Below, in pieces: positions 1 through 50,581 of a DNA stretch of 50,581 bases. A model generated the notes under the pieces. The model was not told the DNA's origin. It did not search any database and was given only the letters and a program-made list of their open reading frames with translations. Every line of letters begins with the position of its first letter. Position 1 is the stretch's first letter. The translations under genes were made by a program, and so were the position numbers. Location: contig JAUPVQ010000005.1 in NCBI GenBank assembly GCA_030916965.1, positions 1 to 50,581 of the forward strand. The letters run 5' to 3'. This DNA comes from Patescibacteria group bacterium. Its GTDB lineage: Bacteria > Patescibacteriota > Minisyncoccia > Phycocordibacterales > UBA9973.

Positions 1-13
1 TTGTTTATATTGT

Positions 14-214
14 TTATTTAGCGATAAATGGCAATAGGCCCATGAATCGTGAACGCTTGATTGCCTCGGCTACCTTGCGTTGATTTTTAGAAGTTGTGTT
101 TGTCTTCTTGCGACCCATCATGCGAGCATTTGGGGCAATAAACTTTTTCAGCAATTCTATATCTTTGTAATCAATATATTTTATATTGTTTGAAGAGAAA
201 TAATCTTGTTTCAT
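14..214 (-). CDS. rpsR: 30S ribosomal protein S18
   Basis: ORF product (…YKDIELLKKFIAPNARMMGRKKTNTTSKNQRKVAEAIKRSRFMGLLPF) matches S18; follows ssb and rpsF in canonical order. Confidence 0.95.
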   Translation of the reverse strand: MKQDYFSSNNIKYIDYKDIELLKKFIAPNARMMGRKKTNTTSKNQRKVAEAIKRSRFMGLLPFIAK

Positions 215-236
215 AAATTTTTAATAATTTTAATAA

Positions 237-692
237 TTAGAATGGAATATCTTCTGATGCGATTTCATCTTGAGGATAATCTATTGTATCAAGCCCACTA
301 TCATCTTGTTCGTTTGATTTAGCAGGTGCTTGTGTTGGGGCTCCTCCTGTACGTGGTGCATTGCCTGTAGATCCAAATTGGACTCGATCTGCAACAACCT
401 CTGTACGATACTTCTTTGTGCCAGTTGTGGCATCATCCCAGCTACGTGTCTGCATGCGGCCCTCTATCATTACTTGGCTACCCTTTTTCATATATTGGGC
501 AACTGTTTCTGCTTGGCGACCAAATACTACAACATTGTGATAATCTGCTGCTTCCTGTTTGGCACCATTTTGGTCCTTCCAAACACGATTTGTAGCCACA
601 GAGAAGCTACACACTTTGATACCAGATGGTAATGCTTTCAACTCAGGATCCCGAGTTAGATTACCTATGATTAATGCTTTGTTTAAGTACAT
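237..692 (-). CDS. ssb: single-stranded DNA-binding protein
   Basis: OB-fold SSB sequence with acidic C-terminal tail …DEIASEDIPF; between rpsF and rpsR. Confidence 0.95.
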   Translation of the reverse strand: MYLNKALIIGNLTRDPELKALPSGIKVCSFSVATNRVWKDQNGAKQEAADYHNVVVFGRQAETVAQYMKKGSQVMIEGRMQTRSWDDATTGTKKYRTEVVADRVQFGSTGNAPRTGGAPTQAPAKSNEQDDSGLDTIDYPQDEIASEDIPF

Positions 693-722
693 ATATAATA
701 TAGGATTAATTTATTAATACCT

Positions 723-1202
723 TTATTCTACCACAAGAGCATCGATATCTTTGTCGATAGTCTCTTCGTTTATTGGTCCTGCTTCTGCCTCCACAGCTTT
801 TGCAGTACGGCGCTTTGCACCTGCACCACCTTCAGTTTTTGTGTATGCACGCTTTGGAGCCATTGTGCTCTCTCGAACTGTCTTTATAAGAAGGAATCGG
901 ATTATTGATTCGTTCTTATCAAGCATTTCTTTTACCTTTAGAATATTTTCTGTTGGGATTTCGAATTTCACCCATCCAAAATAACCTGTAGTAAACTTTG
1001 CTTTTTTGTTAAGGATTGTACGAGACATCTCGTAAGCAAGCTCAATCATCTTTGGATATTCATCAGAAATGAATTGTGCTCCATTCCCTGACAACATATC
1101 CTTCAACACTGTAACTTCACCTCCTACATTCTCTTCCGCAATAGTTGGCACCAAAAGGTATCCAACCTCATATACGGTCATTTTTGCTTCTTTTTCTTCC
1201 AT
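723..1202 (-). CDS. rpsF: 30S ribosomal protein S6, with C-terminal extension; MTVYEVGYLL… may be the true start
   Basis: S6-like core plus rpsF-ssb-rpsR synteny. Confidence 0.9.
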   Translation of the reverse strand: MEEKEAKMTVYEVGYLLVPTIAEENVGGEVTVLKDMLSGNGAQFISDEYPKMIELAYEMSRTILNKKAKFTTGYFGWVKFEIPTENILKVKEMLDKNESIIRFLLIKTVRESTMAPKRAYTKTEGGAGAKRRTAKAVEAEAGPINEETIDKDIDALVVE

Positions 1203-1337
1203 AAAACGTTATTTTTTAAATTTTAATAATACATCTCGCTATGGACCTAAGTGATACGCTTTCAGGAGCGCATCAAACGAGACTTGCCTATATTAGCAGA
1301 AATAAGGCCACATGTCAAAGTGACTATTGATTCTGGG

Positions 1338-2180
1338 TTATTTTATGGTGAATTTACTGGAAACTGCGTAAAAACTATCCGTGAAAGGAGTATCTTTCGT
1401 AGTATTGGTAAATACATTATTTTTTATAGGAATAGGGGTAGAGTTACCCATTGGTATATGAGTACTATCCATTATAGGATAATAAACAGAAAATTGATAT
1501 TTATTAGTAAAAGATTTACTTTTTGGATTTAAAGCTACCCCGAACAACTTACGTGCTGGCAAGGTAAATGTTGCTGAACCAGTATTTTTTGTCTTAAGTC
1601 TATAGTTTACAACTGGGGTATTATTAATAGTACCACCATTTGAATCGACTGTTGATATACCTATTATAACTTCCGCATCACTAGGAATGTTTCTAGTATT
1701 CCATTTTACCTTTACGGTATCGCCCGGCTTAAAAGTATCCCTGCTCGTTGGAGAAATTACTTCAATCTCAGGCCCAGTACATTTTTTTGCACATGGAGTT
1801 ACCTTAAATTTTTTCGAGCTACTATTCTTCCCCGCCACACCATTTAAGGACGTAACTGAAATATCAAACTTATTGTTTAAAAATTGACTTGGTAAATCAT
1901 TTAGCAAATAAAAACTTGCTGAGCCAGTATTCTTTGCATACGCTTGAGCCCCAAACCCCGCACTTCCTGTGGTAGTATTTGTGTTAAGCCCTATTACAAC
2001 AGTCTCATCGGAAGGAACCCCAACACTACTCCATTTGACTGTTATTTTATCCCCAAGCCTAATCGTCTTGCTATCCATTGGGGAAAGGATTGTAATACTA
2101 GGAACTGGGTCCGCGTTTACTTTTTGTGCCCCTAAACCAAAAACCAATATAAAAGACAGAAGAGTGAAAAGTTTTTTCAT
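1338..2180 (-). CDS. secreted protein with two Ig-like (Kre9/KNH-type) repeats
   Basis: N-terminal signal peptide; repeated 'ITVLSPxxxxTxxxGDxVxVKWxxxxxPSDxxVxIG' modules. Confidence 0.6.
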   Translation of the reverse strand: MKKLFTLLSFILVFGLGAQKVNADPVPSITILSPMDSKTIRLGDKITVKWSSVGVPSDETVVIGLNTNTTTGSAGFGAQAYAKNTGSASFYLLNDLPSQFLNNKFDISVTSLNGVAGKNSSSKKFKVTPCAKKCTGPEIEVISPTSRDTFKPGDTVKVKWNTRNIPSDAEVIIGISTVDSNGGTINNTPVVNYRLKTKNTGSATFTLPARKLFGVALNPKSKSFTNKYQFSVYYPIMDSTHIPMGNSTPIPIKNNVFTNTTKDTPFTDSFYAVSSKFTIK

Positions 2181-2247
2181 AATTATTCTACTTTATTAAT
2201 ATGAATATATTGTACCATTTTAAATTTAAAAGGCTAAAAAAATTTTC

Positions 2248-3762
2248 TTATTTTTTTAAAACACAATCTGGTAAATGTTCTAGGACGTCTATTGCATGAG
2301 ATGCATCACTTACGCTATCTACTTTACCAAATCTTATTTTCATATATTCAACATTTTCAATCATTCTTTTTATAGCACTTTGAACAATTTTTTTCGTATT
2401 AGGATCTAGTTCAAAATCATTTGGCAATTCAGTAAATGGAAGTAACTCGTGTGATAGATCATGAATCAAGTCCATAATTTCATTCTTTTTTTCTGGAATT
2501 TTTGTTTCCATAAGTCTTTTTTCAAGCATTTGTGTAGCTAAAGCCAAATGTTCATTTAATTTAATAGAATCCTTTGAATACAAATCATACATCGTCAAGG
2601 CATGTAAAGTATGTGCTCCCTCGCATGCAGTATTGTGTGTTTTTAGGGTCTCAGCTTGTTTTTCCATTTGCTTCAAAGTAAATTTTTCTTCTCTTGATGT
2701 AGTTGTATCAAATGTGAAGTCAAGCCTTTTTTGGTTTATATTATTTAATTCTTCCAAAGTAACAGGATTACCAACATTACTTCCCATAGTAAAATTTGTT
2801 TTAATTTCCCTTTTTTCAAGCTCTAGTAAAGTTGAAGTAATCCATTCAACTTCGTTTGGATTTAAATATGAGCCAAATCTAGATATTACTAAGTTATTTG
2901 GATTTTTAGCATCGCATTCATAGTGTGCTGGATTACTAATATCATTTATTATTTTATTTACCAATTCTTCACCTTCGCCACCTTCTTTTATAAATTGATC
3001 ATATGCTCCTGAGCGCAATAATGCGTAAGCTGTGCTTCCTAGGTGATATTCTCTTGTTTCTTTGCGTGTATGTTTAATATATTCTTTGTATTTTTTTTCT
3101 TCTTTTATTAATTTATCACCTTCTACCCAATTACGGTATATTCTCAGATAATCTTCAAACCCACCTTTAGCCATAAAAGATCCCTCTTTTTCCAATGAGT
3201 CGTAATCTGATTTTATTTTTTCAATGGCTTTTGCTTTTTGTTCATCATTGTACAAATGTAAATTTTTGTCTGCAAGAAATCCTTCAAAAGACATTTTGGG
3301 TGATTCCTCATAATAAATAGAATCCCCTGTTTTACCCATTAGTTCTAAAAAATCTTTTGTGTTAAATTTTGGATTATCTCCTAATGCAAGTATTTCATGA
3401 TCATGGGAGTAAATTTTCTTATATTTTTCGTATCTATCATTGTAATGTTTTTCTATATCTTTAGGAATTTGCTTTATTACATCATCTCTTAGTGTATTTA
3501 TTGTTTTTTCAATACGCTCTTTACTTATAAAAGTTTCAAATTCTTTTGTTTTTTCTTCTACTTTTTTATCATTAAAATGGCCCATAGTATCAGGACTAAT
3601 TTCTTTAGGTTTAATTGCTTCTGTATGAATAGCAGGGGGATTTAAGTCTTGATTAGAAATTTGTTTATTGTCACCCGTCTTACTTGGGATAGATCCAATC
3701 ACGAGAGCTCCGGCTATCTCTAAACCTTTTTTTAAATTTTTCTTGAAAAAATTATTGTCCAT
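2248..3762 (-). CDS. hypothetical charged protein
   Basis: 504-aa ORF, no family recognised. Confidence 0.6.
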   Translation of the reverse strand: MDNNFFKKNLKKGLEIAGALVIGSIPSKTGDNKQISNQDLNPPAIHTEAIKPKEISPDTMGHFNDKKVEEKTKEFETFISKERIEKTINTLRDDVIKQIPKDIEKHYNDRYEKYKKIYSHDHEILALGDNPKFNTKDFLELMGKTGDSIYYEESPKMSFEGFLADKNLHLYNDEQKAKAIEKIKSDYDSLEKEGSFMAKGGFEDYLRIYRNWVEGDKLIKEEKKYKEYIKHTRKETREYHLGSTAYALLRSGAYDQFIKEGGEGEELVNKIINDISNPAHYECDAKNPNNLVISRFGSYLNPNEVEWITSTLLELEKREIKTNFTMGSNVGNPVTLEELNNINQKRLDFTFDTTTSREEKFTLKQMEKQAETLKTHNTACEGAHTLHALTMYDLYSKDSIKLNEHLALATQMLEKRLMETKIPEKKNEIMDLIHDLSHELLPFTELPNDFELDPNTKKIVQSAIKRMIENVEYMKIRFGKVDSVSDASHAIDVLEHLPDCVLKK

Positions 3763-3763
3763 A

Positions 3764-4606
3764 TTATTTTAAATTGAAAACTCTTTTCGCATTTACTACG
3801 AGCTGATTGGCAACTTCGTCGATTGGCAAACCTTTGATTTCAGCGATTTTTTTGACGACTTCTATTACATATACTGGCTCATTTCTCTTGCCACGATATG
3901 GTATAGGGGTTATGTATGGCGAATCAGTTTCCGACATAATCATATCAAGCGGTGTTTGGCGGACAACTTCATCATAATCATGAGTAAATGTAATCACTCC
4001 TGTAAAAGATAATGTGAAGCCGAAATCTACAAACCCTTTCGCATCTTCGAGACTTCCTGCAAAGAAATGCACATCCCCTAAAACCCTCGCATGCTCTTTC
4101 AAAATTTCCAACGCGTCGCTGTATGCATTGAGAGTTTTATCTTCAGGGTTATTGCGAATATGTAGCATCAATGGCTTGTTATATTCATTTGCGAGATTTA
4201 TCTGCTCTATGAAAGCTTGCTTCTGCTTAGCAATTGTTTCCTCTGTACAACGATAGTAATCTAGCCCGCATTCCCCTATTGCTACAACCTTTGGATCGAC
4301 AATTAATTTTTTGTAATTTTCGTAATCAAAAACTTCGCCACGGCTTGTAAAAGCCTTGCCTTCCTCCCCAAGTTCTTTCGTATCGTGATACGATGCGCCA
4401 GTATGTATCGGATGCAATCCAATAATCGCATATACACCATCATATTTATTTGCCATCTCCACTGCAAATCGTGATGTATCTATCTGCGTGCCGACATTGA
4501 TCACAGCAACGCCTGCATCGAGCGCACGCATAATAACAGCATCTCGATCCTCCTCGAATGCCTTGAAATTTGTATGTGAATGTATATCTATGTATTTGAA
4601 ATTCAT
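3764..4606 (-). CDS. tatD: TatD-family metal-dependent hydrolase
   Basis: YIDIHSHTNF…, IGECGLDYYR, ETDSPYITP motifs. Confidence 0.9.
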   Translation of the reverse strand: MNFKYIDIHSHTNFKAFEEDRDAVIMRALDAGVAVINVGTQIDTSRFAVEMANKYDGVYAIIGLHPIHTGASYHDTKELGEEGKAFTSRGEVFDYENYKKLIVDPKVVAIGECGLDYYRCTEETIAKQKQAFIEQINLANEYNKPLMLHIRNNPEDKTLNAYSDALEILKEHARVLGDVHFFAGSLEDAKGFVDFGFTLSFTGVITFTHDYDEVVRQTPLDMIMSETDSPYITPIPYRGKRNEPVYVIEVVKKIAEIKGLPIDEVANQLVVNAKRVFNLK

Positions 4607-4618
4607 AAATTTTTTGAC

Positions 4619-4713
4619 TTCCTCCCCTCCTTACCAAGGAGGGAAATGAGGGGGGTTCCCCGAATTAATTAAGAACCTCTCCCCTGACCCCTCTCCTTGT
4701 TAAGGAGAGGGGG
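4619..4713. repeat. two-module palindromic repeat (copy A); its right half is the left terminal inverted repeat of the DUF559 element
   Basis: Hairpins CCCTCCTT-ACC-AAGGAGGG (4625-4643) and CCCCTCTCCTT-GTT-AAGGAGAGGGG (4688-4712) joined by inverted GGTTC…AATTAATT…AAGAACC linkers. Confidence 0.85.
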
Positions 4714-5059
4714 AATCCAATTCCCTCATAATTTTATCTACCACTCCATCTATATTAGCATTTACTTCATTATTCCAAAAACGCAAAACCCTGATACCTA
4801 GATTGTTTAAAAATTTAGTTCTTTCTTTGTCATACTCTTTATTTTCAATATGTTGTGAGCCATCAATTTCAATCGCTAACTTTTTTATTGAACAATAAAA
4901 ATCCAAAACATACGGTCCAACAGAATATTGCCTTTTAAATTTATACCCCGTCTGTCCCCTCCTTAATCTTGCCCACAAAATAATTTCTTGGAGAGTTTGA
5001 TTCCTCCTTAAAAATAAACGTTTGCCTAAATTCTTAGATTTGTTGTACAAAATTGTCAT
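4700..5059 (-). CDS. DUF559 / Vsr-like endonuclease domain protein
   Basis: LRRNQTLQEIILWARLRRGQTGYKFKRQYSVGPYVLDFYCSIKKLAIEIDGSQH… is the typical DUF559 signature; the stop codon lies in the repeat hairpin loop. Confidence 0.85.
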   Translation of the reverse strand: MTILYNKSKNLGKRLFLRRNQTLQEIILWARLRRGQTGYKFKRQYSVGPYVLDFYCSIKKLAIEIDGSQHIENKEYDKERTKFLNNLGIRVLRFWNNEVNANIDGVVDKIMRELDSPSP

Positions 5060-5070
5060 ATTAGCATTTC

Positions 5071-5115
5071 CTCCTCTCCTTAATAAGGAGAGGACTGAGG
5101 AGAGGTTCTTAATTT
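5071..5115. repeat. single-module palindromic repeat (copy B), right terminal inverted repeat
   Basis: CCTCTCCTT-AAT-AAGGAGAGG hairpin (5073-5093) followed by ACTGAGGAGAGGTTCTTAATTT. Confidence 0.85.
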
Positions 5116-5125
5116 AAAATCCATA

Positions 5126-5596
5126 TTAATCCGTGACAACAAAATCAACCCATTTATACGGCGAAGCTTTTGGGTCTATCTCCTTTAATTTTTTACTGGT
5201 TATATAACACACCTTGTCCATCCCATATTTATCACCTGAATGGACATCTCCGTCTATGTCACGAATAACTTCAAAAGTAATATATGGAAGAGTAACATCT
5301 TTTCCATCAAGTTTTTCACAAATGATTCTATTGTTATAATTTCTATAAATAATGAAAGCAGGCATACTTAAAAGTAAAACAAGGCAAACTATATAATAAA
5401 TTTTCTTAGAATTTTGCCGACGTGTAATAAAAATTATAAATGTAAATACCAAAAAAGATACAAGTATTACCCCTCCTACTCCTAAACGAGACGGTATGGG
5501 TACCACCTCCCACAGCAGAAAAGACATGACTGTTGGGAGAATTGCAATAAAGGCACTATACAGAAAATCTTTTATGATTGGAATTATATTTTGCAT
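5126..5596 (-). CDS. hypothetical membrane protein
   Basis: Three hydrophobic segments; no family recognised. Confidence 0.5.
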   Translation of the reverse strand: MQNIIPIIKDFLYSAFIAILPTVMSFLLWEVVPIPSRLGVGGVILVSFLVFTFIIFITRRQNSKKIYYIVCLVLLLSMPAFIIYRNYNNRIICEKLDGKDVTLPYITFEVIRDIDGDVHSGDKYGMDKVCYITSKKLKEIDPKASPYKWVDFVVTD

Positions 5597-5598
5597 AT

Positions 5599-7149
5599 TT
5601 AATCTTTTCTTAAAAACAAAGGTTCTGTTGGTTTTTTGTTTTCTTTTATCAGATTTAAAATCTTTTCTGATGTTTCTGGAATAATAGGAAGTAGCATTTC
5701 AGCAATACCATGGAGACGCACGACAAGATCCTTAATTAAACTTTTACCTTTTTCTAAATCAACTTTAACAACTTTAAAAGGTTCTGTAGATTGAATAATT
5801 TTATCTACATTTTGAATTTCATTCCAAATAAAATCTGTTGCATGTTTTATTTCAAATTTTTCAAGATAATCAAAGCAAGCTTTTTGCATAGAATTTGTAA
5901 AAGTCTCAGGGCATCCATCCAAATATTTTTCTGAAAGTGTTAGGATACGCGAAGTTAAATTACCTAATCCATTTGCTAGTCCAGAATTATATGCATCTTT
6001 GAATCGCTCTATTGTGAACGGTGAATCTTCAAAATTGCTTACTTCTCGGAGGAGGAAATAGCGAAGTGCATCTGTACCATACTCAGCCACTATATCGCTC
6101 GGGTCTACTACGTTCCCTAGTGTTTTACTCATTTTAAGGCCTCCATCTGCTGTTATAAAGCCATTTACCACGATTTGATGGGAGTTCGGTACATCGGCTG
6201 CCATAAGCATGGCTTGCCACATAGCACTCTGGAAGCGTGTATTGTCCTTACCACAGTATTGCGTCGGATTGCCATTGACCCAGTATTTCTCAAAGAGAGA
6301 TTGCATTTCCCCTCCTCCTTTATAAGGGGGAGGCTGGGTGGGGGTTCCTAAATTAAGAACCTCTCCCCGGCCCTCTCCTTGGTAAGGAGAGGGGGCACCC
6401 TCTGGCCAGCCTAAGGTAGAAATATAATTTGTAAGCGCATCAAACCATACATACATAACTTGCTCCTCATCGCCGGGCACAGGTATCCCCCACGGCATTT
6501 TGGATTTGAGTCGTGAGATCGAGAAGTCTTGCAAGCCATTCTCGACAAAAGAAATAATTTCATTAAAACGAAATTCTGGAATTACAAAGGTAGGATTATT
6601 TTTGTAGAATTCCAAAAGCTTATCTTGGAATGCAGAATACTTAAAGAAGTAATTTTCTTCTTTGATAATTTGCAAATCAATACCTGGATGATCCGGGCAC
6701 TGCCCTTGCTCGTTGAGTTCGCTGTCCGTCTTTTCACTTTCACACCCTACACAATATTTTGCTTCGTAGGTTTTCTTGTAAATATATCCATTGTCGTATA
6801 CACGTTTCCAGAATTCTTGGGCAGCTTGCTCGTGATTACTATCTGTAGTACGAATAAAGTGTATATCATCGCTTACACCAAACATCTTGATTTGATTTTT
6901 AAATGTAGCAAAACCAGCATCTACAAACTCTTGTGCTGTTAATCCATTTGCATTTGCCTTCTCGTAAATTTTTGTGCCATGCTCATCGGTCCCAGTATTG
7001 AAATAAACATCAAAGCCAACGAGCTTTTTGTACCGAGCGATTACGTCGGCACGTACGAACTCCAATGCATGCCCCATATGAAGTGGCGCATTTACATATG
7101 GTAATGTTGTAGTTAGATAAAAAGGTTTTCCAGTATTTTCATTATTCAT
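5599..7149 (-). CDS. metG: methionyl-tRNA synthetase carrying a repeat-encoded insert
   Basis: TTLPYVNAPLHMGHALEF, CVGCESEKTDSEL, KMSKTLGNVVDP motifs; insert GAPSPYQGEGRGEVLNLGTPTQPPPYKGGGEMQ between LGWPE and FEKYW. Confidence 0.95.
   Translation of the reverse strand: MNNENTGKPFYLTTTLPYVNAPLHMGHALEFVRADVIARYKKLVGFDVYFNTGTDEHGTKIYEKANANGLTAQEFVDAGFATFKNQIKMFGVSDDIHFIRTTDSNHEQAAQEFWKRVYDNGYIYKKTYEAKYCVGCESEKTDSELNEQGQCPDHPGIDLQIIKEENYFFKYSAFQDKLLEFYKNNPTFVIPEFRFNEIISFVENGLQDFSISRLKSKMPWGIPVPGDEEQVMYVWFDALTNYISTLGWPEGAPSPYQGEGRGEVLNLGTPTQPPPYKGGGEMQSLFEKYWVNGNPTQYCGKDNTRFQSAMWQAMLMAADVPNSHQIVVNGFITADGGLKMSKTLGNVVDPSDIVAEYGTDALRYFLLREVSNFEDSPFTIERFKDAYNSGLANGLGNLTSRILTLSEKYLDGCPETFTNSMQKACFDYLEKFEIKHATDFIWNEIQNVDKIIQSTEPFKVVKVDLEKGKSLIKDLVVRLHGIAEMLLPIIPETSEKILNLIKENKKPTEPLFLRKD
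6309..6396. repeat. two-module palindromic repeat (copy C) inside metG
   Basis: Hairpins CCTCCTCCTT-TAT-AAGGGGGAGG (6311-6333) and CCCTCTCCTT-GGT-AAGGAGAGGG (6371-6393), linker …GGGGGTTCCTAAATTAAGAACCTCTCCCC…. Confidence 0.85.
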
Positions 7150-7152
7150 AAA

Positions 7153-8220
7153 TTAATTTGCCCGCGCAGTTATCTTTTTCTTTTCTCTGTCGTCTAGGAA
7201 TTCCAGCAACAACACAGCAACTGGTATAGCAAGTACTACTCCCCAAAATCCTGCAAGTGTATAACCGATTAGTAATGATAGTATCACAACTAATTGTGAT
7301 ATTCCTACAACCTTTTTTACAATCAGTGGATATATTAAGTACGCTTCAAATTGATGGATAACAAAGTACAATATTCCCACCATAAATGCGAGGCTTACTC
7401 CCCCTCCGAGATATCCAAATAACATAGCAGGGATAACAGCAAGTAGTATACCAAATGGCACAAGCTCCAAACATGCAGTTAACAATGCCACAACAAGCGC
7501 ATACTTTACTCCCAGAATGACCAAACCTAAATATGTCAGGAGTCCTACAATCACACCAAGTAACATCTGCCCCTGCATCCATAGTCCAATCTTGTGCTCA
7601 GTGCGTAGCCACAGATCTATCACATACTCTTCATGTTTGTCCGGCACAACAATACGCAAGAAATTCTCTATACCCTTTTCTTTAACAGAAAGGTAAAACG
7701 AAATAATTACAATAAGTACCAAGTTCAATATTCCACCAAAAGCTGTACTAAATATTGTGAGGAATCCTCCAGAGAAGCTCCCTGTAAGTCCTTGTGTACT
7801 TTTGATAACTTCGCCAAGTGAAGCATTGTGGGAAATTGTACTTACGACTCCTTTTGCCCCAGTAATAGTATTGGATTGGAAAGAATTGAGTATACTACCC
7901 TCTGGAATATATTTTGCAGATTGATCAACAAGTGCAGACATTTCCTCAAGGAATACTGGTACAAATACACTAAAGAGTCCTACTACAATCCCAAAAGATA
8001 CAAGGTAGATCAAGAATACTGCAATTGCGCGATTTTTTATAAAAGGCTTCATCTTTTTTACGCCAGACTCTATAAATGAGGCGATTACAATCGCAGTTAG
8101 AACGACAAGCACAATATCACGCAATTTTATAAGGGCAAAGATAGAAATGACAATAACAGCCACGCGAACAAGCGTACCAGTCGATATGGAGATTGTAGTA
8201 TTTTTGGGACTATCATTCAT
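7153..8220 (-). CDS. AI-2E family transporter / PerM-like membrane protein
   Basis: Multi-TM protein with VLTAIVIASFIESGVKKM and C-terminal GYTLAGFWGVVLAIPVAVLLLEFL. Confidence 0.85.
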   Translation of the reverse strand: MNDSPKNTTISISTGTLVRVAVIVISIFALIKLRDIVLVVLTAIVIASFIESGVKKMKPFIKNRAIAVFLIYLVSFGIVVGLFSVFVPVFLEEMSALVDQSAKYIPEGSILNSFQSNTITGAKGVVSTISHNASLGEVIKSTQGLTGSFSGGFLTIFSTAFGGILNLVLIVIISFYLSVKEKGIENFLRIVVPDKHEEYVIDLWLRTEHKIGLWMQGQMLLGVIVGLLTYLGLVILGVKYALVVALLTACLELVPFGILLAVIPAMLFGYLGGGVSLAFMVGILYFVIHQFEAYLIYPLIVKKVVGISQLVVILSLLIGYTLAGFWGVVLAIPVAVLLLEFLDDREKKKITARAN

Positions 8221-8241
8221 ATTATAATAATATCACACAAA

Positions 8242-9513
8242 CTAAAATTCTAGTATTTTCTCAAATTTCATTTTATCTTTAAAAGGCCCAATGATTGTAA
8301 GGTTCAAATTCTTTTTGATAAATATTTTGCGTGCCATATTGCGTATATCAACAGCGGTGACCTTGTTGAGCTCTTTGGCTTTTTCCTCGATAGTCTTCAT
8401 TTCCTTTTTCAAAATCTCTTGCCCCCCGTAGAAATTGGCTATATCATCCGTCGCTTCAAGCGATAGTTTGGAGTTCCCTATGATAAATGATTTTACTTTT
8501 GCCAATTCTTTTTCACTTACTAATTCCTCTGTAAGTTTTTTACATTCTTTCAAAATTTCTTTTATTACTTCCTCGGCTCTTGCATTTGTAACTCCAGCAG
8601 AGATCTGGAATGCTCCATGATCAAGACTTGTGTCATTACCTGCGCGCACATAGTACGCTACTCCCATATCTTCACGTAATTTTATAAATAATCTAGAGCT
8701 CATACCCATACCAAGTATTCCTCCGAGTAATGACAGTGTGGAATTCTTTTTATCGAACATATCAAAGCTCCTCACCCCTAGCACGAAGTGGGTTTGATCG
8801 CTATCTTTGTATTTCAACAAAACGGCAGGACTCTTTTGGGTACTGATTGTTTTTTTCTTTTTGCCTTTTGCTCCTGTGTGGACTTCTTTGAAATGTTTTT
8901 TAGCTTCATTTAAAACTTGCTTTGTGTCGATATTCCCAGCCACAACAATCGTTGTTGCACTTGCTACATAGTGTTCTTTTTTATATTTCACAAAGTCATC
9001 CCTCTTCATTCCCCTCACATTTTCGCGTGTACCTGCAATATTTCTACCGGCAGGTTGATCACCATATAGCAACTCTTGGAATAAATCTTGCACATGACGA
9101 TGTGGCATATCTTCATACATATTTATCTCTTCTACTATTACACCCTTCTCCTTCTCCATTTCAGTTTCAGGAAAAGTGGAGTTTAAATAAATATCCGAAA
9201 TAATTTCAAAAATCTTTTTGAAATGTTTGCTGTCCGCTTTTGCATAGTAGCCTGTCAATTCATGATCAGTAAAAGCGTTGTATTGGCAACCTAGAGCATC
9301 AAGTTCGTGTGATATAGCTTGTGCGCTCGGCCGAGCAACTGTACCCTTGAAGCACATATGCTCTAGGAAGTGTGATATTCCACCCACCTTTTTATCCTCA
9401 TAGTCACTCCCCGTCCCCACCAATACAAGCACAGTGACAGTAGGATTGTCCTTCATAGGCACAGTCACAATCCGCAAGCCATTTGGTAATGTTGTCTTCT
9501 TAGGTTTTTGCAT
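8242..9513 (-). CDS. M16-family zinc peptidase
   Basis: HFLEHMCFKGT (HxxEH) and downstream E motif; full-length M16 fold. Confidence 0.9.
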   Translation of the reverse strand: MQKPKKTTLPNGLRIVTVPMKDNPTVTVLVLVGTGSDYEDKKVGGISHFLEHMCFKGTVARPSAQAISHELDALGCQYNAFTDHELTGYYAKADSKHFKKIFEIISDIYLNSTFPETEMEKEKGVIVEEINMYEDMPHRHVQDLFQELLYGDQPAGRNIAGTRENVRGMKRDDFVKYKKEHYVASATTIVVAGNIDTKQVLNEAKKHFKEVHTGAKGKKKKTISTQKSPAVLLKYKDSDQTHFVLGVRSFDMFDKKNSTLSLLGGILGMGMSSRLFIKLREDMGVAYYVRAGNDTSLDHGAFQISAGVTNARAEEVIKEILKECKKLTEELVSEKELAKVKSFIIGNSKLSLEATDDIANFYGGQEILKKEMKTIEEKAKELNKVTAVDIRNMARKIFIKKNLNLTIIGPFKDKMKFEKILEF

Positions 9514-10847
9514 TAGTTCATCTTCTCTTTTATGTAATCGATGATTTCGTCTTTCTTGATTCTTTCTTGGGTGCCTGTGTCGCGGTCGCGTATGGTGACT
9601 GTATCTTTGTGCTCCGGATTCTCCTCACCTAGTGTGTCGAAGTCTATGACTATACACCATGGTGTACCGATTTCATCTTGTCTGCGATACCTTTTACCTA
9701 TGTTGCCATTGTCATCCCACATTACTCTGCCAAATTCATCTTTGAGCATTCTATACACTTTATGAGCATAATCACGTAACTCTGGCTTGTTCTTGAGCAA
9801 TGGTGACACTGCACAAACCACAGGCGCTATAGACGGGCTAAGTGCCAGGTATGGCCTTGCTTCCTCCCCTTTTACTTCCTCTTTGTAAGCACTAGTTAAC
9901 AATGCCAAAACAGTACGATCCACACCAAATGAAGGCTCTATAACATGAGGGATCAATCGCTCTTTTGTCTCATCGTCGAAATATGACAAATCTACAGTAC
10001 TATTTTTCCCATGAGTTTGAAGGTCGAAATCTGTACGGTATGCGAGTCCATATAATTCCTTGCGTCCAAAAGGAAATTCAAATTCGAAATCAATTGTGCG
10101 TGAGCTGTAGTGGGCAAGATCTGTCTTCTCCACCTCAAGCTCATAAACACTATTCATGTCTAAACCGATGCTTTCCATCCATTCGAGCATTTCTGCGCGC
10201 CAGTATGTGAAATATTTTTCCCAATCATTTGGGTGAAGAAAAAATTCAATTTCCATTTGCTCGAATTCACGCTGTCGGAAAATAAAATCTCTTGGAGTAA
10301 TTTCATTGCGGAATGCTTTACCAATTTGAGCTAACCCAAAAGGCAATTTTGGGTGTATAGAATCCATTACATTTTTGAAATTCACAAACATACCTTGCGC
10401 TGTCTCGGGTCGTAGATATACAGTAGATGAGCTGTCTTCCACTGCACCAATTTGTGTAGCGAACATCATGTTGAACTTTTTCTCATCACCGAGTTTACCT
10501 CCACAATCAGCACAAATTTCTTTGTCTATGATTTGGTCAGCGCGAAACCTTTTTTTACATTTGCTGCATTCTACCATCGGATCTGAAAAATTATCTATGT
10601 GCCCTGTTGCTTTCCACACATTACTATTCATCAAAATTGCCGCATCAACTCCGTACATATCTTCACGGTTATCAACAAACTTTTTCCACCAAGAATTCTT
10701 GATATTATTTTTCAGCGCGACTCCAAGTGGGCCATAGTCATATGTACCAGCTAATCCTCCATAAACTTCGGAACCTTGAAAAATAAAGCCACGGCGCTTT
10801 GCAAGTGATGTTATTTTCTCCATTAAGTTGTTGTCTTTATTTTCCAT
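9513..10847 (-). CDS. glyQS: glycyl-tRNA synthetase (single-chain type)
   Basis: AKRRGFIFQGSEVYGGLAGTYDYGPLG…; class II motifs. Confidence 0.95.
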   Translation of the reverse strand: MENKDNNLMEKITSLAKRRGFIFQGSEVYGGLAGTYDYGPLGVALKNNIKNSWWKKFVDNREDMYGVDAAILMNSNVWKATGHIDNFSDPMVECSKCKKRFRADQIIDKEICADCGGKLGDEKKFNMMFATQIGAVEDSSSTVYLRPETAQGMFVNFKNVMDSIHPKLPFGLAQIGKAFRNEITPRDFIFRQREFEQMEIEFFLHPNDWEKYFTYWRAEMLEWMESIGLDMNSVYELEVEKTDLAHYSSRTIDFEFEFPFGRKELYGLAYRTDFDLQTHGKNSTVDLSYFDDETKERLIPHVIEPSFGVDRTVLALLTSAYKEEVKGEEARPYLALSPSIAPVVCAVSPLLKNKPELRDYAHKVYRMLKDEFGRVMWDDNGNIGKRYRRQDEIGTPWCIVIDFDTLGEENPEHKDTVTIRDRDTGTQERIKKDEIIDYIKEKMN

Positions 10848-10860
10848 TTTTTTCTTATAC

Positions 10861-12753
10861 TTATTTTATAACACGCTCATTTCCAATCACAAAATTAGGG
10901 TCATTCTCAAGTCTTGTATTTATATCTCCTGCACTTGATTTAAGAGTAGCCCCTGTAAAAGAATCAATTCCTGTAAGATATACTTCTTTTATTAGTTGTG
11001 GGCCAGTACCTACTTGGGATAGTGAGGGCTTTAGTACTAGAGAGAATGAAACTTCTCTCTCCCCTGCACCAAATCCTGTGTTAGCTAGGACCTTACCAAT
11101 TTTCCAGACAACTTCGTGAGTATTTGGATCATAGGAAATATTCTCGGACCCACCACCAATCATTGCTCCCCATTTCATATATGAAGGTATTATTGCTCTA
11201 GCCTCTGCATTGTTTATGTTATTTACTGAGTTCGACAGTGTCCAAATTATTTTATATACAGTATCACGATCTACTTGCGGTGGCAACGCACCTCCATACC
11301 AGAGCCCTGAAGATGCAATTTGGAAATCTGATGTTACTCGTATAATTTTCTTTGTAAAGTTTGTAACCTCCGACACTCCTCCAGAGCCAGACTCTTGGCC
11401 TTTGATACTAACAGATATCATAACCTGAGGTGAACTTATGGATTGGGATGCCCCAAGTACTGATGTCGGTGTAAAGGAGAAACTAACTCTACCCTTGCTA
11501 CCAGGATCCACAGAAGTTAATTCTCTGTTTGTGTTCCTATCCCAAATAATCACATTGTTTGTGGAGTCAAAAAATCCGTCGTTTACAGAAATAGAGTTTT
11601 TGTCGAGAACATTTCCCGAAATATTGGCTGTGATTTGTGCATTCAATATTCTTGTAGGGAGATTGTTTACCCATTCTATGTCTACCTTTACCGATTTGCC
11701 TCCCGCAGTTGAATATGTTTCCAAGTCTTCTCCGCCAACAATTATTTTTGCTTCAAGGAATGGCTTGTCTATAGTTACTGTGTGAAGTAATGAATTGTAA
11801 ACAACATCAATAACTGATTGGTTGGCGAGATTTGGGTTACCAACATATACATGGAATGCTTGCTCGTCGCCGTTTTGACCTATCATACTACCCTTTATAT
11901 TTATAACCATCGGCTTGCCAATCTCTAAATCATTTATATTCCAGAGTGAATTTCCAAGTGATGGTTTCGGGAAAGAACTTTCAAATCGAAATCCTGTAGG
12001 ATACTCTACTTTCAATAAAGTTTTGTCGCTAGGTAGTGCGGTATTGAGTGTAGCGGTAATTTGGAAATTTACATCTTGGCCTGAACTTGTAACTGTTGGG
12101 CCTTCGAATAATAATGAAAGTGGGGCTGAGCTAATAGTGACTGGATAAGATTTCTCTCTAGTGAAAATTGCGTTGGAACCCTCGGGATGGTACTCCAATC
12201 TAACTGTTACATTCCTAATCGCACCTTGGTCACCATAGAGTGTAACTTTTTTATTTCTTTCTATGCGTTCACCGGGCTTGATTGTACCAATAGCTTCACG
12301 AGGTAAGCGTATCATATCTAGAGTCGAATCAGCGGTAGCTCCACGTGGATACTCTACTATCAAATCTACTAATTCTAGCTTGGCATTATTTTTATTTACA
12401 ATTTCTATCTGTATTGGCAATTCTTCGCCTGCTTGCACAAAGGCATTACCAAGTACTGTAACCTCTATATTGTCTCCCGACACAGTACTCTTGCCTTGCA
12501 TGAAAGTGTATACACCATAACCAACAGCTCCGAGAAAAAACAAAATTGCTATAAAAAAGAATCTTTTAAAAAATTTTGTATATTTGGGTGAAGTTATAGG
12601 ATGAGCTTGCCCATCATCCCAAGTTTGCGCGACTTTGTGAGGGATATTATGAAGTACCCCTTCTTTGTGATGTTTGGACGAGTCGAAATCTCGCTCATAT
12701 AAGGTACGCTTGATATCCTCTATTTTGTGTAATGGCTTTTCATCTTCTTTCAT
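10861..12753 (-). CDS. membrane-anchored protein with repeated beta-sandwich (DUF11-like) domains
   Basis: One TM near residue 90, then repeated extracellular beta-rich modules. Confidence 0.5.
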   Translation of the reverse strand: MKEDEKPLHKIEDIKRTLYERDFDSSKHHKEGVLHNIPHKVAQTWDDGQAHPITSPKYTKFFKRFFFIAILFFLGAVGYGVYTFMQGKSTVSGDNIEVTVLGNAFVQAGEELPIQIEIVNKNNAKLELVDLIVEYPRGATADSTLDMIRLPREAIGTIKPGERIERNKKVTLYGDQGAIRNVTVRLEYHPEGSNAIFTREKSYPVTISSAPLSLLFEGPTVTSSGQDVNFQITATLNTALPSDKTLLKVEYPTGFRFESSFPKPSLGNSLWNINDLEIGKPMVINIKGSMIGQNGDEQAFHVYVGNPNLANQSVIDVVYNSLLHTVTIDKPFLEAKIIVGGEDLETYSTAGGKSVKVDIEWVNNLPTRILNAQITANISGNVLDKNSISVNDGFFDSTNNVIIWDRNTNRELTSVDPGSKGRVSFSFTPTSVLGASQSISSPQVMISVSIKGQESGSGGVSEVTNFTKKIIRVTSDFQIASSGLWYGGALPPQVDRDTVYKIIWTLSNSVNNINNAEARAIIPSYMKWGAMIGGGSENISYDPNTHEVVWKIGKVLANTGFGAGEREVSFSLVLKPSLSQVGTGPQLIKEVYLTGIDSFTGATLKSSAGDINTRLENDPNFVIGNERVIK

Positions 12754-12777
12754 ATATAGAGTTTATTATAACACAAA

Positions 12778-13365
12778 TTACAGCTGACTCTCACGCAGTG
12801 CTTGGTTGATAGCTAGGACTATTGATCTTTTGTTGAACAATACATCTTTTGCCATATCTTGCTCAAATCCCCCATTCAAGTATGAGGTCAAATCCTTGTT
12901 GTCACCGATATACCCGAGTCTATTTAAAATGCGTAATACTAAATGGAGTTCGAGTGCCTCCCGTGTTTCTGTACTTACTTCTTCGTTATCAAGAATAAAA
13001 AAAGACTGCAATACGTCTACATAAACATCTTTATTCCCTTCCTCTCCACTACATAAGCGTTCGAGTAATTTACTCACTCGCAGCATAAGTGCCAAGCTAT
13101 CTATATTGCTTTGTGCAATAGAAAAAGAATTTATCGGTGTAGCAGAAGTCACACGCCAAATATCTCGGCCACGCACCAAATCAATTTTGGCATAAGATAA
13201 ATCCTGCAAAGAAAAACGAAGTTTCGATTTGTTGAGTCGTATACCCTGCGCTGCCGCATTGATCAAGCCATGCTCGAGCGTATAAATAGAGAGCATCTTA
13301 TTGGCCTCCCCCCGTGCACGATGAGAAAGTATAATCCCCTCTGTGTGGTGTATATGATGATGCAT
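12778..13365 (-). CDS. recO: DNA repair protein RecO
   Basis: HHHIHHTEGIILSHRARGEANKMLSIYTLEHGLINAAAQGIR…. Confidence 0.85.
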   Translation of the reverse strand: MHHHIHHTEGIILSHRARGEANKMLSIYTLEHGLINAAAQGIRLNKSKLRFSLQDLSYAKIDLVRGRDIWRVTSATPINSFSIAQSNIDSLALMLRVSKLLERLCSGEEGNKDVYVDVLQSFFILDNEEVSTETREALELHLVLRILNRLGYIGDNKDLTSYLNGGFEQDMAKDVLFNKRSIVLAINQALRESQL

Positions 13366-13475
13366 ATATACAAATTATAACATATTGCATGAAATGGCTA
13401 TATTTGCTAGATTAAATATAATGAATTATTACACAAGCATAGTTACCAACTTGCCGTTACCGCCCGCTATACATT

Positions 13476-13542
13476 TAGTGGCTGGTCTTTGTGTTTAATA
13501 ATACAAAAAGAAATCGTAATTGATCTCAAACACCAGCCACTA
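13476..13542. other. long inverted repeat in an intergenic region
   Basis: TAGTGGCTGGT (13476-13486) pairs perfectly with ACCAGCCACTA (13532-13542); 45-nt loop. Confidence 0.5.
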
Positions 13543-13586
13543 AAAGGCTGTTTTTAATTTGTCCTTTAACATTTAAATATAAAATT

Positions 13587-13775
13587 ATGGAAAAAATCAA
13601 ACTAGACATCGATGAGGTTAAGATTTATGTATCTCTTGCCTTCCTTTTTATTCTTGCTATAGTCACTATCCCGTATTGGCTACCTATTATGGTTTATCAG
13701 GATTTAAACGAGACAAAAGAACAGAAAGCACCTACTAGTTGGGCAACCCAACCAAATATTTTTGGTGAAAATTAA
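13587..13775 (+). CDS. small single-TM protein
   Basis: 62-aa ORF with one hydrophobic segment; followed by a terminator. Confidence 0.55.
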   Translation: MEKIKLDIDEVKIYVSLAFLFILAIVTIPYWLPIMVYQDLNETKEQKAPTSWATQPNIFGEN

Positions 13776-13804
13776 TTACCGAAAAAGAAATTTTCCTATC
13801 ACGC

Positions 13805-13836
13805 AAAAAACCGTATTCATTTACGGTTTTTTATTT
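13805..13836 (+). terminator. rho-independent terminator
   Basis: AAAAACCGTA-TTCATT-TACGGTTTTTTATTTT. Confidence 0.8.
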
Positions 13837-14460
13837 TAAAATAGTCTCAACTGTATTCAATAAATCTATCGGACTTTCGATTATTTTTTCTGGATTGCCT
13901 AGCCTTAAGGTATGCTCTTTGTGCAAGCCCCATGTGACTCCTATCGATTTAACATTGCATTCATTGGCCTCGCGCACATCACCAAGAGTATCAGTTATAA
14001 AAACTGTATCATCTGGGGTAATTTTGTATTTATCTAATAGATAATTTATTTTTACAACTTTAGAAGAATGAAAGTCGTAACCCAATACTTCCTTGAAACA
14101 AGGGAGCAAATTTTCTTTCTCTAGAAAATTCGATATTATTACAGAAGAAGCCGAGGAAACAATTACTAAATCGTATTTTTCAGTTAATTTCAAAACTGTG
14201 TCGTGCAATATATCACCAACAGAAAAAACTGAATCGAGAGCATTTACATATTTTGTTTCATAATCCTCTGGGTACGCGTACGAATCATCTTTTAGTAATC
14301 TCCTTTGAGTCTCTATAAAATTCCCATGGCTCATCTCTTCAAAACGCTCCCATGTTAAATCTCCGTTTGATGCTTTGTGTAGGCTAAACCAAAATTCTGC
14401 AGTGTTTACAAGCACACCGTCAAAATCAAACATTACTAATTTTTTATTTTCACGATTCAT
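13831..14460 (-). CDS. HAD-superfamily phosphatase
   Basis: MFDFDGVLVNT, VSSAS, FITDTLGDVREA motifs. Confidence 0.85.
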   Translation of the reverse strand: MNRENKKLVMFDFDGVLVNTAEFWFSLHKASNGDLTWERFEEMSHGNFIETQRRLLKDDSYAYPEDYETKYVNALDSVFSVGDILHDTVLKLTEKYDLVIVSSASSVIISNFLEKENLLPCFKEVLGYDFHSSKVVKINYLLDKYKITPDDTVFITDTLGDVREANECNVKSIGVTWGLHKEHTLRLGNPEKIIESPIDLLNTVETILK

Positions 14461-17400
14461 TTTATAATCTGAATTTTGAATACAATTTCCCCAATTTTTG
14501 CTTCGGACCCATCATTCTCCCCTTGGTTGATCTCTTTAGCAGATACAGTTTTCTTGAAATCACTTTCAAATTCTTTTATCAATTCTTCGCCTTTTGTGTC
14601 AGTAGAAATCATAAGAGTGATCATGTCGCTTGGCATAAGACCTTCCTTCTTGCGCATATCTTGTACAGCTCGCAACAACTCACGATAATCCCCTTCTCTT
14701 TTTAAATCCTCTGATATATTTGTATTCAAGTCTACACCCTCTTTGTCATTCTTCTCTAAAATAATTTTTTTCAGATTTAACTCATCCTTAATTATTTCAA
14801 TATATTCATCTTTAAATTCTTCATTCCATATTGTTAATTCACCAAGGGGTTGGCGTACGGGTATATTATTTTTCTGGCGTGCTTGTAATCCTAGCGTGAC
14901 CACATTGCGCACATTTTGCATCTCTGTAATTATCTCATTATTTCCAAACTCAAATTCTTCCCAGAAAGCTAGGTGTACACTCTCTACGTCTTCTTCTTGC
15001 TTCAATTTCTGCCAAACGTGCTCTGCGACAAATGGAGTAAACGGTGCCAACAATTTAGAAATATTTTTCAATACAAAATACAAAGTTTGTTTTGCCCCTT
15101 TATTCCCGTCTTTTAGAACTTCGCGTGACCGGCGTAAATACCAGGTAGAAAGGTCCTCAATAAACAAATCAAATGGTCGTGTAGCTTGCGCCATATCGTA
15201 GACTTCCATTTGTTTTGTGACTTCTTTCGACAACTCGCTGTATCTTGTCAGTATCCATTTGTCTAAAACATTTGTGGTTTCAAAATTATTTGTTTCTTTC
15301 TCTAAATTTAGGTCTCTATACAATTCATAAAAAGTTAGTACATTTTCTAATCTTCCTACAATTTTACTCGCAATCTCTTGCACTGTCCTCTCCGAGAAGC
15401 TTACATCTTCCCCTTTCATTAGAGTTGAGGACATAAGGTAGAATCGTAGTGCGTCTACTCCGTATTTATCAAAAAGTATCGATGGGTCTGGAAAATTATT
15501 TTTAGACTTACTCATCTTGCTACCGTCCTCAGCGAGGACTGTACCAGTAGTCACCACATTTTCAAACGGAGCATGGTCAAAAAGAATTGTGGAAATAACA
15601 TGAGAGTAGTAGAACCATGTTCGAGTCTGAGCTATATACTCAGCCACAAATCCTGCAGGGAAATTTGTTTCCTTCCAGTCTGGACGCTCAAATGGATAGT
15701 GGTCCTGTGCAAAAGGCATAGAGCCTGATTCAAACCAGCAATCGATAACCTCGGGAATTCTTTTATACTCTGTGCCCTCTTCATCGACAAGCGTAATTGC
15801 ATCGATATAAGGCCGATGCATATCAAGCTCGTAATTTATATTGTGAGGTATAGGGGTAAAATCTAATTGATAACATTCTGCTGGAACATATCTTTTGTTT
15901 TTGATTAAATTATCAGTTTCCTCTTTTGTAAGTCCTTGATTTACCGCTGGTAGGACCTCAAGACCAATACCATGAGTTACGATTAAAATATTTTTGTTTT
16001 GATACTTTGAATCAATATTATAAATAAATTCTCCAAAACGATTTTTCGCTTCTTGAAAAGACTCTCCACCAGGAATCTTTTTATCCATATTGTCTAAATA
16101 ATCTTCCCGTATTTTCAAAAATTCTGTGAACGGTTGACCATCTAAATCCCCCCAATTTAATTCATGAATACGTGGGTCTATTATTATTTCATCTTTTGAA
16201 AAATTAATCTCTGAAGCAACAATTTCTGCTGTCTGTATTGTTCGTAAAAATGGAGAAGAAATTATCAAATCAATTTTTTTATCTTTTAGACTTTGAGCAG
16301 TATGTTTTGCTTGCTCTATTCCATTTTCGTTAAGATTATATTTCTTTTTAGTATCATAACTTACAATAGAGAGAGCATTGTGTTCCCCTTCCCCATGTCT
16401 CATTACAAAATACTTGTTTCCACTCTTTTTTGTTTTATTTTTTAAATCCTCTATAGAATTTACAAACAAAATCTTACCAGTTTCTGATTTCCAAATTGGC
16501 AAAGGGCTTGCCCAAAAGCGATTGCGGGATATAGTCCAATCTGGAGCATTCTCCATAATATTCTTAAACCTACCCTCTTTTAAGTGCTCAGGTATCCAAT
16601 TCATACTCTTTGCCTTCTCGAGCAGATTTTCTTTTACTTTTTGTATATTTACGAACCAGCTAGGTAGTGCGTAATAAAGGAGTGGTGTATCACAACGATA
16701 GCAGTGAGGGTATGCGTGAATTATTTTCTCTTTTGCAAAGAGTGTTCCTTTGCCAGCAAGATATTTGATCACCAATACATCTGTTGATTGTGGGTCATCT
16801 TTTGGCTTGGCTTTTACATTTGGGAAGTCAGTTACTTCTTTTGTGAAAATTCCATTTGGTTCTACGTGACGAATAAAAGGAATGTTATTTAATTTTGCAA
16901 GATTCATATCATCTTCTCCAAATGCTGGTGCCTCGTGGGCAATACCTGTACCCTGGTCAGCTGTTACAAAATCTGCATGCCAAACTTTCCAAATATTTTC
17001 CTTATTTAGGATGTCCACATTTTTGTAATAATCAAAAACTGGTTCATATGTTAAGCCCACCAATTCACTCCCCTTCACTTCTTTTATGATTTCAGGGTTT
17101 GTAAATTTATCTTTCAATTTATCAAATAAATCTTTTGCCAATATTAAAGTATCATTCCCATTTTTTACATAGATGTAATCAATATTATTATTTACTGCTA
17201 TAGCAGTATTACCTGGAAGAGTCCAAGGTGTTGTGGTCCAAGCCAATAAATAAGTATTTTCTTCTCCAGTTATCTGGAACTTAACATAAACAGAAATATC
17301 TGTAATATCTTTGTAGCTATTATCCATAGCAATTTCGGAATTTGCGATTGGTGTCTCGCAACGCGGACAGTATGCAAGCACGCGCACGCCTTCGTATAGT

Positions 17401-17897
17401 AGTCCTTTGTTGTTCATTTCGCCGAGCGCCCACCACACACTCTCGATGAAGCTATTGTCCATTGTCATATATGCATTGTCGAAGTCTACCCATCGCCCAA
17501 TACGATCCACTGTCTTCTTCCACTCTGCTACATATTTAAGTACCGAGGCGCGAGCATGTTCGGCGAATTTATCTACACCGTATTCCTCGATAGCTTTGCG
17601 TCCAGAAATTCCTAGATCTTTCTCGACAATATTTTCGATTGGCAAACCGTGCGTATCCCAGCCCCATTTGCGAGGTACACGAAATCCGCGCATTGTCTGA
17701 TAGCGCCCGATTACATCTTTTACTGTAGACCCAAGTATATGCCCATAGTGTGGCAAGCCAGTAGCAAAAGGTGGCCCATCATAAAATACGTAGTTCCCTT
17801 TGGGAGCATCCTTTGTAAGTGACTTGTTGAAAACATCATTCTCTTTCCAGAATTTCAATGTCTCCTCTTCTCTTTGTGCGTTTTTTGATTTATCCAT
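14457..17897 (-). CDS. ileS: isoleucyl-tRNA synthetase with an inserted histidine-phosphatase domain
   Basis: PPFATGLPHYGH (HIGH-like), DGSKMSKSKNN (KMSKS); RHG…SPFLRTIQTAE…HELNWGDLDGQ…VTHG insert at about 15840-16440. Confidence 0.95.
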   Translation of the reverse strand: MDKSKNAQREEETLKFWKENDVFNKSLTKDAPKGNYVFYDGPPFATGLPHYGHILGSTVKDVIGRYQTMRGFRVPRKWGWDTHGLPIENIVEKDLGISGRKAIEEYGVDKFAEHARASVLKYVAEWKKTVDRIGRWVDFDNAYMTMDNSFIESVWWALGEMNNKGLLYEGVRVLAYCPRCETPIANSEIAMDNSYKDITDISVYVKFQITGEENTYLLAWTTTPWTLPGNTAIAVNNNIDYIYVKNGNDTLILAKDLFDKLKDKFTNPEIIKEVKGSELVGLTYEPVFDYYKNVDILNKENIWKVWHADFVTADQGTGIAHEAPAFGEDDMNLAKLNNIPFIRHVEPNGIFTKEVTDFPNVKAKPKDDPQSTDVLVIKYLAGKGTLFAKEKIIHAYPHCYRCDTPLLYYALPSWFVNIQKVKENLLEKAKSMNWIPEHLKEGRFKNIMENAPDWTISRNRFWASPLPIWKSETGKILFVNSIEDLKNKTKKSGNKYFVMRHGEGEHNALSIVSYDTKKKYNLNENGIEQAKHTAQSLKDKKIDLIISSPFLRTIQTAEIVASEINFSKDEIIIDPRIHELNWGDLDGQPFTEFLKIREDYLDNMDKKIPGGESFQEAKNRFGEFIYNIDSKYQNKNILIVTHGIGLEVLPAVNQGLTKEETDNLIKNKRYVPAECYQLDFTPIPHNINYELDMHRPYIDAITLVDEEGTEYKRIPEVIDCWFESGSMPFAQDHYPFERPDWKETNFPAGFVAEYIAQTRTWFYYSHVISTILFDHAPFENVVTTGTVLAEDGSKMSKSKNNFPDPSILFDKYGVDALRFYLMSSTLMKGEDVSFSERTVQEIASKIVGRLENVLTFYELYRDLNLEKETNNFETTNVLDKWILTRYSELSKEVTKQMEVYDMAQATRPFDLFIEDLSTWYLRRSREVLKDGNKGAKQTLYFVLKNISKLLAPFTPFVAEHVWQKLKQEEDVESVHLAFWEEFEFGNNEIITEMQNVRNVVTLGLQARQKNNIPVRQPLGELTIWNEEFKDEYIEIIKDELNLKKIILEKNDKEGVDLNTNISEDLKREGDYRELLRAVQDMRKKEGLMPSDMITLMISTDTKGEELIKEFESDFKKTVSAKEINQGENDGSEAKIGEIVFKIQIIK

Positions 17898-17914
17898 AAA
17901 ATTTAAAAATTAAA

Positions 17915-18110
17915 ATTAAAAAAACTCGTCCACGTACAACAATTAAAAAATTGCTATACAAGGACGAGCTTCTACTCGTGGTACCACCTTGATTACTTCT
18001 CATTTAATAGGTTCTACTCCCCCCGAGGGTTTCTTCCCAAGCTTGCCCCGTTTTGCGGGGCGAAGGGGTGATATCCCCTTCATCGCATACATAAACTATA
18101 CATATAAAAC
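17915..18110 (-). promoter_or_regulatory. T-box leader upstream of ileS (ultrashort Stem I type)
   Basis: Minus strand: AAGGGG-ATATCA-CCCCTT hairpin; antiterminator CAAGG[TGGTACC]ACGAG-TAGAAG-CTCGTCCTTG; terminator CTCGTCC…GGACGAGTTTTTTT. Confidence 0.88.
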
Positions 18111-18184
18111 CAATATTTTGCAAGAAATTTAATTCATTTGCAATTTTGAAAAATAAATGTAATATAAGCCTCAAATTGTACCTT

Positions 18185-18325
18185 CTTTGGTATATGTATA
18201 CAGTTTGTGGGCACTACAATGCTCCGCCCAAAAAACAAACAGCCGACCCTCTTAAGGCAAAAGCATATATCCTGTGCACAATTTTATAGAAATCCTGGTC
18301 CTCCATTCGGCCCAGGATTTTTTAT
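18185..18325 (+). ncRNA. possible small RNA ending in a strong terminator
   Basis: No ORF; terminator AAATCCTGG…CCCAGGATTTTTTATTTT; hairpin TGGGC…GCCCA near 18209-18233. Confidence 0.3.
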
Positions 18326-18449
18326 TTTAATTAATTTCCGCCAAGTAACATTTCTCGCAATACACAATCTCGGGGTGCTTAAGGGCGTATGATGTTATAA
18401 ATTGACAAGTTTATATAATTAGTGCATAATTAAGAAAATCATAAAAATT

Positions 18450-18713
18450 ATGAGAAAGAAAACTATTATAATCAATTGCCGAGAATGCGGGGGAACTGGG
18501 GTCCATTATCGAGAAAAAATGGATGGTCATGGATTACTTTGCTTAGAATGTTTAGGTTCAGGAAGTCAAACAATCAGCTTTACTCCTTTCAAAGGGAAAT
18601 TGGCTATTGCCAATGTTTGTACTGTAACAGCAAGAAAGAAGTATGGGCCTTCAGGCGAGATGGTAACATACGATGAGTTCGCAAAAGGCAAGATCCCCGC
18701 ATTCGATGATTAA
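18450..18713 (+). CDS. small zinc-ribbon protein (DnaJ CR-like CxxCxGxG pair)
   Basis: CRECGGTGVHY…CLECLGSGSQ. Confidence 0.6.
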   Translation: MRKKTIIINCRECGGTGVHYREKMDGHGLLCLECLGSGSQTISFTPFKGKLAIANVCTVTARKKYGPSGEMVTYDEFAKGKIPAFDD

Positions 18714-18734
18714 CATTTCTATGAGAAATTACGA

Positions 18735-18768
18735 AAAATCTCTTGGGTAAACCAAGGGATTTTTTACA
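18735..18768 (+). terminator. rho-independent terminator
   Basis: AAATCTCTTGG-GTAAA-CCAAGGGATTTTTTAC. Confidence 0.7.
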
Positions 18769-20476
18769 TTTTCTCGGGAGTTTGGATGCCTAGGAGATAG
18801 AGGCCGTTTTTCATTGTATTTTTAAAGGCTTCTACAAGTGCCGCTCGGTAGCCAGAATGTTGATCATCTTTGTTGACTACAAGTGTATTGCCATAGAAAG
18901 AGTTGAAGGCACTCGCAAGCTCGGTGAGATATGTAGCAATATGATGTGGCTCGAGTTCTTCGTATGAGTGAGCAACGACTTCTGGGAATTGATACAGCAA
19001 CTTCTCCAACACTGTTATTTCCTCGGGAGCATTTTCGCTATTGATTTCGATGTCTTGCTCTTTGGCCTTTTTCAAAATTGCGTTTGCGCGGACAGCTGTG
19101 TATTGCAAATACGGACCCGAATCCCCTTCAAAAGAAATCGACTTTTCAAAATCATAAATAATATCACTTCCAAGTGATGAGCGTAGTATGGAATATTTCA
19201 GCGCAGACACACCGACGATCTCGGCTACTTCTTTCTTCTCAACATCCCCCATCTCGCGATCTTTCATCTTTTCATAAACTGTATCTATTGAATCGTGGAG
19301 CAATGATTCGCCTGTAATTATATTTCCCTTGCGTGAAGACATCTTGCCAGTTGTTAGGCGCATCATACCGTGGGTAATGTGCTTCATCTTTTTCTCCAAT
19401 TCCGGATGCATTAATGAAATCGCTTTCTGAACGACTTTCATATATTCGCCTTGCTCAATCGCAGTCACCACAATAGAGAGATCCATATCAGGCTCCTTTT
19501 CGAACTTGGTCATTGTCAGGCCGATTTCTTTCGTCTCGTACAATGGTATGCCAAGTGTTGTGATAAATACACGAGTGTGCAATTTAGGATCATGCTCTTC
19601 GGCTTTGAAAACAATCGCCCCTTCACTCTCTGTGAAAACGTTCGGAATATTTGCACGGACGATCTTCTCTCCTATCGGTGCCATCACACTTTCGAAAAAG
19701 TAGTGGACAAATTTTGTACCAAGGATTTTATAAATTTCTTCAAATGCTTCAAGTGTTGCCTTCCTCCCCCAATCATAAACTTGGTTCACTTGTTCGTCGC
19801 TTCGATCATAGACTTTTTTATTGAAAGCTTCAATCTCCTTTTTCGCCTCGGGATCACTATCATAAGCATCGCTACCTTTTGCATAGCATTCTCCAATATA
19901 TAGTGCAATTTCAGATGCGGGAGCAGATTCATTGGCCGGAGGACCAGCTTTATACATACCATAAATCGCTTTTGCTACATGCATACCGACATCGCCTTGG
20001 TAATTGGCGCGGACAGTTTGCGCTCCAGAGAATTCGACAATACGTGCAATCGATTCCCCTATTGCATTGGTCATAAGGTGGCCTATGTGGAATGGCTTGA
20101 AAGGATTCGGATCTGTGTATTCCACCATAATTTTTTTACCAGTAAGGATTTTATTCTGACCCCAACTTTCTTTGTTATTCAAAATTTCTTTTACACTGTT
20201 TGTAAAAAATTCACGGGATAAATAGAAGTTGATAAACCCGGCCCCGGCAACTTCAATTTTTTCTATATCTGCAATTTTATTTTTGTTTAATTCTTCGACA
20301 ATTTTTTCAGCCAATATACGTGGATTTATTTTTGCTTGCTTGGCACAAGCCATTGCCACATTTGTAGAATAATCACCATTTTTTAAATCTGCTGGGTGCT
20401 CGAGTACAATACTCTCTATTTGTATATTGAGATTTCCTAAGGCTATTTGAATTTGTTCTTTTATTTTATCTGGCAT
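18764..20476 (-). CDS. argS: arginyl-tRNA synthetase
   Basis: VEYTDPNPFKPFHIGHLMTNAIGESIARI; RKGNIITGESLL. Confidence 0.95.
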   Translation of the reverse strand: MPDKIKEQIQIALGNLNIQIESIVLEHPADLKNGDYSTNVAMACAKQAKINPRILAEKIVEELNKNKIADIEKIEVAGAGFINFYLSREFFTNSVKEILNNKESWGQNKILTGKKIMVEYTDPNPFKPFHIGHLMTNAIGESIARIVEFSGAQTVRANYQGDVGMHVAKAIYGMYKAGPPANESAPASEIALYIGECYAKGSDAYDSDPEAKKEIEAFNKKVYDRSDEQVNQVYDWGRKATLEAFEEIYKILGTKFVHYFFESVMAPIGEKIVRANIPNVFTESEGAIVFKAEEHDPKLHTRVFITTLGIPLYETKEIGLTMTKFEKEPDMDLSIVVTAIEQGEYMKVVQKAISLMHPELEKKMKHITHGMMRLTTGKMSSRKGNIITGESLLHDSIDTVYEKMKDREMGDVEKKEVAEIVGVSALKYSILRSSLGSDIIYDFEKSISFEGDSGPYLQYTAVRANAILKKAKEQDIEINSENAPEEITVLEKLLYQFPEVVAHSYEELEPHHIATYLTELASAFNSFYGNTLVVNKDDQHSGYRAALVEAFKNTMKNGLYLLGIQTPEKM

Positions 20477-20504
20477 TTCCTTATATTTATACTAATCACT
20501 TATA

Positions 20505-20930
20505 CTATTGATGTCCTGTACTGCCAAAACCTTTGTCACCTCTTACTGTGTCTGATAGATCGGATACTTCTACAATATCACAATCTTCAAACTTTTGTAT
20601 TATCATCTGAGCTACTTTGTGGCCTTTCTCTATTACCTGCTCTTGGTCAGTTGTGTTATACAAAGATATTATGATCTCGCCACGGAAACCGGCGTCTATC
20701 ACCCCACCCATCACCTTGAGCCCCTGCTTGAAAGATACGCTAGATTTATCCCATATCAACCCTACGTGCCCGTCGGGGATCTGCACAGCTATACCTGTAG
20801 GAACTCTCATTTGAGCATAAGGCCCAAATACCACTTGCTCAGTTGCAAAAAAGTCGATCCCTGCGTCACCGGGGTGGCCTTTTGTAGGCAGCTTGGCCTC
20901 GAGGTTCAATTTCTTAACATTCAAATTCAT
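20505..20930 (-). CDS. dut: dUTP diphosphatase
   Basis: HPGDAGIDFFA, GVIDAGFRGEI, RGDKGFGSTG motifs. Confidence 0.95.
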   Translation of the reverse strand: MNLNVKKLNLEAKLPTKGHPGDAGIDFFATEQVVFGPYAQMRVPTGIAVQIPDGHVGLIWDKSSVSFKQGLKVMGGVIDAGFRGEIIISLYNTTDQEQVIEKGHKVAQMIIQKFEDCDIVEVSDLSDTVRGDKGFGSTGHQ

Positions 20931-21014
20931 AATAAAAATATAACATAATTAGAGATCAATATACAGGTAAACGAAAAGGCTTGTTACCAAGCCTTTTTTT
21001 GTTTTTAAATTTTT

Positions 21015-21392
21015 TTACCTGTTTAATACTTCAGGAAAGTAACTATTTTCAGATAGTACCTCCCTTAATGTTTTATTAGAAAACAAAACTGAATAAAATT
21101 CAGACAGGGTAAACATGTTTTTACTGTGAATCATAATTGCAATAATATCCATGCTATACATGAAAATATCCATATAACCCCAGTCGTCTTTTTCCCAAGG
21201 CCTTTCTGTTCTTTCCTTGTTTTTGGATTCATCTAGGCAATACGGACCGAACAGTATGTTGGCCATATGGGCATCTGGGCGAAAACGACTCTCAACTAAT
21301 TCAAATGCTAAGATTTGGTTGAGGTCCGCAAGGGTAAAGCCATTCACTGACATCTCTTGATTGCCGTGAATCAATATTCCTATTTTTTTCAT
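21015..21392 (-). CDS. hypothetical protein
   Basis: 125-aa ORF. Confidence 0.4.
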   Translation of the reverse strand: MKKIGILIHGNQEMSVNGFTLADLNQILAFELVESRFRPDAHMANILFGPYCLDESKNKERTERPWEKDDWGYMDIFMYSMDIIAIMIHSKNMFTLSEFYSVLFSNKTLREVLSENSYFPEVLNR

Positions 21393-21457
21393 AACTTTAT
21401 TTTTAAGTTTTTCTTCACCTTACGCCTATTAGCACAACTTGTCAAGTATAGTAAAAA

Positions 21458-22147
21458 TTATTTTATTTTATTTTTTACTATCTTATATACCATTTCATGA
21501 ATCTCCTCTCGGGCTAAAATTTTTTTGTTTTTCGCGCATTCTACTTTTACCCAATTCTTATGTGTCTTGGCGAGCCACAATGCGCTCTTGATAGAATTCT
21601 TTAGGAATTTTTTGTCTTTTTCATGCACGTCTTTCTTGCTACCCAAATACGCTCGGGTACCTTTGTAATCACGCTCTTTGATTAATTTTAAAACCATTTC
21701 AATTGGTAGTGATAAATATATAGTTAAGTTTGGTTCAGGGATTTTGAAGACTTTGTATTCCATCTCGGCGAGCCACTTGATAAATTCTTCACGCTTTTTT
21801 ACATTGGCAATCTTGCCCCCTTGGTGGATTTGGTTGGCAGAAATATAGCGATCCATAACAACAACATATCCTTTCTTAATAAATTTATTTATTTCATCCT
21901 TTGATTCCCATCTATCTGCCGCATACATAACTGATGCAATCTTTGGGTGAATATTGACCCAATTGTAATACTGCTCGGAAAGACAGTGCCCGATAAATTT
22001 ACCAAAAAAGTTCTCCTTGTATCTAGGAAAATGAATGAATTTAACATTATATCCTTCCTTTTTTAAACGCTTGATAAGCAGATTGGTCTGAGTAGTCTTG
22101 CCACTACCATCTGTCCCGTCTATTACTATTAGCTTCCCTTTTTTCAT
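21458..22147 (-). CDS. tmk: thymidylate kinase
   Basis: IVIDGTDGSGKTTQTNLL P-loop; DRYISANQIHQGGK. Confidence 0.9.
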   Translation of the reverse strand: MKKGKLIVIDGTDGSGKTTQTNLLIKRLKKEGYNVKFIHFPRYKENFFGKFIGHCLSEQYYNWVNIHPKIASVMYAADRWESKDEINKFIKKGYVVVMDRYISANQIHQGGKIANVKKREEFIKWLAEMEYKVFKIPEPNLTIYLSLPIEMVLKLIKERDYKGTRAYLGSKKDVHEKDKKFLKNSIKSALWLAKTHKNWVKVECAKNKKILAREEIHEMVYKIVKNKIK

Positions 22148-22173
22148 AATTCTATATTATCACAAGGTAGGAA

Positions 22174-22653
22174 TTATTGCCCACCAAGCTCTTCGAGTGC
22201 TTTTGTTGCATAGAATTTAATATTTGGAATAATCTCTGTATTATCTAAGTCTTCCTTTGTAAACCATTTCGTCTCTACCCCTTTCTCGTGGTCTAATACA
22301 GATTCTGAGACAACATCGGTGTTGCTTGTAGCGAAATAGACAAATACAACATGCTCGTGAATTTCAGTTACAGGGTGCCTACCAAAATATCTTGGTGGGA
22401 TTAAATATTTATATCCTTTATTTTTAGGATCATTTTCATCTGGACCATCTGCACTACCTGCGATTTGTATATCCAGACCCACTTCCTCTTTCACTTCACG
22501 AATAGCCGCCTGGACAGGATCCTCGTCGAGCTCAATATGCCCTCCAACAGAAAACCAATCTTTATACTTATCATGCATACGAAGAAGGACTTTATTTTTA
22601 TGAACAATAAATACTTCGGAACAAAAATCAATTTTTTCGTGAATGTGGGCCAT
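22174..22653 (-). CDS. NUDIX hydrolase
   Basis: GGHIELDEDPVQAAIREVKEEVGL NUDIX box. Confidence 0.9.
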   Translation of the reverse strand: MAHIHEKIDFCSEVFIVHKNKVLLRMHDKYKDWFSVGGHIELDEDPVQAAIREVKEEVGLDIQIAGSADGPDENDPKNKGYKYLIPPRYFGRHPVTEIHEHVVFVYFATSNTDVVSESVLDHEKGVETKWFTKEDLDNTEIIPNIKFYATKALEELGGQ

Positions 22654-22656
22654 CTT

Positions 22657-23019
22657 TTATAAATTCAAAATTTTAATAAATCTTTTCATTACGACAAAGC
22701 AATATCCCCACAAGAATGGCAGCCACAGTGGCATAAGCCCTAGCAAGCTATTACGAACAAAAGTTTCTACTCCAGTGCTGATAAACATGACTTCGGAGAA
22801 AATCATCACAAAAAATCCAATGAAAAATATTACAATCTCTTTTCTATCCATTTTTACAAAAAAAGAAATTAAAATAATACCAATAAATAGTGCTGTAAGA
22901 ATATAATCATTTTGAACAAATGGGATCAACCCTATCATTAAAAAAATTGGGATTGTATTTAATATTATTAATTGGATTTTATTTTTCATATAAGTATTAT
23001 ACACCAATCGGTAAAACAT
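22657..23019 (-). CDS. hypothetical membrane protein
   Basis: Several TM segments. Confidence 0.5.
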   Translation of the reverse strand: MFYRLVYNTYMKNKIQLIILNTIPIFLMIGLIPFVQNDYILTALFIGIILISFFVKMDRKEIVIFFIGFFVMIFSEVMFISTGVETFVRNSLLGLMPLWLPFLWGYCFVVMKRFIKILNL

Positions 23020-23023
23020 ATTT

Positions 23024-23575
23024 TTATATATATTCTTCGCAGAGTTCCTTGTATAACTCTGGTTTTACTTTTTTAAAATATTCTTCCCTTTTCACTATTC
23101 CATTGACTTCAGGTACCCCAAAAGACTTACCGAATTCTAAAATTTTATTTTGGGCATTTTGCACTTCGTCTTTGCTTTCTACCATAATCTCTACCTCGAC
23201 AACACTCAGTCCGAAATCGAGCTCATCTACGCAAATTTCAAATTCACCGTTTTTATATTTCTTTCTTTTTGTAGAGTAATCTATAAAAGGCTTCATGTTT
23301 GCATTAATGAAATCCACTAGAGGAATTTGAATATTAAAAAAGTTATTAATTTCCTCTTCTGTCTCGAGCTCCTCGGCAACACCACCCCCGCTACCCACCT
23401 TTAGTTCCCAACCACCGTTGCGATTGCGTAGGCGTGTACCCTTTTTAAACATACGATAGTCTGGGTAATCATAATAAACATCATGCAAAATCTTCTCACC
23501 AAGAAATTCCGCATCTTTAAGCATTGCGTTCAATTGCTCCTCGTTGGGTTTAAATTTTTTCTCGACTTCGATCAT
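23024..23575 (-). CDS. CYTH-domain protein (triphosphatase/adenylate cyclase CyaB-like)
   Basis: MIEVEKKF…YYDYPDYRMFKKGTRLRNRNGGWELKVG. Confidence 0.8.
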   Translation of the reverse strand: MIEVEKKFKPNEEQLNAMLKDAEFLGEKILHDVYYDYPDYRMFKKGTRLRNRNGGWELKVGSGGGVAEELETEEEINNFFNIQIPLVDFINANMKPFIDYSTKRKKYKNGEFEICVDELDFGLSVVEVEIMVESKDEVQNAQNKILEFGKSFGVPEVNGIVKREEYFKKVKPELYKELCEEYI

Positions 23576-24003
23576 TTATTTATTTTGCTATCGTGATAAA
23601 TTTCTTTATTTTTATAACTTTGTATTGAAAGCTTGGTCATAGAGTACAGAGGCTCTGGCAGATTATCTATTTCATACCAACCCCAGCTCTCGCACTTCTC
23701 GGGCTCTAGAACCTGTGGCTCGCCACTCTCCCAATCAGCAGTGAAAGAAATATTTACAAAATGTTTTGGTGCATAGGACAAATCATTGGCAACGTGAAGA
23801 AATTTAAGGTTATTTATTTTTACTCCACACTCTTCCAGGACTTCTCTTTTGGCGCATTCATCAATACTCTCCATGTATTCTAAGTGTCCTCCAGGAGAAG
23901 AATATTCCCCACTACCATGAGCACCTTTACGCTTACCAAGTAAAATTTTCCCGTCTTTGAAAATCACTACCCCTGTACCAACTCTTGCTTGTGGTGTTTC
24001 CAT
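23572..24003 (-). CDS. NUDIX hydrolase
   Basis: GGHLEYMESIDECAKREVLEECGV. Confidence 0.9.
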   Translation of the reverse strand: METPQARVGTGVVIFKDGKILLGKRKGAHGSGEYSSPGGHLEYMESIDECAKREVLEECGVKINNLKFLHVANDLSYAPKHFVNISFTADWESGEPQVLEPEKCESWGWYEIDNLPEPLYSMTKLSIQSYKNKEIYHDSKINK

Positions 24004-24007
24004 ATAT

Positions 24008-24445
24008 TTATATTAAACCATTATCTACAACATACCTAATCATGTCCTTTTGGTCATATGCAATATCTAAATTCAAGGCCTCGTTTGGGTCTATCCATTT
24101 TATTTCTTCTACCTCCTCTATTTGATTCACTTTCGGTACGCCCGAAACTATCTTACAAATATGTGGCAATGCGATTCGGGAATGTTTTTTAATTGGTAAA
24201 TTATTGGTATCAAAGTATTGGCCAATAAATTTTATTACTTCTATTTCCACCCCAATTTCTTCTCGAACTTCTCTTTTCACTGCATCTTCTACCTTCTCGC
24301 CCCATTCCATCCAACCACCAGGCAAACACCAGCATCCAGGATATGTATCCATAGTACTTGCCCGCTTCTCAAGCAAAATCCGCCCCATATCATTGAGAAT
24401 GATTGCATCTACCCCTACCCATGGATGATCCTTGTTTGTATTCAT
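24008..24445 (-). CDS. NUDIX hydrolase
   Basis: GGWMEWGEKVEDAVKREVREEIGV. Confidence 0.9.
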   Translation of the reverse strand: MNTNKDHPWVGVDAIILNDMGRILLEKRASTMDTYPGCWCLPGGWMEWGEKVEDAVKREVREEIGVEIEVIKFIGQYFDTNNLPIKKHSRIALPHICKIVSGVPKVNQIEEVEEIKWIDPNEALNLDIAYDQKDMIRYVVDNGLI

Positions 24446-25044
24446 AGATTAATTCCTAATTGCTTTAAATAATTTTTAAATGAATTACTGTCTGTATAAA
24501 CAAAACCATTAATACCTAAATTAATAGCACTATCAACATTCGGCTTATTGTCATCAATAAACAAACATTCTTCCGGCTTTGCCTTAATTTTATTTAATGT
24601 ATATAAAAAAATATCATCATTTGGTTTTACCATCCCTATTTCCGAAGAAATAATGATATCATCAAAAAGTGCTTTAAATTCTGGATATTCTTGGTATATT
24701 TTTCGCTCAAAAAAAGAAGAGTTGCCATTTGAAAGTAAGGCTGTCTTAAAACCACTATTTTTTAATTTTTTTATTACATCTGATAAGTTTGTATCTATTT
24801 TGAGAAAACTATCAATTTCACTGCGTAGCTCCTCTTTGGTTGAATTTACCCCTTCATATTTTGAAAAATATAGAACTATATCATCTTCTGATAAAATTCC
24901 TAAATCAAATTGCTGAAATACTTTATGAAGATTTTCATCTATTAATCCGTGCTTAAGTCTGTTTTCCTTATACCACCCATTTAACAGAGGGTCACAAATA
25001 ACCCCAAAACAGTCAAAAATAAATGTTGTAATCTTTGGATTCAT
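24442..25044 (-). CDS. HAD-superfamily hydrolase
   Basis: FIFDCFGVICDP, LLSNGNSSF, FIDDNKPNVDSA. Confidence 0.85.
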   Translation of the reverse strand: MNPKITTFIFDCFGVICDPLLNGWYKENRLKHGLIDENLHKVFQQFDLGILSEDDIVLYFSKYEGVNSTKEELRSEIDSFLKIDTNLSDVIKKLKNSGFKTALLSNGNSSFFERKIYQEYPEFKALFDDIIISSEIGMVKPNDDIFLYTLNKIKAKPEECLFIDDNKPNVDSAINLGINGFVYTDSNSFKNYLKQLGINL

Positions 25045-25047
25045 ATT

Positions 25048-26298
25048 TTATACAAAACTTTCTGGTATTGGGAATTTGGATGCTAGGGCTTTTATTTTTT
25101 GTTTTATTTCTTCTTTCTTCTCAGTGTTATCTTTATTCTTCAGAGTTTCAAGCAATAATTCTGCAACTTGTGCACAATCTGCTTCTTTGAATCCACGAGT
25201 AGTGATGGCTGGTGTACCGAATCGGATTCCAGATGGGTCCAGAGGTTTCCTAGTGTCACCTGCGATTGAATTCATATTGAGTGTAATACCCACTTCATCA
25301 AGCACTGCTTGCGACTCTTTACCAGTCACTCCTAGTGAGCCGAAAACATCGGCAAGGATAAGATGGTTGTCTGTCCCCCCTCCAATCATGCGTACATTAT
25401 TGTCTTTGAAAACTTTCTCCATTGCTTTGGCGTTACGCAAGACTTGTTGTGCGTACTCTTGATAAGCCGGTGTCATTGCCTCGCCAAATGCCACAGCCTT
25501 GGCTGCTATAGTATGCATGTGTGGGCCACCTTGAATTCCTGGAAAAATTGCTTTGTCTATCTTCTTTGCGATCTCTTCACTCTCACGAGTTAGTATTATT
25601 CCTCCACGTGGACCACGAAGTGTCTTGTGTGTTGTCGATGTAATTATATCGAAGCCATCATCAAATGGGTTACGAAGTGCCTTTGCAGCGATCAATCCTG
25701 CAATGTGTGCCATGTCGGCCATTGTGATTGCGCCCACCTCTTTTGCAATATCAACAAACTTTTTGTAATCAAGAGTTCGTGGATATGCAGAGAATCCTGC
25801 AATAATTAATTTTGGCTTTTCTACTTTTGCGACACGTAGCATATCATCGTAATCAATCTCGCCAGTCTCGGGATCCTTCATCTTGTAAGTTACGAATTTA
25901 TAAATCTTGGCAGGAAGTGTCATTGGGTGGCCATGAGTAAGGTGCCCACCATGGGATAAGTCCATGCCCATCACTGTATCGCCTGGTTCAAGTAGTGCCG
26001 CATATACAGCCAAGTTGGCAGGTGCACCAGAGTGAGGCTGAACATTGGCAAATTTACAATTAAATAGTTTGCACACACGCTCAATAGCAAGTCGCTCTAC
26101 GACATCGGTATATTCTTGTCCGCCATAATAGCGACGGCCTGGATAACCTTCGGAATATTTGTTGGTCATTATAGAACCGTTGGCTTCCAAAACAGCCTTG
26201 GAAACATAGTTCTCTGAAGGAATAAGCTCCAAACCATCTCTTTGGCGTATAGCCTCTCCAGCAATTGCATCAAAAACCTCTTTGTCGTGTGTACTCAT
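25048..26298 (-). CDS. glyA: serine hydroxymethyltransferase (start reassigned to MSTHDKEVF)
   Basis: SHMT motifs: PSENYVSKAV, EGYPGRRYYGG, TSTTHKTLRGPRGG. Confidence 0.93.
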   Translation of the reverse strand: MSTHDKEVFDAIAGEAIRQRDGLELIPSENYVSKAVLEANGSIMTNKYSEGYPGRRYYGGQEYTDVVERLAIERVCKLFNCKFANVQPHSGAPANLAVYAALLEPGDTVMGMDLSHGGHLTHGHPMTLPAKIYKFVTYKMKDPETGEIDYDDMLRVAKVEKPKLIIAGFSAYPRTLDYKKFVDIAKEVGAITMADMAHIAGLIAAKALRNPFDDGFDIITSTTHKTLRGPRGGIILTRESEEIAKKIDKAIFPGIQGGPHMHTIAAKAVAFGEAMTPAYQEYAQQVLRNAKAMEKVFKDNNVRMIGGGTDNHLILADVFGSLGVTGKESQAVLDEVGITLNMNSIAGDTRKPLDPSGIRFGTPAITTRGFKEADCAQVAELLLETLKNKDNTEKKEEIKQKIKALASKFPIPESFV

Positions 26299-26372
26299 AA
26301 TTGTAAAAGTTAGATAATAATACCCGTATTTTAGCATGTTGAATAGAAAATTAAAAACTGTATAATTGGCTT

Positions 26373-27314
26373 ATGGATAAATATCATGTAGACAATATAT
26401 ATCTCGATCTTATCGAGCGAATCAAGAATGAAGGGGTCAAAAAGACAGACCGCACAGGCACAGGCACTATATCATTGCTAGGTCACCAAATGCGTTTCGA
26501 TCTTTCAAAAGGCTTCCCTCTCCTTACTACAAAAAAGGTTCCTATTAAATCTATTATTCATGAGCTCATCTGGTTTGTGCGTGGTGATACCAACCTAAAA
26601 TATCTTGCAGACAACAATGTCCACATCTGGGATGAATGGCCATACAAAGCATATCTCAAAAGGAACAACATTCCAGTACCAGCGACTGGAAGTGACGAAT
26701 GGAATACTGGCATAAAAGAATTCGTAGAGAAAATAAAAACAGATGAATCTTTTGCAAAAGATTATGGCAACCTCGGTCCAATCTATGGATACCAATGGCG
26801 CAACTGGCCTACCCCAAATGGCGAGCATGTAGATCAACTGAAAAAGGTTATCGAGGATATCAAGAACACTCCTGACTCTCGCAGGCTAATAGTCTCTGCA
26901 TGGAATGTCGCTGATATCGATGAGATGGCAAAAGCAGGTCTTCCTCCTTGCCACTGTTTCTTTCAATTTTATGTTGCCGATGGCAAACTTTCTTGCCAAT
27001 TGTATCAACGAAGTTGCGACACATTCCTCGGAGTGCCATTCAATATTGCTTCATACTCAATCTTGCTCATGATGATCGCTCAAGTTACTGGACTTAAACT
27101 TGGAGAGTTTGTCTGGACTGGGGGTGATGTGCATTTGTATTCTAATCATTTAGAACAAGCAGATATACAACTTGCTCGTCGCAACGACATCCGACCAATG
27201 CCAACCATGAAAATAAATTCTGAAATAAAAAATATTGAAGATTTTACAATCAACGATTTCGAACTTGTAGATTACAATCCCCACGATTCAATTAAAGCTC
27301 CTATAGCTGTATAA
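26373..27314 (+). CDS. thyA: thymidylate synthase
   Basis: [13 protein letters not shown] active-site Cys; [21 protein letters not shown]. Confidence 0.97.
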
Positions 27315-27340
27315 ATGAATATTATTTAATACTCTAAATT

Positions 27341-27370
27341 CCCCTATAACCCATAGGGGAGTTTTGTTTT
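27341..27370 (+). terminator. terminator after thyA
   Basis: CCCCTAT-AACCC-ATAGGGGAGTTTTGTTTT. Confidence 0.7.
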
Positions 27371-27394
27371 CCACAGTTTTATCCTAAACCTTGC

Positions 27395-27423
27395 TTGACT
27401 TAAAAATACTTCCATACTAGTAT
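27395..27423 (+). promoter_or_regulatory. promoter TTGACT-N17-TAGTAT
   Basis: -35 at 27395-27400, -10 at 27418-27423, followed by N6 and the leader-peptide ATG. Confidence 0.65.
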
Positions 27424-27442
27424 ACTAGTATGGAAGTATTTT
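27403..27442. promoter_or_regulatory. putative TrpR operator, perfect 40-bp palindrome
   Basis: AAAATACTTCCATACTAGTA|TACTAGTATGGAAGTATTTT; core TACTAGTATACTAGTA differs from the E. coli trp operator core TACTAGTTAACTAGTA only at the central two bases. Confidence 0.8.
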
Positions 27443-27513
27443 ATATTAGAACTAAATACACAAAGAACACTACCAACCAAATCTGGTGGAACTCATTTAC
27501 GCATATGCGTTGA
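27430..27513 (+). CDS. trp-type leader peptide MEVFYIRTKYTKNTTNQIWWNSFTHMR*
   Basis: 27-codon ORF with tandem TGG TGG codons (27484-27489), stop codon inside attenuator region 2. Confidence 0.8.
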   Translation: MEVFYIRTKYTKNTTNQIWWNSFTHMR

Positions 27514-27585
27514 TGAGTGCCTTCCCCTACCCCTCTATTAAATAAGGAAATTACTCACCAGCGCAGAAATGCGCTTAATTTTTTT
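27491..27585 (+). promoter_or_regulatory. transcription attenuator (regions 1-4)
   Basis: 1:2 ACTCATTTACGCA/TGCGTTGATGAGT; 2:3 TGCGTTGATGAGT/ACTCACCAGCGCA; 3:4 AGCGCA-GAAA-TGCGCT then TAATTTTTTT. Confidence 0.82.
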
Positions 27586-27629
27586 GTCCTTTCAAAATTA
27601 AATAAAACAAATATATTAATTATACAAAC

Positions 27630-28313
27630 ATGAAAACAATCATCTCCAACACAGAAAAAAAATGTATCGGATTTAAAAGATCTGATAATCGTTTCATCCA
27701 AATGGTAACAAATGAAAGTATTTTGGAATCAGATTTTACATTAAATGATTCAAAAAATTCTTTTTTTAGAGCCTATGATTACATCACCAAAGTAAAAGAT
27801 GGTGACGGTAAGCAATCCTACTGCCCTTTTGTCCGCTTGATTGAAAAACAAAATGGGTATTACCTGAAGTGCTATCACAAAACACTCAAAGAAGATTACC
27901 TAACAAACACTTCAACGGAACTTTTGCAAAAATTTATTGCACTATCTCCCTGTAAAACTTCGATTGATCAAAAGGTGGATACAACTACTGTGGTTGCAAT
28001 ACTTACGAATAGTAAAGCAACAACAGAAGAATCTCTTTCTCTTATGATCCAGGTCCGTGACAAAGTTAGACTCTCGTTCTTAGAGCAAGGCTTAATGATT
28101 GCGTACATGCACCCAATCCATGAGCTTGGTGGTGTAGGGAAACGTGGAAGTACCCTTCCAGAAACTCCAATGTATGTTGCAGAAATCCCTCTACTTATGG
28201 TTCGCAGAATGCACAAAGAAGACTACGTTTTCATGAATACTGAAGCTGAAAAGGAAGCATATTCAAAATACTTTTTGTCTAATACCCCTTTAAAGTGTCC
28301 ATTTCACAAATAA
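27630..28313 (+). CDS. protein of unknown function (possibly DUF6875-like), tryptophan-free
   Basis: 227-aa ORF downstream of the attenuator; no W residue; GLMIAYMHPIHELGG…P.YVAEIPLLMVRRMHKEDYVFM. Confidence 0.7.
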   Translation: MKTIISNTEKKCIGFKRSDNRFIQMVTNESILESDFTLNDSKNSFFRAYDYITKVKDGDGKQSYCPFVRLIEKQNGYYLKCYHKTLKEDYLTNTSTELLQKFIALSPCKTSIDQKVDTTTVVAILTNSKATTEESLSLMIQVRDKVRLSFLEQGLMIAYMHPIHELGGVGKRGSTLPETPMYVAEIPLLMVRRMHKEDYVFMNTEAEKEAYSKYFLSNTPLKCPFHK

Positions 28314-28335
28314 ATTATTTGCTCTTTTAAAAACA

Positions 28336-28371
28336 AATCCCCCGCAAACTAAACTTTCGGGGGATTTTTTA
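28336..28371 (+). terminator. rho-independent terminator
   Basis: AAATCCCCCG…CGGGGGATTTTTTAT. Confidence 0.85.
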
Positions 28372-28396
28372 TACTTCTATACTAGTAGGCAAGTAT
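28371..28396. promoter_or_regulatory. second TrpR-operator-like site
   Basis: ATACTT-cta-TACTAGTA-ggc-AAGTAT; shares half-site sequence and outer arms with 27403-27442. Confidence 0.6.
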
Positions 28397-28430
28397 TTTA
28401 ATAATTTAATTTTTGGGGTATAATACTACT

Positions 28431-28715
28431 ATGATTGACCCACGGAAAAACAAAGATGAGCTTATAAAGGCTATTATGATTGCGAGCTCTGATAAGGCTG
28501 TGCTTGAGGCATTCCTAGAAGATTTGCTTACTCCAAGAGAAAGAAATGCACTACCCAAGCGCTGGGAGATTGTCCGCCGGTTGTACAAAGGGGAGAAGCA
28601 GTGGGATGTAGCAGAGGATTTGAAGCTAGGTGTTGCAACTGTAACCCGAGGCTCCAGAGAGCTAAAAGACAAGAATGGGGGCTTTATAAAAGTATTGAAA
28701 AAATTGTATAAATAA
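28431..28715 (+). CDS. trpR: TrpR-family transcriptional repressor (start ATG at 28431, leaderless)
   Basis: LTPRERNALPKRWEIVRRLYKGEKQWDVAEDLKLGVATVTRGSRELK matches the TrpR HTH (E. coli GIATITRGSNSLK). Confidence 0.85.
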   Translation: MIDPRKNKDELIKAIMIASSDKAVLEAFLEDLLTPRERNALPKRWEIVRRLYKGEKQWDVAEDLKLGVATVTRGSRELKDKNGGFIKVLKKLYK

Positions 28716-28716
28716 T

Positions 28717-29244
28717 ATGATACTATCTTTAATTGCAGGTATTGGAAAGAATAATGAGCTTGGACTTGGCAATGCACTTCTCTGGGATTTGCCACGCGAC
28801 ATGAAGCACTTCCGCGAAACTACAAGTGGCCACCCAGTGATCATGGGTCGCAAGACTTTTGAATCTATTGGCAAGCCCCTTCCAAAGCGAAGAAATATTG
28901 TGATTACTCGAGATAATTCTTATATGAAAGATGGTATTGAAGTAGCAAATTCGCTCGAAGAAGCACTTCGTTTAGCGAGCCTTGATCAGGGCAAGAACTT
29001 TGAAGAAAATCAGGAAGAAGTTGAAGCTTTTATAATCGGTGGTGCAGAAATTTACAAGCAAGCAATTGCAAAAGCTGGAAGACTCTACATTACGCATGTT
29101 GATAGCGCCTTTGAGGCAGATGCATTCTTCCCTGCTATAGATCAAGCTTTTTGGAAAGAAACAAAACGTGAGCACTACGATGCAGACGAACAAAATAATT
29201 TACCCATGGATTTCGTAGTATACGAACGCACTATTGCAAAATAA
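28717..29244 (+). CDS. folA: dihydrofolate reductase
   Basis: LIAGIGKNNELGLGNALLWDLPRDMKHFRETTSGHPVIMGRKTFESIGKPLPKRRNIV. Confidence 0.95.
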   Translation: MILSLIAGIGKNNELGLGNALLWDLPRDMKHFRETTSGHPVIMGRKTFESIGKPLPKRRNIVITRDNSYMKDGIEVANSLEEALRLASLDQGKNFEENQEEVEAFIIGGAEIYKQAIAKAGRLYITHVDSAFEADAFFPAIDQAFWKETKREHYDADEQNNLPMDFVVYERTIAK

Positions 29245-29268
29245 TTAATAAAAAGGCAAAATAGCATT

Positions 29269-29805
29269 ATGATTTTATCTGACAAAAAAATTCTAGAATG
29301 TGTCGAAAAAGGCGAGATCGTAATCACGCCTTTTGATGAGAGTAATATGGGTGGCAATTCATATGATGTCCACTTGAGCAAACACCTTGCCCAATATATA
29401 GATGAGTGTATTGATGCTAAAAAACACAACGAGATTAAACATTTCGAAATACCAGAAGAAGGCTTCGTATTACAACCGGGCCAACTCTATCTCGGCTCCA
29501 CTCTTGAATACACAGAGACGCACAAGCATGTACCATTCCTCGAGGGTAAATCAAGTACCGGGCGCCTAGGTGTAGATATACATGCCACTGCCGGTAAAGG
29601 AGATGTAGGATTCTGCGGATATTGGACTCTTGAAATATCGACAAGCAAGCCTGTACGCATATATGCGGGGATGCCAATCGGCCAAGTGATATACTATGTA
29701 GTAGATGGGGAGGTAGAAAGAAATTATGGTAAAAAAACAAGTGCTAAATATCACAACCAAGATCACCTACCAAAAGAATCAATGATGTGGAAAAATAACT
29801 TTTAA
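29269..29805 (+). CDS. dcd: dCTP deaminase-family protein
   Basis: MILSDKKILECVEKGEIVITPF…LEGKSSTGRLGVDIHATAGKGDVGFCGYWTLEI. Confidence 0.9.
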   Translation: MILSDKKILECVEKGEIVITPFDESNMGGNSYDVHLSKHLAQYIDECIDAKKHNEIKHFEIPEEGFVLQPGQLYLGSTLEYTETHKHVPFLEGKSSTGRLGVDIHATAGKGDVGFCGYWTLEISTSKPVRIYAGMPIGQVIYYVVDGEVERNYGKKTSAKYHNQDHLPKESMMWKNNF

Positions 29806-29808
29806 TTA

Positions 29809-29850
29809 TTAAAAAATAAAACCCTACAGTTGTAGGGTTTTATTTTTTAA
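29809..29850. terminator. bidirectional terminator between dcd and rplK
   Basis: TTAAAAAATAAAACCCTACA-GT-TGTAGGGTTTTATTTTTTAA, 20-bp arms. Confidence 0.9.
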
Positions 29851-29856
29851 CATTTG

Positions 29857-30282
29857 TTAATCAACTATTGTTATACCTGCTGAACGTGCACTTCCTTCGA
29901 TAATCTTCATTGCACCTTCGATGTCTTTTGCATTGAGATCAGGCATCTTCTTCTCGGCGATTTCACGGACTTGTGCCTTTGTGATTTTGCCTACTTTTGA
30001 AGTATTTGGCTTACCTGAACCTTTCTCTACCCCTGCAGCCTTTTGGATCAATCCTGCTACTGGTGGAGTCTTGACGACGAAATCGTAAGTACGGTCTTCA
30101 TAAACGAATATTTGTACACCCACTACATCACCTGCCATAGCAAGAGTAGCAGCGTTGAACTTTTGACAGAATTCTGCAATGTTCACTCCGGCTTGTCCGA
30201 GCGCAGGTCCAAGTGGTGGAGCTGGGGTTGCCTTTGCAGCTTGGATCTGTAACTTCACTTTCTTCATTATTTTCTTTGCCAT
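29857..30282 (-). CDS. rplK: 50S ribosomal protein L11
   Basis: [34 protein letters not shown]. Confidence 0.97.
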
Positions 30283-30363
30283 AAATTTTTTATACTTAAA
30301 TACTAATATTTATCATTATATTCTGTACAGAAGGAGAAGCGCCTTTTGTACAAACAATATATC

Positions 30364-30912
30364 CTACAGCTTTTTAATTTGCAAGAAGTCCAATTCTACT
30401 GGTGTCTCGCGTCCGAACATTGATACCAACACCTTGACCTTGCCTCGATCTTGATCGATCTCGCTGACCTTGCCTTCCAAATCCTTGAATGGGCCGTCTG
30501 CAATACGAACAATCTCTTCCAGAGTTAGATCAATTGCATGTTTTGCATTCTCGGCTTTGTCCATACGGCCAAAGAGATCATCAACTTCACTCTTGTTCAA
30601 TGGAACTGGATTTACACCTGCACCAACGAATCCTGTAACACGAGGAGTGTTGCGAACTACGTACCATGAATTGTCATCCACTATCATATCTACAAGGACA
30701 TATCCTGGGTACACCTTCTCTTCAACTTCTACTCTCTTTCCACCTTTGATTTTAATTTTCTTTTCTGTTGGAACAATAACATTGAAAATCTTGTCATTCA
30801 TACCCAAACTATCTATACGCTGACGTAGGTTTCTAAGCACGGCATTTTCATACCCTGCATATGTGTGTATTGCATACCAATTCCTCTCGCCTCTTAATTC
30901 TTGTTTTGCCAT
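30364..30912 (-). CDS. nusG: transcription termination/antitermination protein NusG
   Basis: NWYAIHTYAGYENAV…PGYVLVDM…VRIADGPFKDLEGKVSEID. Confidence 0.95.
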   Translation of the reverse strand: MAKQELRGERNWYAIHTYAGYENAVLRNLRQRIDSLGMNDKIFNVIVPTEKKIKIKGGKRVEVEEKVYPGYVLVDMIVDDNSWYVVRNTPRVTGFVGAGVNPVPLNKSEVDDLFGRMDKAENAKHAIDLTLEEIVRIADGPFKDLEGKVSEIDQDRGKVKVLVSMFGRETPVELDFLQIKKL

Positions 30913-30923
30913 AAAAAAATATT

Positions 30924-31109
30924 TTATCTATTAAGTAATTTCTCGAGACCTAGTTTAAATATAAAATCAAAAACACCCAAATAATAAGCAACTAGTACAG
31001 AGACTAGGATCACAGCAGTAGTAAAACCGATTGTTTGCTTACGAGTTGGCCACTTTACATTGTCCATCTCCACCTTTGTTTCCTTGATATAATTTGTTAT
31101 TTTGTTCAT
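30924..31109 (-). CDS. secE: preprotein translocase subunit SecE
   Basis: ETKVEMDNVKWPTRKQTIGFTTAVILVSVLVAYYLGVFDFIF. Confidence 0.93.
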   Translation of the reverse strand: MNKITNYIKETKVEMDNVKWPTRKQTIGFTTAVILVSVLVAYYLGVFDFIFKLGLEKLLNR

Positions 31110-31191
31110 AAATTTTTACTTCTATTAAAAAACACCCCGGGGGTGTGTATATTTAGATAATACCCTTTTAAACAAACAAAGTCAATACAAC

Positions 31192-31221
31192 AAAAAACCC
31201 CTCAATTCTGAGGGGTTTTTT
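31192..31221. terminator. terminator of the SIMPL-domain transcript
   Basis: AAAAAACCCCTCA-ATTC-TGAGGGGTTTTTT. Confidence 0.75.
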
Positions 31222-31232
31222 GCTCTTAGTCC

Positions 31233-32018
31233 TTATTTTATCTTGTAAGTAATTGTTACGGTTGAAGTAATCTTATTCTCCCCTTTTGGCAATGCTGGTG
31301 CCACTTCGGGAGTAGCCATTGAATCTGATTTCATCATCGCATTCGCATACATTATTGGATATCCTCCAGAATTTTCAGAGAAGCTTACTACGTCCCCAAG
31401 CCTTACATGCAATTCCTTCGCCAAAACTTTTGCTTTTGCGCGAGCTTTCTCGATTGCCTTTCCACGAGCTTCTTCTTTAAGTGCCTCTTCATCGTCAATA
31501 CTAAATGTAGGACCAGAAATATTTGTAATTCCTAGATTTGCTAACCCTGTACGAACTTCGTTTGCATTGTCTGCGTTACGAACCTTGATAGTTATTGATT
31601 GTGTCGCTGTGTATCCTACTATTACTGTCTCGCCTTGTGGACAAGGATAAGTAATACAATAAATTTGGTTGTTTTTATATTTTGGATTTACTCCTCCGTA
31701 TTCTGACTTTATGTCTTTGTCTTCAATCTTTTGATCTTTAGTGTAAGCTAAAATTTTTGTAACCATTTCGTTTACCAAACCTTGGGCTTCTTTTGCTGTC
31801 TTTCCTTCTTTCTCTACATTAAGAGTTATAACTGCAACATCAGGAACTGCCATAACATCAGCCTCAGCAGTAACCGAGATCGTGTTTTCTTGTTGACCAA
31901 ACATTCTTTTGTCATTGTCTAAGGTGTGTATAATCTTTGCTACAACTAGCAAACACAATAAGCCCATTAAAATAGTAGTAAATTTGATAAATCTCTTGTT
32001 TGTTGTAATTGTTTCCAT
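31233..32018 (-). CDS. SIMPL (DUF541) domain secreted/membrane protein
   Basis: ISVTAEADVMAVPDVAVITLNVEKEGKTAKEAQ…. Confidence 0.85.
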   Translation of the reverse strand: METITTNKRFIKFTTILMGLLCLLVVAKIIHTLDNDKRMFGQQENTISVTAEADVMAVPDVAVITLNVEKEGKTAKEAQGLVNEMVTKILAYTKDQKIEDKDIKSEYGGVNPKYKNNQIYCITYPCPQGETVIVGYTATQSITIKVRNADNANEVRTGLANLGITNISGPTFSIDDEEALKEEARGKAIEKARAKAKVLAKELHVRLGDVVSFSENSGGYPIMYANAMMKSDSMATPEVAPALPKGENKITSTVTITYKIK

Positions 32019-32069
32019 ATATTATTAATATTAACCTGATAATACGACTTAAACCTATTATACCATACC

Positions 32070-32747
32070 CTACTTATTCAAAACATCGCTAGTAATTGCC
32101 CCATCAGTCATGAATATAGTTCTATCTGCAAGCTTGGCATACTCTGGTTCGTGCGTCACCATTATGATCGTCTGTCCATCTTTATTTAAGTCCAAAAAGG
32201 CTTGGATAACTTGCTCCGAAGTCTCGGAATCAAGATTGGCTGTCGGCTCATCTGCAAAAATAATCTTTGGGTCATGAGCAATCGCTCGAGCGATTGATAC
32301 ACGCTGTTGCTGGCCACCCGACAACTGACTCGGTAAGTTGTTCATACGATCTAATATACCCAAACGCTCTAATGCTTTGCATGCTTTACCTACTGCCTCT
32401 TTTTTACTATAACCTTGCATCAAAAGAGGTAGCATCGTATTCTCGAGTGCAGTAAGTGAAGGTAGTATTGCATAATCTTGGAATATATAACCCAGGCTGT
32501 TCAACCTAACATCTGTACGCTCATTTTCCCCGATTGGTACGTAATCCCTACCATCTATCCAGACCTCTCCGCTTGTTGGGATATCAAGCAACCCTAGTTG
32601 ATAAAGAAGTGTAGACTTACCAGACCCAGAGCGACCCGAAACTGTAAGAAACTGTCCTTCTGGCACAGCAAAAGAAACATTATTTAGCGCTATAATTTCT
32701 TGATCTCCGTTCTTAAACTTTTTAGTTAAATTTTTTACTTCTATCAT
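32070..32747 (-). CDS. ABC transporter ATP-binding protein (MacB/LolD-like)
   Basis: GRSGSGKSTLLYQLG, LSGGQQQRVSIARA, FADEPTANLDS. Confidence 0.95.
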   Translation of the reverse strand: MIEVKNLTKKFKNGDQEIIALNNVSFAVPEGQFLTVSGRSGSGKSTLLYQLGLLDIPTSGEVWIDGRDYVPIGENERTDVRLNSLGYIFQDYAILPSLTALENTMLPLLMQGYSKKEAVGKACKALERLGILDRMNNLPSQLSGGQQQRVSIARAIAHDPKIIFADEPTANLDSETSEQVIQAFLDLNKDGQTIIMVTHEPEYAKLADRTIFMTDGAITSDVLNK

Positions 32748-32751
32748 ACAA

Positions 32752-34029
32752 TTATCTTCCTAAGATTGCGCTTAGTGTATTTTGCTTAATAACAATCCGT
32801 GCTGGAATAAATCCGGCAATCATTGTAGTCACCAACAATATACCGGCTCTGTATAATGTCCCTGGTAGTGTAGCTACTAAAATTCCGTCGGAGAATGGGA
32901 AGTTGATCGGGTTGGCAGTAAAGTATGGTTTGATGAAAAAGAATATCAAAACCATCCCTACAATAATTCCAGACAATGCATAAATCACAGCCTGATAAAT
33001 ATATGAGTATAGAATTGCCTTTCGGTTAATACCTATACCCTTCAGTATACCAATATAACGCCTACGAGTAATTGCATTTACGAATATAACAATAAATATT
33101 GTAATAGATGCAACAACAAGTCCTATTCCTGAAATTGCACTTCCCAATATTCCAAATGTTGCTTTAATATCTTTTAAGAATTTAGGAAAAGCATCTTCAG
33201 CTGTTTGAACACGGGCGTACTCACCCACACCATTGTCGAGTAAATATTGCTTGATCAAGCTTGGCTCTGTGCCAGGAAGAACTTGGATAGCGATTTTACT
33301 AGCGTTGAAGTCTTCTCTTCCGATCATTTTACGGACCTCACTCTCCAGAGCAACAACAGAAGTGTCGAAGTCGTCTACTTTACTTGAAAGGATTCCTTTT
33401 ACAATATATTCTTTTGATTTATTATCAACTGTAACTTTTATCCTTGAACCTACAGAAATATTCTTCAATGTTTGGAACCCCGGTGCATCAATCGGAGTAA
33501 ATTCATAAAGCAAATTTTTACCTATCAAAACACTGTCTTGATCAGAAGGAGTTAGATACGAGCCACGAACAATAAACTTGGAAACTCCTGAGAATTTCTC
33601 CTCTTGGATGGGATCAATACCCATAAATGACCCTCCGGCACCATTGCGCAATTCTCCAGGCTTTACTGTCGAACGATAATCGGACTCAAAGCGAGCACTG
33701 CCTGCATATCGTACGGTATGATTTTTGTAATTAGGGATTGTCTTTACTATATTTACTACCTCTTGAGTATTTAATATGTACGAGCGATTCAAAAATGAAG
33801 TAATTACAACATCTCCAATCGAGTACTTTTTCTGTGCATCTTCGGAGCCTTGGATAAGGCCGATCAAAATACCAGAAACAACAACTAGGTTTAAGAAGGT
33901 CAAAGTCATCACCGCCATAATAAGTGTTGTTGTCCATATATTTGCTCGTCGAATATCGCGCTTGGCCAAAAACCAACCAACTTTTATATTTTTCAAAAAA
34001 TCTTTTTCAAAGGCAGAAATTCTATCCAT
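32752..34029 (-). CDS. ABC transporter permease (FtsX/MacB-like)
   Basis: 4-TM topology with large extracytoplasmic domain; TRRRYIGILKGIGINRKAILYSYIYQA. Confidence 0.85.
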   Translation of the reverse strand: MDRISAFEKDFLKNIKVGWFLAKRDIRRANIWTTTLIMAVMTLTFLNLVVVSGILIGLIQGSEDAQKKYSIGDVVITSFLNRSYILNTQEVVNIVKTIPNYKNHTVRYAGSARFESDYRSTVKPGELRNGAGGSFMGIDPIQEEKFSGVSKFIVRGSYLTPSDQDSVLIGKNLLYEFTPIDAPGFQTLKNISVGSRIKVTVDNKSKEYIVKGILSSKVDDFDTSVVALESEVRKMIGREDFNASKIAIQVLPGTEPSLIKQYLLDNGVGEYARVQTAEDAFPKFLKDIKATFGILGSAISGIGLVVASITIFIVIFVNAITRRRYIGILKGIGINRKAILYSYIYQAVIYALSGIIVGMVLIFFFIKPYFTANPINFPFSDGILVATLPGTLYRAGILLVTTMIAGFIPARIVIKQNTLSAILGR

Positions 34030-34030
34030 A

Positions 34031-35323
34031 TTACTTTTTGTTTATTACCACAACACTGTCCCCTTCACTCAAACCACTTTGGATTTCGACTAAGTTGCCG
34101 TCACCAATTGCGCCGATAGTTACTGGCACGTATTTGTATAATTTGCGTTTGTCGTTTGTTATTAAACCTACAGTTGATACACCATCAACAGTTTGGATAG
34201 ACAACAGTGGAGCAACTAGTACGTTTTCTTTTGTAAATGTTGTTATAACAATGTTGGCATTCATTCCCGGGCGAATCACGGATTCTGTATCTTTTAATCC
34301 AACTTTGATCTTGTAATTTACTACACCGTCTGTGTTGTTAGAAGACGGGTCAATAGAAAATACTTCTCCTTGGAAAAATTTGTCAGGACCCACTGCATCA
34401 TAAGTTATCTTTACAGGGTGACCAATTTTAACGATTGCAATATTTGCTTCATTTATATTTGCCTCTAGGTATAAACTACTGATATCTTGTAGTACCATTA
34501 CTTGCTTTTGTGATACAGCGAGCTCACCTAACTTGATGTCAACACTTGTAATAGTTCCTCCACCTGGTGCACGCAATAATGTGTTTTCATATTTAGAATT
34601 TGCAGACTCTAGACTACCTTGAGCAGACAATATATCTGCTTTTGCCAAATCTAGATCGGATGTTCGAGCAAGTGCCTGCTTTACATCAAGCTCAGCTTGA
34701 CGCTGATTGATTGTTGATTGTAGTCCAGAGAGAATTGTGTCTCTTGTTTTTTTTGCATATTCAAAATCATTTTTGGCAGTAATCAGATTTGTGCCGGAGC
34801 TAGTAGCAGTAGAATAATATTTATTTTGTGCTTCCTCTACAAGGATATCTTGCTGGATTTTTGTATTTGCATATTCTGTTTTTGCATTATCTAAAAGAAT
34901 TTTTGATAGAGCAATCTCAGACTCGGTACTACCCTCTTGAATCTTGTTGAATTTTGCTTGAGCTTGGGCTACATTTGCACGAGCCTTTGTAAGCTCAGCA
35001 AGTTCTGCCCCTTGATCTAAATGTGCAAGTATCTGACCTTTATAAACCTTGTCACCAACAGAAACATTGAGTGACTTAACAATTCCGCTATTACTAAAAG
35101 ATAGTGATAGGTCTGTCTTTGAAGTTACCTGACCTGTAGCAAGTACTGTTTTTGCAAGATTCATACGGACAACTTTTTCTGCAATAATACTTGAACTATT
35201 GTCAGTAGGACCAAATTTTTTATAGCCTAAAAAAATTACCAAAACAAATATAACAGCAAAGAAGATTTTCCTCCTTGTTGACCAGGATTTTATTTTTTTA
35301 AATATATTATTAGTTTTTTCCAT
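34031..35323 (-). CDS. efflux periplasmic adaptor / HlyD-like protein
   Basis: VLATGQVTSKTDLSLSFSNSGIVKSLNVSVGDKVYKGQILAHLD; coiled coil. Confidence 0.88.
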   Translation of the reverse strand: MEKTNNIFKKIKSWSTRRKIFFAVIFVLVIFLGYKKFGPTDNSSSIIAEKVVRMNLAKTVLATGQVTSKTDLSLSFSNSGIVKSLNVSVGDKVYKGQILAHLDQGAELAELTKARANVAQAQAKFNKIQEGSTESEIALSKILLDNAKTEYANTKIQQDILVEEAQNKYYSTATSSGTNLITAKNDFEYAKKTRDTILSGLQSTINQRQAELDVKQALARTSDLDLAKADILSAQGSLESANSKYENTLLRAPGGGTITSVDIKLGELAVSQKQVMVLQDISSLYLEANINEANIAIVKIGHPVKITYDAVGPDKFFQGEVFSIDPSSNNTDGVVNYKIKVGLKDTESVIRPGMNANIVITTFTKENVLVAPLLSIQTVDGVSTVGLITNDKRKLYKYVPVTIGAIGDGNLVEIQSGLSEGDSVVVINKK

Positions 35324-35325
35324 TT

Positions 35326-35835
35326 TTATTTTTTTATTGCAACGAGCTCTACTTCGAATATAAGATCAGAATTAGGAGGTATACGATCTCCTGCTCCTCG
35401 TGCCCCGTAGGCTTTCTCCGCAGGGATGTTTAATGTCTTTTTTTCTCCGACTTTCATTCCGACTAGACCCTCGTCCCAACCTTTGATAACTTGGCCAGCC
35501 CCTAGTATAAACTCAAACGGTTGCACATGACCAAATTTTGGGTCTACATTTGAATCAAACACAGTTCCGTTTGTAAGTCTGCCTGTGTAATTCATTGATA
35601 ATACATCTCCGTTTTTTGATATTTCTTCCATAGATTTTTTTGTTGGTGATAAAACATTTTCAGGATTTTCCTCTATAATTTTCTCTGAGTTGGAAACTTG
35701 CTCATTTTCTGTAATTTGAGCCTTGCCTGGTGCTTGTACTTCCTTTTTTGCAAAAGCATACACAACAAATCCAACCAATATAATAGTGATAATTATAGAA
35801 ACTGTCATTGAAATTTTTCCTTCTTGTTTATTCAT
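35326..35835 (-). CDS. FKBP-type peptidyl-prolyl isomerase
   Basis: MNYTGRLTNGTVFDSN…FEFILGAGQVIKGWDEGLVGMKVGEKKTLNIPAEKAYG. Confidence 0.92.
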   Translation of the reverse strand: MNKQEGKISMTVSIIITIILVGFVVYAFAKKEVQAPGKAQITENEQVSNSEKIIEENPENVLSPTKKSMEEISKNGDVLSMNYTGRLTNGTVFDSNVDPKFGHVQPFEFILGAGQVIKGWDEGLVGMKVGEKKTLNIPAEKAYGARGAGDRIPPNSDLIFEVELVAIKK

Positions 35836-35907
35836 ACCATTTGATATTAATTATAATAATATGCTCATTGTAGCATAAATATACCCTATTATAAATACGA
35901 ATTTGAA

Positions 35908-36552
35908 TTAAATAATAGTCTTTTTGAACAGTGGTATCATGGCCTCGCACATATCATTTGTAATTTCATTTGGTTTAATATTTGTATGTGCAAATATCTT
36001 TTCCTCTATACTATACAATGCTAGGTAGATATCCTGTATTTCTGTGCCTTTTTTTGCATTCTCACCTCCTCCGTATCTCGCCTCCATATCTATCATTCTT
36101 TCTTTTAGTGTTGCCACCCCCGTCGGCTTAACCCTCATGTCGGCATACAAACAAATCATTTTCTCGATTTCGTTGGATTCGTTCACATTTACTGATTTTG
36201 AAAAGCCCATAGAATTCAAAAGCTCGAGCACCCTTAAGCTTGCCCCTACTTCAAGAGCGATTGCGACAGTTGCATTGTGTTGATCGTTGCCATACTTCTC
36301 TATAAAATTACTCTTAACACTCTGCCAATATTCGATACCAAGCGGTTCATTAAACTCTGGGAATTTAGTTAAGTCGAATTTAATAATATTGCCCATATCA
36401 TGCAGTAAGCATGTATTGATAATACTTTTTTTATCAACAGAAGTCTGGAAATTATCGCAAATCAAGCTTGCAACTGCAGCAACACGATACATGTGGCTAC
36501 ACAATTGTGGCATGATATAATAGCTTGCATAAACTTCTTCAACCGTCTTCAT
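35908..36552 (-). CDS. HD-domain phosphohydrolase-like protein
   Basis: LCSHMYRVAAVASLIC…CLLHDMGNIIKFD. Confidence 0.75.
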   Translation of the reverse strand: MKTVEEVYASYYIMPQLCSHMYRVAAVASLICDNFQTSVDKKSIINTCLLHDMGNIIKFDLTKFPEFNEPLGIEYWQSVKSNFIEKYGNDQHNATVAIALEVGASLRVLELLNSMGFSKSVNVNESNEIEKMICLYADMRVKPTGVATLKERMIDMEARYGGGENAKKGTEIQDIYLALYSIEEKIFAHTNIKPNEITNDMCEAMIPLFKKTII

Positions 36553-36591
36553 AAGGCTATTATACCATAGTCTTAAATTTGCATTTAAAAA

Positions 36592-37014
36592 CTATTTTAA
36601 TTTTCCTGGATGGTAGCCATCCTCTTGGTCGTTAATTTCTCGATTATGAGCTTCTTGTTCTGAGATGTAATCTTCTTGATCTTCAAGGACTTTGTTCCCC
36701 CAAGCAGCATAAGCAGAATTGGTAAAAACGGTATCACACTCTGCAACCATTGGTACATTGTATGTATGCAGGCCTCCGATAAAACTTGATAACTTTTCTG
36801 ATAGACTTTTTTTTGTTGTAAATATAACCATATATTGGACAACATCTTGTATCACATTTTGCCATGGATAAATAGATTCTATAGGCCAGAAGTCTGCACA
36901 AATTGCCAACTTCTCCTCAACAGCTGCGTACCCAAGATGTTTAGCCTCCCCTTTGTCTCGACAGGTTGTATATATAAATACCATTTTATCTTGAGTATCT
37001 TTATTTAGAATCAT
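36592..37014 (-). CDS. CutA1-like divalent-cation tolerance protein
   Basis: FIYTTCRDKGEAKHLGYAAVEEKLAICADFWPIESIYPWQN. Confidence 0.75.
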   Translation of the reverse strand: MILNKDTQDKMVFIYTTCRDKGEAKHLGYAAVEEKLAICADFWPIESIYPWQNVIQDVVQYMVIFTTKKSLSEKLSSFIGGLHTYNVPMVAECDTVFTNSAYAAWGNKVLEDQEDYISEQEAHNREINDQEDGYHPGKLK

Positions 37015-37019
37015 AAATT

Positions 37020-37568
37020 TTATTTAATTCGAGAAACATATTTATAATTGACCATTAACAATAATATAAATAGTGACGCAGTTAATGCCATAACAGGAAT
37101 AGTCACATAACTGAATTCAAACACGTAGCGAGTTGCGCAAGAAACCTCTGTTGCACTTGGTGCAGCACAAGGGAGCCCAGCGGTACCACCATGCTCTATA
37201 TATACATGATATAAAGATGTAACAATACCAAGTAGTGCAAATACAATAGAGAAATCTACAATTGTACGATCACGCTTGTATAATTCCATTCCGAAAAGAA
37301 TAAACTGAGGATAAATAAATATACGCTGTAAATAACAAAGCTCGCAAACTGGGAATCCTATTACATTTGAATAAAATAAACTTAATGCAATCGCTCCCAA
37401 TGCAATCAAAAATCCAATATAAAAAGCAGAGTCCTTAAAAAATTTACGAACAACATTCTCCCTATCTGGAACGAAAAGCATAGTTACAACAAGCACTAAA
37501 CAAAATAGTTGCATTACAACAACACTGATCGATACAAATTGATTAAAGCTGTTTATATATGTAGGCAT
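37020..37568 (-). CDS. dsbB: disulfide bond formation protein DsbB-like
   Basis: VIGFPVCELCYLQRIFIYPQ; 4 TM; second Cys pair. Confidence 0.85.
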   Translation of the reverse strand: MPTYINSFNQFVSISVVVMQLFCLVLVVTMLFVPDRENVVRKFFKDSAFYIGFLIALGAIALSLFYSNVIGFPVCELCYLQRIFIYPQFILFGMELYKRDRTIVDFSIVFALLGIVTSLYHVYIEHGGTAGLPCAAPSATEVSCATRYVFEFSYVTIPVMALTASLFILLLMVNYKYVSRIK

Positions 37569-37574
37569 AAATTT

Positions 37575-37952
37575 TTATTGAGGTAATACACACTGAGTCT
37601 TCTCGGCCAGAGTCTTTAGATCTACTTCACCATAAAGCTTTTCGCCACTTGGGAATATCCATGTTGGGTAGCCTTCTATCTTTTTATCAAGACAAATTTG
37701 TGTTACTGATCTATCTGGGTTGGAACATTCTATATAAGGAAGCAGGTTTTTAGCACCGCCAAACAAAGCCTTTTGCGATTGGCAGTGTGGACACCAGAAA
37801 GCTCCATAGAATTCTGCCCCACTATCCTTTATACATTGTGCTAATGGTCCATATTTACCAACAGCTTTTGGTTTATTTGCAAATACTCCCAACACAACAA
37901 CAAGCACGATAACTAATAGTGTAATAACAATAAATTTCTTTGTTTGAGTCAT
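37575..37952 (-). CDS. thioredoxin-like membrane-anchored oxidoreductase
   Basis: CxxC in AEFYGAFWCPHCQSQKALFG after an N-terminal TM. Confidence 0.8.
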   Translation of the reverse strand: MTQTKKFIVITLLVIVLVVVLGVFANKPKAVGKYGPLAQCIKDSGAEFYGAFWCPHCQSQKALFGGAKNLLPYIECSNPDRSVTQICLDKKIEGYPTWIFPSGEKLYGEVDLKTLAEKTQCVLPQ

Positions 37953-37965
37953 ATGTCTATTATAC

Positions 37966-38001
37966 CCCGTAGTGAAATTTTAGTAAAATTCTACTACCGG
38001 G
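37966..38001. promoter_or_regulatory. inverted repeat overlapping the promoter of the thioredoxin-like/dsbB operon
   Basis: CCCCGTAGTgaaATTTTAGTAAAATtctACTACcGGGG; overlaps the -35 region upstream of TATAAT (37959-37964). Confidence 0.45.
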
Positions 38002-38193
38002 GATACAAAATCCCCCAAACTTTCGCTAGGGGAATTTTTATAACACATCTTTCTGGTAGCAACTCTCAATAGTGAAGTTTTGTTTGCAATTTTGGCAGTT
38101 TTTGGTCTCTGGGATCATGTAACAAAATTATACATTTTAGACCTTTTTACGCAAGGAAATATCACAAGTCTGTAAATATGATATTATAGAATT

Positions 38194-38976
38194 ATGGAGA
38201 AAACTTTTAAACAAAAGATGGGCAAGGTTTATATCGCATTTGTAGTTGGGTTAATAACCTTGGTTTTAATGGTTGGGAAATTTTTTATAAATAAATTTGG
38301 TTTTGATTTTATTGTCCTAAATACTTTGATCAGTAGCGTTATTGCGGGCTCGATTTTTATCACAGGATTTTTATTGGCTGGAGTATTCTCTGATTATAAA
38401 GAAGTCGAGAAGATTCCTGCAGAAATTCGGTCATCTCTGGAGAGTATCTTATCTGAAGGTTCAGCTCTTAAAAGAAAAGACTCCGGTTTTGATGTTCAAA
38501 AAATAAGGCAAACAATAATAAAATTTATAAACGAATTCGAAGATGGGTTGAGTGACACAAAGGACCATGTTCATATGAATTGTGCTCTAGAAGTAATTTC
38601 GGAATTTGATTTGTCGTTTGATGATATGGAGAGCCGTGGTGTTCCCCCTAATTATATGACCCGAATTAAATCCGAGCAGTCCCAATTGCGCAAAATTCTA
38701 TTGCGTGTTTATCACATACAAAAAACAAATTTTATTCCTTCTGTTTCAGTATTGGTGGAATCTATTGTTTTTCTTGTAATACTTCTATTAATGTTCGCAA
38801 ATATGGATTTTTATGAGGGAATAATCATCCTCGGTATACTTTCTTATTTGCTAATTTATATAATGCATTTAATACATGTATTGGAAAAGCCTTTCCGTAA
38901 AGGAAAAGATGATACTTGTGATGATGTTAGTATATTTCTACTAAGAGAGTTCCGAGAAGATTTAAGAAAAAAGTAA
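38194..38976 (+). CDS. hypothetical membrane protein
   Basis: TM pairs at N- and C-terminal regions. Confidence 0.6.
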   Translation: MEKTFKQKMGKVYIAFVVGLITLVLMVGKFFINKFGFDFIVLNTLISSVIAGSIFITGFLLAGVFSDYKEVEKIPAEIRSSLESILSEGSALKRKDSGFDVQKIRQTIIKFINEFEDGLSDTKDHVHMNCALEVISEFDLSFDDMESRGVPPNYMTRIKSEQSQLRKILLRVYHIQKTNFIPSVSVLVESIVFLVILLLMFANMDFYEGIIILGILSYLLIYIMHLIHVLEKPFRKGKDDTCDDVSIFLLREFREDLRKK

Positions 38977-39013
38977 ATTTGAGATAGTGTAAAAAATAAT
39001 ATATAATGGCCTC

Positions 39014-39952
39014 ATGCATATTTGGTCAATGGTACTTACAGTTTTAGGGCTCTGCATGTTCGAGATTATCTCGAGTATTGATAATGCTGTTATCAATGCC
39101 GAAGTTCTCGGCACAATGAGTGCCAAAGCTCGTCGCTGGTTCCTAGTTTGGGGCCTACTTATTGCTGTCTTTGCTATACGAGGCTTATTGCCATGGCTGA
39201 TCGTTTGGGGTGCTATACCAGGACTCGGACCCATCGAGGCCTTTACTGCTACTTTCTCCAACGATCCATCTGTACACGCGGCAATCGATACAGCAGCACC
39301 AATACTACTTATGGGTGGTGGAATATTCCTTGTTTTCCTATTCTTCCATTGGTTATTCCTAGAGCCAAAGAATTTAGGTATCCGTGGGGAGAGATTCTTC
39401 CACAAGCATGGTGTATGGTTCTTTGCTACTGTATCGATCCTCCTTGCTACTATCGTATGGTACTCGATGAAGATCAATCCTATGCTTGCCTTCGGTGCAG
39501 TGATCGGATCGACTGCATTCTTTATCACTCACGGCTTCAAAGAGAACGCTGAGAAAAGTGAGAAAGAATTACTAAGTGGAAAATCTGGCATGAGTGATCT
39601 ATCTAAAATTTTGTATTTAGAAATCATCGATGCAACATTTTCTATCGATGGAGTTCTCGGTGCATTTGCCTTTACACTATCTATCCCACTAATTTTGATT
39701 GGTAACGGAATCGGAGCTCTAGTATTACGCCAGCTTACAATTGGAAACATAGAAAGAATCAAGAAGTATAAATATCTTAAAAATGGCGCAATGTATTCAA
39801 TACTTGCACTAGGTATTGTGATGCTTACAGATGCATTTGGAGTACATGTACCTCAATACGTATCGCCGGTAGCAACATTCGCAATCATAGCTTACTTCCT
39901 ATGGAAGTCGCACATAACAAACAAAAAAGGTCTTCCTGTTGTGTCGATTTAA
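39014..39952 (+). CDS. DUF475 / TerC-like integral membrane protein
   Basis: FEIISSIDNAVINAEVLGTMS…; IDATFSIDGVLGAFAF. Confidence 0.8.
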   Translation: MHIWSMVLTVLGLCMFEIISSIDNAVINAEVLGTMSAKARRWFLVWGLLIAVFAIRGLLPWLIVWGAIPGLGPIEAFTATFSNDPSVHAAIDTAAPILLMGGGIFLVFLFFHWLFLEPKNLGIRGERFFHKHGVWFFATVSILLATIVWYSMKINPMLAFGAVIGSTAFFITHGFKENAEKSEKELLSGKSGMSDLSKILYLEIIDATFSIDGVLGAFAFTLSIPLILIGNGIGALVLRQLTIGNIERIKKYKYLKNGAMYSILALGIVMLTDAFGVHVPQYVSPVATFAIIAYFLWKSHITNKKGLPVVSI

Positions 39953-40443
39953 ATTTTTTCTCCTTTAACTTTCTTTACGAGATCAGAACTTGATTGGACT
40001 TTGCCTCCACGGCCCACTCCAAATACCATCTTCATCCCCCAATCTTTCCCTGCGTCGAGCTCTGGAATATTCTTTTTCGTCCTATCTCCACCATTGGCGA
40101 AAATATGAGGTTTGATTTTGCATAAATCTTTACACACACTAATATCATCTGTATTTTTAGTGTGGCTTGTGATTATTACTTTGTCTACACCAGCGATGTG
40201 CTCAATAATCTCTTTGCGCTCAGCTTCCGGCATAAAAGCAAAACCTTTTTTTAAGATGAGCCAATTGTCGTTGTTGAGTATGACTACCACTTTTCCATCT
40301 GGTCCTGCGATTTGTTTTGCCTCGTGTATCATACGTACATGTCCAATATGAATAGGGTCAAATCCTCCAGAAACAGCTACGGTAAGTATATCTTTTTTAT
40401 TCTTTGCTGTTTTTTTATTTATCTTTTTTATTACCTTTTTCAT
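39949..40443 (-). CDS. cytidylyltransferase-like nucleotidyltransferase
   Basis: VAVSGGFDPIHIGHVRMIHEAK. Confidence 0.85.
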   Translation of the reverse strand: MKKVIKKINKKTAKNKKDILTVAVSGGFDPIHIGHVRMIHEAKQIAGPDGKVVVILNNDNWLILKKGFAFMPEAERKEIIEHIAGVDKVIITSHTKNTDDISVCKDLCKIKPHIFANGGDRTKKNIPELDAGKDWGMKMVFGVGRGGKVQSSSDLVKKVKGEKI

Positions 40444-40446
40444 ATA

Positions 40447-42381
40447 TTATAACTTTATCCCTCTTTTAAGGACTTGTAGTATTGTATCAAGCTTGATAGT
40501 AGCTACTCCTGTAACTTTATCGGCTCCACCATAATAGATAAATAGTATACCTTTTTTAACAACCATGCCGCATGGAAATACTACATTGTTTACAATACCG
40601 ATTTTCTCATAATCTGTCTCCGGTTCAAAAATTGGGTCGGTGATACGAGAGAGCACAATAGTGGGATCCTTGAGTGACAATAGTACTGCCCCTACCCTAT
40701 ATGTACTATGGCTACGAGATACGCCGTGGTACAAAAGTAGCCAACCGTACTTTGTCTTGATTGGAGGAGCGGTAATGCCCACCTTGGAACTATCCCATCC
40801 ATTTATTCTTGGGCCTAGGATTTTTATACAACGCATAACTTTATCCTTTTCGAAATCTAATGTCTTAATATAATCTGCACATATATCTGTACCAATTCTG
40901 TGCATTATCATATACTTACCATCAATTTTATCTGGCAAGAAACAAGTATCCTTGTCGTCGATACCATTTGGTGTCAGGATTACAGGCTTGGACCATACCC
41001 AATTTCTTTTTAGAAAATCCTTTTCAGTTATTGATGTTACTGCTACTCTTGGTGGGCCTATACTATCAAAGGCTGTGTAACACATATAAATAAGAGATCC
41101 AATTTTGATTAATCTAGGATCTTCACAACCAGAATTTCCATTTGGGATCTTTTTGGTTTCAAAAGACTCACGAGGTGAATATATTGGTAATTGCAATCTT
41201 TCATCAAGATTAAATCCGTCTTTGCTTACTGCATATCCGATATAAGAAGTATTGTCATTTGCCAGCGTGCGGTAAAGTATGTGGATTTTATTACCGAGCA
41301 TTATTGCAGCAGGGTTGAATGTGGCTGTTGCCTCCCACGCATTATCCTTATTTGGAGATATGATAGGGTTATTTTTATAGCGTGTAAATTTATTTACTTT
41401 ATTATCACTATATGAGATTGTTTTTAATAAATCACTTAAAACAATATTTGCTCTACAACAAGTTGTATCAGCTGCACCATAATAAATATGAAGTAAGTCC
41501 TTCTCTACAAGTGCTCCACTCGGGAAAACAATATTCGGCGCAAAGCCAGAAAGTTCGTACGGCTCTTCTGGTACCAATATAGGTCCTTCAGTCCTACCTA
41601 CAATTTTTTGCGGATTTTTAAGATCAAACAGTAATGCCTCTATACCAAAGATACGAGGATCATGATCTTTTGGTTCAAAATAATTTTGAATATGTGAATA
41701 TATAAAAAGCCATCCAAGTTTAGTCTTTATAGGGACCGCACCCACCTCTACGTGATCCCTTATGGATCTTTCAATATTGGGAATAATATTATTCTCAATA
41801 TTTTTCTCCCAATTTTTCCAGAAAGAAGCTTCCCATAGTTCCTCGATTTTATTACACTGAGCTATCGCGATGTGCGCAGGTGGCATATCTGTATGATAAC
41901 TAAATATTACAGTTATTTTCCCATTTATACGCTCGGGAAAGAGTGCCATAGCTTTAGCGTTGAATGGTGTTACGAGATGCTTTTCCTTGATAGTTTTTAA
42001 GTCATCGCTTACTGCCACCGCCACTTTTATCCCATTTGAATTAAAAGGATACTCTGAAAGAGCTGTATAAAAAGTGTAGTATTTACCTTCAAAAAATGTC
42101 ACCCTTGGGTCCTCGCAACCAAACTTCTCCCAATCATTTTCGGGATAGATAAAATGTGTCTTGTCTTTGTAGTGTATTCCGTCTACTGTAGTTGCGTGAC
42201 CAATTGTAGATAGGCTTTCAGGTCGTGTAAGTGGGTCTGGGTATGATATTGCCCTATAAAGCACGTGTATATTTTTACCCTTTTTGATTGGTGACCAATT
42301 AAAAGTTGCGATAGCTTCCCATGGGTGCTGTCGCTCTGGTATAAGAACTGGATTATGATGTGATCTTTTTGCTACGTACAT
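40447..42381 (-). CDS. tandem GH130-like glycosidase/phosphorylase
   Basis: Two consecutive domains, each with NPxxxP…WEAxATFN…HxLYRxxx…GCEDPR…IYYGxAD. Confidence 0.8.
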   Translation of the reverse strand: MYVAKRSHHNPVLIPERQHPWEAIATFNWSPIKKGKNIHVLYRAISYPDPLTRPESLSTIGHATTVDGIHYKDKTHFIYPENDWEKFGCEDPRVTFFEGKYYTFYTALSEYPFNSNGIKVAVAVSDDLKTIKEKHLVTPFNAKAMALFPERINGKITVIFSYHTDMPPAHIAIAQCNKIEELWEASFWKNWEKNIENNIIPNIERSIRDHVEVGAVPIKTKLGWLFIYSHIQNYFEPKDHDPRIFGIEALLFDLKNPQKIVGRTEGPILVPEEPYELSGFAPNIVFPSGALVEKDLLHIYYGAADTTCCRANIVLSDLLKTISYSDNKVNKFTRYKNNPIISPNKDNAWEATATFNPAAIMLGNKIHILYRTLANDNTSYIGYAVSKDGFNLDERLQLPIYSPRESFETKKIPNGNSGCEDPRLIKIGSLIYMCYTAFDSIGPPRVAVTSITEKDFLKRNWVWSKPVILTPNGIDDKDTCFLPDKIDGKYMIMHRIGTDICADYIKTLDFEKDKVMRCIKILGPRINGWDSSKVGITAPPIKTKYGWLLLYHGVSRSHSTYRVGAVLLSLKDPTIVLSRITDPIFEPETDYEKIGIVNNVVFPCGMVVKKGILFIYYGGADKVTGVATIKLDTILQVLKRGIKL

Positions 42382-42384
42382 ATA

Positions 42385-43677
42385 TTATAATTTTGTTTTA
42401 TTTAAAGAAAATTTTGGAATTTTTTGATTCATTAATTCTTGAAGGAATGATTCGAGTGGTGCTGTCGCACATGCGATGTATTTATCTCCCCCTCCGTAAT
42501 AAACAAATAATGTTCCATCTTTCACTACAGCTCCGCTTGCATATACTATTCCTGGTTTGTAATCATTTTCATACCACTCATCAGGTTCCAGTATCGGTCC
42601 AACTGATCTATACAATACTTGTGTTGGGTCCTTCAAATCTAGAATCATAGCACCAACTTTGTAACGACTGTGATCATTTTTCTCCATGGCGTGATACAAA
42701 AGTAACCAACCATATTTTGTCTTGATAGGTGGCGCTGCAGCGCTACGTGTCCTGTTGTGCCATGCAACTTCATGGTCTGGTAGACATTGTGGATCAGGAG
42801 CATCGCTCCCGCTTGGAGTTTGTGACATATTTAAATGATCCAAGTATGCTATATGTACTTTCTTTGCATCACCCTTATCAAGATTGTGAAAAAGTGCAAA
42901 CTTACCGTTAATTTTTTCTGGGAAAAGAACCCAGTTTTTCTGTCTATCCCCTGGCTTCGACAGATACACTAGGTCGCTCCATCTCCACTTCATATTCAAA
43001 AGATCATCTTCTTTTATAGAAACAGTTGCAACTCGCATCGAATGCCAACCATTGAACATGTTGAGAGTGAGATAAACTCTACCTTCTATGATGACGGCTC
43101 TAGGATCCTCACATCCGCCCCACCCACCACCAGAAGTATAAAATTGTGGGTTAAATTCAAGCCTAGCTGGAGAAGTATGTGGTGAGTGTGAATTTATTGC
43201 TTCGAAATTTGGTGGTATATATGCTGGATATAAAAGTCTATCATTAAAATTAATACCATCATCACTTATTGCATATCCAATTCGTGATACACCATCGTCC
43301 CCTAGTGCTCGATAAAAAAGATGCACTTTGTTATTAGAAATTACAACTCCTGGGTTAATAACGGCTTGTGACTCCCATGAATTGTTTATATTTGGTTTTA
43401 AAATAGGATTTTTGTCTGAGCGGTTAAGGCTAGGTACATACTTGGCTTTTTTTGTAACAGACTTTTTTAAGTTTACTTTAGCTTTTATTTTTATTTTTAC
43501 TTTAGTTTTAGTTTTAGTTTTAGTTTTAGTTTTAGTTTTAGGAATTATCTTCTTGATTATTTTTTTTGGCAAAGGTTTTTTAACAACCTTTTTTGAGGTT
43601 GTTTTTTTAACAGTTTTTTTAGTTACTTTAACAATCTTTTTAATAATTATTTTCTTTTTCTTTTTAGGTAAAGCCAT
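42385..43677 (-). CDS. GH130-like glycosidase with Lys-rich N-terminal tail
   Basis: KNPILKPNINNSWESQAVINPGVV…GGCEDPRAVI…YYGGGDKYIACAT. Confidence 0.8.
   Translation of the reverse strand: MALPKKKKKIIIKKIVKVTKKTVKKTTSKKVVKKPLPKKIIKKIIPKTKTKTKTKTKTKVKIKIKAKVNLKKSVTKKAKYVPSLNRSDKNPILKPNINNSWESQAVINPGVVISNNKVHLFYRALGDDGVSRIGYAISDDGINFNDRLLYPAYIPPNFEAINSHSPHTSPARLEFNPQFYTSGGGWGGCEDPRAVIIEGRVYLTLNMFNGWHSMRVATVSIKEDDLLNMKWRWSDLVYLSKPGDRQKNWVLFPEKINGKFALFHNLDKGDAKKVHIAYLDHLNMSQTPSGSDAPDPQCLPDHEVAWHNRTRSAAAPPIKTKYGWLLLYHAMEKNDHSRYKVGAMILDLKDPTQVLYRSVGPILEPDEWYENDYKPGIVYASGAVVKDGTLFVYYGGGDKYIACATAPLESFLQELMNQKIPKFSLNKTKL
43499..43543. repeat. hexanucleotide tandem repeat (TTTAGT)n in coding sequence
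   Basis: About 7 units of TTTAGT encoding KTKTKTKT…. Confidence 0.9.
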
Positions 43678-43742
43678 ATATCCCTTAGATATTTAATACC
43701 CATACAGTATACCAAATAATAATATATTATACAGTGGTATAA

Positions 43743-45353
43743 CTACTCCTCAATCAACCCTAGTTTTACAAGGCGGGCTCTTATCCCCCCTGTCTTTCGG
43801 CCCAATATTTTACCTATTTCTGACTGCGTTTTACCCTTATTAAACAAGTCTATTAGCTCTCTTTGCTCTTCCTCTCCCCAGCGCATGTACGCTTTTGGGT
43901 GCTTTTCCCTCAGTTTCTCGAAAGATGACTTATCTTTACTGTCAGACTCTTGAGGACTTACCTTGAGATTTTTTGTTTCTTTCCATACGCCACCACATGC
44001 AAGAATAAAATGCTTTTGCATTTTTAAAACATCCCCTTTTGCCATTTGATTAAATGCAAGTTCAGCATTGCTTGAATCACGATGGAAAATGGAATCCTGC
44101 TCAATTATTTGTGGGTGTACCTTTAATGCTTGCTCATTGATACCCAAAAGATGTAGTCCAGATAATCTGCGCACCCGGGAAAGTGCCACATACCCTTGTC
44201 CGTATTCAAATACTTGTGATAAATCCATGACCGCCGCATCCAAACTCATACCCTGGCTCTTGTGTACAGTAATCGCCCATGCTAGCCGAAGGGGTATCTG
44301 AGTAATCTGAGCCTTTATCTTGCCATTGTCTTCTACTACCCAATCTGTTGGCTCAACCCTGATTGTCTTGCCATTGTTCGTGCGTACAATTGGGTACCTC
44401 GTATTACTATCAAAGTCTACTACCTCACCAAGGGTACCATTCACATACCCATCCTTAATATTGTTTTTGGTAAACATAACCACGGCACCTCTCTTTAGAA
44501 GTAATTTTTCTGGAGAAAGACACCCTTTTATCAATACACTTACAAGCTTCTCCTTTCCACTCGATTGCATGACATGAGTAGATTGATCACTATTTATTTT
44601 AATTAATTCATTATTATTTATCCTATCTACATCTATATTGTGTGAAAATAATCTTGTAATATTATCATGAGTATCTCCGAGTTTGACCTGACGCTCATTT
44701 ATTTTATTTATGTGATCAATGTTTACACTATTTGCACGAATGGCGGATAGGATAGACAGGTACATATCATCATCCTGGCGATGCTGTTCTGTAAGGTAGC
44801 AAATTATTGGAGACAATTTTTTCCAAGCCTGCGACTGGTAGGCAAAAATTCCCACTTCCTCTTCTTCAAAGAATGAATCTTGATTTATATCATCTGTATT
44901 TGTAAAAGAATTTTTTACTATTGGAGGGAGCTGAAAGAAATCTCCCACAAGTACAATCTGCATTCCACCAAAAGGCTCATTTGTTTGCTTCACTTCCCTA
45001 CAAACAGCTTCTATTATAGTCAGAGTAGCTGGAGACAGCATTGAGATTTCATCAATTATCAAAACTCGAGTTTTGCCAATTCTTTTTGCTACATACTCAT
45101 TGCTTGCGATTTTATCAAGCTCATATTGATCAAGTTTATCCCGTATTCCAATTCCGCTCCATGAATGTATTGTCATCCCACCTATATGAGTAGCGGCTAT
45201 GCCAGTACTTGCAGTAATTGCCGGCTCTATACCTTGAGCACGCAAATATTTCACATAAGCGTTAATTGTATGCGTTTTACCAGCGCCAGGCTCACCTGTT
45301 AGGAATACATTGGCTCCAGTTTTCAGAATAGTTAGTGCTTCGTTTTGGGTCAT
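43743..45353 (-). CDS. PIF1-like / AAA DNA helicase (start reassigned to MTQNEALTIL)
   Basis: VFLTGEPGAGKTHTINAYV; RVLIIDEISML; LAWAITVHKSQGMSLDAAV…YVALSRVRRLSGL. Confidence 0.9.
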   Translation of the reverse strand: MTQNEALTILKTGANVFLTGEPGAGKTHTINAYVKYLRAQGIEPAITASTGIAATHIGGMTIHSWSGIGIRDKLDQYELDKIASNEYVAKRIGKTRVLIIDEISMLSPATLTIIEAVCREVKQTNEPFGGMQIVLVGDFFQLPPIVKNSFTNTDDINQDSFFEEEEVGIFAYQSQAWKKLSPIICYLTEQHRQDDDMYLSILSAIRANSVNIDHINKINERQVKLGDTHDNITRLFSHNIDVDRINNNELIKINSDQSTHVMQSSGKEKLVSVLIKGCLSPEKLLLKRGAVVMFTKNNIKDGYVNGTLGEVVDFDSNTRYPIVRTNNGKTIRVEPTDWVVEDNGKIKAQITQIPLRLAWAITVHKSQGMSLDAAVMDLSQVFEYGQGYVALSRVRRLSGLHLLGINEQALKVHPQIIEQDSIFHRDSSNAELAFNQMAKGDVLKMQKHFILACGGVWKETKNLKVSPQESDSKDKSSFEKLREKHPKAYMRWGEEEQRELIDLFNKGKTQSEIGKILGRKTGGIRARLVKLGLIEE

Positions 45354-45360
45354 GGATTTA

Positions 45361-46440
45361 TCATAACACTTTTTCAATGAGCATTGGTATAGGCTGAGTA
45401 TATCTTACCTCAAAACCAATGGTCCCAATCACTTGCCCCCTCATTGTTTCTACTCTCACGCGCCATTTACCCTCCTTTAAACTTGTTTTGTAAGAGTATC
45501 CACGATAACCATTCAAATTCCCTCCAGAAATCGGAAAGGAAATTTCTGTTATACTTTCCCATTTTTTTATTTCTGGATTATAGTATTGCCAATCGTGCAT
45601 AATATTTGTATTTATATCTGTTGGAGAAAATACTGCACTATATGCATATACGGGGTCACCCTCCCTTATATTCACAACTTTATTAAAATTCAAGAATCCT
45701 TTTTCCTTTTCCCCGACAACATGATAACCGTCTGGTAATTTATATATAGCGTTGTAAGCTTCTCCCCTTTTCAGGGATAGAGGTATCGGTGGAATAAGAT
45801 TTGCAAAGTACAAACCATTTACAAATATATATACGAGAACAATGCTTACAATCAGATTCCTTGAACTATTTTTAACTTCAATTAAAAAATATGAAAACAT
45901 GTATAAAATGACCGAAATTGAAAGCATGCTTGCGAAACCACTAATCAAAAAAGTTTTTACATTAATTGCATTTAATATTACTGGAACTGCAAATATGTAG
46001 TAAAAAAATAGTCCGGTGAAAAATATTGTAATCTGCAGTACAAAATTTTCATAATGTTTTTTAAAGATATCGTTCCCCAGCATTAAAACAAGTAGTAGAA
46101 ATATAAAGAACCAACTCGATGCCAAAGACCCACTCCTGTAATAGAAAACGGCGAAACCACTAAATAATCCCCCGAACATAAATTGGATAACATATGGCGA
46201 GAAAATATAGACTTTTTCTAAAAATTTGTTTTTGATTTCTTTTCCACGCAGATAGTTAAAAATAAAAATTCCAACGATTGCAAAAAATAGATATGATGTA
46301 AACACAATATTTTCAAAAGCTCTATCTACCCTATTGAGAGTTATATAATCTATAACAAATCCGAGCACAAGTGATAATGGCATTAGGATTTTGTTGTTTC
46401 TTTTGATCCAATTTTTTAAATTATTTATTTTATGCTTCAT
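45361..46440 (-). CDS. membrane protein with C-terminal DUF2914-like domain
   Basis: TM-rich N-terminal half; C-terminal KEGKWRVRVETMRGQVIGTIGFEV. Confidence 0.7.
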   Translation of the reverse strand: MKHKINNLKNWIKRNNKILMPLSLVLGFVIDYITLNRVDRAFENIVFTSYLFFAIVGIFIFNYLRGKEIKNKFLEKVYIFSPYVIQFMFGGLFSGFAVFYYRSGSLASSWFFIFLLLVLMLGNDIFKKHYENFVLQITIFFTGLFFYYIFAVPVILNAINVKTFLISGFASMLSISVILYMFSYFLIEVKNSSRNLIVSIVLVYIFVNGLYFANLIPPIPLSLKRGEAYNAIYKLPDGYHVVGEKEKGFLNFNKVVNIREGDPVYAYSAVFSPTDINTNIMHDWQYYNPEIKKWESITEISFPISGGNLNGYRGYSYKTSLKEGKWRVRVETMRGQVIGTIGFEVRYTQPIPMLIEKVL

Positions 46441-46508
46441 AAATCAATAAAACAATTATAGCACAGTACGATTATGATATTTCGGATATTTGCGCTATAC
46501 TCTCTTAT

Positions 46509-46622
46509 ATGGCAAAAAGAGCAAGTCAAGGTATTAAAAATAAGCAATCTCGATCGCCTAAGACAACAAAGCGTCTACAAGCTAAGCGCGTGCGTCTTTA
46601 TGGAGAGAAAGCTCATAAATAA
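46509..46622 (+). CDS. small basic protein MAKRASQGIKNKQSRSPKTTKRLQAKRVRLYGEKAHK
   Basis: 37-aa ORF absent from the supplied ORF track; TATACT about 7 nt upstream; terminator directly downstream. Confidence 0.6.
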   Translation: MAKRASQGIKNKQSRSPKTTKRLQAKRVRLYGEKAHK

Positions 46623-46637
46623 TTATTGTTAATTTAT

Positions 46638-46668
46638 CAAAAAACCACCAATTTGGTGGTTTTTTGAA
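46638..46668 (+). terminator. rho-independent terminator
   Basis: AAAAAACCACCAATTTGGTGGTTTTTTG. Confidence 0.8.
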
Positions 46669-46679
46669 TTCTGGTAGAC

Positions 46680-47207
46680 TTATAAAATTTCTTCTTCCAA
46701 TTTTTTTTCTATTTCTTCTTCGCTGATCGGTTTGAGCAATTTCTTCAATTCTGGGTCTTTGGATAAGTCGATCCCATTTTTTTCCAAAAGCATCTCAGTC
46801 ATTTTCAGCATTTTTGTAACCTCTTTCGCAATAATCAGATTAACTTGCAATTGTACCTCGTCTCTCAGATCATCCACCTTTGAACTACGGTTCTGTGAAA
46901 TCAGAACAAAGACTGCGAGGATAATTGCCTCCAATGATACTATTGTTGTGAGTAAACTAAATGGGAAAGGGTCAAATGGTGCAATGAAACTAATTTGGCC
47001 TGTGTGTATAAATATCCAAAAAAAGAATACCAATACATTGAAGGTCAAAAATGCCATGCTGCCAAACCGGGCTGTCATGAAATCTGCAACTCTTTCTGTG
47101 GTTGTCCTTTTTGCATTTGCCTTAGCCTTTATACTATTCAACATCTTTTTGTGAGGTTGATCTTCTTTTTGATTCCCATTAAATAGGGAAAAAATATTTT
47201 TAAACAT
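46680..47207 (-). CDS. DUF1003 membrane protein
   Basis: ERVADFMTARFGSMAFLTFNVLVFFFWI…DPFPFSLLTTIVSLEAIILAVFVLISQNR. Confidence 0.9.
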   Translation of the reverse strand: MFKNIFSLFNGNQKEDQPHKKMLNSIKAKANAKRTTTERVADFMTARFGSMAFLTFNVLVFFFWIFIHTGQISFIAPFDPFPFSLLTTIVSLEAIILAVFVLISQNRSSKVDDLRDEVQLQVNLIIAKEVTKMLKMTEMLLEKNGIDLSKDPELKKLLKPISEEEIEKKLEEEIL

Positions 47208-47249
47208 AATAAAATTATAGCATACTCAAAAGCAAATGGGGCTGCTGGG

Positions 47250-47410
47250 ACAATATAGCTGCTGGGAATCGGCCTTTACAAGCCCGGGTACTTTTCCGCC
47301 TCGCTTTGCTCGTATGGAAAAGTCTTTCGATTCCCAGGCGCACGTGAAGCAGTTCACGTGCTTAGCCCCCCAATTAAAAAAGACCCTTTCGGGCTTTTTT
47401 AATTGGGGGG
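47250..47410. repeat. nested inverted repeats incorporating an inverted copy of the tRNA-His 3' end
   Basis: CCCCCCAATTAAAAAAG…CTTTTTTAATTGGGGGG; GCACGTGAA-GCAG-TTCACGTGC; ACTTTTCC…GGAAAAGT; CTGGGAATCG…CGATTCCCAG. Confidence 0.75.
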
Positions 47411-47478
47411 CTACTGGGAATCGAACCCAGATCGAAGGTTCCACAAACCTCAGTGTTAACCGTTACACCATAACCCCC
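47405..47478 (-). tRNA. tRNA-His (anticodon GTG)
   Basis: G-1 GGGGTTA…GAGGT TTGTGGA ACCTT…GGGTTCGATTCCC…TAGCCCC; CCA apparently not fully encoded. Confidence 0.92.
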
Positions 47479-47569
47479 ATATACAACTCCTTATATAGCA
47501 AGGAGAGATTTATCATTTATACCAGAAAAACACTTATAAATCAAAGTTTGGTTAGATCGAGAGAATATA

Positions 47570-47989
47570 TTAAAAAGCAAAATTGTAAATAAAAGATAGA
47601 GTACAAATTAGTAGTGAAATAGATGCGGAACACATACACCACATACACCATTGTTTTATTTTGAATGCTTGTAAATATATTAGATAAAGAGAAAACAATG
47701 TAGCAAATAAACTAATATAAAATAAAATTATTGGGACAATTACTGGTAAAGAGCTTAGGTTGTACAAACCATACGAAAAAGCAATAAAGGCATAGTAGAA
47801 CATTCCTAAAATCTCAACTGGGATCCCGTATATTTTTGAGTAATCACTGTTGATCACAGTGTCGCAATCTGATCGGAGTGGACAAACCAACTTCTTTTTA
47901 GCCATTTTCTTGTTATGTATGTAGGAAGCTAAAATAAAACCCATAAGCCCAAGTAATATTAAGATTGTTTTAGAAAAGATTAATATCAT
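47570..47989 (-). CDS. vitamin K epoxide reductase family protein
   Basis: CPLRSDCDTVINSDYSKIYGIPVEILGMFYY…WCMWCMCSA. Confidence 0.9.
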   Translation of the reverse strand: MILIFSKTILILLGLMGFILASYIHNKKMAKKKLVCPLRSDCDTVINSDYSKIYGIPVEILGMFYYAFIAFSYGLYNLSSLPVIVPIILFYISLFATLFSLYLIYLQAFKIKQWCMWCMCSASISLLICTLSFIYNFAF

Positions 47990-47990
47990 A

Positions 47991-49844
47991 TTATTTACAA
48001 ATAGTACTTGTTAATGGAACTTTTGTTTCTTTCATGCCGCCAACATTATCTAAGCACCACATTGTTGTTGGGTCGCTAGCAAGTGGAACAGATATTGCAT
48101 ATCCTTTTGATGTAGAGTAGCAACTTGCTATATTGTCCGTTGCATTAAGTACCAGTGCCATTGGCTCTGAATTATCAAATAGTGAACCTTTTGTAGGACT
48201 GGTGCAACTTCCGTTTGAGTTTGCCTTACCGTATGAATTTTTATTTTGGTCATAAAACAATTCTGCATGCGCACGCATATTTGCAAGATTGGCTTTGATT
48301 GCAGCGTCCTTGCCTCTTATTTTTGCCTTATTTACTTCTTCCATCATCGAGCGGGATACCTCTGGAACATCTATTGTGACATTCTCATTGATTTTTGAAA
48401 TTACAGAATTGATAGTGACCTTACCTTTTACTTTCATTGAATCCTTGATAATTATATCTTTTGTAGAAAGAACAAAGGTGAATTTCTTTGGGGTATATGT
48501 CCCCTTCACTACCCATACATCAGCTTTGATTTCATCAATAGAATCCATTTGGGAAAGAATTTCAGTCTTTTGTGAGTTGAGCTCAGGTTCGTCTGATATA
48601 TCAATCATTTTTGAAATAAAATTCTTTAATACCTCTTTGCTAACAAGAATCTGATAGTGACGGGTTGATTCGTTGTCGATTGTCTCTACTCCAACTTCAG
48701 TAATACTTTCTATAAACTTAGTCTCCTCTACAAGAGCTTTAATTTGTTTAATTTTTGCCTCATTATAAGGCACAGGAGATTCTTCCTTTGATAATTCCTT
48801 TATATCACTTTCATTAAATGCAAGCCAAGAATTTGGCTCCCCAGCGAATTCACTAATCATTCCTATGTCTGGAATTTTCATATAAAATGTTTTGTTAATC
48901 ATTCTGAATTCACTATCCAAATTGAGGCTGAAACCACCCAATATAGACATGTTCGCATTAGCGATAGCGCTCAGATTTATTGAGTCGGGGTTTGTAAGAT
49001 CAACATCCATGTCAGTCTTGATTTTAACCTTGTTTGTCATAGCCACTTTTTTGTCAGGACTGGAATCAGTATCTAGGATATTACTTGGATAAAGCTCAGT
49101 ATTATCCTTCATTGTATCCAATTCTTCAACAGTTATAGAAAGCTCTAGGTCCGTAGCTTGGTGAAGAGTTTTCATATCAGATAAATTACTCATCATTTTC
49201 GCCATTGCAACTTCTGGTGTCGGCTTGAAGAATGGGATTTCAAAAGGTAAATTTATATAACCTTTTATGCTTGCAAATATTGCTCCTCCTCCACCTAAAA
49301 TAAGTAGAATAAAAATTGTAATGAAAATAGATCGTACTATGTGGCTCTTTGGCTCCCCACTTATTGTTTCTAGGTTCTGATAATCCTTCCTATAAGAAGC
49401 TGTTACTGCTCCTTGTGGCAACGGACCTGGGGACATAATATTTGCAGTAACCATAGGCTGCACTTTTTGCTCTGGGCGAAAAGCATCAAAAGAGTTCATG
49501 CGTGGGTCCTGAGGTTGAGGTTGGGATTGAGGTTGAGGTTGGGATTGAGGTTGAGGTTGGGATTGAGGTTGAGGTTGTTTTGAATTTAGAACAGGTGAAG
49601 CTTCAATCTTCTTTATTGGGAGTGCACCAGCTGGGCCAACAACTTTTGGCATCAAGTTTGGTTTGAGTGGCTCTGGAGGGGTGAAAGTTGGTGTTGGAGA
49701 AGAAGTTGGGAAAAATTTCTCCAACCCTTCATTAATATCTTCTGTCTTCCACCCAGCATTTGATAATTTTAAAGAGATGTCTTCGCGCGATACTCCCTTT
49801 AATTTTTGAGCATCTATGTATTTTATTAGATCTTCATTTATCAT
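47991..49844 (-). CDS. membrane-anchored protein with PQ-repeat linker and pilin-like C-terminus
   Basis: (QPQS/QPQP) repeats, one TM, C-terminal ANMRAHAELFYDQNKNSYG…GYAISVPLASDPTTMWCLDN. Confidence 0.6.
   Translation of the reverse strand: MINEDLIKYIDAQKLKGVSREDISLKLSNAGWKTEDINEGLEKFFPTSSPTPTFTPPEPLKPNLMPKVVGPAGALPIKKIEASPVLNSKQPQPQSQPQPQSQPQPQSQPQPQDPRMNSFDAFRPEQKVQPMVTANIMSPGPLPQGAVTASYRKDYQNLETISGEPKSHIVRSIFITIFILLILGGGGAIFASIKGYINLPFEIPFFKPTPEVAMAKMMSNLSDMKTLHQATDLELSITVEELDTMKDNTELYPSNILDTDSSPDKKVAMTNKVKIKTDMDVDLTNPDSINLSAIANANMSILGGFSLNLDSEFRMINKTFYMKIPDIGMISEFAGEPNSWLAFNESDIKELSKEESPVPYNEAKIKQIKALVEETKFIESITEVGVETIDNESTRHYQILVSKEVLKNFISKMIDISDEPELNSQKTEILSQMDSIDEIKADVWVVKGTYTPKKFTFVLSTKDIIIKDSMKVKGKVTINSVISKINENVTIDVPEVSRSMMEEVNKAKIRGKDAAIKANLANMRAHAELFYDQNKNSYGKANSNGSCTSPTKGSLFDNSEPMALVLNATDNIASCYSTSKGYAISVPLASDPTTMWCLDNVGGMKETKVPLTSTICK
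49511..49577. repeat. 18-bp tandem repeat TTGGGATTGAGGTTGAGG
   Basis: 3+ units, encodes QPQPQS repeats. Confidence 0.9.
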
Positions 49845-49866
49845 GATTATATTATATCATCTATAT

Positions 49867-50442
49867 TTAAAATTCATAGGCAATCAAGTGACGAGCGAGC
49901 TGTCTTTTTTTTCTCAAGAGATCAATTTCTGCAACAGCAGCCTTTTGGGTGAATTTAAATGTTGCAGACACCAGGCGCGCTCCAGGAGGTAGCTCTTTCT
50001 CAAGCTTACCGAGCATGTCATCCATAATTTGTGGATATAAATATACAAATATATGTGTAGCCTTGGATAAATCATGTTTAAAAAAATCTTCTCTTAAGAT
50101 TTGTACATTATCACCATGGCCCATTTTCTTGTTCCACCAAGAAATCGTCTTCGCCACATAGTAAGGGAAGACCCCATTTTCGATACCGATAAATGTTGCC
50201 TTCGGATTCTTTTTCGCCAGGTATCTTAATACCCTTGCGTCTCCACACCCTAGGTCATAAACTACGCTATCGGATTGTATATCGAGAGCTTTTTCAATAT
50301 CTGGCAAAATAGAAAATGGCACAGAAATAAATGGTACTTTGGTTGTGATTGCGCTATACATCCAAACAAGCATCACAAAAAGTATGATGAATAAAAAGAA
50401 AACCAAAACCCACTCTAAGGAATAGAGAAATATTAAATGCAT
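49867..50442 (-). CDS. class I SAM-dependent methyltransferase
   Basis: VVYDLGCGDARVLRYLAKKNPKATFIGIE. Confidence 0.85.
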   Translation of the reverse strand: MHLIFLYSLEWVLVFFLFIILFVMLVWMYSAITTKVPFISVPFSILPDIEKALDIQSDSVVYDLGCGDARVLRYLAKKNPKATFIGIENGVFPYYVAKTISWWNKKMGHGDNVQILREDFFKHDLSKATHIFVYLYPQIMDDMLGKLEKELPPGARLVSATFKFTQKAAVAEIDLLRKKRQLARHLIAYEF

Positions 50443-50514
50443 TTGTAGATTATAACATAATTTGTGTCTCTATTGTACCAAGTTAGAACCTATTTTCAAA
50501 ATCGCTGATACAGC

Positions 50515-50579
50515 GTTCCCCGCGCGCTGAAGCGCCTCTGTGCTTCGCACAGAGCTTTCCAAAATGGAAAGTGCGGGAA
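50515..50579. repeat. multi-branched palindromic intergenic element
   Basis: TTCCCcGC…GCGGGAA enclosing GCGC-TGAA-GCGC, CTCTGTGC-TTC-GCACAGAG and CTTTCC-AAAAT-GGAAAG. Confidence 0.6.
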
Positions 50580-50581
50580 AA

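Follow-up and report, generated by a model that had tools for sequence, protein, structure and literature searches.

A gene of the DUF6875 family in a small Patescibacteria genome (G000; 730 kb in 42 contigs, assembly 95.7% complete) lies behind a TrpR-type operator and a tandem-tryptophan attenuator, an arrangement that very probably places it under Trp-starvation control. Taken as a whole, our reading of the locus is that a horizontally gained DUF6875 gene sits in a TrpR-plus-attenuator cargo slot and encodes a putative oxidative Trp or indole salvage enzyme, a combination whose chances we put slightly below even. The window, that is the whole stretch of 50,581 nucleotides that was analysed, contains the features collected in Table 1.

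Operator and attenuator ahead of the DUF6875 gene

The promoter of the DUF6875 gene is of the sigma-70 type, and the same layout with a 17-nt spacer is also found in the related genomes G006 and G434. CTAG-N4-CTAG, contained in the putative operator, is what we take to be the spacing of TrpR operators, by comparison with the E. coli operator. Operator-like 16-mers occur five times in the window, in two clusters, against an expectation of 0.19. The palindrome C6:11622, which separates an ssrA-like 3' end from a purB-like gene, was rejected as an operator and interpreted as a bidirectional terminator; operator-like sites at C8:233 and C38:9766, which lie inside coding sequence, were taken as chance.

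Table 1. Coordinates of the predicted regulatory elements and genes at the DUF6875-trpR locus
Feature	Position	Strand	Details
Sigma-70 type promoter	27395..27423	+	-35 TTGACT 27395-27400, 17-nt spacer, -10 TAGTAT 27418-27423 on operator
TrpR-type operator, putative	27403..27442	.	40-bp perfect palindrome with CTAG-N4-CTAG
Leader peptide	27430..27513	+	MEVFYIRTKYTKNTTNQIWWNSFTHMR then stop, 27 codons; ATG 6 nt past -10
Tandem Trp codons UGG UGG, predicted ribosome stall site	27484..27489	+	from sequence
1:2 hairpin	27491..27518	+	begins right after the WW codons, includes leader stop codon
2:3 antiterminator	27506..27565	+	27506-27519 paired with 27552-27565
3:4 intrinsic terminator	27560..27585	+	AGCGCA-GAAA-UGCGCU then UAAUUUUUUU
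DUF6875 (PF21780) gene, product P0001	27630..28313	+	ATG-to-stop ORF, 227 aa, 0 Trp
Intrinsic terminator closing the DUF6875 transcript	28337..28371	+	CCCCCG...CGGGGG + T run
Second TrpR-type operator, imperfect	28372..28395	.	TACTTCTATACTAGTAGGCAAGTA; upstream of trpR
trpR-family repressor gene	28431..28715	+	94 aa; PF01371 E 8.9e-18, 64.6 bits (cut-off 27)

The distance of 6 nt between the -10 box and the ATG of the leader peptide recurs at thyA and at trpR (-10 TATAAT at 28419-28424), and from this shared gap we deduce that the leader peptide is likely translated leaderless. A short upstream ORF with two consecutive Trp codons (WW) arose in none of 3000 dinucleotide shuffles. The leader RNA folds with a z-score of -4.8, and its antiterminator segment with one of -5.6. 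With a ribosome at WW, the RNA left free is predicted to form the antiterminator, which consumes the 5' arm of the terminator; with a ribosome at the leader stop codon, the terminator with its U run is predicted instead. The region has the sequence features of a ribosome-mediated trp attenuator, namely a tandem-Trp leader ORF and mutually exclusive 2:3 and 3:4 hairpins at the stall and stop positions. Trp-starvation control had been asserted without proof in an earlier note on this DNA; the operator 16-mer, the WW ORF and the fold z-scores, all far above chance, now give it a basis. An Rfam search of the window returned a tRNA only, so the attenuator is unmatched by any catalogued family. Downstream of the gene, G006 has a similar terminator at the corresponding place.

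We propose that, when Trp is plentiful, TrpR would cover the -10 box and the start site, and a translating ribosome would finish the leader and cover region 2, so that the terminator forms. When Trp is scarce, the operator would be free and the ribosome would stall at UGG UGG; region 2 would then pair with region 3, and the DUF6875 gene would be transcribed. The E. coli trp operon has a CTAG-N4-CTAG operator over its -10 box, tandem Trp codons, alternating hairpins and a U-run terminator, and the module in the window shares all four. It differs from that operon in that its leader is seemingly leaderless, a single DUF6875 gene replaces trpEDCBA, and trpR is adjacent; neither trpA nor trpB was detected in G000, at its 95.7% completeness. 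The locus is also like trpRBA of Chlamydia trachomatis in that the genome is reduced, trpR adjoins its target, and trp genes are few, whereas the Chlamydia locus carries trpBA and has the iron repressor YtgR, not a WW leader, as its second layer of control, according to PMC7755916. Our search of the literature turned up no description of a trp attenuator from Patescibacteria, which is not proof of absence; with the module, these bacteria would gain a clear amino-acid-starvation circuit.

The trpR gene is the next one downstream of the DUF6875 gene. Its product scores below the equivalog cut-off of TIGR01321 (46.5 vs 67.25 bits) and is therefore treated as a TrpR-family protein, not as a certified TrpR equivalog.

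Family membership and composition of the 227-aa protein

The product, P0001, is almost certainly a DUF6875 member. In a Pfam search, residues 51-220 matched PF21780 with an E value of 1.8e-12 (48.1 bits, gathering cut-off 24.5), in agreement with the DUF6875 resemblance that the earlier note had proposed; the Trp-free 227-aa ORF that it described is likewise present as such. NCBIfam models, a PDB sequence search and a comparison with phage proteins gave no match to P0001. An AlphaFold model built from 11 sequences was of low confidence (pLDDT 51) and a heme was not placeable in it, and every Foldseek match to this model had E > 0.05 and was disregarded.

Residues C65, P187, R192 and D198 are invariant in 18 DUF6875 members, and H161 is common to 14 of the 18. 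P0001 retains all of the family-conserved residues (C65-P66, H161, P187, R192, D198 and F201). Conserved Cys and His residues had been proposed before, and this holds for C65 and H161, whereas CPFHK at the C terminus shows no conservation. The idea of one invariant His as the heme ligand was dropped, as no His is common to all 18 members; C65-P66 or H161 stay candidates. The N-terminal motif PHxxLGRxGxVCP is found in most DUF6875 members and is not universal in the Pfam family. Its PHxxLGR part is absent from P0001, which reads KDGDGKQSYCP there, and from the mycobacterial relatives (QGDGRKAHCP). The second His (xHN) of many DUF6875 members is absent from P0001 as well. At another locus, a DUF6875 gene that adjoins a Trp halogenase gene (L094:3977-4627) has an annotated start (4103) that is too late, and the upstream part carries a PHPxLGRxGVVCP motif that includes the Cys.

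These residues bear on the alternative that the P0001 subfamily lost heme chemistry and now serves to bind Trp or indole, or as an accessory protein, in uptake or rationing, which we regard as quite unlikely. The missing PHxxLGR motif and second His are consistent with such a loss, as is the fact that a heme-copper terminal oxidase (COX1) was not found in G000, which makes the heme supply uncertain, and G000 also carries a single-CTAG operator in front of the gene for a possible transporter. The complete set of family-conserved residues listed above argues against it. The operator in question is a TrpR-type palindrome on contig C29 of G000 (L016:2996-3596), just 5' of a gene for a 188-aa membrane protein without a Pfam family, and this protein is a candidate Trp transporter of the same regulon. 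The syntenic counterpart of this operator in G006 precedes a DUF218/YdcF-like gene.

The absence of Trp from P0001 is not beyond chance. With a background of 1.12% Trp, the probability of finding none in 227 residues is 0.078, and 5 of 15 size-matched ORFs of the window, P0001 counted among them, are Trp-free. The nearest homologues contain at least 3 Trp each, which indicates that the Trp-free state is not a family trait, and at two aligned positions (IAW/IAY; PLWVS/MYVAE) a Trp of the mycobacterial relatives corresponds to a Tyr in P0001. Cargo of the same module type elsewhere is not Trp-poor either (5 Trp in 201 aa in G434; 7 Trp in 397 aa at L106). Identified cargo in relatives has 6 Trp observed vs 33.6 expected in 3002 aa, a set of related, partly truncated sequences in which TrpB and TrpE enzymes may be generally Trp-poor. 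The earlier note had taken the lack of Trp for an adaptation to scarcity and had proposed to test whether homologues are W-depleted; the probability, the homologues and the other cargo all speak against this, and the composition was dropped as stand-alone evidence (P ~0.08).

Cargo of the module in related genomes

Among 81 relatives searched, near-exact operators lie ~2 kb or less from a trpR homologue in G434, G024, G005, G011 and G006, as they do in G000, and four other genomes have isolated operator matches without a trpR neighbour. Matches to trpR were found in 48 of 148 family genomes, and leaders were surveyed around the best trpR matches in these 148, where WW leaders followed by terminators are recurrent. 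WW leaders adjoin trpR in G434, G421 and 12 further loci, and 12 of 13 tested leaders of relatives fold as an antiterminator with the ribosome held at WW. At several loci, trpS-trpR is directly 5' of the leader; in G421, trpS, a HAD-type gene and trpR come ahead of it.

The cargo of the module is trpB at L107 and L119, a trpB-like gene (trpB2) at L100, trpE at L111 and L118, and an amino-acid racemase gene at L108. At L104 and L109, trpB is accompanied by the operator, with no WW leader detected. The DUF6875 gene thus stands in a slot that relatives use for Trp-supply genes. Other cargo is without known function, as in G434 (158 and 201 aa), or without any family. G006 keeps the order glyA, thyA-type gene, cargo, trpR and DHFR, and its cargo is a different small protein of 109 aa with no assigned function. 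The syntenic thymidylate-synthase-type gene there (L050:4919-6058, minus strand) looks unlike thyA of the window, which suggests that neighbours as well as cargo have been exchanged at the locus. The swapped cargo of G006 and the G434 cargo of no known function would fit a horizontally gained gene that merely landed behind a trp-type promoter, with a function unrelated to Trp. We consider this very unlikely, given that the identified cargo in other genomes is trpB, trpB2, trpE or a racemase, and that the neighbours of DUF6875 genes and PMC13307353 tie the family to Trp chemistry.

In these minimal genomes, any gene that follows TrpR and a WW leader would be a candidate Trp-supply gene, several unnamed families included. 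Unnamed cargo behind or near trpR or WW leaders, also candidates of this kind, was seen at L106:2066-3256, L116:586-1254 (minus strand) and L052:4780-5583 (minus strand), and the latter two have a common VPxCPDY-type motif, recognized by eye. In G025, a TrpR-like domain and a long protein, either membrane-bound or secreted, are apparently fused in one reading frame (L058:3692-5413) behind a CTAG-N4-CTAG operator; this may be an assembly frameshift.

Distribution and predicted role of the DUF6875 protein

DUF6875 proteins above cut-off occur in 3 of the 382 genomes searched from the phylum and in 2 of the 148 from the family, and G000 is the only one of the 148 with the gene at a trpR locus; homologues next to Trp regulators, which the earlier note had proposed to look for, were not found among the other family genomes. 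The second protein of the family genomes (G842, L128:1273-2022, minus strand) is divergent, has 4 Trp and adjoins a kinase-like gene, and neither a TrpR operator nor a WW leader was found near it. The patchy spread suggests that the G000 lineage probably acquired its gene horizontally.

Homologues of DUF6875 occur in mycobacteria, streptomycetes and rhizobia, and the recognizable relatives of P0001 are mycobacterial plasmid and chromosomal proteins (28-30% identity). A contig scan with P0001 alone gave no loci, and one with a mycobacterial sequence added gave 10 mycobacterial loci; because two peptide patterns were used, this set is biased. At the four mycobacterial chromosomal loci examined, the DUF6875 gene adjoins a large divergent NRPS-like ORF. 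Neighbours elsewhere include genes for Trp halogenase, IGP synthase, PRA isomerase, trpA, prenyltransferase and NRPS, and a PLP decarboxylase that is fused in some cases; plasmid DUF6875 genes often adjoin Trp genes. One mycobacterial DUF6875-related protein (L020:4926-5678) is annotated as 1-aminocyclopropane-1-carboxylate synthase and looks misannotated.

A 2026 JACS paper (PMC13307353) describes DUF6875 proteins as heme proteins that oxidise L-Trp and, citing Ma et al. (2025, bioRxiv), presents the cytochrome P422 family with ZigI as L-Trp C-7 hydroxylases. In the same paper, the zigI deletion phenotype fits C-7 hydroxylation, and a heme motif of the DUF6875 family is mentioned without being spelled out. 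The earlier suggestion of an enzyme gains from this paper and from the Trp-gene neighbours, which make an enzyme of Trp chemistry likely. P0001 resembles the family in its Pfam match, invariant C65, P187, R192 and D198, and Trp context. It is unlike cytochrome P422 members in that it has no biosynthetic cluster, is predicted to be starvation-induced, lacks PHxxLGR and is ~30% identical to the nearest relatives found, those of mycobacteria. We infer that P0001 is a heme enzyme of the cytochrome P422 type whose substrate is Trp or a relative of indole, and give such a substrate a somewhat better than even chance.

That Trp shortage should induce a Trp oxidase is a paradox, since known DUF6875 members are said to consume Trp. 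Oxidative salvage would reconcile starvation induction with the oxidation chemistry of the family: P0001 would recover usable Trp from an external Trp or indole derivative, for instance by oxidatively removing a substituent, and would not destroy free Trp. We tentatively favour this direction because the gene would be induced when Trp is missing and sits where relatives keep trpB or trpE. The missing PHxxLGR motif counts against the heme-enzyme salvage model, as do the uncertain heme supply, the weak AlphaFold model with no PDB match, and the pairing of DUF6875 with trpR in one genome only.

Alternatively, P0001 could be a stress or warfare enzyme that, during Trp shortage, attacks a Trp mimic or an indole toxin by oxidation, or makes a hydroxy-indole against a competitor. 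Such a role would fit the presence of DUF6875 genes in clusters of the antibiotic type, alongside NRPS, Trp halogenase and P450, and the YbaK-type tRNA deacylase gene next to DUF6875 in Rhizobium. We find the idea unlikely, and equally so its corollary that uncharged tRNA-Trp serves as an alarm: with TrpRS inhibited, free Trp would stay high and TrpR would go on repressing, such that the two controls together respond to a genuine lack of Trp, and no biosynthetic cluster surrounds the gene in the window. In Rhizobium etli p42d (L092:3917-5219), the DUF6875 gene is directly followed by the YbaK/EbsC family gene, and 39 Rhizobium plasmid records carry this DUF6875 gene.

Under the salvage reading, a DUF6875 heme enzyme may have been turned from Trp-consuming secondary metabolism to Trp supply in a bacterium in which no tryptophan synthase was detected, and the conserved slot may hold further, as yet unnamed Trp-supply enzymes in this family of Patescibacteria; this broader proposal is speculative, and we think it somewhat unlikely. 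The role of a DUF6875 protein would become testable outside secondary metabolism. Elsewhere in the window, three NUDIX-like ORFs and a CYTH-like ORF, recognized by eye from their translations, are clustered on the minus strand (22174-24445).
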